Part shown: positions 1-64,000 of the stretch, in pieces
Position numbering within the stretch: the stretch's first letter is position 1
Layout of the letters: every line of letters begins with the position of its first letter
NCBI GenBank assembly: GCA_002356515.1
Contig: AP017605.1
Span: 4,880,776 to 4,944,775 of the forward strand
Direction: 5' to 3'
Origin: Mesorhizobium loti
Lineage (GTDB): Bacteria; Pseudomonadota; Alphaproteobacteria; Rhizobiales; Rhizobiaceae
Length of the DNA: 64,000 nucleotides
The notes under the pieces: generated by a model
Databases searched by the model: none
What the model saw: only the letters and a program-made list of their open reading frames with translations
Told to the model about the DNA's origin: nothing
Program-made: the position numbers and the translations under genes

Positions 1-207
1 GGCGCGTCCGCCGGCGACATGCCGGTCGATGGCGTTGTAGCAGGTGTTGCAGGTCGCGCCGGTGAACCAGCGGCCATAGACGCCGGCGGTGGCATCGAAC
101 ACCTTGTCCCAGGGCGAATACCAGTCGATCGCGCCGGCCGCGTCCGCCCAGAATTTCTCCGGATCGCGTTTCCAGCCGTCATAGACCTCGTGATAGCGTG
201 AAGCCAT
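1..207 (-). CDS. prpE: Propionyl-CoA synthetase-type acyl-CoA ligase, N-terminal fragment
   Basis: The first 69 codons of a gene that runs off the left edge. The protein begins MASRYHEVYDGWKRDPE and continues with FWADAAGAIDW and a WFTGATCNTCYNAIDRH stretch, which is the N-terminal cap of the acetyl/propionyl-CoA synthetase family and closest to PrpE-type ligases. These enzymes activate propionate or acetate to the CoA thioester through an acyl-adenylate in the cytoplasm. A GGGGAGG ribosome site lies 5 to 7 bases before the ATG at 207, which fixes the start. The catalytic AMP-binding domain is outside the window, so propionate versus acetate preference cannot be read here. Confidence 0.85.
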   Translation of the reverse strand, partial: MASRYHEVYDGWKRDPEKFWADAAGAIDWYSPWDKVFDATAGVYGRWFTGATCNTCYNAIDRHVAGGRA

Positions 208-362
208 CCGTAACCTCCCCAGGAACCATTTGCCGTCTTTGCCAATAGCCTATGCTGTTTTTTCCGGCGCTGTCTCCCCTGATTTTCGTCTGAACCGGTC
301 CCGGCTTGACCCTTGGCGCGCCGCATCGTGAAGTGAAGCCTTCCCGGGGGAGGATCTGAGCA

Positions 363-1211
363 ATGCGTCATCCAGTGTCGATCATGGCAAAACCGGTGTT
401 TGCGCTGACGATCGGCGCGGTGCTCGCCATCTCCACTGCAACCGCCCTGGCCGGAGATGCCGCGGCCAGGCGCATTATCGGCTTCTCACCCGACGGCGCC
501 TACTTCGCCTTCGAGCAATATGGTGAGCTCGATGGCGGCGCCTCGGCTTCCGGTTATTCCGAAATCGATATCATCGACACGCGCAGCGATGAGTTCGTTG
601 GCGGCAAGCCGATCCTGATCGTCGATGAATCCGAGGCGTCGACGCTGACGCTTGAACAGGCGAGAGCGCAAGCGGCTGCCAAGGCAAAACCCATCCTGGC
701 CAAATATGCCATCGCTCCGCGCGGCAAGCAGACCGCCTCCGACAAGTTCACCTTTCCGGGCGAGATGGTTGCCTATTCCGACATTTCCCGCCTCGAACAG
801 GCATCGCAGAAATGGCTTTCGCCGCTCTACGACGAGATCGGGATTTCGACCATCCAGCTCGACGAGATCCTGGCCGGCAGCACCAACGATTGTTCGGCGA
901 GTTTCAACGACGCCCAGCAAGGCGGGCAGGCACCTCAAGGCGACAAGGCCCTTCAGGGGGACAAGACTGGCAAGGCGCTCGGTTTCCGCCTGACGCTGCA
1001 GGGCCAGGACGGCAAGCCGTTAAAGACCTTGCATGAGGACAAGACCGTGCCGGGCTCGAGAAACTGCCCGACCTCCTACAGCCTGTCGGAATCCTACGAA
1101 TACACGCCATCCGGCAAACCGGCGGTGATCGTCGTGCTGGTGCAGCGCTTCAGCCAGGGCTTTGAAGGACGCGACCGCCGTTTCATCGCCGTGAGCGGGC
1201 AGCCCCGCTGA
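363..1211 (+). CDS. Secreted DUF2259-family protein
   Basis: A 282-residue protein with a Sec signal peptide: basic N-terminus, hydrophobic stretch around residues 10-30, and an Ala-rich cleavage region near ATALAG. The mature part resembles DUF2259 (predicted secreted proteins): it opens with IIGFSPDGAYFAFEQYG and later has a duplicated Gln/Gly/Asp-rich linker (residues about 185-200, QGDKALQGDKTGK). Function is unknown. It stands alone between the divergent prpE fragment and a repeat element. The ATG at 363 is preceded by GGGGGAGGATCTGAGCA, a good ribosome site. I recognise the family from its overall pattern only; no catalytic motif is visible. Confidence 0.75.
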   Translation: MRHPVSIMAKPVFALTIGAVLAISTATALAGDAAARRIIGFSPDGAYFAFEQYGELDGGASASGYSEIDIIDTRSDEFVGGKPILIVDESEASTLTLEQARAQAAAKAKPILAKYAIAPRGKQTASDKFTFPGEMVAYSDISRLEQASQKWLSPLYDEIGISTIQLDEILAGSTNDCSASFNDAQQGGQAPQGDKALQGDKTGKALGFRLTLQGQDGKPLKTLHEDKTVPGSRNCPTSYSLSESYEYTPSGKPAVIVVLVQRFSQGFEGRDRRFIAVSGQPR

Positions 1212-1233
1212 GAGACCGGCCGATAGCCGTCAA

Positions 1234-1359
1234 GAGAGGTTCACCGTTTCTCGGAAACGGCGACCCTCTCTAACTCTTTGTTTTTACGCAATTCCCAAGG
1301 GAAAGCGCTACGCGCTTTTCCCGGGAAAACCGGTTCCCACTTTTCCTGGAATTAGTCTA
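1234..1359 (+). repeat. Intergenic palindromic repeat, copy 1
   Basis: The stretch begins with a hairpin (GAGAGG..CCGTTTC/GGAAACGG..CCCTCTC, 1234-1270), then CTCTTTGTTTTTACGCAATTCC, and ends with CACTTTTCCTGGAATTAGTCT. The same blocks, in the reverse orientation, occur at 33418-33525 and in part at 50218-50278. This matches the type of extragenic palindrome widespread in Mesorhizobium genomes. It may act as a transcription end or mRNA 3' structure for the upstream gene; nothing here codes for protein. Confidence 0.75.
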
Positions 1360-1394
1360 ACGAACGGTATTCATTGGACAAAATGTCGACTGCA

Positions 1395-1511
1395 CTAGAT
1401 CGGCAGGGCCACAAGCATGAGGCCTACGCCGCCGAAGATCAAAATGGCTGCCGCCAGGGTTTTCCGATGACGTTCGAAAGTCGTCGGAGCCCGCTCCCAG
1501 TTGTAACGCAT
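1395..1511 (-). CDS. Small membrane protein, 38 residues, unrecognised
   Basis: A short frame reading MRYNWERAPTTFERHRKTLA followed by one hydrophobic helix (residues about 19-38, rich in Ala, Ile, Leu, Gly, Val) that ends at the stop codon. A GGGGAG ribosome site sits 7 bases before the ATG, and the charged head followed by a single membrane segment looks like a real tail-anchored small protein. It lies divergent to the PqqD-like gene of the RiPP-like cluster. I do not recognise the family. It has no Cys, no leader/core pattern and no Gly-Gly site, so it is a poor candidate for the missing RiPP precursor, though its position makes a link possible. Confidence 0.5.
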   Translation of the reverse strand: MRYNWERAPTTFERHRKTLAAAILIFGGVGLMLVALPI

Positions 1512-1561
1512 ACGCTATCTCCCCAAAACCCCGGGAGTCCTTACCTTACTTGGGGGAAGAA

Positions 1562-1648
1562 ATGCAACTGTCCGGCCCGTCAACACACTTGCCTGTGGCG
1601 TCATCGCGACGACTATTTCTGGGACGGTTTTCGGCAGGGAGCAGTTGA
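1562..1648 (+). CDS. Possible 28-residue peptide upstream of the PqqD-like gene
   Basis: A short frame with a strong purine-rich site (GGGGGAAGA) immediately before its ATG encodes MQLSGPSTHLPVASS then a basic/Ser-rich tail. It is in the same direction as, and about 140 bases upstream of, the PqqD-like gene, where a RiPP precursor is often found. It lacks an acidic residue at core positions 7-9, so it cannot form a classical lasso ring, and the spacing between the ribosome site and ATG is short. Listed as a candidate only; chance occurrence is quite possible. Confidence 0.2.
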   Translation: MQLSGPSTHLPVASSRRLFLGRFSAGSS

Positions 1649-1785
1649 GGCCGCATTCTTCGATCGGCAGGACTCCGTCGCAGAGGCAAAGCAGCGTGGG
1701 CCATCTCCCCCGGCCGGCCGATAGACAGCGCCCCACCACCGCGCTATCTCATTTCGGGGTTCTTGCAGGCTTGTCGGGGTTGGTG

Positions 1786-2070
1786 ATGGATATTGTCTCT
1801 GGAACGATCTTGCGGCTGGCGGACGACGCCTCGGTCCAGCATGTCGGCGACGGTGCCGTCGTGCTTCTGGCGCGCAGCGGCCAGCTCTATACCTGCAACG
1901 GCACGACCGAAGCCTTTCTCGACAAAGTCGACGGCGCGCGCAGCCTCGACCAGATCGTCGGCCTGCTTTGCGAGGAGTTCGAGGTCGACAAGGATACGCT
2001 GGGTGAGGATATGGCGGCATTGGCCGCCGATCTGGTCTCGGAAGGCATCCTCGCCGCCCCAGGTGCTTGA
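1786..2070 (+). CDS. PqqD-like peptide recognition protein (RRE domain)
   Basis: A 94-residue protein spanning a complete PqqD fold: an N-terminal strand pair (LRLADDASVQHVGDGAVVLL), LYTCNGTTEAFL where these proteins usually have a Asn/Gly-containing turn, then helices with a SLDQIVGLLCEEFEVD segment and a C-terminal GILAA strand. PqqD proteins bind the leader peptide of ribosomally made peptides and present it to the modifying enzymes; stand-alone copies serve as the B1 protein in lasso peptide systems and as the chaperone in HprK-related-kinase systems. It is followed 16 bases later by a B2-like protease gene. The ATG at 1786 is chosen because upstream in-frame sequence has no protein character; a GTG at 1783 is equally possible. 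Confidence 0.8.
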   Translation: MDIVSGTILRLADDASVQHVGDGAVVLLARSGQLYTCNGTTEAFLDKVDGARSLDQIVGLLCEEFEVDKDTLGEDMAALAADLVSEGILAAPGA

Positions 2071-2086
2071 TGGCTGAGGTAGGCGC

Positions 2087-2524
2087 ATGATGGCTGACGG
2101 TCCGCTCCTGCGTGCCCTGTTTCGCTGCCATCTCTGGGCAAGCGCCCGGCTGATGCCGGCCCTCATTGCCGGGCGCAGCTTCGAGGACGTGCTGAAATGG
2201 GCGCCGCTCGCCTCCTCGACGCCCTATCGCGGCCTGCCTGCCGCCTACATCGTCGCCCACGTCAACCGCACTGTGCGCCATCCCTGGTTGATGCGCGACC
2301 GCAGATGCCTGCGTGAAGGCCTGCTCGGCCATCGTTTCCTGCGCCTCGCCGGCTTCGATCCAGAGCTGCGTTTTGGCGTCGATCCGAAGTCGCTGCAGAC
2401 GCCACGCGTCTCGGCGCATTGCTGGGTCTGCCTCGACGGCAGGCCGGTGGTCAGTGACAGCCTTCCCGGCATGGTCGAGATCTATCGCCACCATGCCGAT
2501 GCCTCGAAGGCGCGCCCCGCGTGA
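2087..2524 (+). CDS. Lasso-peptide B2-type transglutaminase-like cysteine protease
   Basis: A 145-residue protein with the layout of lasso B2 leader peptidases. Visible putative triad: Cys74 in RDRRCLREGLLGHRFL, His111 in VSAHCWVCLDG, and Asp117 in the same motif. The N-terminal half is helical and lacks motifs, as usual in this family. B2 enzymes cleave the leader from the precursor using PqqD/B1-bound substrate. The start has two adjacent Met codons; GAGGTAG lies 7 bases upstream. It overlaps the next gene by four bases (GTGA), which implies translational coupling. No asparagine-synthetase-like cyclase is present in the window, so a classical lasso product is not assured. Confidence 0.8.
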   Translation: MMADGPLLRALFRCHLWASARLMPALIAGRSFEDVLKWAPLASSTPYRGLPAAYIVAHVNRTVRHPWLMRDRRCLREGLLGHRFLRLAGFDPELRFGVDPKSLQTPRVSAHCWVCLDGRPVVSDSLPGMVEIYRHHADASKARPA

Positions 2525-3507
2525 GCAGGCCTTCAGCGTGTTATAGTCTCAACGGTCAGGTCTTCGGCATCTCGGCCGAACGCCCCGAGCTGTGGCAGGA
2601 TTTCGACAGGATGCTGGGCATTCTGCGTATCGAAGGCGCCGTCGAGCCGGACTTTCGCCTTGATATTAACGAGGCGGATATCCTGGACGAGGCACCCGGC
2701 GGATCGCTCGTCTTCGACGGCGAAATACCCGAAGACGGCTACTGCCGGATGATTGCCGACGGCGGCACCACCCATCTCGTCTTTCCCGGACGCCAGACCG
2801 TTGCCATCAATGACGAGGAAGGGTGGGCCGAGCTCAGGATTCGCGCTGGTGCGAAGGCCGCCTGGACGCCGTCAATGCTGGTGCTGGATGCCGCACTCGA
2901 CGCTGGCGGCCAGCATATGCTGCACACCGCCGGGCTGACGCTGCCGGGGCACGATGCCGTAGTCCTGATCCACGCGCCAAGCGGCACCGGCAAGACCACG
3001 ACGTCGCTGGCGCTGGCAACGCAAGGCTTTGGCCTGTGCTCCGACGATGCCATGATCCTGAACGTCGCTTCGGGCAAGCCTCTGGCCTGGGGTCTGCCGC
3101 GCCACGTCAAGATCCACCAGAAGACCGCCGAAATGATCCCGCTGGTTGCGCCTTGTCTTGGCCCATCATGGGACAGGAATGGCGAACAGGCCGTCTCGCT
3201 CGAGCGGTTGGGCGAGATCGTCCGCATCGAGAGCCCGGTCGCCAGGCCGGTGGCGGCCCTGCTGCACCTGGCGCGGTCCGCCGACAGCGAGACCCGATTG
3301 GTGCCCATGGCGCGGACCGACGCGATGGTGGCGCTGGCGATGGACAATGTCCGCACCGGCATGACCGGCCTGTTGCCGCTGCAGAAGCGCCGGCTGGCAA
3401 CGATCGGCAGACTGGTGTCCTCGGTGCCGACCTTCACCCTCGAAGTGGGCGCGCGCCCGGCCGACGCGGCGGCGTTGATCAACGCCACATTGACCGAGCA
3501 GGACTGA
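2521..3507 (+). CDS. HPr-kinase-related kinase of a PqqD/B2 system
   Basis: A 328-residue protein with a P-loop APSGTGKTTTSLALA at residues about 152-166 and an SDDAMIL motif at 174-180, the nucleotide and metal sites of the HPr kinase C-terminal fold. The N-terminal half (about 1-140) is beta-rich and unlike the DRTGG domain of true HPr kinases. Related kinases occur in lasso peptide clusters, where they phosphorylate the precursor C-terminus, and in clusters with a PqqD protein and a nucleotidyltransferase. It starts with GTG inside the stop of the B2 gene. It is convergent with the nucleotidyltransferase gene, with a gap of 10 bases. Substrate unknown. Confidence 0.8.
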   Translation: MSRPSACYSLNGQVFGISAERPELWQDFDRMLGILRIEGAVEPDFRLDINEADILDEAPGGSLVFDGEIPEDGYCRMIADGGTTHLVFPGRQTVAINDEEGWAELRIRAGAKAAWTPSMLVLDAALDAGGQHMLHTAGLTLPGHDAVVLIHAPSGTGKTTTSLALATQGFGLCSDDAMILNVASGKPLAWGLPRHVKIHQKTAEMIPLVAPCLGPSWDRNGEQAVSLERLGEIVRIESPVARPVAALLHLARSADSETRLVPMARTDAMVALAMDNVRTGMTGLLPLQKRRLATIGRLVSSVPTFTLEVGARPADAAALINATLTEQD

Positions 3508-3517
3508 AACCGGAGGT

Positions 3518-4540
3518 TCAGCCTGGGTACGGCCTGGCCCTGGCCAGCCGCTGGATCCAGCGGAAAGCATCGCGGCGCAGGCGCGAGCTGATTTTTTCCC
3601 GGGAATTGACCCGGAGCAGCGTGTTCGTCGTGATCAACCGCTTGGCGAGCCTTATCGAAAGGTCTGGTTTGATGCGCCCGGCGAGCTCGAGCGCGCGAGC
3701 CTCGCCGAACAGTTCACCGGTCACGTTGAGCACGATCGCCAGTTCGAGTTCGACGCCGGTCATGCGGGCGGCATCGAGCAGGCGGGTTTCGGATTCCTCT
3801 GATTGCAGCGCTCGCACCCCTTGCAGCACGTCGACACAAAGCTGCAGGCGATGGAATTTGTGCCCGCCGGCGGCATGCACGATGGCGATCGTCAAAAGCG
3901 CGGCTGGCGTGTCCGTCGCCTCGCCGTCGATGATGCCCAGTTCGCGGAACCCCAGCGACAGGCGCCGCCGCATCCCGCTGTCATGCACCAGGTCGCCATG
4001 CAGTTCGACCAGCAGGCTGGAATTCTCCTTTTCCAGCCATTTGAATTCCTGCAGTTGGTAGGATTCGGCCTCGTCGCTGCCGAGCACGAAGCCGCATGCC
4101 GCGATCACTTGGTTCGCCCGTGCCAGATTGGCGGGCTCGACCAGGATGTCGATGTCGGTGAACGGCCGGTCGGATACGTTGCGATAGAGCTTGCGCGCGA
4201 AGACCGGTCCCTTGACGATCCGCGCCGGAATGCCTTGCGCCGCCATCCCCTTCATGATGCGGGCGCCATGATATTGCAGCAGCATCGACTGGCCGGTGGC
4301 GATCGTCGCCTTGTCGCGCAAATCGTCGAGCTTCCCCCGCACGCCGGCGTTCGGCGGCAGATGCGCGTCGCCACGCTCCTGCAATTTGCGCAGCATGATC
4401 GGCAGGACGCCGTGGAATTCGGCATTGTCGAGCAGCGCCGACAGTGCCTTTGCCGACAAATTGTCCTCGACCGCCGCGGCCTCCGGATCGGCGAAACGCA
4501 GCAGCAGTCTTTCTTCGGCTGACGTGAGCGATGGCAGCAT
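3518..4540 (-). CDS. Nucleotidyltransferase family protein (NTP_transf_5-like)
   Basis: A 340-residue protein with features of the uncharacterised nucleotidyltransferase family found beside lasso and HprK-related clusters: GIPARIVKGPVFARKLY, then RPFTDIDILVEPANL, which carries the metal-binding D-x-D pair of polymerase-beta-type transferases, and a later LLVELHGDLVHDSGM with a further acidic residue. These enzymes are expected to move a nucleotide onto a peptide or small molecule; the actual acceptor is not known. It converges on the kinase gene and lies 73 bases downstream of dhaK in the same direction, so it could share either transcript. Start uncertain: ATG at 4540 is preferred, but an in-frame TTG at 4552 exists and neither has a strong ribosome site. 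Confidence 0.75.
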   Translation of the reverse strand: MLPSLTSAEERLLLRFADPEAAAVEDNLSAKALSALLDNAEFHGVLPIMLRKLQERGDAHLPPNAGVRGKLDDLRDKATIATGQSMLLQYHGARIMKGMAAQGIPARIVKGPVFARKLYRNVSDRPFTDIDILVEPANLARANQVIAACGFVLGSDEAESYQLQEFKWLEKENSSLLVELHGDLVHDSGMRRRLSLGFRELGIIDGEATDTPAALLTIAIVHAAGGHKFHRLQLCVDVLQGVRALQSEESETRLLDAARMTGVELELAIVLNVTGELFGEARALELAGRIKPDLSIRLAKRLITTNTLLRVNSREKISSRLRRDAFRWIQRLARARPYPG

Positions 4541-4613
4541 CAACGCGGACAATGTCGTAAATCAGGGGAATGTTCCGGGAGATGGTTGCAGAAAAGCGTA
4601 GCTGAAGCCAGCT

Positions 4614-5600
4614 TTACATGCCCCAGCGCAAGGCCGCCGTGTGGACGGGCGCGTCCCACCAGCCGGTCATCTCGTCATCGAGCATGGTGAGCGTGATCGA
4701 GCAGCCGGCCATGTCGAGCGAGGTGACATAGCTGCCGACCAGCGAACGGCTTATCGTCACGCCGTACGTCTCGAAAATCCTTCGCGCGCTGTTGTACATC
4801 AGATAGAGCTCCATCAGCGGAGTGCCGCCGAAGCCGTTGACGAACAATAGCGCCGGGCCCTTCGCTCTGTCGCCGAGATCGCCCAGGATCGAGGCACAGA
4901 TCTCCTCGGCGATCGCGTCAGCGCTCTTCAACGTGTCGCGGCGGCGGCCCGGCTCGCCATGGATGCCGACGCCGAATTCCATCTCGCCGTCGCTTATGTC
5001 GAAGGTTGGCTTGCCGGCCGCCGGCACCGTGCCGCTGGTCAGCGCCACGCCCATCGAGCGGGTGGCGGCATTGACGCGTTCGCCCAGCGCCTTCAGCACC
5101 GGCAAAGCCAAGCCATGCTCGGCCGCCGCGCCGACGATCTTTTCCACCACCAGCGTACCGGCGACGCCGCGCCTTCCGGTCGTGTAGGACGAGTTCTCGA
5201 CGGCGACGTCGTCATTGGTCACCACCTGCAAGACGCCATCCGACATTTCCGCCGCCATGTCGAAGTTCATCACATCGCCCTCGTAGTTCTTGACGATGAA
5301 CAGGCAGCCGGCGCCGCTGTCGACGGCCTGCGCCGCCGCCAGCATCTGGTCCGGCGTCGGCGAGGTGAACACCTGGCCGGGGCAGGCGGCGTCCAGCATG
5401 CCATGGCCGACAAAGCCGGCATGCAGCGGCTCGTGGCCCGAGCCGCCGCCGGAGATCAGCGCCACCTTGCCCGGCCGCAAGGTCTTGCGGCGGACGAATT
5501 TATGGTCCTCGCCAAGCGCGAGGATATCGGCATGGGCGGCCACGAAACCGTCGAGGCTCTCGGTCAGCACCGTGTCCACCGCGTTCATAAATTTCTTCAT
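4614..5600 (-). CDS. dhaK: Dihydroxyacetone kinase subunit DhaK
   Basis: A 328-residue DAK1-domain protein, the usual length for DhaK. It has the substrate-binding SGGGSGHEPLHAGFVG at residues about 50-65, the IVKNYEGDVMNFDMA segment, and His214 in GVGIHGEPG, the residue that forms a covalent hemiaminal with dihydroxyacetone in characterised DhaK proteins. It would hand substrate to DhaL-ADP in the cytoplasm. It is the last gene of the long operon that starts at 16553 and is preceded by GGAGGACGCC before the ATG at 5600. Related DAK proteins can use C4 ketoses such as erythrulose, so dihydroxyacetone is the likeliest but not the only substrate. Confidence 0.92.
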   Translation of the reverse strand: MKKFMNAVDTVLTESLDGFVAAHADILALGEDHKFVRRKTLRPGKVALISGGGSGHEPLHAGFVGHGMLDAACPGQVFTSPTPDQMLAAAQAVDSGAGCLFIVKNYEGDVMNFDMAAEMSDGVLQVVTNDDVAVENSSYTTGRRGVAGTLVVEKIVGAAAEHGLALPVLKALGERVNAATRSMGVALTSGTVPAAGKPTFDISDGEMEFGVGIHGEPGRRRDTLKSADAIAEEICASILGDLGDRAKGPALLFVNGFGGTPLMELYLMYNSARRIFETYGVTISRSLVGSYVTSLDMAGCSITLTMLDDEMTGWWDAPVHTAALRWGM

Positions 5601-5631
5601 GGCGTCCTCCCAAACAGCCCGGCAAGAATGG

Positions 5632-6057
5632 TCAGCTGCCACCCTTGCCGGCGATGCTGGTGATCTTCTGGATGAATTCGTTGATCGCCCGGTCGAGCGC
5701 CGCATTCTGCTTGTCGTCGCCGAAATCCGGCACGACAAGCGACACATGCCGCGTCTTGCGCATGCCCGCGGCGATCGACATTTTCCCCGGATGCGCCTGA
5801 TGGTAGGCGGCGAGGAACTGATCCCGCTCGGCCGGACTGAAATGGCAGACGGAAAAGATAGCCGGCAAATGCTTGGATGGAATCGGCACCGTATAGGCCG
5901 GGCTCGAAATCTGCGTCACGAAGCTGCGGTGCTTGCCGAGCGCGTCGGCCAGGCGCTGGCGCATGCCGGACGGGCGCTGGTCGATCACCTGCGACAGGAT
6001 CGTCTTGTAGGCGCGGATCGCCTCTTCGGAACCGGGTTCGGGTTTGATGTCAACCAT
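5632..6057 (-). CDS. Unrecognised 141-residue protein in the dha operon, possible helix-turn-helix
   Basis: A small soluble protein placed 31 bases before dhaK and 11 bases after the enzyme I gene, so clearly in the operon. It opens with MVDIKPEPGSEEAIRAYKTI and contains GMRQRLADALGKHRSFVTQI followed by SSPAYTVPIPSKHLPAIFSVC, a spacing that resembles the helix-turn-helix of Cro-like regulators, then a PAERDQFLAAYHQAHPG helix. The C-terminal third (HVSLVVPDFGDDKQNAAL) is different in character. I infer a regulatory or scaffold role in dihydroxyacetone use, but the family is not one I can name and no experiment supports DNA binding. Confidence 0.7.
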   Translation of the reverse strand: MVDIKPEPGSEEAIRAYKTILSQVIDQRPSGMRQRLADALGKHRSFVTQISSPAYTVPIPSKHLPAIFSVCHFSPAERDQFLAAYHQAHPGKMSIAAGMRKTRHVSLVVPDFGDDKQNAALDRAINEFIQKITSIAGKGGS

Positions 6058-6068
6058 GCCGGCCGCGC

Positions 6069-7643
6069 CTAGACCGAAACATAAGATATGGCCGCCTTGG
6101 CCATGGCGAGCTGCGCCGGCGCGACGGACAGGTCGCGCAAGCCGGTTTCGAGCAGCGAAGGGATCGCGGCCGGATCACCGCCGGCATCGCCGCACAGGCT
6201 GACGGGAATGTTGTTTTCCCGTCCAAAGGCCGTGACCGAGCCAATCAGCCGCAGCACCGCCGGATGGCGGACCGAATTGAGGTGGGCCACAGCAGCGTTG
6301 TCCCGCGCGGCCGCCATCACATATTGCGTCAAATCGTTGGAACCGATCGAGAAGAAGGCGACGCCGGCGAACGCCTCCGGCGCGATGGCGACTGAAGGCA
6401 CCTCGACCATGATGCCAAGCGGCGGCATTTTGTGGGCAACACCGCGCACGGCAAGTGCTGCCTGCTCCTCCGCAAACAATGCGGCTGCTCGTTCATACTC
6501 ATCGGCCATGGCGATCATCGGAAACATGACCCTGAGATTGCCGTGTGGCGCAGCGCGCAGCAATGCCCTGATCTGTACGCGAAAAATGTCGAGCCGCGCC
6601 AGTGACAGCCTGATGCCGCGCAGCCCGAGGAACGGATTGCCTTCCTCGACGGTGAAGCCCGGCACCGGCTTGTCGCCGCCGGCGTCGACAGTGCGGATCG
6701 TCACCGATTTCCCGTCGGCCCATTCCAGCACCTTGCGATAGGCGCGATACTGCGTCTCCTCGTCCGGCAATGTCTTGCCGAACAGGAATTCGGTGCGCAT
6801 CAGGCCGACCCCGTCGCAGGTCGCGATGTCGATGCCGTCGACATCGGACGGGTCGGCGATGTTGACCTGCACCCGCACCGCCGTGCCGGCCTCGGTCATC
6901 GCCGGCCGCGCCAGAAAACTTTGCGCCATGCCCTGGCGGGTCGCGAAGGAGGCGGATGACTGCCGGAACGCGCCGATCTCCGCCGGCGAGGGCGCCAGCA
7001 CGATGCTGCCATGCTCGGCGTCGAGCAGCGCGACGCCGGCAAGATCGGCAGGCGGTTCGCGCAGCCCCACGACCATCGGCACGCCACGCGAGCGCGCCAG
7101 CATGGCGACGTGGCTGGCCGTGCTGCCCGCCTTCAGCGCGATGCCGCCGCCATGGCTCCAGTCGGTTTCGAGAAAGCGCGTCGGCGCGATGTCCTCGCCA
7201 CACAGGATGGCGCCGGAAGGCGCTGTGCTGCCGCCGTCCTCGGTCAGGGCGCGCAGCACCTGGTCCCTTATGTCGCGCAGATCCGTGGCGCGGGCGCGGA
7301 AATAGTCCTGGTCCGAGGCCTCGTAGCCGGCGATCTCGGCATCGAGTGCCTCTCGCCAGGCCACGTCGGCGGTCTGCCCCGAAGCGATCGATGCGAAGGC
7401 CGGCCCGCTCAGCGCGTCGTCTTCCAGCATGGCGATGTGGAATTCGAGTATGCCTGCGGCGTCGCTGTCGACAGTTTCGACCATTGCTGAAAGCCGCTTT
7501 ACCGCCTTGCCGATCGCGGCTTGCAGCGATGTCGTCTCTTCCGCTGATGTGGCTTTGCCTGCATAGACGGCCGACGGCCGGTCGAGGTCGAACAGCGGCC
7601 CCTCGGCATAGCCGGCCGAGGCCGGAACACCCTCAATCCGCAT
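6069..7643 (-). CDS. PEP-protein phosphotransferase (enzyme I) of the dha operon
   Basis: A 524-residue enzyme I of compact type, without GAF or other additions. The N-terminus is RIEGVPASAGYAEGP; the phosphohistidine is His178 in GSTASHVAMLAR; the PEP-binding barrel shows GLMRTEFLF, GFTVEEGNPFLGLRGIRLSL, FFSIGSNDLTQY and a near-terminal VSLCGDAGGD where the catalytic Cys is kept. It moves phosphate from PEP to HPr. Its place between HPr and dhaK indicates a dedicated phosphate relay for DhaM. The ATG at 7643 has AAGGA nine bases upstream; an in-frame GTG at 7688 overlapping the HPr stop is an alternative start. Confidence 0.9.
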   Translation of the reverse strand: MRIEGVPASAGYAEGPLFDLDRPSAVYAGKATSAEETTSLQAAIGKAVKRLSAMVETVDSDAAGILEFHIAMLEDDALSGPAFASIASGQTADVAWREALDAEIAGYEASDQDYFRARATDLRDIRDQVLRALTEDGGSTAPSGAILCGEDIAPTRFLETDWSHGGGIALKAGSTASHVAMLARSRGVPMVVGLREPPADLAGVALLDAEHGSIVLAPSPAEIGAFRQSSASFATRQGMAQSFLARPAMTEAGTAVRVQVNIADPSDVDGIDIATCDGVGLMRTEFLFGKTLPDEETQYRAYRKVLEWADGKSVTIRTVDAGGDKPVPGFTVEEGNPFLGLRGIRLSLARLDIFRVQIRALLRAAPHGNLRVMFPMIAMADEYERAAALFAEEQAALAVRGVAHKMPPLGIMVEVPSVAIAPEAFAGVAFFSIGSNDLTQYVMAAARDNAAVAHLNSVRHPAVLRLIGSVTAFGRENNIPVSLCGDAGGDPAAIPSLLETGLRDLSVAPAQLAMAKAAISYVSV

Positions 7644-7684
7644 GGCCCGCATTCCTTGCGGGCCGGCGAAGCCGCGCGTCAGCC

Positions 7685-7987
7685 TCACGCCGAGCGGACA
7701 TGACCGGTGTCCTCGTCGAAATCGCGCTGCACAAGGTCGATCAGCGCGCGCACCGCATCATCGGCGCCATTGCCGCTGGCCCTGATGTGCAGCACCGTGC
7801 CCTTCGGCGCCTTGGCCGCCATCACCTTGACGATGCTCTTGGCGTCGAACCATGGCCCGTTGGCGGCCAGCGCGATTTCCACGTCGGCGGCAAAGGTCTT
7901 GGCCAGCTTGGTGAACTTCACCGAGGGACGCGCATGCAGCCCCACATCGTGGGTGATCAGGACGGTCGCTTCGGCGGCTGCGGACAT
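7685..7987 (-). CDS. HPr-family phosphocarrier protein of the dha operon
   Basis: A 100-residue HPr. His18 lies in DVGLHARPSVKFTKLA, the canonical phosphorylation loop, and the rest (FDAKSIVKVMAAKAPKGT) keeps the regulatory-loop position with a Ser, as in usual HPr proteins. It carries phosphate from enzyme I to DhaM. It sits 18 bases after dhaM. ATG at 7987 is preferred; an in-frame GTG at 8005 would add six residues. Alphaproteobacteria usually also carry a nitrogen-type HPr elsewhere, so this one is likely specialised for the kinase encoded around it. Confidence 0.9.
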   Translation of the reverse strand: MSAAAEATVLITHDVGLHARPSVKFTKLAKTFAADVEIALAANGPWFDAKSIVKVMAAKAPKGTVLHIRASGNGADDAVRALIDLVQRDFDEDTGHVRSA

Positions 7988-8005
7988 TTCAGAGATCCCG
8001 TTCAC

Positions 8006-8395
8006 TCACGACGGCGACAATTCATGCGCCGTCGCCACCACTTCCTTCAGCGAGGCGCCGCCGGAGGATTCGGTCGCCGCCATCACCGCACCTTCGACGA
8101 TCGGCGCGTTGCAGACGATGATCTTCTGCGCACGCGGCTCGCCGATCATCTCCACTGCCATTTCCGAATTGGTCTCGGCGCCGCCGAGATCGACGAGGAT
8201 GGCGACACCGGCTTCCGACCAGGCCTTGTCGATGGCGCCCATGATCGCCTCGACATTGGTACCGAGCCCGCCATGGCCGTTTCCGCCGCACCATGCAAGC
8301 GGCACTTCGTCGCCCACCATCTGGCGTACCATGTCGGCCGTGCCCTCCGCGACCAGCGGCGAATGCGACACGATCACGATCCCGACATTGCTCAT
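8006..8395 (-). CDS. dhaM: PTS-dependent dihydroxyacetone kinase phosphotransferase subunit DhaM
   Basis: A 129-residue protein equal to the EIIA-mannose-like N-terminal domain of DhaM alone. The active His is in VGIVIVSHSPLVAEGT near residue 10, and the GGLGTNVEAIMGAI and ILVDLGGAETNSEMAVEMI segments are typical of the fold. In E. coli DhaM this domain is fused to HPr and a partial enzyme I; here those functions are encoded by the next two genes. It re-phosphorylates the ADP held by DhaL. It overlaps dhaL by four bases (ATGA). Confidence 0.92.
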   Translation of the reverse strand: MSNVGIVIVSHSPLVAEGTADMVRQMVGDEVPLAWCGGNGHGGLGTNVEAIMGAIDKAWSEAGVAILVDLGGAETNSEMAVEMIGEPRAQKIIVCNAPIVEGAVMAATESSGGASLKEVVATAHELSPS

Positions 8396-8994
8396 GCGCT
8401 TTCCCCGATCGCTTGCCCCACAGAGCGCACCAGCAGCGCGCTCGAGCGCGCGCCGGCATCCATATGGCCGATCGAGCGGTCGCCGAGGAACGAGGCGCGG
8501 CCGCGCAGCGCCTTCATCGGCACGGTCGCTTCGGCAGCGGCATCGGCGATGTCGGCGATCTCCGCCGCCGTCTTGCCGCCGGCCAAGGCGTCATGCACCG
8601 GCTGCAGCACATCGAGCATGGTTTTTTGGCCAGGCTGTGACTTGCCGCGCGCGGCCACCGCTTCGATCGCCTTGCCGAAGGCGGCCGTCAGGCTGGCGCG
8701 ATCGGGGTCCGTCGCGATCTCCTTGCCCAGTGCCATGAACAGCGTGCCGAACAGCGGACCGGAGGCGCCGCCCACCGTCATCACCAGCTTGGTGCCGATC
8801 GCTTTCAGGGCGTCGGGCAGCGGCTTGGCGGCGAACGCGTCAGCCTCGGCCCGCACGGCCTCGAAGCCGCGCTTCATGTTCAGCCCATGGTCGCCGTCGC
8901 CGATCGCCTGGTCGAGCGCCGTCAATTCCTCGGCGTGAGCGGCAATCGTATCGGCGGCCGCCGTGATCAGCCTGGCAAGGTTCAACGCCGCCAT
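8392..8994 (-). CDS. dhaL: Dihydroxyacetone kinase subunit DhaL
   Basis: A 200-residue DAK2-domain protein. The nucleotide and Mg2+ site is visible as AIGDGDHGLNMKRG near residues 29-42, followed by TVGGASGPLFGTLFM and SQPGQKTMLDVLQP, all hallmarks of DhaL. It keeps ADP bound as a cofactor that is phosphorylated by DhaM and then phosphorylates substrate on DhaK. The ATG at 8994 is chosen because upstream in-frame residues do not resemble the family. It follows the fused DhaKL gene in the same direction. Confidence 0.92.
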   Translation of the reverse strand: MAALNLARLITAAADTIAAHAEELTALDQAIGDGDHGLNMKRGFEAVRAEADAFAAKPLPDALKAIGTKLVMTVGGASGPLFGTLFMALGKEIATDPDRASLTAAFGKAIEAVAARGKSQPGQKTMLDVLQPVHDALAGGKTAAEIADIADAAAEATVPMKALRGRASFLGDRSIGHMDAGARSSALLVRSVGQAIGESA

Positions 8995-9066
8995 GTCGCC
9001 CAAAATCCCGGTTTCCAGTCTGCCGGCAGTAGCGAAAGAACGATCATTCGACAACTGGTGCATGAG

Positions 9067-10710
9067 TCAGGCCGAAACAAGCAGTGTGGCGGCGGCCGCG
9101 AACACCTCAGCCACCGCATGGGCGCCGGGGTCGACCACACCCTGCAATTTGGTGCCGACATAGGCGGATCGTCCGGCCTTGGCCTTCTCCATGGCGGCCG
9201 TGGCCTCGGCGCCGCGCCGGGCGGCCGCCGCTGCCTCTTCCAGACCGTTGGCGTCGAGCGCTTTCAGGGCTGGCTCCAGCGCATCGACCATGGTGCGATC
9301 GCCAGGCTTTGCGCCGCCGTAGAAAGTCATCCGCTCAAGTCCGGCAAGCAGTGCCTTGGACAAGCTGGCGCCGCCGTCGTGGGCCTGTGCCGCCGCCGTG
9401 AAGAAGATCGACAGCAGCACGCCGCTCGAGCCGCCCATCGATGCGCTCAGTATGTCGCCGATTGCGCCGAGCGTCGCCGCGCGGTTGACCAGCGGCAGCG
9501 TGTCGAGCCGCTCAACGATGCTGCGCGCTCCGGTCGCCACCGTCGAGCCGGTGTCGCCGTCGCCCGCCTTGGCGTCGAGCCCGTTCAACGTCGCTTCGAG
9601 CGAGATCAGCCTTTCGCAGACCGTGACGATCAAGCGCCTGGTGCCGGCATCCTGGCTGGGCTTGTGTGCCGCGCTTTGTCCGGCTGCTTTCGCCATCGGC
9701 ACGACGGCAGGCGCCGCGACCGGCTTTGCCGGCATCCAGGCGTGTGGGCCGACCGGCGACAGCAGGGCGGCCTCGCGCGCTGCGTCGAGCCGGATCAGCG
9801 ACAGCGAGAAGCCGTTCATGTTGAGCGCCGTCATCAGCGGCCCAGGACCGATCGCCAGCTTGACGGTCTTGGCCAGCGGCGAGGCCAGCACCGCATTGGC
9901 AACCAGCGACATTTCGAGCGGCGGCACCGAGCCGAGATTGTTGATCAGCAAGGCATAGCTTGCTTTCGGATCGAGCCCTGCCGCGAGGCGATCCGCCATG
10001 ATCGCGACCAGCCTGTCGACACTTTGCAAGGCAATCCGCTCGACGCCCGGCTCGCCATGAATGCCGAGGCCCAGTTCACCGTCGTCCGCGCCAAACCTGT
10101 CTTCATGCGGCTGGCCGGGGATGGAGCAGGACGACAGCGACATGCCGAGCGAAACAATGTCCTTCGCAGCCGCCCGCGCCGCTGCCGCGATGTCTGCCAG
10201 ATCACGGCCGGTCTCCGACAAATGCCCCGCGATCTTGTGCACGAACAGAGTGCCGGCGACACCGCGTGGCTGGGTGATGTCGGGCAGCGCGATGTCGTCG
10301 GCGACGATCACCATCTCGACGCGAAACCCTTCGGCGCGCGCCTTCTCGGCGGCCAGGCCGAAATTGAGGCGGTCGCCGGTATAATTCTTGACGATCAGCA
10401 GGCAGCCGGCCGGTCCGGTGACCGCGCGGATTGCCGCCAGCACCGCCTCGACGCTCGGCGAGGCAAAGATCTCACCCGACACCGCCGCCGTCAGCATCCC
10501 CTTGCCGACAAAGCCGGCATGGGACGGCTCGTGCCCGGCGCCGCCGCCTGAGACGACGCTGACCTTCGTCTTGTCCCAGTCGGCGCGCAGCACGACCTTG
10601 ATCTCGGGATAGCCGTCGAGGCGCGCCAAATCGCCCGAGCCGATGGTGCGCAACAGGCCGTCCAGCGCCTCGGTGACGATCGTTTCCCTGCGGTTGAAAA
10701 AGTGCTTCAT
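9067..10710 (-). CDS. Fused DhaK-DhaL (DAK1-DAK2) kinase
   Basis: A 547-residue fusion. Residues about 1-330 form a DAK1 domain with SVVSGGGAGHEPSHAGFVG, IVKNYTGDRLNFGLA and His218 in LGLGIHGEPG. An Ala/Pro-rich linker (about 335-365) leads to a DAK2 domain with AKAGDGDTGSTVATG, MGGSSGVLLSIFF and KPGDRTMVDALEP. This is the layout of ATP-dependent dihydroxyacetone kinases and of tetrulose (erythrulose) kinases. Its presence beside a complete PTS-type DhaK/L/M set suggests either two substrates or two phosphate donors. The ATG at 10710 begins MKHFFNRRETIVTEALDGL, aligned with the start of DhaK proteins. Confidence 0.88.
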   Translation of the reverse strand: MKHFFNRRETIVTEALDGLLRTIGSGDLARLDGYPEIKVVLRADWDKTKVSVVSGGGAGHEPSHAGFVGKGMLTAAVSGEIFASPSVEAVLAAIRAVTGPAGCLLIVKNYTGDRLNFGLAAEKARAEGFRVEMVIVADDIALPDITQPRGVAGTLFVHKIAGHLSETGRDLADIAAAARAAAKDIVSLGMSLSSCSIPGQPHEDRFGADDGELGLGIHGEPGVERIALQSVDRLVAIMADRLAAGLDPKASYALLINNLGSVPPLEMSLVANAVLASPLAKTVKLAIGPGPLMTALNMNGFSLSLIRLDAAREAALLSPVGPHAWMPAKPVAAPAVVPMAKAAGQSAAHKPSQDAGTRRLIVTVCERLISLEATLNGLDAKAGDGDTGSTVATGARSIVERLDTLPLVNRAATLGAIGDILSASMGGSSGVLLSIFFTAAAQAHDGGASLSKALLAGLERMTFYGGAKPGDRTMVDALEPALKALDANGLEEAAAAARRGAEATAAMEKAKAGRSAYVGTKLQGVVDPGAHAVAEVFAAAATLLVSA

Positions 10711-10781
10711 CGAATTCGTCCCGTATTCGCGATCGTCAATCAGAAGCGGCGTGGCCCCTTGGCGGGAAACGCCGAAACCGT

Positions 10782-11795
10782 TCACATCAATCTTTGTCCA
10801 TCGGCGCCGAAATAGAGCGGCGAGCGGTAGCGGATCACCACTTTGTCGCCTTGCCCCAGATCGGTGTCGGGGTCGGTCAGCGTCACCAGCTTCTTCGATC
10901 CCACTGTCACATGCAGATGGTTCTGGTCGCCGAGATGCTCGACCCAGTCGACGACACCGTCGGCATGGCCATTCATCGCTTTCTCGATCGTCAAATGTTC
11001 GGTGCGCGCGCCGATCGTCTTGGTGCCCGTCGGCGCGCCGCCATCGGGCAGCAGGCCGGTCGGCAAAAGATTGATCGCCGGCTGGCCGAGCCTGGCCGCG
11101 ACATGCAGGTTCGCCGGCTCCGAATAGATCGTCCTGGGTGAGCCGATCTGCACCAGCACGCCGTCGGCGAGGATGCCGATGCGGTCGGCCATGGTCATCG
11201 CCTCGATCTGGTCGTGCGTGACGTAAAGCATGGTGGCGCCGAGTTCGGACTGGATGCGCTTCAGTTCGAGCCGCAGATCCGCCCGCAGCTTGGCGTCGAG
11301 CGACGACAGCGGTTCGTCCATCAGATAGATAGCCGGCTTGCGCACCAAAGCCCGGCCGATGGCGACGCGCTGCATTTCGCCGCCGGAAAGCTTGGTCGAG
11401 CGGTTGGCGAGCTTGTGATGGATGCGCACCATCTTCGCCACCTCTTCGACGCGCCGGCGGATCTGGTCTTCCGGGATTTTGCGCGCCGGCGAGCGCAGCG
11501 GGAAGGCAAGATTGTCGAACACCGACAGATGCGGATAGAGCGAATATTGCTGGAACACGAAAGCCGTGTCGCGCTCGGCCGGCGACAGCGTCGTCGCATT
11601 GTGGCCGCCGATCTCGATCGTGCCGCTGTCTGGCCGTTCCAGCCCGGCGATCAGCCGCAGCGTCGTCGTCTTGCCGGCGCCTGTCGGCCCGAGCAGCACG
11701 ACGAATTCGCCGTCCGCTATATGCAGGTCGAGGCCGTTGACGGCGACATGCTCGCCAAAGCTCTTGGTCACGTTCTTGATGTGCACGTCAGCCAT
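10782..11795 (-). CDS. ABC transporter ATPase, sugar/polyol type (first of a pair)
   Basis: A 337-residue ATPase of the MalK/UgpC class: Walker A LLGPTGAGKTTTLRL (about 35-49), Q-loop VFQQYSLYPH, signature LSGGEMQRVAIGRAL, Walker B IYLMDEPLSSLDAK and H-loop LYVTHDQIEAM, then a C-terminal regulatory OB-type region. It is paired with the next ATPase gene, with which it overlaps by eight bases, so the transporter probably has an ATPase heterodimer, as seen in rhizobial glycerol importers. It powers uptake by the two permeases encoded further upstream in the operon. Confidence 0.9.
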   Translation of the reverse strand: MADVHIKNVTKSFGEHVAVNGLDLHIADGEFVVLLGPTGAGKTTTLRLIAGLERPDSGTIEIGGHNATTLSPAERDTAFVFQQYSLYPHLSVFDNLAFPLRSPARKIPEDQIRRRVEEVAKMVRIHHKLANRSTKLSGGEMQRVAIGRALVRKPAIYLMDEPLSSLDAKLRADLRLELKRIQSELGATMLYVTHDQIEAMTMADRIGILADGVLVQIGSPRTIYSEPANLHVAARLGQPAINLLPTGLLPDGGAPTGTKTIGARTEHLTIEKAMNGHADGVVDWVEHLGDQNHLHVTVGSKKLVTLTDPDTDLGQGDKVVIRYRSPLYFGADGQRLM

Positions 11796-12900
11796 GCTGC
11801 GCTCTCCCCTGGGAGGCGGTGTCGTGGACCGCGGTTCTCACCGCGCGGCCCGATCCCTTGTCGAACAGCGACAGCCGCGCGCTGTTCAGGGCCAGACCGA
11901 CATGGTCGCCGGCATTGAGCCGGATCTCGGCCGGCACCCGCGCCTTAATGATGCCGTCCGCCGTTTCCACCGCAACGATCTGCGTGGTGCCGAGATATTC
12001 GGTGCCGTAGATGGCGCCGCGCAGCTTCGAGGCGTCGTCGAAGCGAATGTGTTCGGGCCGGATCCCAAGCGCCATGTCGGCCGCCGCGATCTCCTCGCGC
12101 ACCTCCGGCACCGCGACCTTCGCGCCCTGGACGACGATCTCCTTGGCGCCCTTGGCAAGTCCGCCTCCGAAGCCCAGAAAATTCATCGGCGGCGAGCCGA
12201 TGAAATCGGCGACGAACATGGTCGCCGGGCGGTCGTAGATTTCGCGTGGCGTGCCGAACTGTTCGATGACGCCGTGGTTCATCACAGCGATCTTGTCGGC
12301 CATCGACATCGCTTCCATCTGGTCGTGCGTGACATAGACCGTGGTGGCGTGGATGCGGTTGTGCAGCTCGCGCAACTCATGGACCATGAGGTCGCGGAAT
12401 TCGGTGTCCAAGGTGCCGAGCGGCTCATCCATCAAAAAGCACTTCGGCCGCCGAACGATGGCGCGGCCGAGCGCCACGCGCTGGCGGTCGCCGCCGGCAA
12501 GGCCGGAGACGGATTTGTTGAGCAGATGGTCGATGCGCAAGAGTTTTGCCGTCTCCTCGACGCGGGTGCGGATTTCGGCCGATGGCATGCCTTGCGCCAA
12601 AAGCGGGAAGCCGATGTTCTTGCGCACATTCATGTGCGGATAGAGCGCGAACAGCTGGAAGACGAAAGCGATGTCGCGCTCGCGGGCCCGCAGCATGGTG
12701 ACGTCGTCGCCGCCGAGCAGGATCTCGCCGCCCGTCGGCAGTTCGAGGCCCGCGATCATGCGCAGCGTCGTCGTCTTGCCGCAGCCCGACGGGCCGAGCA
12801 TGACGAAGAACTCGCCATCCTCGACGACGAAGTTGGAATCCTGCACGGCGACGAAATCGCCGAAGGCCTTTCTCAGATGCTGGACACGGATCTCGGCCAT
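11788..12900 (-). CDS. ABC transporter ATPase, sugar/polyol type (second of a pair)
   Basis: A 370-residue MalK-class ATPase. Walker A is MLGPSGCGKTTTLRM, Q-loop VFQLFALYPHM, Walker B CFLMDEPLGTLDTE, H-loop VYVTHDQMEAM, with a C-terminal TOBE-type region (MALGIRPEHIRF). The signature reads LAGGDRQRVALGRA, where most members have LSGGQ; its partner has LSGGE. Unequal signatures are consistent with an asymmetric heterodimer. The start ATG at 12900 lies two bases after the stop of the small membrane protein gene. Confidence 0.9.
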   Translation of the reverse strand: MAEIRVQHLRKAFGDFVAVQDSNFVVEDGEFFVMLGPSGCGKTTTLRMIAGLELPTGGEILLGGDDVTMLRARERDIAFVFQLFALYPHMNVRKNIGFPLLAQGMPSAEIRTRVEETAKLLRIDHLLNKSVSGLAGGDRQRVALGRAIVRRPKCFLMDEPLGTLDTEFRDLMVHELRELHNRIHATTVYVTHDQMEAMSMADKIAVMNHGVIEQFGTPREIYDRPATMFVADFIGSPPMNFLGFGGGLAKGAKEIVVQGAKVAVPEVREEIAAADMALGIRPEHIRFDDASKLRGAIYGTEYLGTTQIVAVETADGIIKARVPAEIRLNAGDHVGLALNSARLSLFDKGSGRAVRTAVHDTASQGRAQHG

Positions 12901-12902
12901 GA

Positions 12903-13109
12903 TTATTCCGGGAATTTCGAGACGATGATGAACATCACGGTGCCGGCAAGCATGGTGATGAAGGAATAGGTGTAGAGCGACAGCGCGAAAGGCTGGAACA
13001 GCATCAGGAAGCCGATGGCGATCAGTGCCGTCGCGATGTTTTCCATCAGGCCGCGCCGGGCCCAGGCCGGCCAGCGCGATTTGCGTTTGACGGGCTTGGT
13101 CATGCTCAT
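12903..13109 (-). CDS. Small two-helix membrane protein of the ABC transporter operon
   Basis: A 68-residue protein with a basic head (MSMTKPVKRKSRWPAWARRG) and two predicted membrane helices (about 25-45 and 47-64, LIAIGFLMLFQPFALSLYTY and an FIIVSKFPE end). It overlaps the upstream permease gene by four bases and lies two bases before the ATPase gene, so its translation is coupled to transporter components. Small two-helix proteins occur in other rhizobial polyol transporter operons; a role in assembly or stability of the permease pair is an inference. The family cannot be named from sequence alone. Confidence 0.75.
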   Translation of the reverse strand: MSMTKPVKRKSRWPAWARRGLMENIATALIAIGFLMLFQPFALSLYTYSFITMLAGTVMFIIVSKFPE

Positions 13110-14056
13110 TTGCGCACCGCACCGAAGGTGATGCCGCGCAGCAATTGCTTGCGAAGCAGGATGGTGAAAACCAGGATCGGCACCAGGAAGATCGTCGTGC
13201 CGGCTGCCACCGCCGGCCAGTCCTGGCCGCCTTCGCCGATGATGGTCGGGATGAAGGGCGGCGCGGTCTGCGCCGTGCCCGAAGTCAGCAGTGCCGCGAA
13301 GGCATATTCGTTCCAGGCGAAGATAAGGCAGAAGATGGCGGTCGCGGCAATGCCGGTGGTCGCTTGCGGCAGCACGGTGCGCCAGAAGGCCTGCAGCCGC
13401 GTATAGCCGTCGATCATCGCCGCCTCTTCATATTCGCGCGGGATTTCGTCGATGAAGCCCTTCAAGAGCCACACCGCCAGCGACACGTTGACCGCCGTGT
13501 AGAGCAGGATCATGCCGAGCGCCGTGTCCGATAGGCCGAGCTCGCGGTACATCAGATAGATCGGGATGGCGACCGCGATCGGCGGCATGAAGCGCGTCGA
13601 CAGGATGAAGAACAGAAGGTCGTCGGCGAGCGGCACCTTGAAGCGCGAGAAGCCATAGGCCGACAGCGTGCCGAGGAAGACGGCGCAGAAGGTCGAGCCG
13701 AAGGCGATGATCAGCGAGTTGACGAAGCGCGGCAGGAAGTTGGACGGGCCGGCGATCACCATGTTGCGCTTGCGCGTGGTCTCGTCGCAGAAGCCGGTCG
13801 CTGGCCCCAGCGAGTTGATGTATTCCGGCGTCTGCCGCGTCCGCGTCGTGAACAGATTGCAATAGCCTTCGAGGCTCGGCTGGAACAGCAGCTTCGGCGG
13901 ATAGGCGATCGAGTCCGGCGGCGTCTTGAAGCTGGTGGCGAATATCCACAGCAGCGGCACGATCGAGATCAGCGCGTAGGCGATGATGATCGCGCCGGCG
14001 ATGCGCTTCGAATTGGCCGAAGGGGCGACGACCGAATGGGCTGTGGTCAGGCTCAT
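13106..14056 (-). CDS. ABC transporter permease, MalG type
   Basis: A 316-residue inner-membrane permease with about six helices. The EAA loop that docks on the ATPase is EYEEAAMIDGYTRLQAFWRTV near residues 200-222. The periplasmic region between helices 1 and 2 carries an unusual polar insert (NLFTTRTRQTPEYINSLGPA and beyond, about 70-105) with two Cys in all. It ends with a LLRGITFGAVRK tail typical of MalG-class permeases. It overlaps the MalF-type gene by four bases (ATGA) and forms the transmembrane pore with it. Confidence 0.9.
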   Translation of the reverse strand: MSLTTAHSVVAPSANSKRIAGAIIIAYALISIVPLLWIFATSFKTPPDSIAYPPKLLFQPSLEGYCNLFTTRTRQTPEYINSLGPATGFCDETTRKRNMVIAGPSNFLPRFVNSLIIAFGSTFCAVFLGTLSAYGFSRFKVPLADDLLFFILSTRFMPPIAVAIPIYLMYRELGLSDTALGMILLYTAVNVSLAVWLLKGFIDEIPREYEEAAMIDGYTRLQAFWRTVLPQATTGIAATAIFCLIFAWNEYAFAALLTSGTAQTAPPFIPTIIGEGGQDWPAVAAGTTIFLVPILVFTILLRKQLLRGITFGAVRK

Positions 14057-15000
14057 CTCTGCTTCACCTTGTTGAGCGCCTTGACGTAGATGTTGGCCAG
14101 ACCGAACACCGCGACGAACAGGATGATGGCGAAGGCCGAGGAATAGCCGGTGCGCCAGCTCTCGAAGGCCTGCCGCTTCAACGTGATGGACGCTACTTCG
14201 GTGGTCGAACCCGGCCCGCCGCCGGTCAGCAGGTTGACCATGTCGAACATCTTGAAGTTCTCGATGCCGCGAAACAGCACCGCCAGCATGATGAAGGGCA
14301 GCGCCATCGGCAGGGTGATCGACCAGAACTGCCGCCAGTTGGAGGCGCGGTCGACCTCGGCCGCCTCATAGATGTATTCGGGGATGGAGCGCAGTCCGGC
14401 GAGGCAGATCAGCATCACGTAGGGCGTCCACATCCAGGTATCGACGATGATGATCGACCACGGCGCCATCGACACGTTGGAAAGCATCTGGATGCTTGTC
14501 GGCGGAATGCCGCTGACGAACGAGATGACATAGGAGAACAGGCCGATCTGCGGCTCGTAGAGGAAGCGCCAGAAATTGCCGACCACCGCCGGCGACAGCA
14601 TCATCGGCACCAGGATCAGCGTCGTCCAGAAGGCGTGACCGCGGAATTTCCGGTCGATCAGCCAGGCCAGCGTGAAGCCGATCAGCGTCTGCAAAAGGAT
14701 CGTCCAGAACACGAAATGCGCCGTCGTCTGCATGGCGATCCAGATGTCCTGGTCGCCGAGGATGCGCTGGTAGTTGGCAAAGCCGAGATTCTTCACCACC
14801 TCGTTCGGCCGGTTGGCCCGGTAATTGGTGAAGGACAGATAGATCGCCCAGAACAGCGGGAAGATGTTGATGGCGAGCAGCAACAGGATCGTCGGCGAGA
14901 TGAACAGCCAGGCGAGGCCTTTGTCGCTGATGCCCCGGACCTTGCGGGCCAACGGTTCCGGGGTCGCCCGGGCAACGTTCTCCGCGGTCCGATTGAGCAT
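14053..15000 (-). CDS. ABC transporter permease, MalF type
   Basis: A 315-residue permease with a cytoplasmic N-terminus and six helices, beginning GLAWLFISPTILLLLAINIF. The EAA loop reads EYIYEAAEVDRASNWRQFW and the TGGGPGSTTEVASI motif typical of MalF/UgpA-type proteins follows the fifth helix. ATG at 15000 has AGGACTGACC immediately upstream. A 221-base gap with hairpins separates it from the binding-protein gene, the usual place for differential expression within such operons. Confidence 0.9.
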   Translation of the reverse strand: MLNRTAENVARATPEPLARKVRGISDKGLAWLFISPTILLLLAINIFPLFWAIYLSFTNYRANRPNEVVKNLGFANYQRILGDQDIWIAMQTTAHFVFWTILLQTLIGFTLAWLIDRKFRGHAFWTTLILVPMMLSPAVVGNFWRFLYEPQIGLFSYVISFVSGIPPTSIQMLSNVSMAPWSIIIVDTWMWTPYVMLICLAGLRSIPEYIYEAAEVDRASNWRQFWSITLPMALPFIMLAVLFRGIENFKMFDMVNLLTGGGPGSTTEVASITLKRQAFESWRTGYSSAFAIILFVAVFGLANIYVKALNKVKQR

Positions 15001-15084
15001 GGTCAGTCCTGCTTCGGTCACTTGGGTCGTCTCTGTGATGGAATTTATCTGAACTGCGTCCCGTGCCAAGTGCGGCACGGGACC

Positions 15085-15136
15085 GAGAGCATGGTGCCGA
15101 AAAGTGTGAAGCGGTTTTCGGACGACATCATGCTCA
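15085..15136. repeat. Palindromic repeat within the ABC operon
   Basis: A stretch from GAGAGCATGGTGCCGAAAAG through GCGGTTTTCGGACGACATCA to TGCTC forms an imperfect palindrome with GAGCATG and CATGCTC-type ends. The CGAAAAGTGTGAAGCGGTTTTCG core is shared in pattern with the repeats at 33418 and 50218 (AAAAGTG..CGGTTTTCCG), so it is probably a relative of that family. A perfect 7-base hairpin (CCGTGCC/GGCACGG, 15061-15080) lies just before it. Confidence 0.65.
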
Positions 15137-15156
15137 CTCTCTCTTTGGTCCGGAGC

Positions 15157-15191
15157 GGATGATTTCAGGTCTGTTCGACCCGAAATCATCC
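15157..15191 (-). terminator. Strong hairpin between binding-protein and permease genes
   Basis: GGATGATTTC (15157-15166) pairs exactly with GAAATCATCC (15182-15191), with an inner GGTC/GACC pair around a TGTTC loop. It lies 31 bases after the stop of the binding-protein gene on the transcribed strand. There is no clear T-run, so it is more likely an RNA 3' stabiliser or a partial stop that keeps the binding protein more abundant than the membrane parts, as known for other sugar transporter operons. Confidence 0.6.
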
Positions 15192-15221
15192 GGCTCTGGG
15201 GCCTAGCTCGGGAGGAGCCGG

Positions 15222-16553
15222 TTACATCTTGCCATCGTCCTGGAACACCTGGGTCCAGTCCTTGACCAGGCCGTCGAGCGCATCCTTGGCCGAACCCTGG
15301 CCGGCGACGACATAGTCATGGAAGCGCTTCTGCGACGCCTGCAGCAGCGGCGCGTAGCTCGGTTCAGCCCAGAAGTCCTTCACGATGGCCATCGAGTCGA
15401 GGAAGGCCTGCGCATAGGGCTGGCTGGCCGGGAACTTCGGATCCTTGACGACCGCGTTCAGGCAGGAATAGCCGCCGAGCGACCACCACTTGGCCTGCAC
15501 GTCCTTGTTGGCGAACCACTTGATGTATTTCAGCGCCGATTCGTGCTTGTCGGAATAGGACACCACCGAGATGCCCTGGCCGCCAAGCTGCGCGAACTGG
15601 GCGCCGCCGGGACCCTTTGGATTGACGAAGTAGCCGATCTTGTCGCCGCCGACATTCTCGTCCTTCTGCAGGCCTGGCCAGGTGAAGGCGAAGTTCATGT
15701 GCATCGCCACCTGACCGGATTTGAAGGCATCGACGCCTTCACCCATGTAGCTGTTCGATGCGCCCGGAGGGGTGCAGCAGTCGTAAAGCGCCTTGTAGAA
15801 TTCCAGGCCTTTGACCGAGTCGGCCGAATTCACGAAGCCTTCCATCTCGTAGGGCTTCTTCGGGTTCTCATACTGGAAGCCGTAGCTGTAGAGCACGTCC
15901 ATGGCGCCCATGGTGATGCCTTCCGAGCCGCGCTCGGTGTAGATCGAGGCGCCATAGACGGTCTTGCCGTCGATCTGCCGCTTCTGGAAGAATTCGGCGA
16001 TCTGCTTCAACTGGTCGAAGGTCGCCGGCGGGCCGAGATCCCAGCCGTATTTCTCCTTGAACTCCTTCTGCAGTTCCGGCTTGGAGAACCAGTCCTTGCG
16101 ATAGGTCCATCCGACGACGTCGCCCATCGCGGGCAGCGCCCAGTAGTTCGGCGTGTTCTTCGGCCATTCCGAATAGCCGACGACGGTTGCCGGCACGAAG
16201 TCGTCCATGCTGATCTTCTCCTTGTCGAAGAAGTCGTTCAGCTTGACGTAGTGGCCGTTCTCCGCCGCGCCGCCGATCCACTGGCTGTCGCCGATGATCA
16301 GGTCGCACAATTTGCCGTGCGAGTTCAGCTCGTTGAGGAAACGGTCGGCATAGTTGGTCCACGGCACGAATTCGAATTTCATGCCGATGCCGGTTTCCTT
16401 GGTAAAATCCTTGGACAGTTCGACAAGTGCGTTGGCCGGGTCCCAGGCGGCCCAGCAAAGCGTCAGGTCTTCAGCGTGCGCGGCGTTTGAGACAGCTGTC
16501 GACGCAACCATTGCTGAGGCCAGTCCCAACGCCATTTTCAAGCTCGATTTCAT
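15222..16553 (-). CDS. Periplasmic substrate-binding protein of the ABC transporter
   Basis: A 443-residue extracellular solute-binding protein, family 1 type. Signal peptide: MKSSLKMALGLASAMVASTA with cleavage after AAHA. The mature part begins EDLTLCWAAWDPANALVELS and shows the usual hinge pattern (FVPWTNYADRFLNELNSHGK, ALPAMGDVVGWTYRKDW, GQVAMHMNFAFTWPG). It is the first gene of the operon and delivers the substrate to the permeases. Its sequence does not look like the glycerol-binding protein of rhizobial glycerol importers, so the ligand is better inferred from the kinases downstream: a triose or tetrose ketose or the corresponding polyol. Confidence 0.9.
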   Translation of the reverse strand: MKSSLKMALGLASAMVASTAVSNAAHAEDLTLCWAAWDPANALVELSKDFTKETGIGMKFEFVPWTNYADRFLNELNSHGKLCDLIIGDSQWIGGAAENGHYVKLNDFFDKEKISMDDFVPATVVGYSEWPKNTPNYWALPAMGDVVGWTYRKDWFSKPELQKEFKEKYGWDLGPPATFDQLKQIAEFFQKRQIDGKTVYGASIYTERGSEGITMGAMDVLYSYGFQYENPKKPYEMEGFVNSADSVKGLEFYKALYDCCTPPGASNSYMGEGVDAFKSGQVAMHMNFAFTWPGLQKDENVGGDKIGYFVNPKGPGGAQFAQLGGQGISVVSYSDKHESALKYIKWFANKDVQAKWWSLGGYSCLNAVVKDPKFPASQPYAQAFLDSMAIVKDFWAEPSYAPLLQASQKRFHDYVVAGQGSAKDALDGLVKDWTQVFQDDGKM

Positions 16554-16654
16554 GCCTTCCTCCCATTTGCGAAACGCGCCCGGATGACGGTTTCAAGAGC
16601 CCTCAACCTCTCTCCTCAGAGGCCCAAACATGGCGGCGCCAGAGCGCGGCAGAT

Positions 16655-16692
16655 GTTTAGTAATTTGTTTAGTGATGCAATTTTTACTAAAC
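16655..16692. promoter_or_regulatory. Operator-like repeats upstream of the ABC/dha operon
   Basis: Three related 9-base units occur in a short AT-rich stretch: GTTTAGTAA (16655-16663), GTTTAGTGA (16667-16675) and the inverse TTACTAAAC (16684-16692). The first and third are exact inverted copies. The stretch is about 100 bases upstream of the binding-protein ATG and is the only AT-rich sequence between it and the PIG-L gene, so it probably contains the operon promoter and regulator site. No regulator gene of an obvious DeoR, SorC or GntR type lies nearby. Confidence 0.6.
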
Positions 16693-16786
16693 AACGCAAG
16701 CGAATTCGTTGCTGCGCCGCAACATGACGAAACGGGTGATTGAAATCGTTGGGAAATGATCGCCGGATGGTTTCTCCGACAGCCGC

Positions 16787-17485
16787 TCAGCCGGCCTCGC
16801 CGATGATGTTCGTCTGTGGCGTCACCGGCCGCACAGGCGGCGCCGGCGGCAGCAAGGCGCGTATGTCGGCGAAGGGAAATGTCGGCTCGAAGCGAAAAGC
16901 CTCGGCCAGAGAACCGGGGACAGCGTTGCATTGACCGGCGCGAAATTCATTCTGGATGCGCGCCCTGTCGACATATTGTTCCGGCCGCTGTGACCGGTGC
17001 ATGAGGATCGCCTGCGTCTTGATATCCTGGTAGGCGGAAATATCGACATAGTGCGTCGGAGCAAACCCGGTGCCACCCATCGTGTCGGCATGCAGCACCG
17101 GAACCGCGAACGAGGCCGCGATGCGTACGCCGTCCGACAATGCGCGGTGGTCGGCGTGATAGTCGTTGGGCGCATGCGTGATCACCAGCTCTGGCCCGGT
17201 CTCGCGGATCAGCGTTTTCAGCGCGCCGATCAGTGCGGCATCGGCCACCAATTCGCCATCGGGAAAGTCGAGGAAGCGCGGCGCGGCACCTAGCAACGCG
17301 GCGGCCGCCATGGCTTCTTCGCGGCGAACACGGGCGAGAACGGCGGGATCACTCTTGCCGCCTCTGGCCCCATCCGTGGCCACGGCAAAAGTCAGTTCTG
17401 CGCCTTGCGCCGCATAGGCGGCCATCGTACCGAACATGAAGATCTCGATGTCGTCCGGATGCGCACCGAGCGCCAATATCTGCAA
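16787..17485 (-). CDS. PIG-L / LmbE-family deacetylase
   Basis: A 232-residue protein with the zinc motif LALGAHPDDIEIFMFG at the N-terminus and the second metal/catalytic motif ITHAPNDYHADHRALSDGV near residue 115-130. PIG-L/LmbE proteins hydrolyse N-acetyl groups from amino sugars or conjugates. The start is taken as TTG at 17485 because GGGAGAG lies six bases upstream and the residues from there align with the family; upstream in-frame sequence has no such character. It lies upstream of, and in the same direction as, the ABC/dha operon but is separated from it by 233 bases with an operator-like site. Substrate unknown. Confidence 0.85.
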   Translation of the reverse strand: MQILALGAHPDDIEIFMFGTMAAYAAQGAELTFAVATDGARGGKSDPAVLARVRREEAMAAAALLGAAPRFLDFPDGELVADAALIGALKTLIRETGPELVITHAPNDYHADHRALSDGVRIAASFAVPVLHADTMGGTGFAPTHYVDISAYQDIKTQAILMHRSQRPEQYVDRARIQNEFRAGQCNAVPGSLAEAFRFEPTFPFADIRALLPPAPPVRPVTPQTNIIGEAG

Positions 17486-17512
17486 ACGACTCTCTCCCGG
17501 AAATGGAATAAC

Positions 17513-18403
17513 GTGCCGAACGGAATCCTGCTCGCCCTGATCGCCTATGCAAGCTATTCGGGCAGCGATGCCGTTATCAAGAGCCTGGGCGGACAGTTCA
17601 CCGTCTTCGAGATCGGCTTCTTCGGCACCCTGTTTGCAGGTTTTTTCCTGTTCTTCACCCGCCCGGCGGGCGAGCGCTGGCGCGATTTCTGGCGCATGAA
17701 GCGGCCATGGGCCGTGCAGGCGCGGGCCTGGGCCGGCATCGCGTCCGGCGTGCTCAGCGTCTATGCCTTCACCCACATTCCGCTTGCCGAAGTCTACGCG
17801 CTGATCTTCCTGGCGCCTTTGCTGGTCACCATCCTGTCCACCGTCATCCTGAAGGAAAAGGTCGGCCCCTGGCGGTGGCTGGCCGTGTTTGCGGGCTTTG
17901 CCGGGGTGATGCTGGTGGTGCGGCCGGGCTTCCGCGAATTGAACCTCGGCCATTTGGCTGCCTTCGTGAACGCCTTCCTCGCCGCGACCAGCGTCATTTT
18001 GCTGCGCTCGCTCGCCCAGCAGGAGAAGCGCACGTCGATGCTCGGCGTGCTTGTCGGCTACGGCCTGCTGTTTAACGGGGCCGGCGCCGCCGCGACGTCC
18101 TTCACCTTGCCCAATGCCATGCAGCTTGTCTGGCTGGCGATGGCGGGAGCCTTCACCGCGGGCGGACAATTCATGCAGTTGCTCGCCGCCAAATACGCCC
18201 CCGCCTACCGGATCGCGCCGACGCATTATTCGCAGATCGTCTGGGCGGTGATCCTCGGCGCGCTGTTCTTCCAGGAATATCCGGACTGGCTGTCGCTGGT
18301 CGGCCTCGCGATCGTCGGTGGGGCAGGGCTGCTGACGATGGTGCGCGAGGAGGTGCGGCTCGGCACGGTGCGCTGGAACCCGTTTGCACGGACCCGGCTT
18401 TGA
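17513..18403 (+). CDS. DMT-superfamily (EamA) transporter
   Basis: A 296-residue membrane protein with ten predicted helices in two EamA repeats: first repeat from GILLALIAYASYSGSDAVIK, second from about residue 150. Conserved EamA features such as the SVYAFTHIPLAEVYALIF helix and LKEKVGPWRWLAVFAGFAGV are visible. Such proteins export metabolites or drugs; the substrate cannot be read. It is divergent from the PIG-L gene with only 27 bases between the chosen starts, so both promoters must overlap or lie inside the coding regions. GTG at 17513 is chosen as start. Confidence 0.85.
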   Translation: MPNGILLALIAYASYSGSDAVIKSLGGQFTVFEIGFFGTLFAGFFLFFTRPAGERWRDFWRMKRPWAVQARAWAGIASGVLSVYAFTHIPLAEVYALIFLAPLLVTILSTVILKEKVGPWRWLAVFAGFAGVMLVVRPGFRELNLGHLAAFVNAFLAATSVILLRSLAQQEKRTSMLGVLVGYGLLFNGAGAAATSFTLPNAMQLVWLAMAGAFTAGGQFMQLLAAKYAPAYRIAPTHYSQIVWAVILGALFFQEYPDWLSLVGLAIVGGAGLLTMVREEVRLGTVRWNPFARTRL

Positions 18404-18450
18404 GCCGGTGCCGGTTGCACGGCGACCGTGACCGCTGATATGCGGACGCG

Positions 18451-20913
18451 ATGACGACAAGATCCCTGCCGGAGCTTCCGGTCACAGCCGTGCTGCCGGC
18501 GCTGGGCGAGGCGCTTGGCGCCGGCAACAGCGCGGTGCTGGTGGCGCCGCCCGGCGCCGGCAAGACGACGCTGGTGCCGCTGGCGCTGCTCGATGCGCCG
18601 TGGCTGGGTAAGGGCAAGATCGTGCTGCTCGAGCCGCGCCGGCTCGCCGCCCGCGCCGCCGCGCGCCGCATGGCGCAATTGCTGGATGAGGAGCCGGGCG
18701 CGACCGTCGGCTACGCCATGCGCATGGAAAACCGCACCTCGGCCAGGACCCGCATATTGGTCGTCACCGAAGGCGTGCTGGCGCGCATGATCCTCGACGA
18801 TCCGGAATTGCCCGGCGTCTCGGCGGTGATCTTCGACGAATTCCACGAGCGCTCGCTCGATGGCGATTTCGGCCTCGCGCTGGCGCTCGACGTGCAAGGC
18901 GCGCTGCGGCCGGATCTGCGGTTGCTGGTGATGTCGGCGACGCTGGATGGCGCCCGTGTCGCCAAACTCCTGTCGGGCGCACCAGTGATCGAAAGCGAAG
19001 GCCGCGCCTTTCCGGTCGACATAAGCTATGACGAACGGCCGGCTGGCGTCCCGATCGAGGACGCCATGGCCAAGGCGATCCGCGCCGCGCTTGCCGATGA
19101 GAGCGGCAGCGTGCTTGCCTTCCTGCCCGGCCAGCGCGAGATCGAGCGCACCGCCGAACGGCTGGTCGGCAAGGTCGGCGCCGATACCGACATTGTCCCG
19201 CTCTATGGCCAGCTCGACGGCAAGGCGCAGGACGCCGCGATCAAGCCGGCACCGTCGGGCCGCCGCAAGGTGGTGCTGGCAACGTCGATTGCCGAGACGT
19301 CCATCACCATCGACGGCGTGCGCGTCGTCATCGATTCCGGCCTGTCGCGCCTGCCGCGTTATGAGCCGGCAAGCGGCTTGACGCGGCTGGAAACGGTTCG
19401 CGTCAGCAAGGCTTCCGCCGACCAGCGTGCCGGCCGCGCCGGGCGCACGCAGGCCGGCGTCGCCATCCGGCTGTGGCGCGCCGAGCAGACGGCCGCACTT
19501 CCCGCCTTCACCCCGCCGGAAATCCTCGAAGCTGATCTTTCAGGCCTGTTGCTCGACTGTGCGGCCTTCGGCGTCGCCGATCCGACCGGCCTCGCCTTCC
19601 TCGATCCGCCGCCGGCGCCGGCGCTCAACGAAGCAAGGGTGCTGCTGCGTGCGCTCCATGCCATCGACGAGGCGGGGCGCCTGACGGAAGCGGGCGCTTC
19701 GATGCGCAAGCTCGCTCTGCCGGTGCGGCTGGCGCATATGGTTGCCGAGGCTGCGAAGGGCGGTTATGCCTTTGAAGCGGCCATGCTGGCCGTGCTGCTC
19801 ACCGAACGCGGCCTTGGCGGCGATGGCGCCGATCTGGAGCGGCGGCTGATGCGCTTTCGCGGAGAAAGATCCCCTCGCACCACCACCGCACGGCAACTCG
19901 CGGAGAGGCTGGCCAAGCAGGTTGGCGGGGCGAAAAACAGCGAAGCTGCACCTGCGGGCTCTCTTCTGATCAACGCCTGGCCGGACCGCGTCGCCAAGGC
20001 CCGTGGCGAGCGCGGCCGCTTCGTGCTGGCCAATGGCTCCGGCGCCATGCTGGATGCCGCCGACCCGCTGGCGGGCGAGCCGTTTCTGGTCGTCGCCGAC
20101 CTGCAGGGCAAGGCGCAGAATGCCCGCATCACGTCGGCGGCGGTAGTCGGCGAGGAGGACATCCGCGCCGCGCTTGATGACCGGATCGAAACACGCCGGC
20201 AAACCAGCTTCGATCGCGAGCGCCGCGCCGTGCGCGTGCGCGAAACCGTGCGCCTCGGCGCCATCACGCTCGCCGAGCGCATGCTGCCGGCTCCTTCAGG
20301 CGCCGATGCTGACCGCGCCATAACAGATGCGCTGCGCGAACACGGGCTGTCGCTGCTGAGCTGGAGCAAGGAGGCCGAGACGCTGCGCCAGCGGCTCTCC
20401 TGGCTGCATCGCGGTCTTGGCGCACCCTGGCCCGACATGTCGGACGAAGCGCTGATAGAGCGCCTCGACGACTGGCTGCTGCCCTTCCTGTCGGGCGCCG
20501 CCTCCTTGGCCGCCATCGATCCCGGTGTCGTCTCGGCCGGCTTGGCTTCGCTCGTGCCGTATGAGCTGCAGCGCAAGGTCGATGCGCTGGCGCCAACGCA
20601 TTTCGACGCCCCGTCCGGCAGCCATGTGCCGATCCGTTATGACGGCGAATGGCCGGTGCTGGCGGTACGCGTGCAGGAGCTGTTCGGCCTCGACCGCCAC
20701 CCCTCGATTGCCAACGGCATGGTGCCGCTGACACTTGAGCTGCTGTCGCCAGCACATAGGCCGATCCAGACGACACGCGACCTGCCCGGCTTCTGGCGCG
20801 GCTCCTGGGCCGACGTGCGCGCCGACATGCGCGGCCGCTATCCCAAGCATGTCTGGCCGGAAAATCCGCTGCTTGCCGCCGCTACCGCCCGTGCCAAGCC
20901 ACGCGGGACCTAG
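18451..20913 (+). CDS. hrpB: ATP-dependent helicase HrpB
   Basis: An 820-residue DEAH/RHA-type helicase. Walker A VAPPGAGKTTLVPLAL near residues 31-46, motif II DEFHERSLDGDFGLAL, motif III MSATLDG, then motifs V/VI ATSIAETSITIDGVRVV and DQRAGRAGRT. The C-terminal third has the HrpB-specific region, ending in RYPKHVWPENPL. Length matches HrpB. Proposed roles are in RNA metabolism, but its exact substrate in bacteria is uncertain. It is followed 32 bases later by the sensor kinase gene. Confidence 0.95.
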   Translation: MTTRSLPELPVTAVLPALGEALGAGNSAVLVAPPGAGKTTLVPLALLDAPWLGKGKIVLLEPRRLAARAAARRMAQLLDEEPGATVGYAMRMENRTSARTRILVVTEGVLARMILDDPELPGVSAVIFDEFHERSLDGDFGLALALDVQGALRPDLRLLVMSATLDGARVAKLLSGAPVIESEGRAFPVDISYDERPAGVPIEDAMAKAIRAALADESGSVLAFLPGQREIERTAERLVGKVGADTDIVPLYGQLDGKAQDAAIKPAPSGRRKVVLATSIAETSITIDGVRVVIDSGLSRLPRYEPASGLTRLETVRVSKASADQRAGRAGRTQAGVAIRLWRAEQTAALPAFTPPEILEADLSGLLLDCAAFGVADPTGLAFLDPPPAPALNEARVLLRALHAIDEAGRLTEAGASMRKLALPVRLAHMVAEAAKGGYAFEAAMLAVLLTERGLGGDGADLERRLMRFRGERSPRTTTARQLAERLAKQVGGAKNSEAAPAGSLLINAWPDRVAKARGERGRFVLANGSGAMLDAADPLAGEPFLVVADLQGKAQNARITSAAVVGEEDIRAALDDRIETRRQTSFDRERRAVRVRETVRLGAITLAERMLPAPSGADADRAITDALREHGLSLLSWSKEAETLRQRLSWLHRGLGAPWPDMSDEALIERLDDWLLPFLSGAASLAAIDPGVVSAGLASLVPYELQRKVDALAPTHFDAPSGSHVPIRYDGEWPVLAVRVQELFGLDRHPSIANGMVPLTLELLSPAHRPIQTTRDLPGFWRGSWADVRADMRGRYPKHVWPENPLLAAATARAKPRGT

Positions 20914-20945
20914 CGCTCCTCCTTTCCCGGCTATAATCCTTGGCC

Positions 20946-22271
20946 ATGATCAACATCCTGAACACGCCCGATTTCCAGCAGAGCCAGAGGCTGCGCCTCA
21001 ACACGCTGATCCGGCTGCGCTGGCTGGCTATTGTCGGCCAGAGCGTGGCGGTGCTCGTCGTCGCCTATGGGTTGAAATTCCCGCTGCCGGTCAGCCTGTG
21101 CTTTGCGCTGATCGCCTGCTCGGCCTGGATGAACCTGTTCCTGGCCTTCCGCTTTCCAGCGGCGCACCGGCTCACCCCGTTCGCTGCCTTCGGCATCCTG
21201 ATCTTCGACAGCCTGCAGCTTGCCGGCCTGCTCTACATGACCGGAGGCCTGACCAATCCGTTCTCGCTGCTGATGACGGTGCCTGTCGTCATTTCGGCGA
21301 CGTCGCTGCCTCTGCGCCTCACAGCTATCCTCGGCGGGCTGGTGATGCTGGCGGCCACCTTGCTGGTGTTCTTCCATCTGCCCTTGCCCTGGTACGAAGG
21401 CGCGCCGCTGGCCATGCCCTTCATCTATGTCGCCGGCATGTGGATGGCGGTGCTGTCGTCGATCGCCTTCACCGCCATCTATGCGTTCCGGGTGGCCGCC
21501 GAAGCGCGGCTTCTGGCCAATGCGCTTGCCGCGACCGAACTGGTGCTGCAGCGCGAACAGCACCTTTCGGCGCTCGACGGCCTGGCGGCGGCCGCCGCGC
21601 ATGAGCTCGGCACGCCGCTCGCCACCATCACGCTCGTCGCCAAGGAGATGGAGAAGGCGCTCGGCAGTGATCCGAAGTACGGCGAAGACGTCAAGCTGTT
21701 GCGCTCGCAGAGCGAACGCTGCCGCGAAATCCTCAAGCGCCTGACCAGCCTGTCGTCCGAAGGCGAGGCGCATCTGTCCCGCTTGCCGCTGACCTCGCTG
21801 GTCGAGGAGGTCACCGCGCCGCATCGCGACTTCGGCATCTCGATCAAGCTTCGCCCGGGCGAGCGCATCGGGCCGGAGCCGGTCGGGCGCCGCAATCCGG
21901 GCGTCATCTACGGCCTCGGCAATCTGGTCGAGAACGCCGTCGATTTCGCCCGCAAGAACGTCACCGTGCGCTGGAGCTGGGACGAGGCCGCCGTCACCTT
22001 CTCGATCATCGACGACGGGCCTGGTTTCCCGCCCGAAATCATCGACCGTATCGGCGAGCCCTATATGTCGACGCGCCAGGGCACCGAAGCCGGCGGCGGC
22101 CTGGGGCTCGGCCTGTTCATAGCCAAGACTCTGCTCGAACGCTCGGGCGCCACGCTCGATTTCCGCAATTCGAGCGGCCTGGGCGAGGGCGCCGTGGTGC
22201 AGATTTCGTGGCCGAGATCGGTCTTCCTGAATCCCGAAACGGCCCCGGCCACCATGTTTGACACTGCATAA
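20946..22271 (+). CDS. actS: Redox sensor histidine kinase ActS (RegB/PrrB family)
   Basis: A 441-residue kinase with six predicted N-terminal helices. The quinone-site motif GGLTNPF is at residues 100-106, the phosphohistidine is His219 in AAAAHELGTPLATI, and the redox-active Cys is Cys259 in RSQSERCREILKRL. The catalytic domain shows NLVENAVDFA, IDDGPGFPPEI and GGGLGLGLFIAKTLLE. RegB-type kinases report membrane quinone redox state and control respiration, CO2/N2 fixation and acid tolerance in rhizobia. The ATG at 20946 is chosen over the TTG two codons earlier. The partner regulator is next. Confidence 0.95.
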   Translation: MINILNTPDFQQSQRLRLNTLIRLRWLAIVGQSVAVLVVAYGLKFPLPVSLCFALIACSAWMNLFLAFRFPAAHRLTPFAAFGILIFDSLQLAGLLYMTGGLTNPFSLLMTVPVVISATSLPLRLTAILGGLVMLAATLLVFFHLPLPWYEGAPLAMPFIYVAGMWMAVLSSIAFTAIYAFRVAAEARLLANALAATELVLQREQHLSALDGLAAAAAHELGTPLATITLVAKEMEKALGSDPKYGEDVKLLRSQSERCREILKRLTSLSSEGEAHLSRLPLTSLVEEVTAPHRDFGISIKLRPGERIGPEPVGRRNPGVIYGLGNLVENAVDFARKNVTVRWSWDEAAVTFSIIDDGPGFPPEIIDRIGEPYMSTRQGTEAGGGLGLGLFIAKTLLERSGATLDFRNSSGLGEGAVVQISWPRSVFLNPETAPATMFDTA

Positions 22272-22335
22272 ATTGGACAATAGCGGCGCAAAACTATATC
22301 TGCGTAAAATTAAGGCAGCAGGAATTCTTACGACG

Positions 22336-22899
22336 ATGACAGGCGATGAAAATATTGGCGCAATGGTTGAGGGCGAGGACACCTCGCTTCTGATCGTCGA
22401 TGACGACAAGCCGTTCCTCACACGCCTCGCCCGCGCCATGGAAACCAGGGGTTTTGTGGTCGAGACCGCCGAGAGCGTCGAGGAGGCCGTGGGCAAGGCC
22501 CGCGCCAATCCGCCGGCCTATGCCGTGGTTGACATGCGGCTTGGCGACGGCAACGGCCTCGATGTCGTTGCCGCCATCCGCGAGAAGCGCGAGGATTCGC
22601 GCACCATCATCCTGACCGGCTACGGCAACATCGCCACCGCGGTGACCGCGGTGAAGCTTGGCGCCGTCGACTATCTGTCGAAGCCCGCCGACGCCGACGA
22701 CATCTTTGCAGCCCTCACCCGCACCTCGGGCGAGCGCGCCGCACCCCCGGAAAACCCGATGTCGGCCGACCGCGTGCGCTGGGAACATATCCAGCGCGTC
22801 TATGAAATGTGCGAGCGCAACGTCTCCGAGACCGCCCGCCGGCTCAACATGCACCGCCGCACGCTGCAGCGGATACTGGCCAAGCGCGCACCGCGCTGA
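22336..22899 (+). CDS. actR: Response regulator ActR (RegA/PrrA family)
   Basis: A 187-residue regulator. The receiver domain has the acidic pocket LLIVDDDKPF (about 18-27), the phosphoacceptor Asp66 in AVVDMRLGDG and TGYGNIATAVTAVKLGAVDY. A short linker leads to a Fis-type helix-turn-helix at the end (NVSETARRLNMHRRTLQRI), as in RegA/PrrA/ActR. The 64-base gap after actS contains its own AT-rich promoter-like sequence (TTGGAC ... TATATC), so it may be expressed alone as well as with actS. Confidence 0.95.
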   Translation: MTGDENIGAMVEGEDTSLLIVDDDKPFLTRLARAMETRGFVVETAESVEEAVGKARANPPAYAVVDMRLGDGNGLDVVAAIREKREDSRTIILTGYGNIATAVTAVKLGAVDYLSKPADADDIFAALTRTSGERAAPPENPMSADRVRWEHIQRVYEMCERNVSETARRLNMHRRTLQRILAKRAPR

Positions 22900-22905
22900 A
22901 CCAGC

Positions 22906-23075
22906 ATCGTCATCCTTGGGCGTAGCGACGCAAAGCGGCGCGAATACCCAAGGATCCATGCCGTGATATCAGCCGTAAAGTCCAACGGAGAAGAATTTTC
23001 CACCGCCGCAGCGCTTTGAAGTCGCGGCATGGATCCCGGGGTCTGCGCCGCGTTGCTCCGCCCCAGGATAACGAA
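22906..23075. repeat. Long imperfect inverted repeat element after actR
   Basis: The left arm (22906-22965) starts TCGTCATCCTTGGGCGTAGC and ends AAGGATCCATGCCGTGA. The right arm (23021-23075) is its imperfect reverse complement, GTCGCGGCATGGATCCCGGG through CGCCCCAGGATAACGA. A spacer of about 55 bases separates them. Folded, the RNA would form a long hairpin. It has the look of a dispersed rhizobial intergenic mosaic element and fills most of the 311-base gap between actR and nhaA; no gene is visible in it. Confidence 0.75.
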
Positions 23076-23210
23076 GCGATGGGCGCTTCGGCCAATTTTC
23101 AATGCATAGATTACCAGTATGAAATCGTACGCCTTGCTTCGCCAGTGATGTTGCGCATCATTGGATTACAGATTTCCGGCCAATAGGCGGGGCGGCTTAA
23201 CGGAGGCGAC

Positions 23211-24407
23211 ATGCAGGATTTGAAGCAGCGGCCGGTTTCCGTCTTCCGCGAATTTCTCGACGGCGAGGCGGCCGGCGGCATCATCCTGATGGCGGCGGCG
23301 GCCCTGGCGCTGATCGTTGCCAATTCGCCGCTTGCCGAAACCTATTTCGCCGTTCTCCACGCCTATCTTGGCCCGCTCAGCGTGTCGCACTGGGTCAATG
23401 ACGGGCTGATGGCGGTGTTCTTCCTGCTCGTCGGGCTGGAGATCAAGCGCGAGATGCTGGACGGCCAGTTGTCGACGTGGCCGCGCCGCGTGCTGCCCGG
23501 CATTGCCGCGGCCGGCGGTATGTTGGTTCCGGCACTGGTCTATGTCCTGGTCAACCGCGACAATTCGGCGGCACTCTCCGGCTGGGCCATCCCGACCGCC
23601 ACCGACATCGCCTTCGCGCTCGGCGTGCTGTCGCTGCTCGGCAGTCGCGTGCCGGCCTCGCTGAAGGTCTTCCTGACCGCGCTTGCCATCATCGACGACC
23701 TCGGCGCCGTCATCATTATCGCCATCTTCTACACCAGCGGCCTGTCGCTGGCCTATCTCGGTGCCGCCTTCGCCATCATTGCGGTGCTGATCGTGCTCAA
23801 CCGCATGCGGGTGATGACGCTGGTGCCCTATCTCGTGCTTGGCGCGATCCTGTGGGTCCTGGTGCTGAAATCGGGCGTCCATGCCACGCTTGCCGGCGTC
23901 GCGCTGGCGCTTACCATTCCACTGGAACGCTCCGCCGGGATCGGCCACGATCTCGACCATTCGCCGCTGCACCGGCTCGAGCATGGCCTGCACAAAATCG
24001 TGCCGTTTTTCATCATTCCGATCTTCGGCTTTGCCAATGCCGGCGTTTCGCTCGCCGGCCTGAGTTTTGGCGCGCTGATCGAGCCGTTGACGCTGGGCGT
24101 CGCGGCCGGCCTCGTGGTCGGCAAGCTGGTCGGCGTGTTCGGCTCCTCGGCGCTTGCCATAAGGCTCGGCCTGGCCGACCTGCCGGCCCATGCCGGCTGG
24201 TCGCACATGCTCGGCATCTCGCTGCTCTGCGGTATCGGCTTCACCATGAGCCTGTTCATCGGCCTGCTCGCCTTCGCCAGCGATGTCGCCCTGCAGGACG
24301 CGGTCAAGGTCGGCATCCTCGCCGGCTCCTTCATCGCCGCCATCCTCGGCGCCGCGGTGCTGTTGATGGCGCCTGCCGCGGGCGGGGTGGAAGAGGAAAC
24401 GGAGTAG
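23211..24407 (+). CDS. nhaA: Na+/H+ antiporter NhaA
   Basis: A 398-residue antiporter with about twelve helices. Family motifs are clear: [18 protein letters not shown] near residue 65-85, the [15 protein letters not shown] segment, the paired acidic residues in [20 protein letters not shown] (the Asp163/Asp164 equivalents), and [16 protein letters not shown]. It exchanges internal Na+ for external H+ and supports pH and salt tolerance. It is monocistronic, with ATG at 23211 after GGAGGCGAC. Confidence 0.95.
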
Positions 24408-24431
24408 GGTGGGATTCCTGGGTTCTGCTAA

Positions 24432-24944
24432 CTACTCGCTCTCCCCCTCCAGCGCCGGCACCGACACCCCGGCCAGCTCCGCTGCCAGCAGCCGCGCCGC
24501 ACCGGCCCGCGCGATGCGCAGCATCAGCGCCTTGCGCGTTGCCGCCGCCATGCGATGCTCGGGCGCCTCGCGCAGGATCTCGGCGCCATAGCCGTCGGAG
24601 AGGATGAAGCCGCACTCTTCCGGGAAGATTTCCGCCGGTACTCCGGGATGGGTGGCGAAGAAGAAGCGGTCGGAATGCAGCCGGTAATCGGGCCATTTGC
24701 GGTCGACCCGGAAATCCTCGATCGAGGATTTGATCTCGATGATCCAGATATCTCCCTGCCGGGTCAGCGCCACGAGGTCGGCGCGGCGGCCGGTGGCCAG
24801 CGACAGTTCAGGCAGCACATGCGCGCCCATTTCCATGAGCAGCCGCTGCACGCCACGCCGCACCAGCATGGCGCGCTCCGACTGGCGGCCGTCGATGAGG
24901 GGGTTGATCGCGATGGGGGAGATGATCGGCATGGCAGGCACCAT
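24432..24944 (-). CDS. mmcB: MmcB-family DNA repair protein
   Basis: A 170-residue protein of the alphaproteobacterial MmcB family (formerly DUF1052). The PD-(D/E)XK-like core is visible: LATGRRADLVALTRQGDIWI followed by IEIKSSIEDFRVDRKWPDYR, then DRFFFATHPGVPAEIFPEEC. In Caulobacter the homologue is SOS-induced and contributes to mitomycin C resistance. ATG at 24944 is used; a second in-frame ATG at 24932 is possible. It converges with nhaA, 24 bases apart. Confidence 0.88.
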   Translation of the reverse strand: MVPAMPIISPIAINPLIDGRQSERAMLVRRGVQRLLMEMGAHVLPELSLATGRRADLVALTRQGDIWIIEIKSSIEDFRVDRKWPDYRLHSDRFFFATHPGVPAEIFPEECGFILSDGYGAEILREAPEHRMAAATRKALMLRIARAGAARLLAAELAGVSVPALEGESE

Positions 24945-24994
24945 GCCAGATTTTGTTCACGGTTTGAACCCTTTTTGCAGGGGCGATTATATCT

Positions 24995-25024
24995 TTGACA
25001 GACCCGGGCGGGCGGGTCTAGATT
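24995..25024 (+). promoter_or_regulatory. Candidate sigma-70 promoter for a short transcript
   Basis: A perfect TTGACA (24995-25000) and TAGATT (25019-25024) are separated by 18 bases. The spacer contains a GACCCG/CGGGTC dyad. It points away from mmcB into a short region that ends in a hairpin at 25090-25120, so it could start a small RNA or a leader transcript for the small genes beyond. Confidence 0.5.
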
Positions 25025-25029
25025 CCAAC

Positions 25030-25125
25030 CATGACGCTAACGTCTCGCTCATAGAGACACCGGGACAAGCTGAAACAAGCTGAAAACAGAACGGCCCGCC
25101 CTTCCAAAAGGCGGGCCGTTCGCGT
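25030..25125 (+). ncRNA. Candidate small RNA or leader with a terminal hairpin
   Basis: Between the promoter-like TTGACA-N18-TAGATT and a perfect 11-base inverted repeat (AACGGCCCGCC 25090-25100, GGCGGGCCGTT 25110-25120) lie about 65 bases with one seven-codon frame (ATGACGCTAACGTCTCGCTC then TAG) and a GACAAGCTGAAACAAGCTGA direct repeat. The hairpin is followed by TTCGCGTT, not a long T-run, so termination would be weak. No known riboswitch or RNA family pattern was recognised. It may be a free small RNA or a 5' leader of the next gene. Confidence 0.4.
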
Positions 25126-25157
25126 TATGACTTTAGTTCCCGCTTGGGAGGGGAGCT

Positions 25158-25382
25158 ATGTCGCGAGATATTTTCTTGGCACTATTCATGTCCATACCGA
25201 TGGGCGTCGCTACTATCGTATGCATACTTTTGCAAAAGAGATATGCACTCTCGATGAAGAACGTCGTCCGAATATTTTGCGTGGCCATACTGTTTTTGGG
25301 CATGCTGGAAATTCATGTTTTGGAAGCGATGGGCTGGAAAGGTTATCCTCCTAACACGACCTCGCCCCAAACCAGCGGATGA
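25158..25382 (+). CDS. Small membrane protein, unrecognised
   Basis: A 74-residue protein with two predicted helices (about 5-24 and 38-56), the second starting RIFCVAILFLGMLEIHVLEA, and a polar Pro/Thr-rich tail. A strong GGAGGGGAGCT ribosome site precedes the ATG. Base composition is lower in GC than the flanking genes. It is the first of a row of small genes between the possible small RNA and cueR. No family recognised. Confidence 0.6.
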   Translation: MSRDIFLALFMSIPMGVATIVCILLQKRYALSMKNVVRIFCVAILFLGMLEIHVLEAMGWKGYPPNTTSPQTSG

Positions 25383-25425
25383 ACAGCGCATCCTTTTGGC
25401 TAGCGTTACCCAGCCGTAGGGGGAC

Positions 25426-25695
25426 ATGATTTTGGTTTTTCAATCGCTGGTGAACGGTTGGCGGCGGTTCTGGTCGCGCAAGCTTATCGCCAAGTACAAG
25501 GTTAATGCCCAATATTTCACGGTCTCGTTTAACATCTACCAGTCGGATGATGGCGAGCGGATGTGCCGTATGAGCGTCGTGTCAGGCGAAGACTCGAGCT
25601 TCTCCCCGATGCGGAAAGTGGACCTAGAACTCCTTATAGAAGCCGCTCAGGAAGCTAGGTCGCAACTAGGCGACGACGGATGGATCTCGCGCTAG
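25426..25695 (+). CDS. Hypothetical 89-residue protein
   Basis: A soluble protein with an amphipathic N-terminus (SLVNGWRRFWSRKLIAKYKV), a beta-rich middle (AQYFTVSFNIYQSDDGERMC) and an acidic C-terminal helix (KVDLELLIEAAQEARSQLGD). TAGGGGGAC before the ATG is a good ribosome site. It lies 43 bases after the small membrane protein gene in the same direction. No family recognised; it reads like a small accessory-region or phage-type protein. Confidence 0.6.
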   Translation: MILVFQSLVNGWRRFWSRKLIAKYKVNAQYFTVSFNIYQSDDGERMCRMSVVSGEDSSFSPMRKVDLELLIEAAQEARSQLGDDGWISR

Positions 25696-25746
25696 GCGCT
25701 ACCCACAGCCGTAGGGCTTCATTGGAGGCATCTGGCCAAATGTGCT

Positions 25747-25929
25747 ATGATTCGCGCCGTGGGCAAGAAGGCAAAGCAGGCAATTGAAGTCCCGTTAGAA
25801 GGCGAACTTGAAGCTGAAGCCGCCTACTATGCCCGCAAGTGCGGCATCACTAGAGACGAAGCCGCCAAGATCATTCGGGAAGCCCACGCGCCGATGCTCT
25901 CGATAGTGCGCAAGGACAAAACTAGATAA
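25747..25929 (+). CDS. Hypothetical 60-residue protein, weakly DUF3606-like
   Basis: A basic N-terminus (MIRAVGKKAKQAIEVPLEGE) is followed by a helical hairpin-like segment, EAAYYARKCGITRDEAAKII and a short tail. The Y-A-x-K-x-G-I-T-x-x-E pattern resembles DUF3606-type small proteins, common in rhizobial accessory DNA, but the match is by eye and weak. There is no strong ribosome site for the ATG; a GTG four codons later is possible. Transcription with the two preceding genes is likely. Confidence 0.5.
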   Translation: MIRAVGKKAKQAIEVPLEGELEAEAAYYARKCGITRDEAAKIIREAHAPMLSIVRKDKTR

Positions 25930-26103
25930 TCACTGCCGCACCGGCCCTGTCGTGTTCCGCTGGATGAAGGGGACTTCCTTTCCGGTCACGTCCCGCACGG
26001 CTTTCAACAGCATCTCATGCAGGACACATGTAGCCCAGTAGTCGTCGCAATGTGGCGAGATAAACGGCTTGATGATGCTTAGGTGCAGCGCTTCCGCTGC
26101 CAC
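25930..26103 (-). CDS. Hypothetical 57-residue protein or gene remnant
   Basis: A minus-strand frame from GTG at 26103 reads VAAEALHLSIIKPFISPHCD then DYWATCVLHEMLLKAVRDVT and ends GPVRQ. The residue pattern (balanced helices, aromatic pair) is protein-like, and its last base abuts the end of the preceding plus-strand gene. There is no Met start and only a weak AGG upstream, and an in-frame stop (TAG) lies eleven codons before the GTG. It may be the C-terminal remnant of a larger gene. Confidence 0.35.
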   Translation of the reverse strand: MAAEALHLSIIKPFISPHCDDYWATCVLHEMLLKAVRDVTGKEVPFIQRNTTGPVRQ

Positions 26104-26170
26104 CAAAAATTTCAGCCTGAGGGAAAGTCGAGTCTATCCAGTGGGCCGGTGCCGCCCCTAAGGCTGGGGA

Positions 26171-26338
26171 TCAGTTCGACTCACGCTGGAGAACTCTTTG
26201 TCTTTCGAGGAACCGCTTGGCGTGTTCCCCCCACTCCGCAGCCGTTGTTTTGTGCTCTTGAGCGTATGTTTCGAACGCCCTGCGCAGAGCGTCCAGGTCC
26301 AAAGCCCAAAACTGCTTGTCTTTATCGTCGTTCAACAT
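26171..26338 (-). CDS. Hypothetical 55-residue charged protein
   Basis: A short minus-strand frame from ATG at 26338: MLNDDKDKQFWALDLDALRR, then helical AFETYAQEHKTTAAEWGEHA and KRFLERQRVL. It is strongly amphipathic and probably all-helical. GGGTGACGCT precedes the ATG as a fair ribosome site. It is in the same direction as the 25930-26103 frame, so the two may form a small transcript. No family recognised. Confidence 0.45.
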   Translation of the reverse strand: MLNDDKDKQFWALDLDALRRAFETYAQEHKTTAAEWGEHAKRFLERQRVLQRESN

Positions 26339-26575
26339 AGCGTCACCCAGCCCATTGAGCCGACGATATGCCCTTCAAATCAAGCCTTCAAGAACCGATC
26401 CTGACTTCTTTTGGGTGTATCGGCTCTGTCAATATTCATCCGGTGAACCAGCACAGAACGGGTTTTGCACTCTACAGCTGGTCAGTCCGCAGGCGGGACT
26501 TCAGTCTTAATTGAGCTATGGCTAATATGCATATAACTTAGGCAGTGCGGAGACGATCCCAAAAGCCTGACCCGC

Positions 26576-26627
26576 AACGACCCGGCACGACCCCACGTCC
26601 CCCCGACTGCGAGCGTGCCGGGTCGTT
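26576..26627. repeat. Perfect 14-base inverted repeat
   Basis: AACGACCCGGCACG (26576-26589) and CGTGCCGGGTCGTT (26614-26627) are exact reverse complements around a 24-base C-rich loop. The arm is stable enough for a terminator stem, but no T-run follows on either side. It could be an end of a decayed mobile element or a protein-binding site. Confidence 0.6.
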
Positions 26628-26642
26628 CCTACTGGGGTGCGT

Positions 26643-26734
26643 GGCAAGCGGACTGGCGGACCTGCCGGCAAGATGCCTCGGCGGAAGCCAGCATGTACTG
26701 CCCGATGCGCGCGGCAAGCGGACTGGCGGGCCTG
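26643..26734. repeat. 22-base direct repeat, two copies
   Basis: GGCAAGCGGACTGGCGG followed by A/G and CCTG occurs at 26643-26664 and 26713-26734, one mismatch, period 70. It lies directly after the inverted repeat. Only two copies are present and the intervening sequence is not a spacer of CRISPR size in a series, so no array is proposed. Confidence 0.6.
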
Positions 26735-27145
26735 ATCCCTTACACAGCGGCCCTATGCCGGGGCGAACGACTTTCGCTCTTCTTTGGAAGACGGCAGGGC
26801 TTATTTGGAAAGTAGCCGGACTAAAGTCTTGCGTGCAGATGCACAAAGGTCTGAGAGGGCCGTTTAGGTTCCGTTAATGTCCATTGGACGTTCCGTTACT
26901 TTAGTTAGTCGGCACATAAAGGATGACGCCAGGGGGATGTGCCCGCGAAATGGCCGGCGCAGTTTGCGCTTTGGTTTATAGGGGGCCGCACCGGCCATTG
27001 CGGGTGTGGGCTTTTGGGTGTGGTTGTCCCCGCGCGATCAACTTATATGTATATTAGCAATCACGCAAATAAGACTGAAGTCCCTTGTTCCTCCGGCAGA
27101 TGGCTGACGGAAAGCCACCTCGCTCGGCCCGCCCGAAATCCCTTG

Positions 27146-27568
27146 CTATGGTCCCGCTGAAACGGCTCTTTCGCCAGGCGCCACTGCCCCCGCCATGTCA
27201 TCCAGGATCGGGCAGTCCGGCCTGTTGTCGCCATGGCAAGCATGGATCAGTTTCTGCAGGGTCGAGCGCATCGACTGCAGCTCGCGCACCTTCTCCTCGA
27301 TCGCCGTGACGTGGGCGGCGGCGATCTCGCGCACGTCGGCGCTGGCGCGGTCGCGATCCTGGTAAAGCGCCATCAACTGGCGGCAATCGTCGATGGAAAA
27401 GCCGAGGTTGCGCGCGCGGCGCAGGAAGGCCAGCCGGTGGATGTCGTCGCCGGAGTAATCGCGGTAGCCGTTGGCGGCGCGCGCCGGCGCGATCAGGCCG
27501 ATCTCCTCGTAGTAGCGAATGGTCTTGGCCGGCAGGCCGGACCGCTGGGCTGCATCACCGACATTCAT
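27146..27568 (-). CDS. cueR: Cu(I)-responsive MerR-family regulator CueR
   Basis: A 140-residue MerR regulator. The winged helix begins MNVGDAAQRSGLPAKTIRYY and continues EEIGLIAPARAANGYRDYS; the dimerisation helix runs about residues 75-108; the metal loop is CHGDNRPDCPIL, with two Cys spaced as in CueR/HmrR copper sensors. It activates copper efflux genes by untwisting a promoter with a long spacer. No copper gene is next to it. A well-formed CueR-type promoter lies before the Cu+-ATPase gene at 37654, which is its likeliest target in this window. Confidence 0.9.
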   Translation of the reverse strand: MNVGDAAQRSGLPAKTIRYYEEIGLIAPARAANGYRDYSGDDIHRLAFLRRARNLGFSIDDCRQLMALYQDRDRASADVREIAAAHVTAIEEKVRELQSMRSTLQKLIHACHGDNRPDCPILDDMAGAVAPGERAVSAGP

Positions 27569-27796
27569 GACTGGTCCTCGATTCCAGGTAACCGTTTGAT
27601 GTCGCCCTCATTGAATTTCCTTCACAATCCGGTGAGGGCTGTTGCTGAAATGCCATAGTGATACGCCTACCAGCATGTAGGACCACGCATATAGGCATCG
27701 TGTGCTTGGCAAGCAAAGCAAATGCCAGCATGAATGATGGCCAAGAAAGCGGTCGACTCGTGCCGCTGCTATTTGGGCGGGGCTCCGGATCACCAC

Positions 27797-28414
27797 ATGC
27801 GCATGAAGTCGCTTGCAATAATTGCCGCATTGGCGCTGTCCACGGCCATCGCCGGTTGCAGCACCATTGGCGGGCAGATCTTCTCCAACGACTACGGCGC
27901 GGTGACCGATGCTGGTTACCAACTGCCGCGCATCCCGATCGAAAAAGTGCCGAGGCAGTACCACCGGCAGGAAGTCAATTACGACACCAAGGAAAAGCCC
28001 GGCACCATCATCGTCGATACGCAGAACAAGTTCCTCTACTTCGTCGAGGGCGACGGCCTGGCCATCCGTTACGGCATCGGTGTCGGCCGCGAGGGCTTCG
28101 AATGGCATGGCACCGCCCATATCGCCCTGAAGCGCGAATGGCCGACCTGGACGCCGCCGCGCGAAATGATCAAGCGGCAGCCGGAGCTGGCCAAGTTCGC
28201 CGATGGCATGGAGCCGGGCCTGAAGAACCCGCTCGGCGCGCGTGCCATGTACCTGTTCAACAAGGGCGGCGACATGGGTTACCGGCTGCACGGCAGCCCG
28301 GAATGGAATTCGATCGGCAAGGCGATGTCGTCCGGCTGCATCCGGCTGATGAACCAGGACATCATCGATCTCTATGACCGCGCCTCGGTCGGCGCCAAGG
28401 TCATCGTGATGTAG
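27797..28414 (+). CDS. L,D-transpeptidase lipoprotein (YkuD domain)
   Basis: A 205-residue protein. Lipobox STAIAG-Cys21 indicates a lipid-anchored form. The YkuD domain runs from about residue 68 and contains the catalytic pair His165 in YRLHGSPEW and Cys181 in MSSGCIRLMN. Such enzymes make 3-3 peptidoglycan crosslinks or attach outer-membrane proteins to peptidoglycan, both important in Rhizobiales. ATG at 27797 is chosen because the signal peptide starts there; a longer frame upstream lacks that character. A stem-loop follows the stop directly. Confidence 0.9.
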   Translation: MRMKSLAIIAALALSTAIAGCSTIGGQIFSNDYGAVTDAGYQLPRIPIEKVPRQYHRQEVNYDTKEKPGTIIVDTQNKFLYFVEGDGLAIRYGIGVGREGFEWHGTAHIALKREWPTWTPPREMIKRQPELAKFADGMEPGLKNPLGARAMYLFNKGGDMGYRLHGSPEWNSIGKAMSSGCIRLMNQDIIDLYDRASVGAKVIVM

Positions 28415-28442
28415 GACCAAGATCCCTCGCGGGATCATGGTC
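28415..28442 (+). terminator. Stem-loop directly after the L,D-transpeptidase gene
   Basis: GACCAAGATCCC (28415-28426) pairs with GGGATCATGGTC (28431-28442) around TCGC, with a single A-A mismatch. It begins immediately after the stop codon. A run of T is absent, so it is a weak intrinsic terminator or an mRNA stabiliser. Confidence 0.55.
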
Positions 28443-28501
28443 TAACGAGAAGACAAGTTTCGTACGCGGACCGTCTAGGCAACAACGGACGTCCCAAACA
28501 G

Positions 28502-28530
28502 AAAACCGGGCAATTCGGCCCGGTTTTTTG
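28502..28530. terminator. Bidirectional Rho-independent terminator
   Basis: AAAACCGGGC (28502-28511) and GCCCGGTTTT (28518-28527) form a perfect 10-base stem with an AATTCG-type loop, followed by TTTTTTG on the plus strand and by a shorter T-run on the minus strand. It lies between the convergent L,D-transpeptidase and nfuA genes and would end both transcripts. Confidence 0.85.
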
Positions 28531-28581
28531 TTGTTTGCGGATAATTGAATGTATTGGCCGGTGCTGCGTCCGGTTGAACGG

Positions 28582-29151
28582 TCAGGAGACCTGTTCGACC
28601 TGCTGCACTTCGGGCACGAAATGGCGAAGCAGGTTCTGGATGCCGTGCTTCAGCGTCGCCGTCGATGACGGGCAACCGGCGCAGGCGCCCTTCATGTGCA
28701 GAAACACCGTGCCGTTCTCGAAACCGCGGAAGGTGATGTCGCCGCCGTCCTGGGCCACCGCCGGGCGCACGCGGGTATCGAGCAGTTCCTTGATGGTGAT
28801 GACGAGTTCCTCGTCCGCCTTGTCGTAGAATTCGCCGGTCTGGCTGGTCTCGGCGGCCGGGCCGGTCTTGGCCATGACCGGCGCGCCGGACATGAAATGC
28901 TCCATGATGGCGCCCAGGATCGCCGGCTTCAGGTGCTGCCAGTCGGGACCGTCCTTGGTCACGGTGATGAAGTCGTAGCCGAAGAAGACGCCGGTGACGC
29001 CGGGGATTTCGAACAGCCGGCCAGCCAGCGGCGAGGCCGTGGCTGCACTGTCGGCATCGCGGAAGTCGGCGGTGCCTTCCAGCAGCACTTCCTTGCCGGG
29101 CAGGAATTTCAGCGTCGCAGGATTGGGCGTCGATTCGGTCTGGATGAACAT
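28582..29151 (-). CDS. nfuA: NfuA-type Fe-S scaffold/carrier protein
   Basis: A 189-residue protein with two parts: an Nfu N-terminal domain beginning MFIQTESTPNPATLKFLPGK, and a NifU C-terminal domain with VAQDGGDITFRGFENGTVFL and the CxxC motif GACAGCPSSTATLKHGI that binds a 4Fe-4S cluster between two monomers. It delivers clusters to apoproteins. ATG at 29151 is preceded by GGAGACGGCC. A 17-base Irr-like box sits 33 bases upstream, suggesting iron control. It is the last gene of the minus-strand glnD-murJ-trpS-usp-nfuA row. Confidence 0.93.
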   Translation of the reverse strand: MFIQTESTPNPATLKFLPGKEVLLEGTADFRDADSAATASPLAGRLFEIPGVTGVFFGYDFITVTKDGPDWQHLKPAILGAIMEHFMSGAPVMAKTGPAAETSQTGEFYDKADEELVITIKELLDTRVRPAVAQDGGDITFRGFENGTVFLHMKGACAGCPSSTATLKHGIQNLLRHFVPEVQQVEQVS

Positions 29152-29183
29152 GGCCGTCTCCGTGCCCGTCTTTGGGCAACTAG

Positions 29184-29200
29184 TTTGGAATAGTTCTAAA
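29184..29200. promoter_or_regulatory. Candidate Irr (iron control element) box upstream of nfuA
   Basis: TTTGGAATAGTTCTAAA matches the palindromic Irr/ICE consensus TTTAGAA-N3-TTCTAAA at 13 of the 14 defined positions. Its location 33 bases before the nfuA start on the transcribed side places it over or beside the promoter. Irr is the main iron regulator of Rhizobiales and acts mostly as a repressor under low iron on genes that consume iron, which fits a Fe-S assembly gene. Recognised by eye. Confidence 0.65.
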
Positions 29201-29305
29201 TAGGCTCTATCGGCTGGACATTCAAGCGAAACACATCGCTGGAAAGGCCGGCTGGCGGAATGTTTTGCCAAGGATCTGGCTGGCGAATCGAATCCCGGGC
29301 GGACC

Positions 29306-29797
29306 TCAGGCGAGACTGTCGATTTCCTCGTCCGAAAGGTTTTGCGGCACCACGGTCACCGGGATCGGGAAGGCGGCACCCTTGCCGGCCACCGCACCGA
29401 CCAGCGGTCCGGGACCTTCCTTGCCGGCGCCGGCCGCCAGCACCAGGATGGCGATGTCCTGGTCTTCCTCGATCAGTTTGTGGATCTCTTCCGTCGGCTT
29501 GCCTTCGCGCACCACCATTTCCGGCTCGATGCCGAGCTTCTGGCGAACCTTGTTGGCATGGCCGTCGAGAGCCGCGCGCGCCGTGGCGTTCGCCTCCTCG
29601 CGCATGATCTTCTCAACACCCAGCCAGTGCTGGAAATCGTCCGGTACGATGACATAGAGCAGCACCAGCGTGCCGCTGGTGCTCTGCGCCCGTTTCGAGG
29701 CGTATGCGACGGCGCGCTCGCACTCGGGCGTGTCGTCGATGATCGTCAGGAATTTCCTGCGATGACCGGCTTCGCGGCTGAGGCGTTTGGAGACCAT
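29306..29797 (-). CDS. Universal stress protein (UspA family)
   Basis: A 163-residue single UspA domain: KFLTIIDDTPECERAVAYAS at the start, a VLLYVIVPDDFQHWLGVEKI strand-helix, an EMVVREGKPTEEIHKLIEED segment, and an AILVLAAGAGKEGPGPLVG loop in place of the ATP-binding G-2x-G-9x-G of nucleotide-binding members; the pattern is partly altered. Role in stress survival is not defined. It is 154 bases upstream of nfuA in the same direction, between trpS and nfuA, as in related genomes. Confidence 0.9.
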   Translation of the reverse strand: MVSKRLSREAGHRRKFLTIIDDTPECERAVAYASKRAQSTSGTLVLLYVIVPDDFQHWLGVEKIMREEANATARAALDGHANKVRQKLGIEPEMVVREGKPTEEIHKLIEEDQDIAILVLAAGAGKEGPGPLVGAVAGKGAAFPIPVTVVPQNLSDEEIDSLA

Positions 29798-29927
29798 GTC
29801 TATCTACTCGGTGTCTATTCGGCCGCAATCTGCCACCGCGGCGGACCGGCGGCAAGCCGCCGGCCTTGGGCCAGTATCTGTTGGAGCCAGCCTGTCTTGG
29901 CGAGCGCAGTGCAACCGACGATGCGGA

Positions 29928-30995
29928 TCAGCCCTGCAGCAGGCCGATAATGTCGCGCACGGTTTTCATGGTGGTCTCGGCCAGCACGCCGGCGCGTTCG
30001 CCGCCGTCCCTCAGCACCGCGTCGACATAGGCGCGGTCGCCTTCGATACGACGCATCTCGCCGGCGATCGGCGCCAGCTTCTCCACCGCGAGATCGGCCA
30101 GCGCCGGCTTGAACACCGAAAACTGCTGGCCGCCGAACTCCTTCAGCACATCGGCCTTCGACATCTCGGCCAGCCCGGCATAGATGCCGACCAGGTTTTC
30201 CGCTTCCGGCCGGCTTTCCAGCCCGCCGACCTCGCTCGGCAAGGCTTCCGGATCGGTCTTGGCCTTGCGGATCTTCTTCGAGATGGTGTCGGCATCGTCG
30301 GTCAGATTGATGCGCGACAGGTCCGACGGGTCCGACTTCGACATCTTCTTCGACCCGTCGCGCAGGCTCATGATGCGCGCCGCCGGCCCGCCGATGACCG
30401 GTTCGGTGATCGGGAAGAAGCCGTTCACCGTCTCCTCGCCGACCTGCATCTCGACGCCGACGCCAAGCTTGGCGATGCGGTCCGAAAAATCATTGTTGAA
30501 TTTCTGGGCGATGTCGCGGGTCAGCTCCAGATGCTGCTTCTGGTCCTCGCCCACCGGCACATGGGTGGCGCGGTAGAGCAGGATGTCGGCAGCCATCAGC
30601 GAGGGATAGGCGAGCAAGCCCAGCGAGGCATTTTCGCGGTCCTTGCCGGCCTTGTCCTTGAACTGCGTCATCTTGTTCATCCAGCCGATGCGCGCGACGC
30701 AATTGAAAATCCAGGCAAGCTCGGCGTGCTGCATCACCCGCGACTGGTTGAAGACGATGTGCTTCTTCGGGTCGATGCCAGAGGCGAGGAAGGCGGCGGT
30801 GATCGACCGCGTCTGGTCGGCAAGGTCGTCATGCACGAGCTGCGCGGTCAGCGAATGCAGGTCGACGACGCAATAGATGCAGTCGGACGTGTCCTGCAGC
30901 GCGACGAATTTCTTGATGGCGCCGAGATAGTTGCCGAGATGCAGATTGCCGGTCGGCTGGACGCCGGAGAAGACGAGTGGCTTGAAGGCGGACAT
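29928..30995 (-). CDS. trpS: Tryptophanyl-tRNA synthetase
   Basis: A 355-residue class I synthetase. The HIGH-type motif is in [19 protein letters not shown] and the KMSKS motif in [31 protein letters not shown] is typical of TrpS. It charges tRNA-Trp. ATG at 30995 is preceded by AGGAAACCC, a clear ribosome site. It lies downstream of murJ but the vapBC pair, on the other strand, is located between them, so it must have its own promoter. Confidence 0.96.
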
Positions 30996-31120
30996 GGGTT
31001 TCCTCATGGCTTGTGGAGGGCCGTTTCGCGCGCGGCGAAAGTCTTTCGACGGCGCGCTTATGAACGAGAGTTTGGAGAGGATCAAGAGGCTCTTCGGAGG
31101 TCCAAAGGCTTCTCCAGATG

Positions 31121-31156
31121 TTGACGCAATGATGTAGATAGCTACATAATATCTAC
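31121..31156 (+). promoter_or_regulatory. vapBC promoter with operator-like dyad
   Basis: TTGACG (31121-31126) and CATAAT (31145-31150) form a promoter-like pair. GTAGATA (31134-31140) and TATCTAC (31150-31156) are exact inverted copies separated by nine bases and flank the -10 region. VapBC complexes bind such dyads to repress their own operon, so this is the likely autoregulatory site, 24 bases before the vapB ATG. Confidence 0.6.
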
Positions 31157-31179
31157 TACATCGGATCGACGAGGCTGCG

Positions 31180-31425
31180 ATGACGATCAACATCAACAAC
31201 AAGGAGGCGGACAGCTTGACGCGTGCCTTCGCCAGAATCGAAGGCGTAGGCATCACCGAGGCGATCGTGATTGCCATGCGCGAAGCCCTGGAGCGGCGCC
31301 GCAATCGCGAGACGCCGCTGGAGACAGCGGCAAGGCTGCGCGCCGAGTTCGGAATCAAGCTGAGCGACCAGGCGCGCAAACCGCTTCCGCGCTCGGTATA
31401 CGACGAATTCTCCGGCGAAGACTGA
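31180..31425 (+). CDS. vapB: VapB-type antitoxin
   Basis: An 81-residue protein: [20 protein letters not shown] at the N-terminus forms the DNA-binding part of rhizobial VapB/PSK-type antitoxins, followed by [20 protein letters not shown] and a C-terminal toxin-binding tail rich in Pro and charged residues ([15 protein letters not shown]). GAGGCTGCG precedes the ATG. Its stop overlaps the vapC start by one base (TGATG). It neutralises the PIN toxin and represses the operon. Confidence 0.88.
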
Positions 31426-31829
31426 TGTTTGTCGACGCGGCCGCTATCGTCGCGATGCTCAGCCATGAGGCCGAAGCCCAGCGCTGTGCGCAGGCGGTCG
31501 TGGAAGCATCAGCTCCGTTCACATCGTCGATCGCCGTCTGGGAAGCGGCAATGGCCCTTTCGCGATCCGAAAAGCTGGCAGTGCCGGTCGAAGTGAGCCT
31601 TAAGATAGTCAGTCGTTTTCTCGAAGAGCGGGCTATCGCTTTGCGGGAGCTTCCGCCGGTCTCCGACGCAACGTCGTTGTCCATCGAGGCTGCGTCGCGG
31701 TTTCGCAACAACGCTATCCGATTGAACTTGGCGGACTGTTTTCACTACGCTTGCGCGCGTTACTACGCTGTTCCGATGCTTTCGGCGGCCGACGAATTCA
31801 GGCTCACGGATCTGGAGACTGTTCCTTAG
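31425..31829 (+). CDS. vapC: VapC-type PIN-domain toxin
   Basis: A 134-residue PIN-domain ribonuclease. The first acidic residue is Asp4 in [12 protein letters not shown], a second is the Glu in [11 protein letters not shown], and the third is in [15 protein letters not shown], the metal-binding set of VapC toxins. Many VapC proteins cut initiator tRNA or other RNA. Its last 26 bases overlap the 3' end of murJ on the opposite strand. All active-site residues seem present, so the toxin is probably functional. Confidence 0.9.
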
Positions 31830-33402
31830 GCGCCGGCGGTCCCTTGCGCTTCACATTGCGCCGGATCATGCCGAAATCGGCGCCGCCGGTGGCAAAGGCG
31901 GTGATGAAGTAGAGCAGCGCCCCGCCGGCCACCAGCGTCAGCAGCGTCGTTGCTTTGACGACCAGCGGCGAGCCGGGACCGAGCCTGACGGCCAGCCAGT
32001 GCTCGGCGAAATATAGCGCCACCGCCATCACCGCCGCCGACAGCACCAGCCGCGGAATGCGCTTCAAAAGCGGCACGTCGCGGCCCCAGTGGCCGCGCCG
32101 GATCAAGACGGCAAGCAGCATCAGCGCATTGACCCAGCCGGCCACGGCAGAGGCGACCGCAATGCCGGGCGCGCCCATCCTGGGAAACAGTGTCAGCGCG
32201 ATGGCGACGTTCACCGCCACCGAGATGGCGGCGAAGGTCATCGGCGTGCGCGTGTCCTCGCGGGCGAAATAGCCCGGGGTGAAGGCCTTGATCAGCACGA
32301 AGGCCGGCAAGCCGAGCCCGAAGATCGCCAGGATCGCCGCCACGGTTGGGGTCGAATGGTTGGCGGCAAACGCGCCGCGCTCATAGACCAGCCGCACGAT
32401 CGGCTCCGCCATCACCCAAAGCGCCGCCGCCGCCGGCAAGGTCATGAACAGGGTGAACTCGACCGAGCGGTTCTGCAGATTGGCAGCCTCGATAAGATTG
32501 CCTGATTTCAGTGCCCGCGACAGTTCCGGCAGCAGCACGATCGCCACTGCAACACCGACGACACCGAGCGGCAGCTGATAGACGCGGTCGGCATAGGCGA
32601 GCGAGGACACCGCACTGTCCTGCGCCGACGCGATCGCCGTGCCGATCAGCTGGTTGATCTGGGTGATGCCGCCGGTGATCGCCGCCGGCAGGGCCAGGAT
32701 CAGCAGGCGCTTGACGTTCGGCGTCATTTTTGGCCGGCGGAAGCCGATCGCGATGCCGGCGTTGCGGACCGCCACCCAGACGATGGCGAGTTGCACGAGC
32801 CCCGCCGCCAGCACGCCCCAGGACAGGCTGAAGCCGACGGCATGGGCATCCAGCCCGTGATACCAGGCATAGCCAAGCACGCTGATCAGGATGATGTTGA
32901 GGAACGCCGGCGCGATCGCCGCAGCGAAATAGCGGCGCAGCGAATTCAGCATGCCCGCCATCATGGCGGCGAGCGACATGCAGATGAGGTACGGGAACAT
33001 GATCGTCGCCAACAGGACGGTCGTCTCGAACTTGCCCGGCGTGTCGGCGAAACCCGGCGCCACCAGGTAGCGCACGATCAGTGGCATCGCCAGTTCCATG
33101 ACGATGGTCAGCGCCAGCAGCGCCGAAAACAGCACGCCGAACACTTCCTCCGAAAAGCGCTTGGCGCCGTCGGTGCCGTGCGTTTCGATCTCCTTGGCAA
33201 ACAGCGGCACGAAGGCGGCGTTGAAGGCGCCTTCGGCGAACAGCCGGCGAAAGGTGTTGGGGAACTGGAAAGCGGCGTTGAAGGCGTCGGCGACCGGTCC
33301 GGTGCCGAGTGCGGCGGCCATCAGCATCTCGCGGCCAAAGCCGAGCGCGCGGCTCATCAGCGTGCCGGAAGCGACGGTGGCGAATTTCTTGACGAGGCTC
33401 AT
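31804..33402 (-). CDS. murJ: Lipid II flippase MurJ
   Basis: A 532-residue membrane protein with about fourteen helices, beginning MSLVKKFATVASGTLMSRAL then GFGREMLMAAALG, the MurJ N-terminal signature with conserved Arg residues, and FRRLFAEGAFNAAFVPLFAK in the first loop. It moves lipid-linked peptidoglycan precursor across the inner membrane. The C-terminal tail is Pro/Lys-rich. It follows glnD across a 147-base gap filled by a repeat, and its 3' end overlaps vapC. Confidence 0.96.
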   Translation of the reverse strand: MSLVKKFATVASGTLMSRALGFGREMLMAAALGTGPVADAFNAAFQFPNTFRRLFAEGAFNAAFVPLFAKEIETHGTDGAKRFSEEVFGVLFSALLALTIVMELAMPLIVRYLVAPGFADTPGKFETTVLLATIMFPYLICMSLAAMMAGMLNSLRRYFAAAIAPAFLNIILISVLGYAWYHGLDAHAVGFSLSWGVLAAGLVQLAIVWVAVRNAGIAIGFRRPKMTPNVKRLLILALPAAITGGITQINQLIGTAIASAQDSAVSSLAYADRVYQLPLGVVGVAVAIVLLPELSRALKSGNLIEAANLQNRSVEFTLFMTLPAAAALWVMAEPIVRLVYERGAFAANHSTPTVAAILAIFGLGLPAFVLIKAFTPGYFAREDTRTPMTFAAISVAVNVAIALTLFPRMGAPGIAVASAVAGWVNALMLLAVLIRRGHWGRDVPLLKRIPRLVLSAAVMAVALYFAEHWLAVRLGPGSPLVVKATTLLTLVAGGALLYFITAFATGGADFGMIRRNVKRKGPPAPKEQSPDP

Positions 33403-33417
33403 GCGTCTAGGACTGCC

Positions 33418-33525
33418 TTAGAGCAATTTCAGGAAAAGTGTGAAACGGTTTTCCGTCCGGAATTGCGTTGAAACAAAGAGTTAGAGCGGTTCGCCGTTTC
33501 CGTGAAACGGTGAACAGCTCTAGAG
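33418..33525. repeat. Intergenic palindromic repeat, copy 2
   Basis: Starts TTAGAGCAATTTCAGGAAAA, continues GTGTGAAACGGTTTTCCGTC, AACAAAGAGTTAGAGCGG, and ends TGAACAGCTCTAGA. It has the same blocks as the copy at 1234-1359 in reverse order and orientation. It occupies nearly all of the gap between glnD and murJ; the two palindromic halves (AATTtCAGGAAAA..TTTTCCG.CCGGAATT and GAGCGGTTCGCCGTTTC..GAAACGGTGAACAGCTC) would form adjacent hairpins in the glnD-murJ transcript. Confidence 0.75.
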
Positions 33526-33549
33526 ATTGGGACAAAGTGAGGATGGCAG

Positions 33550-36351
33550 TCACTCGGCGGCCGCCTTGGCCTTGCCGCCGCGTTCGGGCGCGATGCCTTC
33601 GAGCGTCGCCATCAGCCGGTTGCGGATGGTGGCGATGCGGGCCGGGCTGTCGATCTTCTGGCTGGTGAGGTCGGTGACATAGAAGGTGTCGATGACCTTT
33701 TCGCCGAACGTAGTGATGTGTGCCGAAGCGATGTCGAGCGACAGGTCTGACAGCGTGCCGGTGATCTCCGACAGCAGGCCCGGGCGGTCGAGCCCCTCGA
33801 CCTCGATGACGGAAAACCGGTTCGACAGCGTGTTGCGGATCTCGGCGCGCGGCGGGATTTTGAACACCTTGGCGCCGCGCTTTGGCTTGGTGCGCTTCTC
33901 GATCATCTCCGGCAGCCAGCTCTTGCCCGACAGCACGTCCTCGATCAGCCGGCCGACGCGCTCGGCACGACGGCGCTCGTCCTCGTCGCGGTCGAATTCC
34001 CGCGAGATCAGGATCGTGTCGAGGGCGCGGCCGTCCGAGGTGGTAAAAATCTGCGCGTCGACGATGTTGCCGCCGGCGCCGGCGCATGCTCCGGCAATGA
34101 CCGAGAGAAGACGGGGATGGTCCTGCGCCAAAACGGTGATCTCGGTCACCGCCTCGAACTGATGGGTCTTGACCATGGTGGCAAGCTTGTTGCCGGCCGC
34201 GTCCGCCTCGCGGATGAACTCGGCGTGGCGAATCTGGTCCGGCAGGTCGACGGCCAGCAGATAGTTCTCGTAGTGCAGTCCGACATAGCGCTTGCGGGCC
34301 TTGTCGGGCCAGTCGGCGAGCGCCTCGGCCAGGCGTTCGCGCGCCGCCGCCGTGCGCTGTGCGCGCGACACTTCCGAGAAGCCGCCGGTCAGAAGCAGTT
34401 CGGTCTCGTAATAGAGCGTGCGCAGCAGCTGGCCTTTCCAGCCGTTCCAAACACCGGGTCCGACACCCCTGATGTCGCAGACGGTGAGGATCAAAAGCAT
34501 CTTCAGCCGCTCGACCGATTGCACGACCGACGCGAAATCCTCGATCGTCTTGCGGTCGTTGAGATCGCGCGTCTGCGCCGTCATCGACATGACGAGGTGG
34601 TTTTCGACCAGCCAGGCGACCGTTTCCGTATCCGCTGGCGACAACCCCATATGCGGGCAGATGCGCCGTGCGATGCGGGCGCCGGCCTCGGAATGATCTT
34701 CCGGCCTGCCCTTGGCGATGTCGTGCAGCAGCACGGCGACATAGAGCGCCTCGCGGCTCTTCTTCAGGCCCGGCATCAGCGAATGCGACAGCGGATGCAC
34801 CTTCTCGCCGTCGCCGCGTTCGATTTCTGCCAGCACGCCGATGCAGCGGATCAGGTGCTCGTCCACCGTGTAGTGATGGTACATCGAGAACTGCATCATG
34901 GCGACGATCTTGCCGAAGTCGGGGATCAGCCGCCCGAGCAGCCCGGCCTCGTTCATGCGCCGCAGATTGAGTTCGGCGTTGCGGTCCGAGGTCAATATGT
35001 CGAGGAACAGCCGGTTGGCTTCCTCGTCGCGGCGCAGCGACTTGTTGACCAGGCCGAGCGAGCGCGTCAGCAGCTTCAGCGCATCGGGATGGAATTCCAG
35101 CCCGTGCTTGTCGGCGAACCAGAACAGTCTCAAAAGATTGACGGGATCGCGTTCGAACACCTGATCGTCGGCGATGTTGATGCGGTGGTTGTCGACAATG
35201 AAGTCCGAGGTGCCGGCGAGCTTGCGCTTGCGGCGCTGGAAGGTGAGGAAGATGCGGTTGAACCCCGGCACATGCTTGGCCTGCTCTTCCTCAAGCGCGG
35301 CGCAGAAGATGCGGGTCAGGTCGCCGACATCCTTGGCGACGAGGAAGTAGTGCTTCATGAAGCGTTCGACGGCCGACAGGCCGGGATGGGTGGTGTAACC
35401 CAGCCGCCCGGCGATCTCGCGCTGGATGTCGAAATGCAGCCGCTCCTCGGCCTTGCCGGTGAGGAAATGCATGTGGCAGCGCACCGCCCAGAGAAAATCC
35501 TCGGCCTTCTGGAACTCGCGGTACTCGGCTTCGGTGAAGACGCCCTTTTCGACCAATTCCTCGCCGGTGCGCACCCGGTAGAAGTATTTGCCGATCCAGA
35601 ACAGCGTCTGCAGGTCGCGCAGGCCGCCCTTGCCGTCCTTGACGTTGGGCTCGACCAGATAGCGGCTTTCGCCGGCCTTGGCGTGGCGCTCGTCGCGTTC
35701 GGCGAGCTTGGCCTGGACATATTCCGGCCCGGTTGTGCGCACCACCTCGTGGTCGAAGCGCAGCATCAGCTCGTCATAGAGCTTGCGTTCGCCCCACAGG
35801 AAGCGCGCTTCCAGGATCGAGGTGCGGATGGTGATGTCGGTGCGCGACAGCCGCAGGCACTCATCGATGTTGCGGGTGGCGTGGCCGACCTTCAAGCCGA
35901 GATCCCACAGCATGTAGAGCATGTATTCGACGGTTTGTTCGCCCCACGGCGTCTGCTTGTAGGGCAAGAGGAACAGGAGGTCGATGTCTGATCCTGGCGC
36001 CAGCGTGCCGCGGCCGTAGCCGCCGACCGCGACGACGGCCATGCGTTCGGCCGACGAACGGTTCTTCACCCGGTAGACATGCGTCGCAGCGAAATCGTAG
36101 AGCGCCCGGATCAGCTCATCCATCAGGTGCGACAGCCGCTCGGCACAGGCATTGCCGCCGCCATCCGCTCTCAGCATGACCTCGGCGATCTTTCGGCCTT
36201 CGGCAAGCCGGGCCTTGAGAAGCTGCAGAACGCCGGCGCGGGCGGCCGCTCCGGAACCGTCGCCGGCGGTGGCCGTGGTCACCGCGGTCATCTCGCGGCG
36301 CAAGGCTTCGCTGTCGATCAGTTCATCGAGCTTCAGGGAGATTTTCGCCAT
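33550..36351 (-). CDS. glnD: PII uridylyltransferase / uridylyl-removing enzyme GlnD
   Basis: A 933-residue protein with the full GlnD layout: nucleotidyltransferase domain with [20 protein letters not shown] at residues about 110-129, a linker helical domain, an HD hydrolase domain with [20 protein letters not shown], and two C-terminal ACT domains ([16 protein letters not shown] and [17 protein letters not shown]). It senses glutamine through the ACT domains and adds or removes UMP on PII proteins, so it sets the nitrogen status signal, which is central to ammonia assimilation and regulation of nitrogen fixation. Confidence 0.97.
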
Positions 36352-36440
36352 AGGTACCGGTTGGCCTTGCCTTTTGGGCGGCGTCTATAGCGCGTTTTCG
36401 CGGCGCTGGGTATGGGGCTGGCCGACAGCCGGTAAACGAC

Positions 36441-37238
36441 CTAGTCCGTTGCCTCGATCGGGTCGAGCGGCACGACAATCCGTTGCCGGAATCTGCAGAA
36501 ATCGGCGATCCACCGTGCGGTTCGCCCGGCCTCCCTGCTGATTCTCACGGCCATCGGCTTCCTCTGCCTTCCCATAAGCCCGCTCGCGGTCCGCGCGGCA
36601 TCGCGTTCTTGGTCAAGCAGGCTTGGCAGCTTTCCGCCGATGAACTGATCCTGTGCGCAGAGCGCCGGAACAAGTTGGTAGATGGTCTTGCCGGCCGACA
36701 GGATGGGGTTGAAGATGAGATCATCGGTGGCAATGTTGACCTGCGCCGTTGCCTCCAGAAAGTCGCGCGCCGTTTGCCGCGAGAGCAGATAACCGCCGGC
36801 CCCCGGATGGCCCTTGCGGAGCCGGACCATGGAAAAACCATGTCCGGCAGAGGTCCTTCTCCTCTGGATCACGGTTGTGGAGAAGAATGTCTCGAGCTTC
36901 ACGACGTCGGCGTCCGCCGGCACCCAACTCGTATCGCCCAGCAATGCCCCGGCCTTGCTGGAGAAGACCATGTCGTCCTCGAACACGGCGCCGTATGGGG
37001 CCTCGTCCTGGGCAATGATCGTCCAGCAGGCTCGATGACTGTGCAGGCAGGCGATTTCGCTGCTGGAGAGCGGCCGGATGGCATGTATCGCGTGCTGCGG
37101 CTGCAGCATCAGCTCGGGACGTTCCTTGCCATCGATCCCCGCGACCCGCTCGAACCCGATGCCCATGCGGGCGAACTCGGCTGTCATATGGGCAAGCCGG
37201 TGGGGAGATCGATCGAGATTGATAACCAGGCGCTTCAT
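36441..37238 (-). CDS. Glycosyltransferase family 25 (LPS biosynthesis type)
   Basis: A 265-residue GT25 protein: MKRLVINLDRSPHRLAHMTA at the start, a GFERVAGIDGKERPEL segment, SSEIACLHSHRACWTIIAQD, and GAVFEDDMVFS, where the acidic pair is expected to bind metal and nucleotide sugar. GAGGYLLSRQTARDFLE follows as in LPS galactosyl/glucosyl-type transferases. The upstream region is AT-rich and the ribosome site is weak (AAAA before ATG). It sits at the end of the accessory block between glnD and mutS, and may modify surface polysaccharide. Confidence 0.85.
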   Translation of the reverse strand: MKRLVINLDRSPHRLAHMTAEFARMGIGFERVAGIDGKERPELMLQPQHAIHAIRPLSSSEIACLHSHRACWTIIAQDEAPYGAVFEDDMVFSSKAGALLGDTSWVPADADVVKLETFFSTTVIQRRRTSAGHGFSMVRLRKGHPGAGGYLLSRQTARDFLEATAQVNIATDDLIFNPILSAGKTIYQLVPALCAQDQFIGGKLPSLLDQERDAARTASGLMGRQRKPMAVRISREAGRTARWIADFCRFRQRIVVPLDPIEATD

Positions 37239-37590
37239 TTTTCGAGCTATTTTGTATGAAAACTTTGTTTACGAAATTGTAAGGTTCACAGGAACCGCCA
37301 AGCACCGCAGGAGCCTTCTAGCGCAGGTGACGTCGTGGTTTGTTGACCGCCTCAGAAGTGGATATTATGCCACAACCTGAAAGACAAGCTTTTAAACCCA
37401 GCCATTTTCCCAGGATTACCGGGGGATTACATGTTTCTGGCGGCTGGGGGAATTTTCTATTCAAGGTCACCGGCGGCAAGATGGAGTTCGCCCGGAGCCC
37501 AGGATTTCCCTCGGTAGCTCAAGCGAACCTGAGCTTTTGCTGGGCGAACAGCCCGGTCGTGGCCCCAAATGCGAAAAATCGGAACAGCCC
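37239..37590. other. Gene-free region between GT25 and the Cu+-ATPase
   Basis: About 350 bases with lower GC. A frame at 37340-37594 has no protein-like features and no ribosome site. AT-rich sequence next to 37240-37300 (TTTTGTATGAAAACTTTGTT) is probably the promoter region for the minus-strand glycosyltransferase. The right end carries the CueR-type promoter of copA. Confidence 0.55.
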
Positions 37591-37621
37591 TTGACCTTCC
37601 AGTTACTGGAAGCACTACCTC
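37591..37621 (+). promoter_or_regulatory. CueR-type promoter and operator upstream of copA
   Basis: TTGACC (-35, 37591-37596) is followed by the dyad CTTCCAG-TTA-CTGGAAG (37596-37612) and, with the 19-base spacer that MerR-family activators need, TACCTC as a weak -10 (37616-37621). Dyad sequence and over-long spacing match CueR/HmrR-controlled copper promoters. It is 33 bases before the copA start. Confidence 0.85.
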
Positions 37622-37653
37622 CGTACCAGACAGAGGCATAGAGGCATTTTGGA

Positions 37654-40173
<2,520 letters not shown>

Positions 40174-40215
40174 TCCAAACCCCCAAATACGAAAAGCTAC
40201 AACAGGAGACCATGA

Positions 40216-40605
40216 ATGACCTTAGCCAAGAAACTCGTGCTTTTGCTGATGGCGGCCGGAATGCTGCTCGCCGTTTTCCTCGAAAGCGTTCCGGCGCAGA
40301 GCGAAGAGATGAAACATGACATGGCCGGCATGGCGATGGGTGCGCAAAGCCCCGCCACTGTTGGCTACAAGAAGGCGATGGACAAGATGCACAAGGACAT
40401 GATGGTCAAATACACCGGCAATGCCGATGTCGACTTCGTCCGCGGCATGATCCCGCACCATCAGGGCGCCATCGACATGGCCAAGGTCGAGCTTGCCAAT
40501 GGCAAGGACCCGGAAATCCGCAAGCTTGCCGAAGGCGTCATCGCCGCGCAGGAAGCCGAAATCAAGCAGATGCAGGACTGGCTTGCCGCTCATCCGGTGA
40601 AGTGA
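40216..40605 (+). CDS. DUF305 (CopM-like) periplasmic copper-associated protein
   Basis: A 129-residue protein with a signal peptide (cleavage after about residue 28). The mature part is Met/His-rich ([22 protein letters not shown]) and has the DUF305 signature [23 protein letters not shown]305 proteins such as CopM bind copper in the periplasm. AGGAG lies seven bases before ATG 40216; an out-of-frame ATG lies four bases earlier. It is 42 bases after copA and most likely cotranscribed from the CueR promoter. Confidence 0.88.
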
Positions 40606-40693
40606 GCCCTTTCGCGACAGGGAGATTTGGCGAGAACGCCTCTGGATTTCTCGCCCGCCCTGTGATGCGATCCGGCCTCGAACGGAGCCTGCC

Positions 40694-41539
40694 ATGCCAT
40701 CTGCCATGAGAACCACCACACTGCCCTCCGGCGAAGCCGTTCAGGTGCTTGGCCAGGGTACCTGGAAGATGGGCGAAGATTCGCGCCGTCGTGCCGATGA
40801 GGTCAAAGCGCTGAAGCTCGGCCTCGACCTTGGCATCACGCTGATCGACACCGCCGAAATGTATGCCAGCGGCGGCGCCGAGGAGGTGGTGGCCGAAGCC
40901 ATTGCCGGGCGCCGCGCCGAAGTCTTCGTGGTTTCGAAAGTTCTGCCGTCAAACGCGTCGCGAGCGGGCGTGCAGCGCGCCTGCGAGAACAGCCTGAAGC
41001 GCCTGCGCACCGACCGCATCGACCTCTATCTCTTGCATTGGCCGGGCAGCGTGCCCTTGATGGAGACGGTCGAAGCCTTCGAGGCTTTGAAGAAGGCCGG
41101 CAAGATCCGCCATTGGGGCGTCAGCAATTTCGACACCGAGGAGATGGAGGATCTGGCCGGTCTGCCCGACGGCGGCAACGTCCAGACCAATCAGGTGCTC
41201 TACAATCTGGTCCGCCGTGGCCCCGAGTTCGATCTCGCGCCCTGGAGCCGGCAGCGCGGCATTCCCCTGATGGCCTATTCTCCGGTCGAGCAAGGCGCGC
41301 TGGCGCGCAATGCCAGGCTCGATGCCGTCGCCGCCCGCCACAATGCGACCCCGGCACAAATCGCCCTGGCCTGGGTGATGCACCAGGACGGCGTCATCGC
41401 CATTCCGAAGGCCAGCAGCCAGGAGCATGTCCGTCAGAATGTCGCCGCACTCGACATCAAGCTCACGGCTGAAGATCTCACCGATCTCGACCGCGCCTTC
41501 CCGCCGCCGACGCGTAAGCGCGGGCTGGAGATGATCTGA
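40694..41539 (+). CDS. Aldo/keto reductase
   Basis: A 281-residue TIM-barrel reductase. The catalytic set is visible: Asp and Tyr in [13 protein letters not shown], Lys in [10 protein letters not shown], His in [10 protein letters not shown], followed by [20 protein letters not shown]-binding residues lie near the C-terminus ([16 protein letters not shown]). Substrate unknown. It is 88 bases after the DUF305 gene and may be read from the same transcript. Its stop codon touches the stop codon of mutS on the other strand. Confidence 0.9.
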
Positions 41540-44269
41540 CTATTTCCCCGCCAGACCCTTCAGCCGGTACAGCGCCTCCAGCGCCTCTCTCGGCGTCATC
41601 TCGTCGGGATTGATCTCGCCCAGCGCAGCACCCAGCGCCTCGCTCTTCACCGGCTTGGGCGCTTCGCGCTTCATCGCCACGGAAAACAGCGGCAGGTCGT
41701 CAACGAGCCGGTTGGTCTTGCCGGAAACCTCGCCTTCCTCCAGCTGGTGCAGCACCTGCTTGGCCCGGTCGACCACCGCTTCCGGCAGGCCGGCGAGCCG
41801 CGCCACCTGCACGCCGTAGGAGCGGTCGGCGGCACCCTTGCCGACCTCATGCAGGAAGACGACGTCGCCTTCCCATTCCTTGACCCGCATGGTGACATTG
41901 TGGAGCCGCGCCAGCTTGCCGGCGAGCGAGGTCATTTCGTGGAAATGGGTGGCGAAGATCGCCCGGCAGCGGTTCTTCTCATGCAGATATTCCACCGCCG
42001 CCCAGGCGATCGACAGGCCGTCGAAGGTCGCGGTGCCGCGGCCAATTTCATCCAGGATCACCAGCGCCCGTTCGCCGGCCTGGTTGAGGATCGCCGCCGT
42101 CTCGACCATCTCGACCATGAAGGTCGAGCGGCCGCGCGCCAGATCATCCGAGGCGCCGACGCGCGAGAACAGCCGGTCGACGACGCCGATATGGGCCGAT
42201 GCCGCCGGCACGAAGGAACCGGTCTGGGCCAGGATGGCGATCAGCGCGTTTTGCCGCAGGAACGTCGATTTACCGCCCATGTTCGGGCCGGTCAGCAGCC
42301 AGATCGCACCGTTCTTGGCGCTGCCCTCGGGTGAGAGGTCGCAGTCATTGGCAACGAACGGGCCTTCGCCGGAGCGGCGCAAGGCCTGCTCGACCACCGG
42401 ATGCCGGCCGCCGGAAATCTCGAAGGCGAGGCTCGAATCCACCACCGGCCGGCACCACGCCTCGCTTTCCGAGAGCAGCGCCAGCGCCGCCGACACGTCG
42501 ATCACGGCGAGCGCATCGGCGCCGGCACGGATCTTTTCCGCCTCGCCGACGGCTTCCACCGTCAGCGCATCGAAGGCCGCCAGTTCGATGCTGAGTGCCC
42601 GGTCGGCGGCATTGGCGATCTTGGTCTCGAGCTCGGCAAGCTCGGTCGTGGTGAAGCGCATGGCATTGGCCATGGTCTGGCGATGGATGAAGCGCGCCTT
42701 GGCGCCATCGCTGCCGGTCATCACCGCATGGTGGTTGGCGGTCACCTCGATATAGTAACCCAGCACATTGTTGTGCCGGATTTTCAGCGATCGGATACCG
42801 GTCTCCTCGATCAGCGAGCGCTCCAGCCCGGCGATCACTTTTCGGGACTCGTCGCGCAGCGCCCGCATCTCGTCGAGTTCCGGATGGTAGCCGCCGCGCA
42901 GGAAACCGCCGTCGCGCTTCAACAGTGGCAGTTCCTCGCCGAGCGCCTGCATCAGATGCTGGGCAAGCGCCTGGGGCAGCGCCTGGATGGCGGCCATTGC
43001 ATCAGCCAATTCCTGGGGCAGGGCGGTCGCGGCGAAGATTTCGGCGATCGCGCCGGCCGCCTCGAAGCCGGCGCGCAGCGCGCCGAGGTCACGCGGGCCG
43101 CCGCGGTTGAGCGCCAGCCTGGACAAAGCGCGCGGCATGTCGGCGACGCTCTTCAGGCTCGTCCGCACCGCCTGGCACAGCCGGGTTTCGGAGCGGAAGA
43201 ACGACACCGAGTCCAGGCGCGCGCCGATCGCCGCCGGGTCGGTCAGCGGCGCCATCAGCCGGTCGGCGAGCAGCCTGGCGCCGCCGCCGGTCACCGTGCG
43301 GTCGATCGCCTTGAACAGCGAACCCTCGCGGCTCCCCGACAATGTACGCAGCAGCTCCAGATTGCCGCGCGTCGCCGGATCGATGAACAGCGTCGAGCCC
43401 TGCTCCTCGCGCTCGGGCCGCGACAGCGGCGGCCGCTCGGCCTTCTGCGTCTTCTCGACATAGGCGATGGCACCTGAGATCGCCGACAGTTCGGCGCGCG
43501 AAAACGTGCCGAAACTGTCCGGCGTCGCCACATCGAAGAAGCGGGCGATGCGCCCGGTGGCCGAGGCCGAATCGAACAGCGATGGCGGCTGCGGGTTGGC
43601 GACGCGGCCAAGCACGTCGAACACCGGCCTCAGCTGCGGATCGTGGAACACCGGCTCGGCGACGATCAGCTCGCGCGGATCGACGCGGAAGATGTCGGCG
43701 AGCAGCCGGTCGGCGGTGGTTTCGGCAACGCGGAAGGCGCCGGTCGAGATGTCGATCCAGGCAATTGCGAAGCTGTGGTCGCTGCCGCCCTTCACCCGTC
43801 CCAGCGCCATCAGGAAACTGGATTCGGACGGCGCCAGCAATTTGTCTTCGGTGATGGTGCCTGGCGTCACCAGCCGCACCACATCGCGGCGCACCACCGA
43901 TTTGGAGCCGCGTTTCTTGGCTTCGGCCGGATCCTCGATCTGCTCGCAGACGGCGACGCGGAAACCCTGGCCGATCAGTTTCTGCAGATAGTCGTCGGCC
44001 GCATGCACCGGCACGCCGCACATCGGAATGTCGTGGCCCTGGTGCTTGCCGCGCTTGGTCAACACGATGCCCAGCGCCCGGCTCGCCTTTTCGGCATCGT
44101 CGAAAAACAGCTCGTAGAAATCGCCCATGCGGTAGAACAGCAGCGAATCCGGGTTCGCCGCCTTGATCTCGATGAACTGCTCCATCATCGGCGTCACGGC
44201 GGCAGTGCCGGGCTGCGGCGGCGTCATCACCTCGGGGGCGTCGGGCTCGTTCGGGCTATGCATGTTCAT
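41540..44269 (-). CDS. mutS: DNA mismatch repair protein MutS
   Basis: A 909-residue MutS. The mismatch-contacting Phe-x-Glu motif is in [15 protein letters not shown] (residue numbers near 45), Walker A is [14 protein letters not shown], Walker [17 protein letters not shown]. The C-terminal tail ends in [19 protein letters not shown], the MutS1 dimer/tetramer region. It starts mismatch repair with MutL. It is divergent from the malic enzyme gene. Confidence 0.97.
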
Positions 44270-44484
44270 GGCGCGGCACGCTAGCAGATGTGATGGCCGG
44301 GTTTAATGCCGGGGCCTCGAAAAGCAGGGGAAGACCGAGGCGATCTCATGCACGCAATTGCCCCTCGGTCTGCGATTCCCACGCGCTGGCGGTTTACACG
44401 CGGCGGCGCGTGGTCTTAATTCGGACCGAAACAAAGCACCCCGCCTCAAGGAGGTGCAGCACCGGCGAGGAAATCAAAAGCATC

Positions 44485-46764
44485 ATGGCCAGGAAAACCG
44501 AGAACAACGGTCCGTCCGTCAGCGCGCAGGAAGCGCTCGAATTCCACGCGATGGGCCGGCCCGGCAAGCTGGAGATCGTCGCCACCAAGCCGATGACGAC
44601 GCAGCGCGATCTGAGCCTCGCCTATTCGCCTGGCGTCGCCGTGCCGGTGCGCGCCATTGCCGAGGATCCCAGCCGCGCCTTCGACTACACGACGCGCGGC
44701 AACATGGTCGCCGTCATTTCCAACGGCACCGCCATTCTTGGCCTTGGCAATCTCGGCGCGCTGGCCTCGAAGCCGGTGATGGAAGGCAAGGCGGTGCTGT
44801 TCAAGCGCTTCGCCGATGTCGATTCCATCGATCTCGAGGTCGACACTGAGGATGCCGACGAGTTCATCAATTGCGTGCGCTTCCTCGGGCCGTCCTTCGG
44901 TGGCATCAACCTCGAAGACATCAAGGCGCCGGAATGCTTCATCATCGAGCAGCGCCTGCGCGAACTGATGGACATCCCTGTCTTCCATGACGACCAGCAC
45001 GGTACCGCCATCATCTCGGCCGCCGGCCTGATCAACGCGCTTGAAATCACCGGCCGCGACATGAAGACCACGAAGATGGTCTGCAACGGCGCCGGCGCCG
45101 CCGGCATCGCCTGCATCGAGCTGATGAAGGCGATGGGCTTCGCGCCGGAAAACATCACTTTGTGCGACACCAAGGGCGTCGTCTTCCAGGGCCGCACCGA
45201 AGGCATGAACCAATGGAAGTCGGGGCATGCGGTCAAGACCGAGGCGCGCAGTCTCGCCGACGCGCTCGACGGCGCCGATATCTTCCTCGGCCTCTCGGCC
45301 AAGGGCGCGCTGACCACTGCCATGGTGCAGTCGATGGCCAAGAACCCGATCATCTTCGCCATGGCCAATCCCGATCCGGAAATCACGCCCGAGGAAGTGG
45401 CAGAGATCCGCACCGATGCCATCATGGCGACCGGGCGTTCGGACTATCCGAACCAGGTCAACAATGTGCTCGGCTTCCCCTACATCTTCCGCGGAGCGCT
45501 GGATGTCAGGGCCACCACCATCAACGACGACATGAAGATCGCCGCGGCCAAGGCGCTCGCCGAACTGGCGCGCCAGGACGTGCCCGACGACGTCGCCGCC
45601 GCCTATCAGGGCAACCGGCCGAAATTCGGCCCCAACTACATCATCCCGGTGCCGTTCGACCCGCGCCTGATCTCGGCCATTCCACTTGCGGTGGCCAAGG
45701 CGGCGATGGAGTCGGGCGTTGCCCGCAAACCGATCCTCGACCTCGACCGCTATGCGCAGGAACTGTCGGCGCGCCGCGACCCGATCGCCTCCACCCTGCA
45801 GCGCATCTACGACCGCGTGCGGCGCCAGCCCAAACGCATCGTCTTCGCCGAGGGCGAGGAGGAGCAGGTGATGCGCGCCGCCGTCTCCTATGTGAACCAG
45901 CGCCTCGGCACCGCCATCCTGCTCGGCCGCGACGACGTCATCAAGGAAAACGCCAAGCACGCCGGCATCGACCTGAACAAACAAGGCATCGAGATCATCA
46001 ATGCGCGGCTGTCGCGCCGCAACGGCATCTACACCGACTATCTCTACGAGCGCATGCAGCGCAAAGGCTTCCTGTTCCGCGACTGCCAGCGCCTGATCAA
46101 CAACGACCGCAACCACTTCGCCGCCTGCATGGTGGCGCTGGGCGATGCCGACGGTATCGTCACCGGCGTCACCCGCAACTATTCCACCGCGCTCGACGAC
46201 ATCCGCCGCGTCATCGACGCCAAGCCCGGTCATCGCGTCATCGGCGTCTCGATCGTGCTGGCGCGGGGCAAGACGGTGCTGGTCGCCGACACCGCCGTGC
46301 ACGACATGCCGAACGCCGAGCAGATCGCCGACATCGCCGAGGAAGCGGCAGGCTTCGCCCGCCGCATGGGTTATGAGCCGAGGCTCGCCATGCTCGCCTA
46401 CTCCACCTTCGGCCATCCGCAGGGCGAACGCTCCGAGCGCGTCCAGGAGGCGGTGCGCATCCTCGACAAGCGCCGCGTCGATTTCGAATATGACGGCGAA
46501 ATGGCCGCCGACGTCGCCCTCAACGCCCGCGCCATGGCGCAATACCCGTTCATAAGGCTCACCGGTCCGGCCAATGTGCTGATCATGCCGGCGTTCCACT
46601 CGGCCTCGATCTCAACCAAGATGCTGCAGGAACTCGGCGGCTCCACGGTCATCGGCCCGCTGCTGGTCGGGCTGAACAAGCCGGTGCAGATCGTCTCCCT
46701 GAACGCCAAGGACAGCGACATTGTCAACATGGCCGCGATCGCGGCTTATACGGCGGGGACTTGA
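44485..46764 (+). CDS. maeB: NADP-dependent malic enzyme with phosphotransacetylase-like C-domain
   Basis: A 759-residue protein. The N-terminal malic enzyme domain has LSLAYSPGVAVPVRAIAEDP, VFHDDQHGTAIISAAGLINA and NGAGAAGIACIELM (NAD(P)-binding). The C-terminal half (from about residue 440) is a phosphate acetyltransferase-like domain (RIVFAEGEEEQVMRAA, GDADGIVTGVTRNYS), typical of the MaeB/Tme enzymes of rhizobia, where this domain regulates and is not catalytic. It decarboxylates malate to pyruvate with NADPH production. ATG at 44485 is chosen since upstream frame residues are not homologous in character. Confidence 0.95.
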   Translation: MARKTENNGPSVSAQEALEFHAMGRPGKLEIVATKPMTTQRDLSLAYSPGVAVPVRAIAEDPSRAFDYTTRGNMVAVISNGTAILGLGNLGALASKPVMEGKAVLFKRFADVDSIDLEVDTEDADEFINCVRFLGPSFGGINLEDIKAPECFIIEQRLRELMDIPVFHDDQHGTAIISAAGLINALEITGRDMKTTKMVCNGAGAAGIACIELMKAMGFAPENITLCDTKGVVFQGRTEGMNQWKSGHAVKTEARSLADALDGADIFLGLSAKGALTTAMVQSMAKNPIIFAMANPDPEITPEEVAEIRTDAIMATGRSDYPNQVNNVLGFPYIFRGALDVRATTINDDMKIAAAKALAELARQDVPDDVAAAYQGNRPKFGPNYIIPVPFDPRLISAIPLAVAKAAMESGVARKPILDLDRYAQELSARRDPIASTLQRIYDRVRRQPKRIVFAEGEEEQVMRAAVSYVNQRLGTAILLGRDDVIKENAKHAGIDLNKQGIEIINARLSRRNGIYTDYLYERMQRKGFLFRDCQRLINNDRNHFAACMVALGDADGIVTGVTRNYSTALDDIRRVIDAKPGHRVIGVSIVLARGKTVLVADTAVHDMPNAEQIADIAEEAAGFARRMGYEPRLAMLAYSTFGHPQGERSERVQEAVRILDKRRVDFEYDGEMAADVALNARAMAQYPFIRLTGPANVLIMPAFHSASISTKMLQELGGSTVIGPLLVGLNKPVQIVSLNAKDSDIVNMAAIAAYTAGT

Positions 46765-46940
46765 GCGGGCGGTTCGCGTGGAAGGCGCGGGCTAACGACC
46801 TGACCTCCAACGAGGCGGCGCCCAAAGCGCCGTCGCACCCCCATAACAGATTGATAAGATTCAGCTGATATACGGAAGCTCTTGCCGCATGCCGTAACGG
46901 CATCCACGGCGCGCTCAGACCGCTAAATGGGGGTGCGGCC

Positions 46941-48026
46941 ATGAAGCATGACGGAGTTTCTGTATCCGTGGTCGGCGAGCGAGCCTACCACGACGAGCGG
47001 CTGGACGCCTTGCTCAGCATCACCGGCCGCATGGACGGTTATCTCTACCGCTGCCGCAACGACGCGTCCTACACCATGCTCTATATCAGCGACGGCATTT
47101 TCACCGTCAGCGGTTACCGGCCGAGCGATTTCATCCACAACGCGGTGCGCGACTATGTCTCGGCCATCCACCCGGATGATCTGCCGTCGGTCTATGCGGC
47201 CGTCGACACCGCGCTCGAGGCACGCTGCAACTGGAACGTCGACTACCGCATCGTGCCCAGCGTCGGCGAACCGCTCTGGGTCCGCGAGATCGGCGGCGGT
47301 GTCTGGGATGATGCCGGCGAGCTCGAATTCCTGGAAGGCTTCGTCGTCGACATCAGCGACCGCAAGGTCGTCGAGGACCTCAACGCCCAGCTGGTCCTCG
47401 ATCTGAAGACCGCCAACGAGGAATTGTCCGCGCAAAAACGCGAGATCGAGGTGGCCAAGCAGCAGAGCGACCATTCGGCCAACCACGATGCCTTGACCGA
47501 CCTGCCCAACCGGCGTGCCTTCCACAACGAGCTCAAGTCGGTGGTTACCCGCTGCGGCGCCACCGGCGAGGCGGCCGGGCTTTTGTTCATCGACCTCGAC
47601 CGGTTCAAGGAAGTCAACGACACGCTCGGCCACGAGGCCGGCGATGCGCTGCTGCAGCGCGTGTCGAGCCAGCTTCGCTCGATCCTGCGCAGTGCCGATT
47701 TCGTCGCCCGGCTCGGCGGCGACGAGTTCGCCTTCCTGTTCTCGGCCGACACCGAACTGGCACAGCAGAAGGCCGTGCGCGTCGCCGAACGCATCCTGGA
47801 AAGGTTGCGGATCAAGGTTCCGACGCCCAATGGCGCCATCCAGGTCGGCTGCACCGTTGGCGTGGCGATGTATCCGGCGGAAGCCACCGACTCCGAAGCG
47901 CTGATCGCACTCGCCGACCGGCTGATGTACATCGGCAAGAAGAGTGGCCGAAACCGGCTGGTCACCGCGAGCGAAATGACGCCGCAACAGCCATCGTCCG
48001 GGCCTCACCTTCGCAAGACGGCGTAG
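46941..48026 (+). CDS. PAS-GGDEF diguanylate cyclase
   Basis: A 361-residue protein: PAS-type sensor domain (about 25-140, GYLYRCRNDASYTMLYISDG and IHPDDLPSVYAAVDTA), a coiled linker (about 142-180), and a GGDEF domain with ARLGGDEFAFLF at 257-268. An RxxD inhibitory site (Arg250-Asp253) lies five residues before GGDEF, so product inhibition by c-di-GMP is likely. No EAL domain. It makes c-di-GMP and probably controls motility or surface attachment; the PAS ligand is unknown. GGGGGTGCGGCC precedes the ATG. Confidence 0.92.
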   Translation: MKHDGVSVSVVGERAYHDERLDALLSITGRMDGYLYRCRNDASYTMLYISDGIFTVSGYRPSDFIHNAVRDYVSAIHPDDLPSVYAAVDTALEARCNWNVDYRIVPSVGEPLWVREIGGGVWDDAGELEFLEGFVVDISDRKVVEDLNAQLVLDLKTANEELSAQKREIEVAKQQSDHSANHDALTDLPNRRAFHNELKSVVTRCGATGEAAGLLFIDLDRFKEVNDTLGHEAGDALLQRVSSQLRSILRSADFVARLGGDEFAFLFSADTELAQQKAVRVAERILERLRIKVPTPNGAIQVGCTVGVAMYPAEATDSEALIALADRLMYIGKKSGRNRLVTASEMTPQQPSSGPHLRKTA

Positions 48027-48065
48027 CGCGCCGACTCCGAAATCCGAGGGTTGACCGCGCCGGCT

Positions 48066-48767
48066 TCAGCCTGGCGCGAACGCCCGTGCCGCTTCGACCA
48101 CGTCCTCGATCTGGTCCTGCCGCAGCAGGTCGATCGGAATGCGGCCGTCGAGTTGCGCTGCCGGCCGCGTCAGCCACAGCCAGGCCAGTCTCGGATTGCC
48201 GATCAGCGACTGCACGTTGCTTATGCCTGCGACCGGCCTGCCGTCGACGAACTGCGCCAAGGGGAAGACGTGCTTGCGGCCGCCCTTGCGCAAGGCGACG
48301 ACGTCGCCGCGCCTTTGCCAGCGGTGCAGGGTCGAGCGGGCGATGCGCAGGTTTTCCTCGAGATAGGTCGAGCCGGCAACCCGACCCGCCCAGTCCTCGA
48401 TCAGCATCGATTCGAGGTCGTCGGACTGGGGCGGCGGAGGAAGCGGCTCATCGGCCAGCAAAGCCGTCGACCGATTTGTGGCCCCGGCGGTGCCGGCTTC
48501 GCTGCGGCGCGCGGCTTCCGCCGCCAGCGCGCGCACGAATTTCGAGGCAAGACCGGGAAGGTCGGCATGGATGGCGTCGATGGCGCGCTGATGCTTCGGC
48601 GACAGCAAGGTGACCGCGGACGCTATGCTGCCGGCGATCTTGCCGACCGAGACCACGGTCGATTGGTTTATGGCTTCATCATAACGGGCAAGTGCGCGCT
48701 CGACATCCTCCGCGACCATCTCCGCGAAGTCGTCCTGTCCAAGACCGGTTGGCTGAAATCTGCTCAT
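48066..48767 (-). CDS. ParS/MbcA/Xre-antitoxin-like protein with toxin-binding domain
   Basis: A 233-residue protein. The middle part has an HTH-like segment (NLRIARSTLHRWQRRGDVVA) and the C-terminus matches the toxin-binding (DUF2384-type) domain of Xre/MbcA/ParS antitoxins: NPRLAWLWLTRPAAQLDGRI followed by a DQIEDVVEAARAF helix. The N-terminal 100 residues are helical and unlike classic antitoxins. No RES-domain toxin gene lies next to it on either side. ATG at 48767 is preferred, with GGAAGA seven bases upstream; an in-frame GTG at 48788 is possible. Confidence 0.75.
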   Translation of the reverse strand: MSRFQPTGLGQDDFAEMVAEDVERALARYDEAINQSTVVSVGKIAGSIASAVTLLSPKHQRAIDAIHADLPGLASKFVRALAAEAARRSEAGTAGATNRSTALLADEPLPPPPQSDDLESMLIEDWAGRVAGSTYLEENLRIARSTLHRWQRRGDVVALRKGGRKHVFPLAQFVDGRPVAGISNVQSLIGNPRLAWLWLTRPAAQLDGRIPIDLLRQDQIEDVVEAARAFAPG

Positions 48768-48989
48768 GCATCTGTCTTCCGGCCGCACGCTCCTCCCTCA
48801 GCCGCGGCCGATTGCTGAATTTCTAGTGCGGAAAACGGAAATTGCGGCGGCAACGCATCGCGCCGCCCGACAGCTTGCTGTCTTGCATCTTTTCAACATC
48901 CCATCTGACTGCGGACGCGCCCCGAAATGTCAGTCACGGGACGCTCTCGATTTCGTGTAGGAGCGATGTGTGACAGTCACGCGACGATA

Positions 48990-49200
48990 AAGCTGCCGAT
49001 CTCCCCCCTCGTGGGGGAGATGCCCGGCAGGGCAGAGAGGGGCGCGAAGGATCGCTGCGTAGCTATGCCTGCGCCGTGCCCCCGCGCTCTCGACGGCGTC
49101 GCGCCCTGAAGCCATGAAGTAAACATTGGAAATGCCAGCGGGACAGCGCCCCCCTCTGGCCTGCCGGCCATCTCCCCCACAAGGGGGGAGATCAGCAGTT
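48990..49200. repeat. Long inverted repeat element downstream of the PfkB gene
   Basis: The left arm (48990-49046) reads AAGCTGCCGATCTCCCCCCT, then CGTGGGGGAGATGCCCGGCA, then GGGCAGAGAGGGGCGCG. The right arm (49141-49200) is its near-perfect reverse complement. Each arm also contains a hairpin of its own (CTCCCCC/GGGGGAG). The centre is about 95 bases. This type of element is frequent in Rhizobiales intergenic regions. The stretch 48768-48989 before it contains no recognisable gene. The right arm ends four bases from the PfkB stop codon. Confidence 0.8.
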
Positions 49201-49204
49201 GTCC

Positions 49205-50197
49205 CTACAGCAACCCGGCCTGTTCCGCCTCGCGGCGCAGGTTCTGCCTTGGCCTTGGGCCGAGCTGCTGGATCACCAGGCCGGCGGCCAGCGAGCCGAG
49301 GTCGCCGCAGGTCTTGAGGTCGCGGCCTTGCGTATAGCCGTGCAGGAAACCGGCGGCGTAGAGATCGCCGGCGCCCGTCGTGTCGACCAGCTCCCGGATG
49401 GCGGTGGCCTGGATGACCACGGTCTCGTCGCCGCGCACGATGACCGAGCCCTTTTCCGAGCGGGTCACGGCAGCGATCTTGCAGTCCTTGCGGATTTGCG
49501 CCAGCGCCTCGTCGAAGGACGATGTCTGGTAGAGTGACTTGATCTCGTGGCTGTTGGCAAAGACGATGTCGACCGTGCCCGAGCGCATCAGCTCGAGGAA
49601 CTCGTCGCGGTAGCGGTCGACGCAAAAGGAATCCGACAGCGTCATCGAGACTTCGCGGCCTGCCGCATGTGCCAGCCTGGCCGTCTGCCGGATCGCTTCC
49701 TTGGCGCGCGGCGGGTCCCACAGATAGCCCTCGAAATAGGTGACCTTGGCGCCGGATGCCTTGTCGGCCTCGACATCCTCTGGTCCGAGCTCGACGCAGG
49801 CGCCGAGATAGGTGTTCATCGAGCGTTCGCCATCGGGGGTGACGAAGATCATCGAGCGTGCCGTCGGCGGCTCGCCGGTGAGCGGTTTGGTGTCGAAGGC
49901 GACGCCCTGCGCATGGATGTCGTGCGCGTAGATTTCGCCCAGCGCATCATCGGAGACCTTGCCGAAGAAGGCGGCGCGGCCGCCGAAGGAGGCGACGCCG
50001 GCCGCCGTGTTGCCGGCGCTGCCGCCGGAAGCTTCGATCGCCGGGCCCATGCGGCTGTAGAGCAGTTCGGCGCGCTGGGTGTCGATGAGGTTCATCGCGC
50101 CCTTGATGATGCCGTTGGTTTCGAGGAATTCCTCCTCGCACTGGGCGATGATGTCGACAATGGCATTGCCGATGCAAAGCACGTCATAATCCGGCAT
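49205..50197 (-). CDS. PfkB-family kinase, adenosine kinase type
   Basis: A 330-residue PfkB kinase. The N-terminal MPDYDVLCIGNAIVDIIAQC, the ASGGSAGNTAAGVASFGG glycine-rich motif and the C-terminal RELVDTTGAGDLYAAGFLHG motif with its catalytic Asp and anion hole are in place. The overall pattern is that of adenosine kinase/sugar kinases related to rhizobial adenosine kinase. It most likely phosphorylates adenosine to AMP; a sugar substrate is possible. GGAGACATTG precedes the ATG at 50197. Confidence 0.88.
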   Translation of the reverse strand: MPDYDVLCIGNAIVDIIAQCEEEFLETNGIIKGAMNLIDTQRAELLYSRMGPAIEASGGSAGNTAAGVASFGGRAAFFGKVSDDALGEIYAHDIHAQGVAFDTKPLTGEPPTARSMIFVTPDGERSMNTYLGACVELGPEDVEADKASGAKVTYFEGYLWDPPRAKEAIRQTARLAHAAGREVSMTLSDSFCVDRYRDEFLELMRSGTVDIVFANSHEIKSLYQTSSFDEALAQIRKDCKIAAVTRSEKGSVIVRGDETVVIQATAIRELVDTTGAGDLYAAGFLHGYTQGRDLKTCGDLGSLAAGLVIQQLGPRPRQNLRREAEQAGLL

Positions 50198-50217
50198 CAA
50201 TGTCTCCACCAAAAACC

Positions 50218-50278
50218 TAGAGCAATTCCAGGAAAAGTGCTTAGCGGTTTTCCGTTCGGAATTGCGTACAAAGAGAGA
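50218..50278. repeat. Intergenic palindromic repeat, copy 3 (partial)
   Basis: TAGAGCAATTCCAGGAAAAG, TGCTTAGCGGTTTTCCGTTC, and GGAATTGCGTACAAAGAGAG follow the first half of the copy at 33418-33525; the second hairpin half is absent. It lies directly before the PfkB gene (minus strand). The rest of the gap to 50500 shows no gene, only a degenerate palindromic stretch near 50338-50365. Confidence 0.7.
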
Positions 50279-50500
50279 GCCGGCTTCTTGCCACGCTGGC
50301 CGGGCGCGGGTTTAGCGATTCGCGGCGGCTTTGCCTAGAGCATGTTGATATTCAGGGGATGCCGGCCTGAACCTGAATTGCATCACGGCCTGGAGCGTAA
50401 CACGCCAGGCGCTACGACAATTCGACCGTGGACGAAGCATTTCTTCGCGGCGTTGCCTAAAAGTCAGGCCCGATCGACCGCATTCGAAGACGGCAGGCCC

Positions 50501-51403
50501 ATGACCGCAAAGAACGACACGACCACCGACCTGGCCTTGCTCGGCGTGCTGGCTGTGCTGTGGGGCGCCTCCTACACGTTCATCAAGATCGGCGTCGAAA
50601 CGATCCCGCCGGTCACCTTCATCGCCGCCCGCACTCTGATCGCCGGTGGCATTCTGTTGGCCATCATCCGCTGGCGCGGGCTCGCCATGCCGCGCGATGC
50701 TGCCACCTGGCGCCGCTTCGCCTTCCAGGCCTGCCTCAACAGCGTCATACCGTTCACGCTGATCGCCGCCGCCGAGCGCTCCGTCGATGCCGGCCTCGCC
50801 ACCATCCTCAATTCCACCTCGCCGATCTTCACCTTCCTGCTGACGGCGCTCATCACCCGCCACGAGCCGGTGACGACGCGCAAGCTGGTGGGCGTCAGCG
50901 CCGGCATGACAGGCATCTGCCTTGTCATCGGCACCGAGGCGCTTGGCGGTCTTGGCCATGAATTGTGGGCGCAGCTGGCCATCGTCATCGCGACGATCTC
51001 CTATGCGGGCGCCGCCATTTTCGGCCGCGGCTTCAAGGGCCTCGATCCGATGCTGCCAGCCGCGGGTTCGATGCTCTGCGGCGCCGTCATGCTGGTGCCG
51101 CTCAGCCTGGTGGTCGACCATCCCTGGACGCTCACGCCGTCGTTGGCGTCCGCCCTGGCCCTGCTCGGCCTGTCGGTGTTCTCGACCGCGCTCGCCTTCG
51201 TCATCTATTTCCGCCTCATCCACACGCTGGGTTCCGTCGGCACGACCTCGCAGGCCTATCTGCGGGTGCCGATCGGCGTCGGCATCGGCGCTGTCTTCCT
51301 CGGCGAAAGCCTGGGGCCGACGGCATGGCTGGGCATGGCCTTTGTCGTGGCCGGGGTTGCCGCCATGACCATTCCGGTCAGAAAGCCGGCGTTTGCCCGC
51401 TAG
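50501..51403 (+). CDS. DMT-superfamily (EamA) transporter
   Basis: A 300-residue protein with two EamA repeats of five helices each: LALLGVLAVLWGASYTFIKI at the start and SALALLGLSVFSTALAFVIY with FRLIHTLGSVGTTSQAYLRV near the end, which are the usual helix 4/8-9 features. Likely an exporter of amino acids or related metabolites; substrate unknown. A weak purine-rich ribosome site precedes ATG 50501, and the longer upstream frame is not protein-like. Confidence 0.88.
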   Translation: MTAKNDTTTDLALLGVLAVLWGASYTFIKIGVETIPPVTFIAARTLIAGGILLAIIRWRGLAMPRDAATWRRFAFQACLNSVIPFTLIAAAERSVDAGLATILNSTSPIFTFLLTALITRHEPVTTRKLVGVSAGMTGICLVIGTEALGGLGHELWAQLAIVIATISYAGAAIFGRGFKGLDPMLPAAGSMLCGAVMLVPLSLVVDHPWTLTPSLASALALLGLSVFSTALAFVIYFRLIHTLGSVGTTSQAYLRVPIGVGIGAVFLGESLGPTAWLGMAFVVAGVAAMTIPVRKPAFAR

Positions 51404-51492
51404 CAATACGCGCTTGTGCTCAAGACCCGCGCTGCCTATCTCGGAAGCGTCCGCCTTTCCGGCGCTGTCCGCTGACCTGGGATTGAAGCACG

Positions 51493-52191
51493 GTGATTTT
51501 CGACGCTGCCCGCACCGCGGCCCTCGAGCTGCTCTCGCCGCCGTTTCGTGCCGTGTTCCTCAAGACGCTGGGCCTGACCGTGCTGGCGCTGGTCGCCTTG
51601 TGGTTCGGCCTGACCAGCCTTGTCGAGTGGCTGGCCCTGCCGTGGCTCCAGGCCTTGTTGCCCGGCATTCCGTCCTGGGCCGGCTGGCTGGGCGGCATCA
51701 TCGCGGCAATCGCGCTGGCCTTCGGCATGGCGCTGCTCATCGCGCCGGTGACGGCGGTGATCGCCGGCCTGTTCCTCGACGATGTCGCCGAAGTGGTCGA
51801 GCGCACCGACTATCCCCGCGACCCGGTCGGGCGCGCCATGCCGGCGCTACGCTCGCTGGTGCTGGCGATCAAATTCCTCGGCGTCGTTATAGCAGGCAAC
51901 ATCGTGGCGCTTCTGCTGCTGCTGGTGCCGGGCATCAACATCGCCGCCTTCTTCATCGTCAACGGCTATCTGCTCGGCCGCGAATTCTTCGAATTCGCCG
52001 CCATGCGCTTTCGCCCGGAGGACCAAGCCAGAGCCCTGCGCCGGCAGTATGCCGGCACGGTGTTTCTCGCCGGGCTGGTCATCGCGGCCTTCCTGGCCGT
52101 GCCGCTGCTCAATCTGCTGACGCCGCTCTTCGCCGCCGCCATGATGGTCCATCTGCACAAGGCGATCAGCGCGCGGGAAAGCCGCCGATGA
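51493..52191 (+). CDS. CysZ/EI24-family membrane protein
   Basis: A 232-residue membrane protein with about five helices, the EI24/CysZ pattern: ALELLSPPFRAVFLKTLGLT at the N-terminus, GMALLIAPVTAVIAGLFLDD with the acidic loop DVAEVVERTDYPRDPVGRA, and VNGYLLGREFFEFAAMRFRP, a family hallmark. In gammaproteobacteria CysZ moves sulfate; alphaproteobacterial relatives have not been shown to do so. It starts with GTG at 51493 and is 89 bases after the DMT transporter gene. Confidence 0.85.
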   Translation: MIFDAARTAALELLSPPFRAVFLKTLGLTVLALVALWFGLTSLVEWLALPWLQALLPGIPSWAGWLGGIIAAIALAFGMALLIAPVTAVIAGLFLDDVAEVVERTDYPRDPVGRAMPALRSLVLAIKFLGVVIAGNIVALLLLLVPGINIAAFFIVNGYLLGREFFEFAAMRFRPEDQARALRRQYAGTVFLAGLVIAAFLAVPLLNLLTPLFAAAMMVHLHKAISARESRR

Positions 52192-52216
52192 CCGCAAGTG
52201 TCATGCAGTCGGCCCT

Positions 52217-53020
52217 TTAGGCTGAGGATTTGCCGTACAGCGCTTGCAATTTGCCGAACGGCATGGCGGCGCGGGTGAAGCCGAACGTGCCGTCCTGCTG
52301 GATCTCGCGCGCCGCCGTCTCTAGCATGCCGTAGGCGAAGTTGGTCAGCCACGGCCCGAGCGAAATGCGCTTGACGCCGGCCATCGAAAGATCGGCGATG
52401 GTAAAGCCCGGCTTCGCCATGACGTTGACCGGCTTGCTGACCGCCGAGCAGAGCGTGCGCACCATCTCGACGTCACCGATGCCCGGCGCATAGAGCACGT
52501 CGGCGCCGGCCTTCTCGAAGGCTTGCAGCCGCTTGATGGTGTCGTCGAGATCGGGCTTGCCCCACAGGAAATTCTCGGCCCGCGCCGTGAAGACGAAATC
52601 GCGTTTCAGGGCCCGCGCCGCCTCCACCGCCGCCGCGACGCGCTCGACCGCATGGGAGAAGTCATAGATCGGCCTGTCCGGATCGCCGGTGTGGTCCTCG
52701 ATCGAGCAGCCGGCAAGGCCGGCCGCTTCCGCCGCGAAGATGGTTTCGGCCGCTCGCTCGGCGCTGTCGCCCTTGCCTTTCTCGAGATCGGCCGAGACCG
52801 GCAGGTCGGTCGCGGCCGTCACCTCGCGGCAGTGATGGATCATCTGCTCGAAGGTCACCGCGCCGTCCGGCAGGCCGCGCGAAAAGGCAAAGCCGGCGCT
52901 GGTGGTCGCCAGCGCCTTGAAACCGAAGGACCCGAGCAGCTTGGTCGTGCCTGGATCCCAGGGATTGGGCATGACGAAGGTTGAGGCATGCAGGTCGCGA
53001 AAGATCTTGCCCTTGTCCAT
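52217..53020 (-). CDS. Isocitrate lyase/PEP mutase-family enzyme
   Basis: A 267-residue TIM-barrel enzyme: FVMPNPWDPGTTKLLGSFGF, LPVSADLEKGKGDSAERAAE with the metal-binding acidic residue, GLAGCSIEDHTGDPDRPIYD with the SIED motif, and FTARAENFLWGKPDLDDTIK. The KKCGH motif of isocitrate lyases is not present, so cleavage of isocitrate or methylisocitrate is unlikely; oxaloacetate decarboxylase or a related lyase is a better guess. It converges with the CysZ-like gene. Confidence 0.85.
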   Translation of the reverse strand: MDKGKIFRDLHASTFVMPNPWDPGTTKLLGSFGFKALATTSAGFAFSRGLPDGAVTFEQMIHHCREVTAATDLPVSADLEKGKGDSAERAAETIFAAEAAGLAGCSIEDHTGDPDRPIYDFSHAVERVAAAVEAARALKRDFVFTARAENFLWGKPDLDDTIKRLQAFEKAGADVLYAPGIGDVEMVRTLCSAVSKPVNVMAKPGFTIADLSMAGVKRISLGPWLTNFAYGMLETAAREIQQDGTFGFTRAAMPFGKLQALYGKSSA

Positions 53021-53096
53021 GAATGCTCCCCATCACAAGTGTTTGGGGACGGATGCTATCGCGCCGTCTTCGGTCGGGCAAATAAATGCGCTTGGT

Positions 53097-53951
53097 TCAG
53101 AAGCGTTTCTCGTTCTCTGCTGACAATTTCTCGAAGGCGTCGGAATCCGCGACGTAGCGCGATGTCTTCTTGTCCCAATGATAGGTGACGGAAATGTCGT
53201 GTGACGCCGCCTCGGGCGGCGCGTCGTCGCAGCTTTCATCGCTCGGAATGGTGCTGTCGGTCACCGTTACCTTGAAGGCGGCATAAGGCTGGCCGTTGGC
53301 GATGGCCTGGAAAGCCACATCCTGCTTGCGGCTGTAGGCGCAGAGCCTTTCGTCGAACGTGTAGATCATGTCGATCAACTCGAATTTGTCGTCGCGGACC
53401 ATGATCAGCGGCGTGATCACATAGCCCTGGCTCGAATTGAAATGCGTGCTCATGGTGATGAGCATGTCGTCGCCGGCGCCGATCGAAAGCTTGTTCGGTT
53501 CGCGGAAATAGGTGCTGCGGTCGACTGCGACATTGGCCGCATCGAGCAGTTTCGGCTTGGCCGTGACGTCGTAGAGCGCCAGTATTGCATAGCCCTCGGC
53601 GCTGTCGGGAGAATCGCCGAGGTCGAACAACATGGCCAGCCGGTCCTTGCCGGCGGCTCTGATGGGCAGCACGGCGGCGTTGGGGAAACTGGATGTCTCG
53701 GGCGGCGAACCGCCGCTATCCGGTCCCTCGATGTGGCGCATCTCGATCGGCAGCCCGCCCTTGTAGAAGCCCTGCCCGTCCGAGGCGAGATCCGGGATGA
53801 CCATTTTGGCCAGGTCGAGGTAAGTCACATCGGTGCGGCCGGGCAGGGTGCTGCTGAGTTCGGGAAAGCTCACAGTTTGCGCGCCGGCCGCGGTCCACAG
53901 CAGCGGCAGCAGCATCAGGGCGAGAATGAAGCGGAGAAGGTTCGTCGGCAT
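53097..53951 (-). CDS. Secreted protein of unknown function
   Basis: A 284-residue protein with a signal peptide (MPTNLLRFILALMLLPLLWT, cleavage near AAGAQ). The mature part starts TVSFPELSSTLPGRTDVTYL and includes RLAMLFDLGDSPDSAEGYAI and an extended polar C-terminus. There are two Cys (near residue 205 and 250). ATG at 53951 has GGGGAGCCTC upstream. It stands alone between the PEP mutase-like and HAD genes in the same direction. Not recognised; likely periplasmic. Confidence 0.75.
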   Translation of the reverse strand: MPTNLLRFILALMLLPLLWTAAGAQTVSFPELSSTLPGRTDVTYLDLAKMVIPDLASDGQGFYKGGLPIEMRHIEGPDSGGSPPETSSFPNAAVLPIRAAGKDRLAMLFDLGDSPDSAEGYAILALYDVTAKPKLLDAANVAVDRSTYFREPNKLSIGAGDDMLITMSTHFNSSQGYVITPLIMVRDDKFELIDMIYTFDERLCAYSRKQDVAFQAIANGQPYAAFKVTVTDSTIPSDESCDDAPPEAASHDISVTYHWDKKTSRYVADSDAFEKLSAENEKRF

Positions 53952-54017
53952 GAGGCTCCCCAAGATCAGGCCACTCACGCTAGCACGGGTTTCCGGTTCC
54001 ATGCAGCCGTGCCGAAA

Positions 54018-54677
54018 TCAGTGGATCGGCACCAGCCCGGCCAGTTCGCGCATGTCGTCGAACAGGATGCCGCCGGCCTCGGTCAGGCCGTCGCGGTCCG
54101 AATAGGGGTCGCCATGATAGGAAAACACCCGCATGCCGGCGGCGATCCCGGCCTGTGTACCGGCAACGCTGTCCTCGATGACGATGCAATCGGCGGGCGC
54201 GAAGCCCATGGTCTTGGCCGCATGCAGGAACAGGTCGGGAAACGGCTTGCCGCGCCCGACCATGGTCGCGGAAAACATTGCATGTTCGAACAGCGGCAGC
54301 AGCCCGGTCTGGCCAAGCGTGATGTGCATCTTCGAAATCCTGGCCGAGGTGGCGACGCAATAGGGTATGCCGGCCGCGCGGACCGCCTCGATGAACTCCC
54401 GGACGTAGGGGATCGCCTCGACGCCATGGGAAAACAGGTCCGGCAGGCCGGCATTCCAGCGATCGACGAAATCGGCACCGAGCCGCACCTCGGTCTGCTC
54501 TTCGATCTCCTTCTGCACCGAGGCCATGCTGCGGCCGGAGAAATTCTTGCGGCAATATTCGAAGTTCGTCGAATAGCCGGCAGCCGTCAGCCATTCGGCG
54601 AGGCGCCGGTTGGCGAGATTTTCGGTGTCAACGAGGATCCCGTCGCAGTCGAAGATAACGAGTTTCGGAATTTGCAT
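54018..54677 (-). CDS. HAD-family phosphatase
   Basis: A 219-residue HAD hydrolase: LVIFDCDGILVDTENLANRR with the nucleophile and acid Asp pair, YCVATSARISKMHITLGQTG with motif II, GKPFPDLFLHAAKTMGFAP with the motif III Lys, and IVIEDSVAGTQAGIAAGMRV with motif IV. The cap is of the beta-phosphoglucomutase-like subclass. The substrate is a small phospho-sugar or similar. It starts directly at the stop of dut (no gap), so the two are translated from one message. Confidence 0.9.
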   Translation of the reverse strand: MQIPKLVIFDCDGILVDTENLANRRLAEWLTAAGYSTNFEYCRKNFSGRSMASVQKEIEEQTEVRLGADFVDRWNAGLPDLFSHGVEAIPYVREFIEAVRAAGIPYCVATSARISKMHITLGQTGLLPLFEHAMFSATMVGRGKPFPDLFLHAAKTMGFAPADCIVIEDSVAGTQAGIAAGMRVFSYHGDPYSDRDGLTEAGGILFDDMRELAGLVPIH

Positions 54678-55163
54678 TCAGGCGGTGCCGGTCGATCCGA
54701 ACCCGCCCGAGCCACGCGCCGTGCCGCCGGCCAGCGAACGCTCTTCCACGGCCACTTGCGTCACCGCGGCGAAAACGATCTGGGCGATGCGCATGCCGCG
54801 CGTCACCGCAAAATCCTCATCGCCGTGGTTGATCAGCAGCACCTTCACCTCGCCGCGATAGTCGCTGTCGACCGTTCCCGGTGAATTGAGGACGGTAAGG
54901 CCGTGCTTGAAAGCCAGGCCAGAGCGCGGCCGCACCTGGCCTTCCATGCCTTCCGGGATTTCCAGGATCAGCCCGGTCGGCACCAAAGCGCGTTTTCCCG
55001 GCAGGATCAGCAGCGGCCGGTCGTCGGGCACCGCCGCGCGCAGATCCATGCCGGCTGCGCCGGCGCTTTCATAGGCGGGGAGGGGCAGTCCTTCAGCATG
55101 CGGCAATCTGACGAAGCCGACAGTGGGACCGATGACTGAGGAGTTTTGGAGGGCTGCGCGCAT
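54678..55163 (-). CDS. dut: dUTP diphosphatase
   Basis: A 161-residue trimeric dUTPase. Motifs 1 to 5 are visible: [30 protein letters not shown] (motifs 2-3), [33 protein letters not shown] and the C-terminal [10 protein letters not shown] that closes over the substrate. It hydrolyses dUTP to dUMP, supplying dTMP synthesis and keeping uracil out of DNA. Start at 55163. Confidence 0.96.
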
Positions 55164-55241
55164 AAAATCGATCCTATCGGCGCGAATGCCGATTCGGTCA
55201 ATTCGCCCGCACCGCTATCAACGGCTTTCTTTCAGGCATCA

Positions 55242-55712
55242 CTATGACCTGGCCATCGGAACCACCGTCGTCTCCTTGATCTCCTCCATCACGAAGGAGG
55301 CCGACACATCCGACAGCGCCACCTTGGCGATCAGCCGCTGGTAGAGCCGGTCATAGGCCTTCACATCGGCGACGCGGGCGCGCAGGACATAGTCGAGGTC
55401 GCCTGACATCCGGTAGACGCCGGTGATCTCGGGAAAGCCGGTCACCGCCGCCCGGAATTTCTGCAGCCAGTCGGGATCATGGTTGGACGTGCGGATCAGG
55501 ATGAACACCGAAAGGCCGAGCCCGAGCTTGTCGGCATCGACCAGCGCCACGCGGCCGGTGATGACGCCATCCTCCTCCAGCCGTTTGACGCGCCGCCAAC
55601 AGGCATTGCGCGACAGGGCCACCCGTTCCGATAGCTGGTCGACCGACAGCGTGCCGTCACGTTGCAATTCGCTCAGCAGTTTGCGGTCGATTTCATCGAT
55701 ATCCAACGCCAT
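55242..55712 (-). CDS. Lrp/AsnC-family transcriptional regulator
   Basis: A 156-residue regulator. N-terminal HTH: DEIDRKLLSELQRDGTLSVD and SRNACWRRVKRLEEDGVITG; C-terminal RAM ligand-binding domain with FPEITGVYRMSGDLDYVLRA and the KAYDRLYQRLI helix. Such proteins respond to amino acids. ATG at 55712 is chosen because the upstream frame is not family-like. It is divergent from the DUF6356-like gene, with 113 bases between them holding both promoters. Confidence 0.92.
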   Translation of the reverse strand: MALDIDEIDRKLLSELQRDGTLSVDQLSERVALSRNACWRRVKRLEEDGVITGRVALVDADKLGLGLSVFILIRTSNHDPDWLQKFRAAVTGFPEITGVYRMSGDLDYVLRARVADVKAYDRLYQRLIAKVALSDVSASFVMEEIKETTVVPMARS

Positions 55713-55825
55713 ATTGGGATGCTTGTCCCATAAAATGGCAAAAGACAAGGACATTTTGAGACCGATGAACCGGCGAGGCGTGTCAGGATACTCATATCGG
55801 AACGCAAGCGCTGAAGGGGACCTCA

Positions 55826-56074
55826 ATGTCGCTCGCAAGCATCTTCACCTCCCATCCGGCCAAGGTCGGCGAAACCTATTTCGGCCATATGGCCTTTGCC
55901 GCCTGGTTCTCCTCGCGCCTGCTGATGGCGGCCGGCGCCGCGCTTGTTCACGCTTTCTTGCCATTTCTCTTCGAGACTACCGCCAGCCGAATCGTCCGCG
56001 AGCTTTACGAGCGGACGCACAACAGAGGCACACACGCGACCAAGGGGCCTGCGGCTCTTCCGGATCGCGCCTAG
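55826..56074 (+). CDS. DUF6356-like small membrane protein
   Basis: An 82-residue protein: MSLASIFTSHPAKVGETYFG, then one or two hydrophobic helices (HMAFAAWFSSRLLMAAGAAL and VHAFLPFLFETTASRIVREL) and a polar Arg/Thr-rich tail. The HPxxVGETYxxH pattern is characteristic of DUF6356 proteins. Function is unknown. It lies 15 bases before the amidotransferase gene and shares a divergent promoter region with the Lrp gene. Confidence 0.75.
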   Translation: MSLASIFTSHPAKVGETYFGHMAFAAWFSSRLLMAAGAALVHAFLPFLFETTASRIVRELYERTHNRGTHATKGPAALPDRA

Positions 56075-56089
56075 AGGACGACAGAAGCG

Positions 56090-56890
56090 ATGTGCCGGTG
56101 GGCGGCCTATCTCGGTGAAGCGGTCTTTCTCGAAGACATTCTGACCGCGCCCTGTCACTCGCTGATTGCCCAGAGCCATTGTGCCCAGGAAGCCAAGTCG
56201 CCGACCAATGGCGACGGTTTCGGCCTCGCCTGGTACGGCGACCGGCCGGAGCCTGGCCTCTACCGCGACATCCTGCCGGCCTGGTCCGATCCCAATCTGA
56301 AGAGCCTGTGCCGGCAGATCAAATCCGGCCTGTTCCTCGCCCATGTGCGCGCCTCGACCGGCGGCGCCACCAGCCGCATGAACTGCCATCCTTTTATCTC
56401 GGGGCGCTGGTCGTTCATGCATAACGGCCAGATCGGCGGCTTCGAAAAGATCCGCCGCGCGCTGGAGAATTCGCTGTCCGACGCCGTCTTCGACCAGCGC
56501 GAAGGCACCACCGATTCCGAGCTCTTTTTTCTCCTGATGATCGACGAGGGATTGGCTGGCGACCCGCAAGGCGCGGTCTCGCGCGCCACCAGCCGCGTCC
56601 TCGAAGCCTCGCGTCGCGCCGGCCTCGAACCAACGCTGAAACTCACCGCCGCCTTCTCCGACGGGCAGGCGCTGCACGCGGTGCGCTACGCCACCGACGC
56701 CCATGCGCCGACGCTCTACACCTCCTCCTTGCGCAAGGGCGGCGGCCGCTGCATCGTCTCGGAGCCGTTTGATCGCGAGGGTGGCGACTGGCAGGCGATC
56801 CCGCCATCGAGCTTCGTCACCATGACCGGGGATGGGATCGCTATCAGGCCTTTTGCTCCGGCCGCGGCGAAGCTGGCGCTGGTCGGGTAA
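56090..56890 (+). CDS. Class II glutamine amidotransferase (YafJ-like)
   Basis: A 266-residue Ntn hydrolase. The nucleophile is Cys2 in MCRWAAYLGEAVFLEDIL, exposed once Met is removed. Glutamine-site motifs are NGDGFGLAWYGD and FLAHVRASTGGATSRMNCHP, then GRWSFMHNGQIGGF. It lacks a synthase domain, as do YafJ-type proteins, so the ammonia acceptor is not known. It is 15 bases after the DUF6356-like gene, probably cotranscribed. Confidence 0.9.
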   Translation: MCRWAAYLGEAVFLEDILTAPCHSLIAQSHCAQEAKSPTNGDGFGLAWYGDRPEPGLYRDILPAWSDPNLKSLCRQIKSGLFLAHVRASTGGATSRMNCHPFISGRWSFMHNGQIGGFEKIRRALENSLSDAVFDQREGTTDSELFFLLMIDEGLAGDPQGAVSRATSRVLEASRRAGLEPTLKLTAAFSDGQALHAVRYATDAHAPTLYTSSLRKGGGRCIVSEPFDREGGDWQAIPPSSFVTMTGDGIAIRPFAPAAAKLALVG

Positions 56891-57040
56891 TCTAAGTCCG
56901 CAACGCCTAGAGTGCCGAACTCAACAGACGGCCGGCACAATTCCGATCAAACGCAGCCAAGCTCCGAATGTTCAACTTCGCTTGAAGTCGTGCCGCTGTC
57001 CGCCATTTTCCAGGCAAGCGGCCAAGCCGGAGCATTTGCC

Positions 57041-58414
57041 ATGGACATCGCTTTCTCCTCGACAACCGAACTCGCCGCCGCCATCGCCGCGCGAAAAATC
57101 TCCGCCGTCGAAGCACTCGACGCCCATCTGGCGCAAATCGACAGCCACAACGCGGCGATCAACGCCGTCATCTCGCTCGACAGGGAAGGCGCGTACGAGC
57201 GCGCCGAAAAAGCCGACGCGGCACTCGCGCGCGGCGCCACGCCCGGACCGCTGCACGGCGTTCCCTTCACGCTGAAGGACACGCACGAAACCGCCGGCAT
57301 GAAAACCACGGTCGGTTTCCCGCCCTTCGCCGATTATGTCGCACAGCAGGACAGCCCGGTCGTCGCCAGGCTGAAGGCGGCCGGCGGTGTGCTGATCGCC
57401 AAGACCAATGTCGCGACCATGCTGTCCGACTGGCAGTCGAACAATCCGTTGTTCGGCCGCACCGGCAATCCATGGAACCTTGAGCGCACCGCCGGCGGCT
57501 CCAGTGGCGGTGCCGCTGCGGCTGTGGCGGCTGGGATGACGCCCTTCGACGTCGGCACCGACATGCAGGATTCGATCCGGCTGCCCGCCGCCTTCTGCGG
57601 CGTCTACGGCCTCAAGCCGACCGAACACCGTGTCTCGCTGGCCGGCGCTTTTCCCGATCCAGGCGGCGCTGCGCGCAGCGTGCGGCTGATGTCGTGTCTC
57701 GGGCCGCTGGCGCGCGGCGTGGACGATCTGTCGCTGATCTATCAAATCATCGCCGGGCCGGACGGACGCGACACCGATCTCGCGCCGATGCTGGTCGAAA
57801 CCATGCCGAAGCTCGACCTCAAGGCACTGCGCATAGCCTTCGCGCCGTCCTTCCCGGGTTTACCGGTGGCCGGCGAGATCGGCGCAGCGGTCGAAAGTCT
57901 GGCAAGGCAGCTACAATCGGCCGGCGTGATCGTCGAGGAAGCGAAACTGCCCAAGCTCGACCTGCACGACGATCTTACTCAGGGCGGCGCGCTGATCGGC
58001 ATGATGATGGAGGCCGCGCAGCCCGAACCGCCGGAGCAGCCGACTTCCGTCTCGCGCTGGTTCGAGGCGCTCGGCCGGCGCGACAAATCCATTCTCGCCT
58101 GGGACCAGTTCTTCGAAAACTGGGATGCGCTGCTTTGCCCGGTCGCCATGACCACGGCCTTCCCGCATTGCGCGCCGGGCACGCCGATCGAGGTCGACGG
58201 CAAGGAGCAAAGCTATTGGATGCTGCCGGCCTGTGGCGCCGTCTTCAACTACAGCGGCCATCCGGCACTCTCGATGCCGTGCGGAGAAGATCGCGACTGC
58301 CTGCCGATCGGCCTTCAATTGGTCGGCAAACGCTGGTCGGAGGCGCGACTGCTTGGTGTCGCGGCGGCCATCGAGCCGCTCGCCGGCGGCTTTCGCCGAC
58401 CGCAGGCTTATTGA
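57041..58414 (+). CDS. Amidase-signature family hydrolase
   Basis: A 457-residue amidase. Catalytic Lys79 in GVPFTLKDTHETAG, the glycine-serine loop AGGSSGG (about 151-157) with the cis-Ser, and Ser178 in GTDMQDSIRLPAAFCGVYGL. Most members have GGS in place of QDS at that site; here two residues of the oxyanion loop differ although the Ser is kept. It hydrolyses an unknown amide. ATG at 57041 aligns with the family start; the earlier frame from 56912 has no protein character. Its 3' end overlaps the FAD oxidoreductase gene by seven bases. Confidence 0.9.
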   Translation: MDIAFSSTTELAAAIAARKISAVEALDAHLAQIDSHNAAINAVISLDREGAYERAEKADAALARGATPGPLHGVPFTLKDTHETAGMKTTVGFPPFADYVAQQDSPVVARLKAAGGVLIAKTNVATMLSDWQSNNPLFGRTGNPWNLERTAGGSSGGAAAAVAAGMTPFDVGTDMQDSIRLPAAFCGVYGLKPTEHRVSLAGAFPDPGGAARSVRLMSCLGPLARGVDDLSLIYQIIAGPDGRDTDLAPMLVETMPKLDLKALRIAFAPSFPGLPVAGEIGAAVESLARQLQSAGVIVEEAKLPKLDLHDDLTQGGALIGMMMEAAQPEPPEQPTSVSRWFEALGRRDKSILAWDQFFENWDALLCPVAMTTAFPHCAPGTPIEVDGKEQSYWMLPACGAVFNYSGHPALSMPCGEDRDCLPIGLQLVGKRWSEARLLGVAAAIEPLAGGFRRPQAY

Positions 58415-59481
58415 GCGAAGCGCGACAGCCCATATGGCGCCAGCAGCGGATCACGCTCGCCGTCGAGGATTTCGCGGGTGGCAAACAGACCAACGGCCGG
58501 CGCCAGCGTGATGCCGGAATGCATGACCGCGACATAGAGGCCGTCCATGCCCTCGGCGCGGCCGATGATCGGAAAGCCGTCGATCGGATTGGGGCGGTAG
58601 CCGATGGTGTGGAAGTCGAGTTCCAGCCCCTCGGCGCCGCGCAATGCTGCCTTCGTGACCGCGAACAGCGCGCGGGCGGTCGCTTCGGCGTCCATACCGG
58701 GATCGCCGCCGGCGAAATCCGAGCCGGCGATGATGCGGCCCTCGGCTGTCTGTCGCATATGCAGCCTATCGGCGTGCACCAGTCCGTTGAGCAGCTTTTT
58801 GTATGGCCGCGAATGGACAATCAGCCCGGGCGGCGTTTCGATCGGCAGCTTGATGCCCGCCGTCGCCGCAATAGCAGGGGCGCCGACACCGGCGGCGATC
58901 ACCACCTCGTCGGCGGCAATCAGCCCATACGATGTGTCCACGCCGGTCGTCCTGCCGTTGGTCTGGACCAGCGCCGAGACCGTGCCGGCAACGACCCGCG
59001 CGCCATGCCGTTCGGCATCCGCGAGCAGGGCCCTGGCCGTCGCAACCGGCTCGGCGACGCCTTCTTCCGCGACATAGACGGCGAATTCGGGCGGTTCGAC
59101 GAGGTTGGGTTCGATTTGCGCCGCCCGTTTGGCGTCAACGCGTTCGATGCCGTAGCCCCAGGAAGAATGTTCGGCCGCATAGGCTTCGAGCCGGTCGGCC
59201 GGCAGATCCCAGCACAGCCCGCCGCACCAGGCGAGCGGCAGCCCTGGTAGCTCGTTCGCCAGCCGTTTCCATTCGGCCATGGCGCGGATGCGCAGCCGAA
59301 AATAGATTTCGGGGTTGCCCCAGCTGGCGTTGATCCAGGCAAAGGAATTGGGCGTTGCGACACCGCCCGCGCCGCTTTCGGAAACGACCGTCACCCGCGC
59401 GCCTGCCCTGGTCAGATGCCAGGCGATGGAGGCGCCGATGATGCCGGCGCCGATGACGATCACTTGTTTCGCCGCAGCCAT
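58408..59481 (-). CDS. FAD-dependent oxidoreductase, DAO/SoxB type
   Basis: A 357-residue flavoprotein. The dinucleotide-binding motif VIVIGAGIIGASIAWHLTRA is at the N-terminus, with a GGVATPNSFAWINASWG segment as in D-amino-acid or glycine/sarcosine oxidases. C-terminal FAD motif: FHTIGYRPNPIDGFPIIGRA then GLYVAVMHSGITLAP. It probably oxidises an amine or imino acid. ATG at 59481 has AAGGAGCGAAC upstream. It is divergent from the TetR gene, sharing a 127-base promoter region. Confidence 0.9.
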   Translation of the reverse strand: MAAAKQVIVIGAGIIGASIAWHLTRAGARVTVVSESGAGGVATPNSFAWINASWGNPEIYFRLRIRAMAEWKRLANELPGLPLAWCGGLCWDLPADRLEAYAAEHSSWGYGIERVDAKRAAQIEPNLVEPPEFAVYVAEEGVAEPVATARALLADAERHGARVVAGTVSALVQTNGRTTGVDTSYGLIAADEVVIAAGVGAPAIAATAGIKLPIETPPGLIVHSRPYKKLLNGLVHADRLHMRQTAEGRIIAGSDFAGGDPGMDAEATARALFAVTKAALRGAEGLELDFHTIGYRPNPIDGFPIIGRAEGMDGLYVAVMHSGITLAPAVGLFATREILDGERDPLLAPYGLSRFAQ

Positions 59482-59573
59482 GTTCGCTCCTTGCCTGGTG
59501 GTCCGCCGAGGACGTTCTTCCAGTGCCACCCCATTCGTCACTTGCCAACATCGGACACGGCAAAAATATGCGC

Positions 59574-59601
59574 TTGACGACAATACGTACGTACGTATTA
59601 T
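59574..59601 (+). promoter_or_regulatory. Promoter and perfect palindromic operator of the TetR-dehalogenase operon
   Basis: TTGACG (-35, 59574-59579) and TATTAT (-10, 59596-59601) are 16 bases apart. Almost the whole spacer is covered by the perfect 18-base palindrome AATACGTACGTACGTATT (59582-59599). Its position between the promoter boxes and seven bases before the TetR ATG region makes autorepression by the downstream TetR protein very likely. It may also affect the divergent oxidoreductase gene. Confidence 0.8.
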
Positions 59602-59608
59602 TACCACC

Positions 59609-60205
59609 ATGGCTAGACAATCACTCCGCGAGAAACTCCTCGACGCCGGGTTCCGGACCATCTGGGATTCAGGCTATGCCGCCGCCGGCGTGCGCGACAT
59701 CGTTGCCGCCGCTGATGCCCGGCCGGGATCCTTCACCAACCATTTCGCCTCCAAGGAGGCGTTCGCCGGCGAGGTGCTGGACCGCTACTTCGCCTATGTC
59801 GGCGGGCTGGTCGAGGTGGCGCTGGCGCAGGACGGCACGCCGCCCATCGGCAGGCTGCGCCGCTATCTCGATCTCATCACCTCGAAGCTCGAGGCGCATG
59901 AATGGGCGCGCGGCTGCATGATCGGCAATCTCAGCCTCGAGACCGCGGTGCACAGCGAGCCGCTGCGTTTGCAGCTCGTCGCCATCTTCGAGCGCTGGCG
60001 CCAACCATTCGCCGCCTGCATCGCCGAAGGCCAGGCAGCCGGCGACATCACCAAGACCTTCGAGGCCGAGGACCTCGCCGACTTCCTGCTGTCGTCCTGG
60101 CAGGGCGCCATGCTGCGCATGAAGGTCGAGCGCAGCCCCGAACCCCTCGAGCGGTTCAAGAAAATCATCTTCAGCACAGTGTTCGCAAAGGAGACGACCC
60201 CATGA
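59609..60205 (+). CDS. TetR-family transcriptional regulator
   Basis: A 198-residue regulator: HTH domain MARQSLREKLLDAGFRTIWD then AAGVRDIVAAADARPGSFTN and HFASKEAFAGEVLDRYFAYV, with a C-terminal effector domain (LSLETAVHSEPLRLQLVAIF). The pattern is close to TetR proteins of the YcdC/AcrR-C-terminal type. It overlaps the haloalkane dehalogenase gene by four bases (ATGA), so it is expressed with its target. Effector unknown; a halogenated compound or its alcohol is a reasonable guess. Confidence 0.92.
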   Translation: MARQSLREKLLDAGFRTIWDSGYAAAGVRDIVAAADARPGSFTNHFASKEAFAGEVLDRYFAYVGGLVEVALAQDGTPPIGRLRRYLDLITSKLEAHEWARGCMIGNLSLETAVHSEPLRLQLVAIFERWRQPFAACIAEGQAAGDITKTFEAEDLADFLLSSWQGAMLRMKVERSPEPLERFKKIIFSTVFAKETTP

Positions 60206-61128
60206 ACTCGAAAGCCGACGATCAACAGGCCGACCTCGCGGCGAGACGTTTGCAGGTTCCCGTGCTCGATTCGACCATGTCCTATGTCGAGGCCGGCGCG
60301 TCCGGTCCGACCGTACTGTTCCTGCATGGCAATCCGACCTCATCCCATATCTGGCGCAACATCATCCCGCATGTCGCGCCGTTCGGCCGCTGCATCGCGC
60401 CTGACCTGATCGGCTATGGCCAGTCCGGCAAGCCCGACATCGACTATCGCTTCTTCGACCAGGTCCGTTATCTCGATGCCTTCCTCGACGCGCTCGACAT
60501 CAGGGATGTCGTGCTGGTGGCGCAGGATTGGGGCACGGCTCTGGCCTTTCATCTCGCGGCAAGGCGGCCGCGGCGCATTCTTGGCCTCGCCTTCATGGAA
60601 TTCATCCGGCCCTTCGCGCGCTGGGAGGATTTCCACCAGCGTCCGCAAGCCCGCGAAATGTTCAAGGCGCTGCGCACGTCCGGTGTCGGCGAAAAGCTCG
60701 TCCTGGAAGACAATGTCTTCGTCGAGAAAGTGCTGCCGGCCTCGGTGCTGCGCACGATGAGCGATGAGGAAATGGCCGCCTATCGGGCGCCGTTCCCGAC
60801 GCCGCAGTCGCGCAAGCCGGTACTGCGCCTGCCCCGGGAATTGCCCATCGAGGGCCAGCCCGCCGACGTTGCCGCCATCAGCGAGCACGATCATCGGGCG
60901 CTGCGTCTGTCCACCTATCCGAAACTGCTGTTTGCGGGTGATCCGGGTGCGCTGATCGGGCCGCAGGCGGCAAAGGAATTCGCGGCCGGGCTGAAAAACT
61001 GCCGCTTCATCAATCTCGGACCCGGCGCGCACTATCTGCAGGAGGATCATGCCGACGCGATCGGCAGCGCGATCGCCGGCTGGCTTCCGCAGGCCGTCCA
61101 GGCGAGCCGCATGGGCGAGTTGGCCTGA
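60202..61128 (+). CDS. Haloalkane dehalogenase (HLD-II type, DmlA/DhaA-like)
   Basis: A 308-residue alpha/beta hydrolase. The catalytic set of HLD-II enzymes is present: nucleophile Asp109 in VAQDWGTALAFHLA, catalytic acid Glu133 in AFMEFIRPF, His277 in GPGAHYLQEDH, and halide-stabilising Asn44 (LHGNPTSSHIWRN) and Trp110. It hydrolyses haloalkanes to alcohols and halide. A haloalkane dehalogenase (DmlA) has been described in Mesorhizobium loti and this protein has the length and pattern expected of that group. Its coupling to a TetR gene suggests inducible expression. Confidence 0.92.
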   Translation: MNSKADDQQADLAARRLQVPVLDSTMSYVEAGASGPTVLFLHGNPTSSHIWRNIIPHVAPFGRCIAPDLIGYGQSGKPDIDYRFFDQVRYLDAFLDALDIRDVVLVAQDWGTALAFHLAARRPRRILGLAFMEFIRPFARWEDFHQRPQAREMFKALRTSGVGEKLVLEDNVFVEKVLPASVLRTMSDEEMAAYRAPFPTPQSRKPVLRLPRELPIEGQPADVAAISEHDHRALRLSTYPKLLFAGDPGALIGPQAAKEFAAGLKNCRFINLGPGAHYLQEDHADAIGSAIAGWLPQAVQASRMGELA

Positions 61129-61227
61129 GGCAGGCCATGGTATCCGGCGGCTTCTCGCCGCCGGACCGGTCGACAGCCCTGCGCTGCGCTGCTAGAAGCC
61201 CGGCCTGTCACACGGAAATCCCAGAGA

Positions 61228-62820
61228 ATGCCCGAAACAATACCAGAGGAAGTGGCGCGCCGCCGCACCTTCGCGATCATCGCGCACCCGGACGCCGGCA
61301 AGACGACGCTCACCGAGAAGCTGCTGCTGTTCGGCGGCGCCATCCAGCTTGCCGGTGAGGTCAAGGCCAAGAAGGACAAGATCCAGACGCGCTCGGACTG
61401 GATGAAGATCGAGCGCGAGCGCGGCATTTCGGTCGTCACCTCGGTGATGACCTTCGAGTATGAGGACAATGTCTTCAATCTGCTCGACACGCCCGGCCAC
61501 GAGGATTTCGCCGACGACACCTACCGCACACTGTCGGCAGTGGACTCGGCCGTCATGGTCATCGACGCCGCCAAGGGCATCGAGCCGCGCACGCTGAAAC
61601 TGTTCGAGGTCTGCCGGCTGCGCGACATCCCGATCATCACCTTCGTCAACAAGATGGACCGCGAAAGCCGCGATCCGTTCGAGATTCTGGACGAGATCGA
61701 GCAGAAGCTGGCGCTGGATACGGCCCCCATCACCTGGCCGATCGGCCGCGGCAGGACATTTTCCGGCACTTATCATCTGGCGCTGAACGCGGTGCGCAAG
61801 GGCGACGACGAGAAGGAGCGCACGCCGGTCAACGGGCCCGATTCCAATCGCGTCGCCGGGCTGCTGCCGGAAAACGAGCGCGAGGCCTTCATCGAGGAAC
61901 TGGAGCTCGCGCGCGAAGCCTGCCGTCCGCTCGACATCGACGCCTTCCGCGAGGGCCATCTGACGCCTGTCTATTTCGGCTCGGCGCTGCGCAATTATGG
62001 CGTGCGCGACCTGATCGAGGCGCTTGGCGCCTTCGGCCCGCCGCCGCGGGCGCAGGAGGCCGACACTCGCACGATCGAGGCGACCGAGGACAAGATGACC
62101 TCCTTCGTCTTCAAGATCCAGGCCAATATGGACCCCAACCACCGCGACCGCATCGCTTTCGTGCGCGTCTGCTCGGGCAAGCTCGAGCGCGGCATGAAGG
62201 CCAAGCTGGTACGCACCGGCAAGCCGATGAGTCTGTCGGCGCCGCAATTCTTCTTCGCCCGCACCCGCGTCACCGCGGATGAAGCCTTTGCCGGCGATGT
62301 CGTCGGCATTCCCAACCACGGCACGCTGCGCATCGGCGACACGCTGACCGAGGGCGAGGAGATTCTTTTCAGGGGCGTGCCGAACTTCGCGCCGGAAATC
62401 CTGCGGCGCGTGCGCCTCGGCGACGCAATGAAGGCGAAAAAACTCAAGGAAGCGCTGCACCAGATGGCCGAGGAAGGCGTCGTGCAGCTGTTCTCGCCCG
62501 AGGACGGCTCACCGGCCATCGTCGGCGTCGTCGGCGCCCTGCAGCTCGACGTGTTGAAGGAGCGGCTGAACTTCGAATACACGCTGCCTGTCGAGTTCGA
62601 AATGTCACGGTTTTCGGTCTGCCGCTGGATATCGGCCGACGACAAGGCCGAGACGCTTCGCTTCATCGAGGCGCATCGCGGCGACATCGCCCGCGACCTC
62701 GACAACGACCCGGTGTTTTTGGCCCAGCACGCTTTCTCGCTGAACTACGAAGCCGAACGCTGGAAAGCGATCCGCTTCGCCACGATCAAGGACTATCAGG
62801 TCCGCGACAAGGCGGCGTAG
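61228..62820 (+). CDS. prfC: Peptide chain release factor 3
   Basis: A 530-residue translational GTPase. G1 AHPDAGKTTLTEKLLLFGGA, G2 region ERGISVVTSVMTFEYED, G3 LLDTPGHEDFADDTYR, G4 FVNKMDRESRDPFE. The C-terminus (SRFSVCRWISADDKAETLRF) is RF3-specific. It recycles RF1 and RF2 after termination. It is followed by a short repeat-like stretch cut by the IS element. Confidence 0.96.
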   Translation: MPETIPEEVARRRTFAIIAHPDAGKTTLTEKLLLFGGAIQLAGEVKAKKDKIQTRSDWMKIERERGISVVTSVMTFEYEDNVFNLLDTPGHEDFADDTYRTLSAVDSAVMVIDAAKGIEPRTLKLFEVCRLRDIPIITFVNKMDRESRDPFEILDEIEQKLALDTAPITWPIGRGRTFSGTYHLALNAVRKGDDEKERTPVNGPDSNRVAGLLPENEREAFIEELELAREACRPLDIDAFREGHLTPVYFGSALRNYGVRDLIEALGAFGPPPRAQEADTRTIEATEDKMTSFVFKIQANMDPNHRDRIAFVRVCSGKLERGMKAKLVRTGKPMSLSAPQFFFARTRVTADEAFAGDVVGIPNHGTLRIGDTLTEGEEILFRGVPNFAPEILRRVRLGDAMKAKKLKEALHQMAEEGVVQLFSPEDGSPAIVGVVGALQLDVLKERLNFEYTLPVEFEMSRFSVCRWISADDKAETLRFIEAHRGDIARDLDNDPVFLAQHAFSLNYEAERWKAIRFATIKDYQVRDKAA

Positions 62821-62849
62821 GCGCCAGTTTTTCCTTCTCCCCTTGTGGG

Positions 62850-64000
62850 CCTGTTGCGTAATTGGCTGGTTGTGATTCTCTGAGACATAAGCTCGGAGGA
62901 CGAACCGATGGCGGTGAAGCGGACAGGTCAGTTGAGTCTGGTGGAGGGATTTCTGGGCGACAAGCTGTCTGGTGGCTCCTCGCCGCTCGACCGGTTGTCT
63001 GGCCTTGTGAAGTGGTACCGCTTCGAGAAGCTGCTTAACCCTCTGCGCGATGGCGGACCGGGTCGGGCGGCTTGGCCGCCGCTGGTGCTGTTCAAGGCAC
63101 TGCTGCTGCAATCGCTTTATGGGCTGTCGGATCGCGAACTTGAGGAGGCGCTCGGCGACCGGCTGTCGTTCCGGCGTTTTGCCGGGCTTGGGTTGGGAGA
63201 GAGCATTCCCGACCACACGGTGCTCTCGCGCTTTCGCAATCTGCTTGTCGGTGAAGGGCTGCTAGAGAAGCTGTTTGGCGAACTCGACCGGCAGCTGGAG
63301 AAGGCCGGCGTGATCCTGAAGCGCGGCACGATGCTGGATGCAACGCTGATCGATGCAGTCTCAGCGCCGCCGACAGCTGAGCGGCCTTCGAAAGATGCGG
63401 ACGCCCGTGTCACCACGCGGCAGGGCAAGGGCGGTTTCACTTTTGGCTACAAGGCCCATGTCGGCGTGGATGAGGGCTCTGGCATCATCCGCACGGTGAT
63501 CACCACACCGGCCAACGTCAACGACACGGTGATGGCCGATGACTTGATCCGCAGCGACGAGAAGACGGTGTGGGCCGATGCCGCCTACGACACGCACGCC
63601 CGGCGTGCCCGGCTCAAGGCCGAGGGCAAGAAGGTGCGCATCGCGCGCCGCCCCAACAAGCATCATCCGGAGCTGCCGTTGCGGCTCAAACGCTACAATC
63701 GCCTCATCGCCAGGCGTCGGGCGGCGGTGGAGACCACCTTCGCCACGCTCAAGAACCGCATGAAGCTGACCGCGATCCGCTATGTCGGACTGGCCAAGGC
63801 GTCCGCCCAAGTGACGATGGCGGCGATCGCCTTCAACATGCGCCGATGGGCCGCCATCACGGGATAGGTGCGCCTGCAGTCCGGCCGTACGGGCCGAACC
63901 GCCACCTCAACCCCTCAAAACCAGACTCCAATCCACAAGCGCAAGCAACAACCCGCTGCATTCCACTCCCGTCCGCGCACTCCCGAAACTGCGCAACAGG
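62850..64000 (+). mobile_element. IS5-family insertion sequence, left end to visible right repeat
   Basis: CCTGTTGCG (62850-62858) and CGCAACAGG (63992-64000) are exact inverted repeats flanking one transposase gene, about 1.15 kb in all. The true ends may extend one to three bases beyond (GGG before the left repeat), and the right edge coincides with the end of the window, so the target duplication cannot be checked. The element is inserted in a CCTTCTCCCCTTGTGG stretch that resembles a rhizobial palindromic repeat arm. The segment after the transposase (63868-63990) is non-coding. Confidence 0.88.
62908..63867 (+). CDS. IS5-family transposase
   Basis: A 319-residue DDE transposase. N-terminal DUF772-like domain with SLYGLSDRELEEALGDRLSF and FRRFAGLGLGESIPDHTVLS; DDE residues Asp144 in GTMLDATLIDAV, Asp224 in VWADAAYDTHARR, and Glu275 in AAVETTFATLKNRM. 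The frame is intact and complete. GGAGGACGAACCG precedes the ATG. No frameshift is seen, so the element could be active. Confidence 0.95.
   Translation: MAVKRTGQLSLVEGFLGDKLSGGSSPLDRLSGLVKWYRFEKLLNPLRDGGPGRAAWPPLVLFKALLLQSLYGLSDRELEEALGDRLSFRRFAGLGLGESIPDHTVLSRFRNLLVGEGLLEKLFGELDRQLEKAGVILKRGTMLDATLIDAVSAPPTAERPSKDADARVTTRQGKGGFTFGYKAHVGVDEGSGIIRTVITTPANVNDTVMADDLIRSDEKTVWADAAYDTHARRARLKAEGKKVRIARRPNKHHPELPLRLKRYNRLIARRRAAVETTFATLKNRMKLTAIRYVGLAKASAQVTMAAIAFNMRRWAAITG

Follow-up and report, generated by a model that had tools for sequence, protein, structure and literature searches.

In this work, we found that four neighboring genes in a 64,000-nucleotide stretch of the Mesorhizobium loti chromosome (the window) probably form a maturation set that makes a lasso-related but cyclase-free linear phosphopeptide RiPP and acts in trans on many precursors; we put the probability of this reading at roughly 0.8. 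At the level of sequence, we establish the set and a precursor family that is linked to it, is independent of a lasso cyclase (LasC), and has a fixed leader register and a near-invariant Ser. Leader binding, phosphorylation, and cleavage are steps that we infer from characterized relatives, and our proposals for a nucleotidyltransferase step, a formyl step, export, and the biological role are guesses.

The set contains genes for a PqqD-like, B1-like discrete RRE (94 aa; 1786..2070, + strand), a B2-type leader peptidase (145 aa; 2087..2524, + strand), an HprK-like kinase with a GTG start (328 aa; 2521..3507, + strand), and a convergent NTP_transf_5 nucleotidyltransferase-like protein (NTase; 3518..4540, - strand). 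All four frames are open and intact and lie at the positions and in the families given in a preliminary description of this DNA, with the kinase profile scores falling below cut-off. B2 and kinase matches were each found in 97 of the 146 genomes of the genus, so these frames did not arise by chance. The PqqD-like protein matches PF05402 (46.3 bits; cut-off 23.4) and is 77–90% identical to 14 genus orthologues. It stays below the cut-off of the NCBIfam lasso PqqD models (37 of 70 bits) and matches solved lasso B1 proteins weakly (TfuB1, E 1.9e-5; TbiB1, E 2.9e-3). By analogy, its predicted ligand is the YxKPxL leader motif of the dispersed precursors.

The B2 protein matches PF13471 (43.8 bits; cut-off 26) and the NCBIfam lasso_biosyn_B2 model NF033537 (68.2 bits; cut-off 33); one copy among the 97 genus matches carries an internal stop. 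Within the triad proposed earlier (Cys74-His111-Asp117), Cys74 and His111 are invariant in all 12 set-type B2 proteins compared, and the lasso B2 encoded in this genome has both as well. Asp117 occurs in only 7 of the 12 and is thus not a general catalytic acid, so that loss of catalytic residues concerns this position alone. A PDB search with the B2 structure model (pLDDT 80.5) gave no match at E ≤ 0.001, and its best match, to a putative cysteine protease, had E 0.17; a match this weak is compatible with a cysteine protease and is not evidence for one.

The kinase scores 17.8 bits against Hpr_kinase_C (cut-off 33.3) and 32.4 bits against HprK_rel_A (cut-off 200), and a profile search of solved structures recovered HPr kinase only at E 0.024. 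This kinase score and that of PqqD (14.1 of 35 bits) are both below the family cut-offs of the HPr-rel-A system (TIGR04352/TIGR04353). The P-loop had been described as intact. The kinase has His135, Ala152-x2-Gly155-x-Gly157-Lys158-Thr/Ser159, and Asp175-Asp176, and all 15 genus orthologues compared keep these residues, apart from position 159, which is Thr or Ser. The NTase matches PF14907 (95.3 bits; cut-off 31.2), with Asp128, Asp133, Asp135, Glu183, and His185 fixed in 15 of 15 sequences. Its ATG start at 4540 was preferred to a TTG at 4552, as judged from the alignment. The AlphaFold2 model of the NTase (pLDDT 58) was too poor for use, and a profile search of solved structures with this protein yielded nothing useful. 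In the alignments, one sequence was ended at its own stop and two were left out.

A six-frame profile scan found no precursor within the window (best E 1.8). Across the whole genome, about ten candidates with a PqqD-type leader were found, the nearest more than 1 Mb from the set. The candidate precursors are mostly 28–40 aa long, with a leader like MKKTYEKPVLVKREKLSAVTA and a variable core (e.g., DTCTSVCV and QQAASGSGPIGPAG in this genome). Many are single genes dispersed in the genome, and some adjoin the set in relatives. The sequence TTGACA occurs 40–85 nt upstream of 39 of 61 precursor genes, compared with 24 of 3725 control windows; the Shine-Dalgarno test applied to these genes was lenient. 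Of the gene families that neighbor the dispersed precursors, the largest was present in only 18 of 72 loci, orthologous sites included.

Three peptide samples define the leader register and the core. Of 31 leader-selected peptides, 29 have Ser as the fifth core residue and the other two have it as the sixth, with Ser accounting for 13% of core residues. These 31 come from the best 29 loci of the 835 leader matches in the genus, and the parsing pattern sets the leader end while permitting Tyr anywhere from -16 to -18; the sample thus represents the best leaders rather than a random selection. The sample of 61 genus peptides adds to these 31 others from a profile containing the core, and one of the 61 is doubtful (E 1.1); here Tyr is at -17 in 60, the remaining peptide having Cys and possibly being a false reading, and Ser5 is present in 53. 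Among 36 peptides from outside the genus, for which we placed the cut site ourselves, Tyr is at -17 in all 36 and Ser5 is present in 19 (24 counting Thr); this sample includes tandem copies, and three of its loci (L317, L320, and L321) share their genomes with L196, L190, and L192. Ser5 is therefore near-invariant in the leader-selected peptides, yet not universal across the family.

Among published systems, the nearest relatives are phosphorylated lasso peptides and the linear polyphosphorylated peptides (LPP) described from Bacillota (Popov et al., 2026; PMC13381572). The LPP systems, as described there, resemble the set in having a discrete RRE, an HprK-like kinase (here below curated cut-offs), an NTP transferase, and a core set without a cyclase. 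The peptides of both have a YxxP leader and a Ser near the core N-terminus, and both systems often occur in genomes that also carry phosphorylated lasso clusters, and often near polysaccharide loci. LPP systems are reported to use an SpI-type signal peptidase (PMC13381572), whereas the set has a B2 cysteine protease; in the neighboring genes that we scanned, no SpI-like leader peptidase was found, and the neighbor at 5635–6057 has no family assignment. The LPP core set includes an MsbA-like transporter, and our scan of the genes next to the set found no exporter. LPP precursors number one to three per cluster and measure 35–200 aa with Ser3, in contrast to the largely dispersed precursors found here (mostly 28–40 aa), with 3–27 leader matches per set-bearing genome and Ser mostly at 5. 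LPP are described as restricted to Bacillota, while the known hosts of the set are mainly Hyphomicrobiales.

The Bsf system of Bradymonas (BsfA/B1/B2/K/N) shares its B1, B2, kinase, and NTase partners with the set, and the BsfA leader (Y-17, P-14, L-12) has the same register as our precursors; a Ser near its core N-terminus is phosphorylated, with stimulation by B1 (PMC10368454). Bsf differs, as reported there, in that its cluster also encodes a transporter and a lasso cyclase, with Ile at -2 and Ser at 3 in the precursor. The lasso peptides paeninodin and pseudomycoidin (kinases PadeK and PsmK) also come from clusters with an HprK-like kinase, and the nucleotidyltransferase PsmN is required for a hexose on the phosphoserine of pseudomycoidin; in that account, they differ from the set in that the C-terminal Ser is modified and a lasso cyclase is present (PMC9266682). 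Among the features expected of a lasso cluster, the set has a discrete RRE and a B2 peptidase but no cyclase beside it, and few of the leader-selected precursors have a ring-capable core.

By analogy with these relatives, the kinase is predicted to phosphorylate the core Ser, and phosphorylation is better supported than nucleotidylation. The set might instead process the peptides by a different main chemistry, such as direct nucleotidylation, with Ser5 kept for other reasons. An NTase match is present in 79 of 80 set loci (the best 80 of 92 found with a single B2 peptide pattern; 71 are counted as Mesorhizobium, 67 of which carry that name), and the authors of the LPP work reportedly could not identify the final product (PMC13381572). 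The conserved kinase residues match those of BsfK, in favor of our main reading, apart from Ala152 in place of BsfK Gly163; this exception, at a Gly that matters in BsfK, counts against our reading, as do the kinase scores below cut-off. We consider another chemistry unlikely, as related HprK-like kinases phosphorylate the core Ser of BsfA and LppA (PMC10368454; PMC13381572).

In the phosphopeptide pathway that we propose, the PqqD-like protein would bind the leader of the small precursors through Y-17, P-14, and L-12, the kinase would phosphorylate the core Ser, mostly at position 5, and the B2 cysteine peptidase would cleave after residue -1 (usually the A of V-T-A) to release a linear phosphopeptide some 7–18 residues long. 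Further steps are possible: elaboration of the phosphate by the NTase, perhaps with a nucleotide or a sugar, and, in certain genomes, formylation by a formyltransferase. A single set would serve numerous precursors in trans; roughly ten are encoded in this genome, and each set-bearing genome of the genus has 3–27 leader matches. We lean slightly toward the broader view that this is a new RiPP branch, in which a one-site cyclase-less set, dispersed precursors (up to 27 per genome), a frozen leader, and a hypervariable core would yield changing linear phospho-(glyco/nucleotidyl-)peptides, some possibly formylated, for signaling or competition in Mesorhizobium.

The distribution of the peptides argues for action in trans. 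A leader-only profile (17 rows by 21 aa; E ≤ 1e-3) gave 835 matches in 101 of the 146 genus genomes. Matches were present in 97 of 97 genomes with the set (3–27 each) and in 4 of 49 without it (1–2 each), a contrast for which Fisher p-values overstate the evidence because the genomes are related. Together with the distances of more than 1 Mb for all ten precursors of this genome, this pattern supports both parts of the earlier suggestion, that the set handles a non-lasso peptide or one encoded elsewhere. Divided further by LasC, 92 genomes with both had 3–27 matches each (median 8) and 38 with neither had none. The other 16 of the 146 genomes are discordant: 11 with LasC only had 0–2 matches (median 0), and five with the set only had 6–16, LasC absence being based on a genus LasC search at E ≤ 1e-60 and one of the five genomes being only 79% complete. 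Consistently, PF13471 detected the set-type B2 alone in the five and the lasso-type B2 alone in the 11. The peptides track the set, not the lasso cyclase.

The precursors and the set could have been co-inherited by descent without a functional link, a different enzyme maturing the peptides. The counts come mostly from related genomes of one genus, the precursors of this genome are all distant from the set, and the four set-lacking genomes that retain 1–2 peptides count against our main reading. Against co-inheritance, five close relatives without the set have 0–2 peptides, compared with 6–20 in four close relatives with it, and precursors adjoin the set in a gammaproteobacterial MAG as well as in members of other families; we regard this explanation as having less than one chance in ten. 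Precursors were found near the set in 40 of the 80 loci, with a profile trained partly on the same loci; among non-genus loci outside the training data, five of six carry a nearby precursor. By pattern or profile, the same is true of 9 of 11 loci belonging to other genera within the order. Against our main reading, position -2 is Val or Ala in several peptides that adjoin the set. Three loci (L189, L194, and L313) contained no convincing precursor.

The cyclase described as missing nearby is, like the precursor, absent from the window; however, the same chromosome carries a complete lasso cluster upstream (A, B1, B2, C, kinase, ABC transporter, and NTase), with the cyclase 32 kb from the set B2. 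The set could thus be an accessory of this cluster, using its precursor or sharing its cyclase, so that the peptides become lassos. The two co-occur across the genus and lie 9–33 kb apart in ten genomes compared, and their precursors have like leader motifs (Y..P.L, Thr at -2). Because the set and LasC overlap, the peptides show an overall association with LasC too (they occur in 96 of 103 genomes that have it and in 5 of 43 that do not). This accessory role is nonetheless improbable, since the lasso cluster owns its B1, B2, kinase, NTase, and transporter, and the peptides are kept in the five set-only genomes and nearly lost in the 11 LasC-only ones. LasC acting on them in trans is rejected on the basis of the discordant genomes. 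LasC was found in the flanks of none of the 80 set loci (up to 8 kb, less at contig ends), so the four genes do not regularly sit beside a LasC and its precursor. The upstream lasso precursor has Asp at core position 9, whereas only 3 of the 31 leader-selected cores have Asp/Glu at 7–9 and only 3 start with Gly. The evidence makes the lasso cluster a system separate from the set.

As for the flanks, a conserved 38-aa ORF upstream of the set (1395–1511, - strand) was considered as a precursor. It adjoins the set in the window and in 20 of 20 loci compared, but is matched in 121 of 146 genomes, including at least 24 without the set, and thus belongs to the flank. On the other side, a dihydroxyacetone-kinase/PTS operon (4617–9063) encodes HPr (PF00381), EIIA, an enzyme-I-like protein, Dak1, and Dak2; that the kinase targets this HPr, the peptides being incidental, is very improbable, as dhaK directly follows the small ORF in 13 of 15 set-lacking loci compared, and 11 kinase-selected loci from other genera have no dhaK match, yet PqqD, B2, and NTase accompany the kinase in all 11. 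Our scan of the genes next to the set in this genome revealed no exporter, which counts against our main reading. ABC matches at 11–13 kb of the window are only 27–29% identical to the lasso exporter, and such matches occur in 5 of the 80 loci. PHROGs gave no matches, and the set kinase had none in PLSDB at E ≤ 1e-8.

If our reading is true, the range of cyclase-free phosphopeptide RiPPs, which have been published from Bacillota, where the protease is of signal-peptidase type, extends to Mesorhizobium and other Hyphomicrobiales with a lasso-type B2, and a single enzyme set supplies maturation for many scattered precursors. Genome mining for precursors beside their enzymes would overlook many such genes. 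With cores this varied, the rules by which the RRE, kinase, and peptidase choose their substrates can be tested directly. The cell also carries a complete lasso pathway that has a B1/B2 of its own, which offers a natural test of precursor separation by two related RREs. No published account of the set or its precursor system was found in open-access full text. A second plasmid match to a precursor coincides with no annotated feature. The only annotated case found is RefSeq WP_258589678.1 (“putative RiPP precursor”; Mesorhizobium sp. AR02 plasmid), whose name gives no maturation genes, class, or modification and which is 65% identical to a family precursor over its full length.

The genome examined here (8.45 Mb in four contigs, with the window at G000:C1:4880776-4944775) carries three forward genes that encode a PqqD domain (1786-2070), a B2 peptidase (2087-2524), and an HprK-like kinase (2521-3507), and the set is completed by a convergent NTP_transf_5 nucleotidyltransferase (NTase) gene, for which alignment favors the ATG at 4540 as start. 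This B2 has 97% identity to B2 in two further genomes of the genus, and Mesorhizobium accounts for the majority of the named relatives that B2 retrieved. A Cys74-His111-Asp117 triad had been proposed for the peptidase; Cys74 and His111 are indeed invariant, but the third member does not hold up, as position 117 varies (Asp in 7 of 12). The kinase keeps His135, the P-loop, and Asp175-Asp176 in 15/15 orthologues. The important residues of BsfK, from the phosphorylated lasso system Bsf of Bradymonas, have counterparts in this kinase, except for Ala152 where BsfK has Gly163 (PMC10368454). A set-type B2 in one genome (G002:C1 1400423-1400851) contains a single internal TGA. Adjoining the set are genes for Dak1, Dak2, EIIA-man, HPr, and an enzyme-I-like protein (4617-9063), namely, a dihydroxyacetone kinase/PTS group. 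A conserved ORF of 38 aa (1395-1511, reverse), hydrophobic in its C-terminal half, is matched in 121 of the 146 genus genomes and gave no match in a family search.

The set is not a lasso cluster, because the cyclase (LasC) was searched for and is absent from it. The preliminary description was right that no cyclase lies beside the four genes; the genome does have one, but outside the window, 32 kb from the set B2. It belongs to a complete lasso cluster (G000:C1 ~4845.9-4853.5 kb; L042 7939-15469) that is surrounded by a polysaccharide (exopolysaccharide) locus and contains an NTase, precursor, B1, B2, cyclase, kinase, and ABC transporter. Against NF033535, the cyclase scores 794 bits (cut-off 525); the precursor, with the core GGGGSTAIDASFPAHTPIGDLTFS preceded by ...TITQ, scores above the cut-off of a lasso family. 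Since the lasso B1, B2, kinase, and NTase share only ~26-33% identity with their window counterparts (aligned parts), neither set is a recent copy of the other. The 50-aa lasso precursor has 74-100% identity to this genome's copy across 20 fetched lasso loci, rather constant for a RiPP, and also has Ser at core position 5.

The set and the lasso cluster are both cassettes. Among 15 fetched loci lacking the set, its flanks, a small ORF and dhaK, are ~130-235 bases apart in 13; the gap is 2.6 kb in one, and no dhaK was found in the other. Conversely, the polysaccharide locus is continuous and free of lasso genes in four fetched genomes that have the set without LasC. Across the 146 genus genomes (LasC at E <= 1e-60), 97 have the set, 103 have LasC, 92 have both, and 38 have neither. 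The five set-only genomes (one of them, G122, 79% complete) have the set-type B2 alone, and the 11 LasC-only genomes the lasso-type B2 alone. In two set-bearing genomes (G050:C1 628774-630683 and G077:C1 3583056-3584737), the LasC match falls into two pieces, which may reflect decay of the lasso pathway; their set B2 and kinase read intact.

Relatives revealed precursors beside the set. Of 397 genomes in the order, 17 gave a match to the kinase profile; six belong to the genus and 11 to other genera. All four genes share one locus in each of the latter, with no LasC seen within the fetched 11-19 kb. In 8 of these 11 loci, scanning by pattern turned up short ORFs close to the set whose leader is of the Y-x-[KR]-P type. 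Such peptides were used to build a profile, which raised the number of loci to nine and also picked up several Mesorhizobium precursors, lying either between the NTase and dhaK or on the upstream side of PqqD. A B2 scan retrieved 92 loci; among the best 80 of these, all named, PqqD, B2, and kinase are always present, the NTase in 79, and LasC in none within the fetched flanks. A local precursor occurs in 40 of these 80 (Mesorhizobium 32/71, others 8/9) by a profile trained on part of the same loci; among six new non-genus loci, five have one. By record title, the other hosts are Kaistia, Phreatobacter, Ancalomicrobiaceae, Hyphomicrobiales, Rhizobiaceae, Phycisphaera (a MAG), and the gammaproteobacterium Ca. 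Sedimenticola. One Rhizobiaceae MAG has ten tandem precursors beside the set (L322 9478-11413), which share a single leader and carry Ser or Thr between core positions 3 and 6. Near the same four genes in another locus (L187 6360-6752, reverse), there is a fusion of a precursor-like leader with a Peptidase_S74 domain (endosialidase chaperone).

The reported lack of a nearby precursor was borne out by a profile scan of the window, which found none. Elsewhere in the genome, the profile gave nine matches below 1e-7 and one at 0.006; these ten sites are at ~1.51, 1.64, 1.83, 1.865 (three), 1.889, 2.69, 2.73, and 6.27 Mb, with the set at 4.88 Mb. A further match is doubtful. Examples are MKKTYAKPTLLKREKLSAVTA|DTCTSVCV and MRKPYDKPTLVKRQKLSAVTA|QQAASGSGPIGPAG (bar, predicted cut). 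A leader-only profile, in which the core plays no part in selection, gave 835 matches in 101 of the 146 genomes, namely, 97/97 with the set and 4/49 without. LasC is also tied to the peptides (96/103 with vs. 5/43 without), a consequence of its overlap with the set. Genomes that have only one of the two tell the effects apart: matches per genome number 3-27 with both, 6-16 with the set only, 0-2 with LasC only, and 0 with neither. Fisher values (2e-33 for the set and 2e-22 for LasC) are descriptive, as related genomes were counted as independent.

Ser is at core +5 in 29 of 31 distinct peptides with the best leaders and at +6 in two, other positions being variable; it is at +5 in 53 of 61 genus peptides. 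The 36 non-genus peptides have Ser at +5 in 19, Ser/Thr at +5 in 24, and Ser or Thr within +3 to +6 in all. Genus leaders (n = 61) have Tyr -17 in 60, Pro -14 and Leu -12 in 60, and Thr -2 in 56; Tyr -17 is found in 36/36 peptides from other groups. This register (Y-17, P-14, L-12) is shared with BsfA, for which tests of these residues and of residue -2, and modification of Ser3 by the kinase, are reported (PMC10368454). A Shine-Dalgarno-like stretch precedes 31/31 of the best-leader peptides by a lenient test, and TTGACA lies 40-85 bases upstream of 39/61 precursors vs. 24/3725 control windows, although orthologues are not independent. By these signs the peptides look like genuine genes. RefSeq names one of the family 'putative RiPP precursor.'

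Judged from sequence, the set appears to work like the linear polyphosphorylated peptide (LPP) systems of Bacillota. Compared with LPP (PMC13381572), the set has B2 instead of the peptidase SpI, no exporter was found adjoining it, the core Ser usually lies at 5 instead of 3, and the precursors are largely dispersed. Open-access text yielded no description of the set, its link to the peptides, or the dispersed arrangement. PqqD would hold the leader, the kinase would phosphorylate the core Ser with the leader still attached, and B2 would cut after residue -1; these steps are most likely by analogy with BsfB1, BsfB2, BsfK, and LppK (PMC10368454; PMC13381572). Less certainly, the NTase may elaborate the phosphate, a step modeled on the pseudomycoidin NTase PsmN, which is reported to be required for hexose on phosphoserine (PMC9266682). 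Formylation of the peptides is a guess. A formyltransferase-like gene occurs in 10 of the 71 Mesorhizobium set loci (among the best 80 of 92), within the set in one genome (L085 2979-3992), and the present genome has one adjoining a dispersed precursor (L233 369-1430, reverse) with 50% identity to the set-linked gene.
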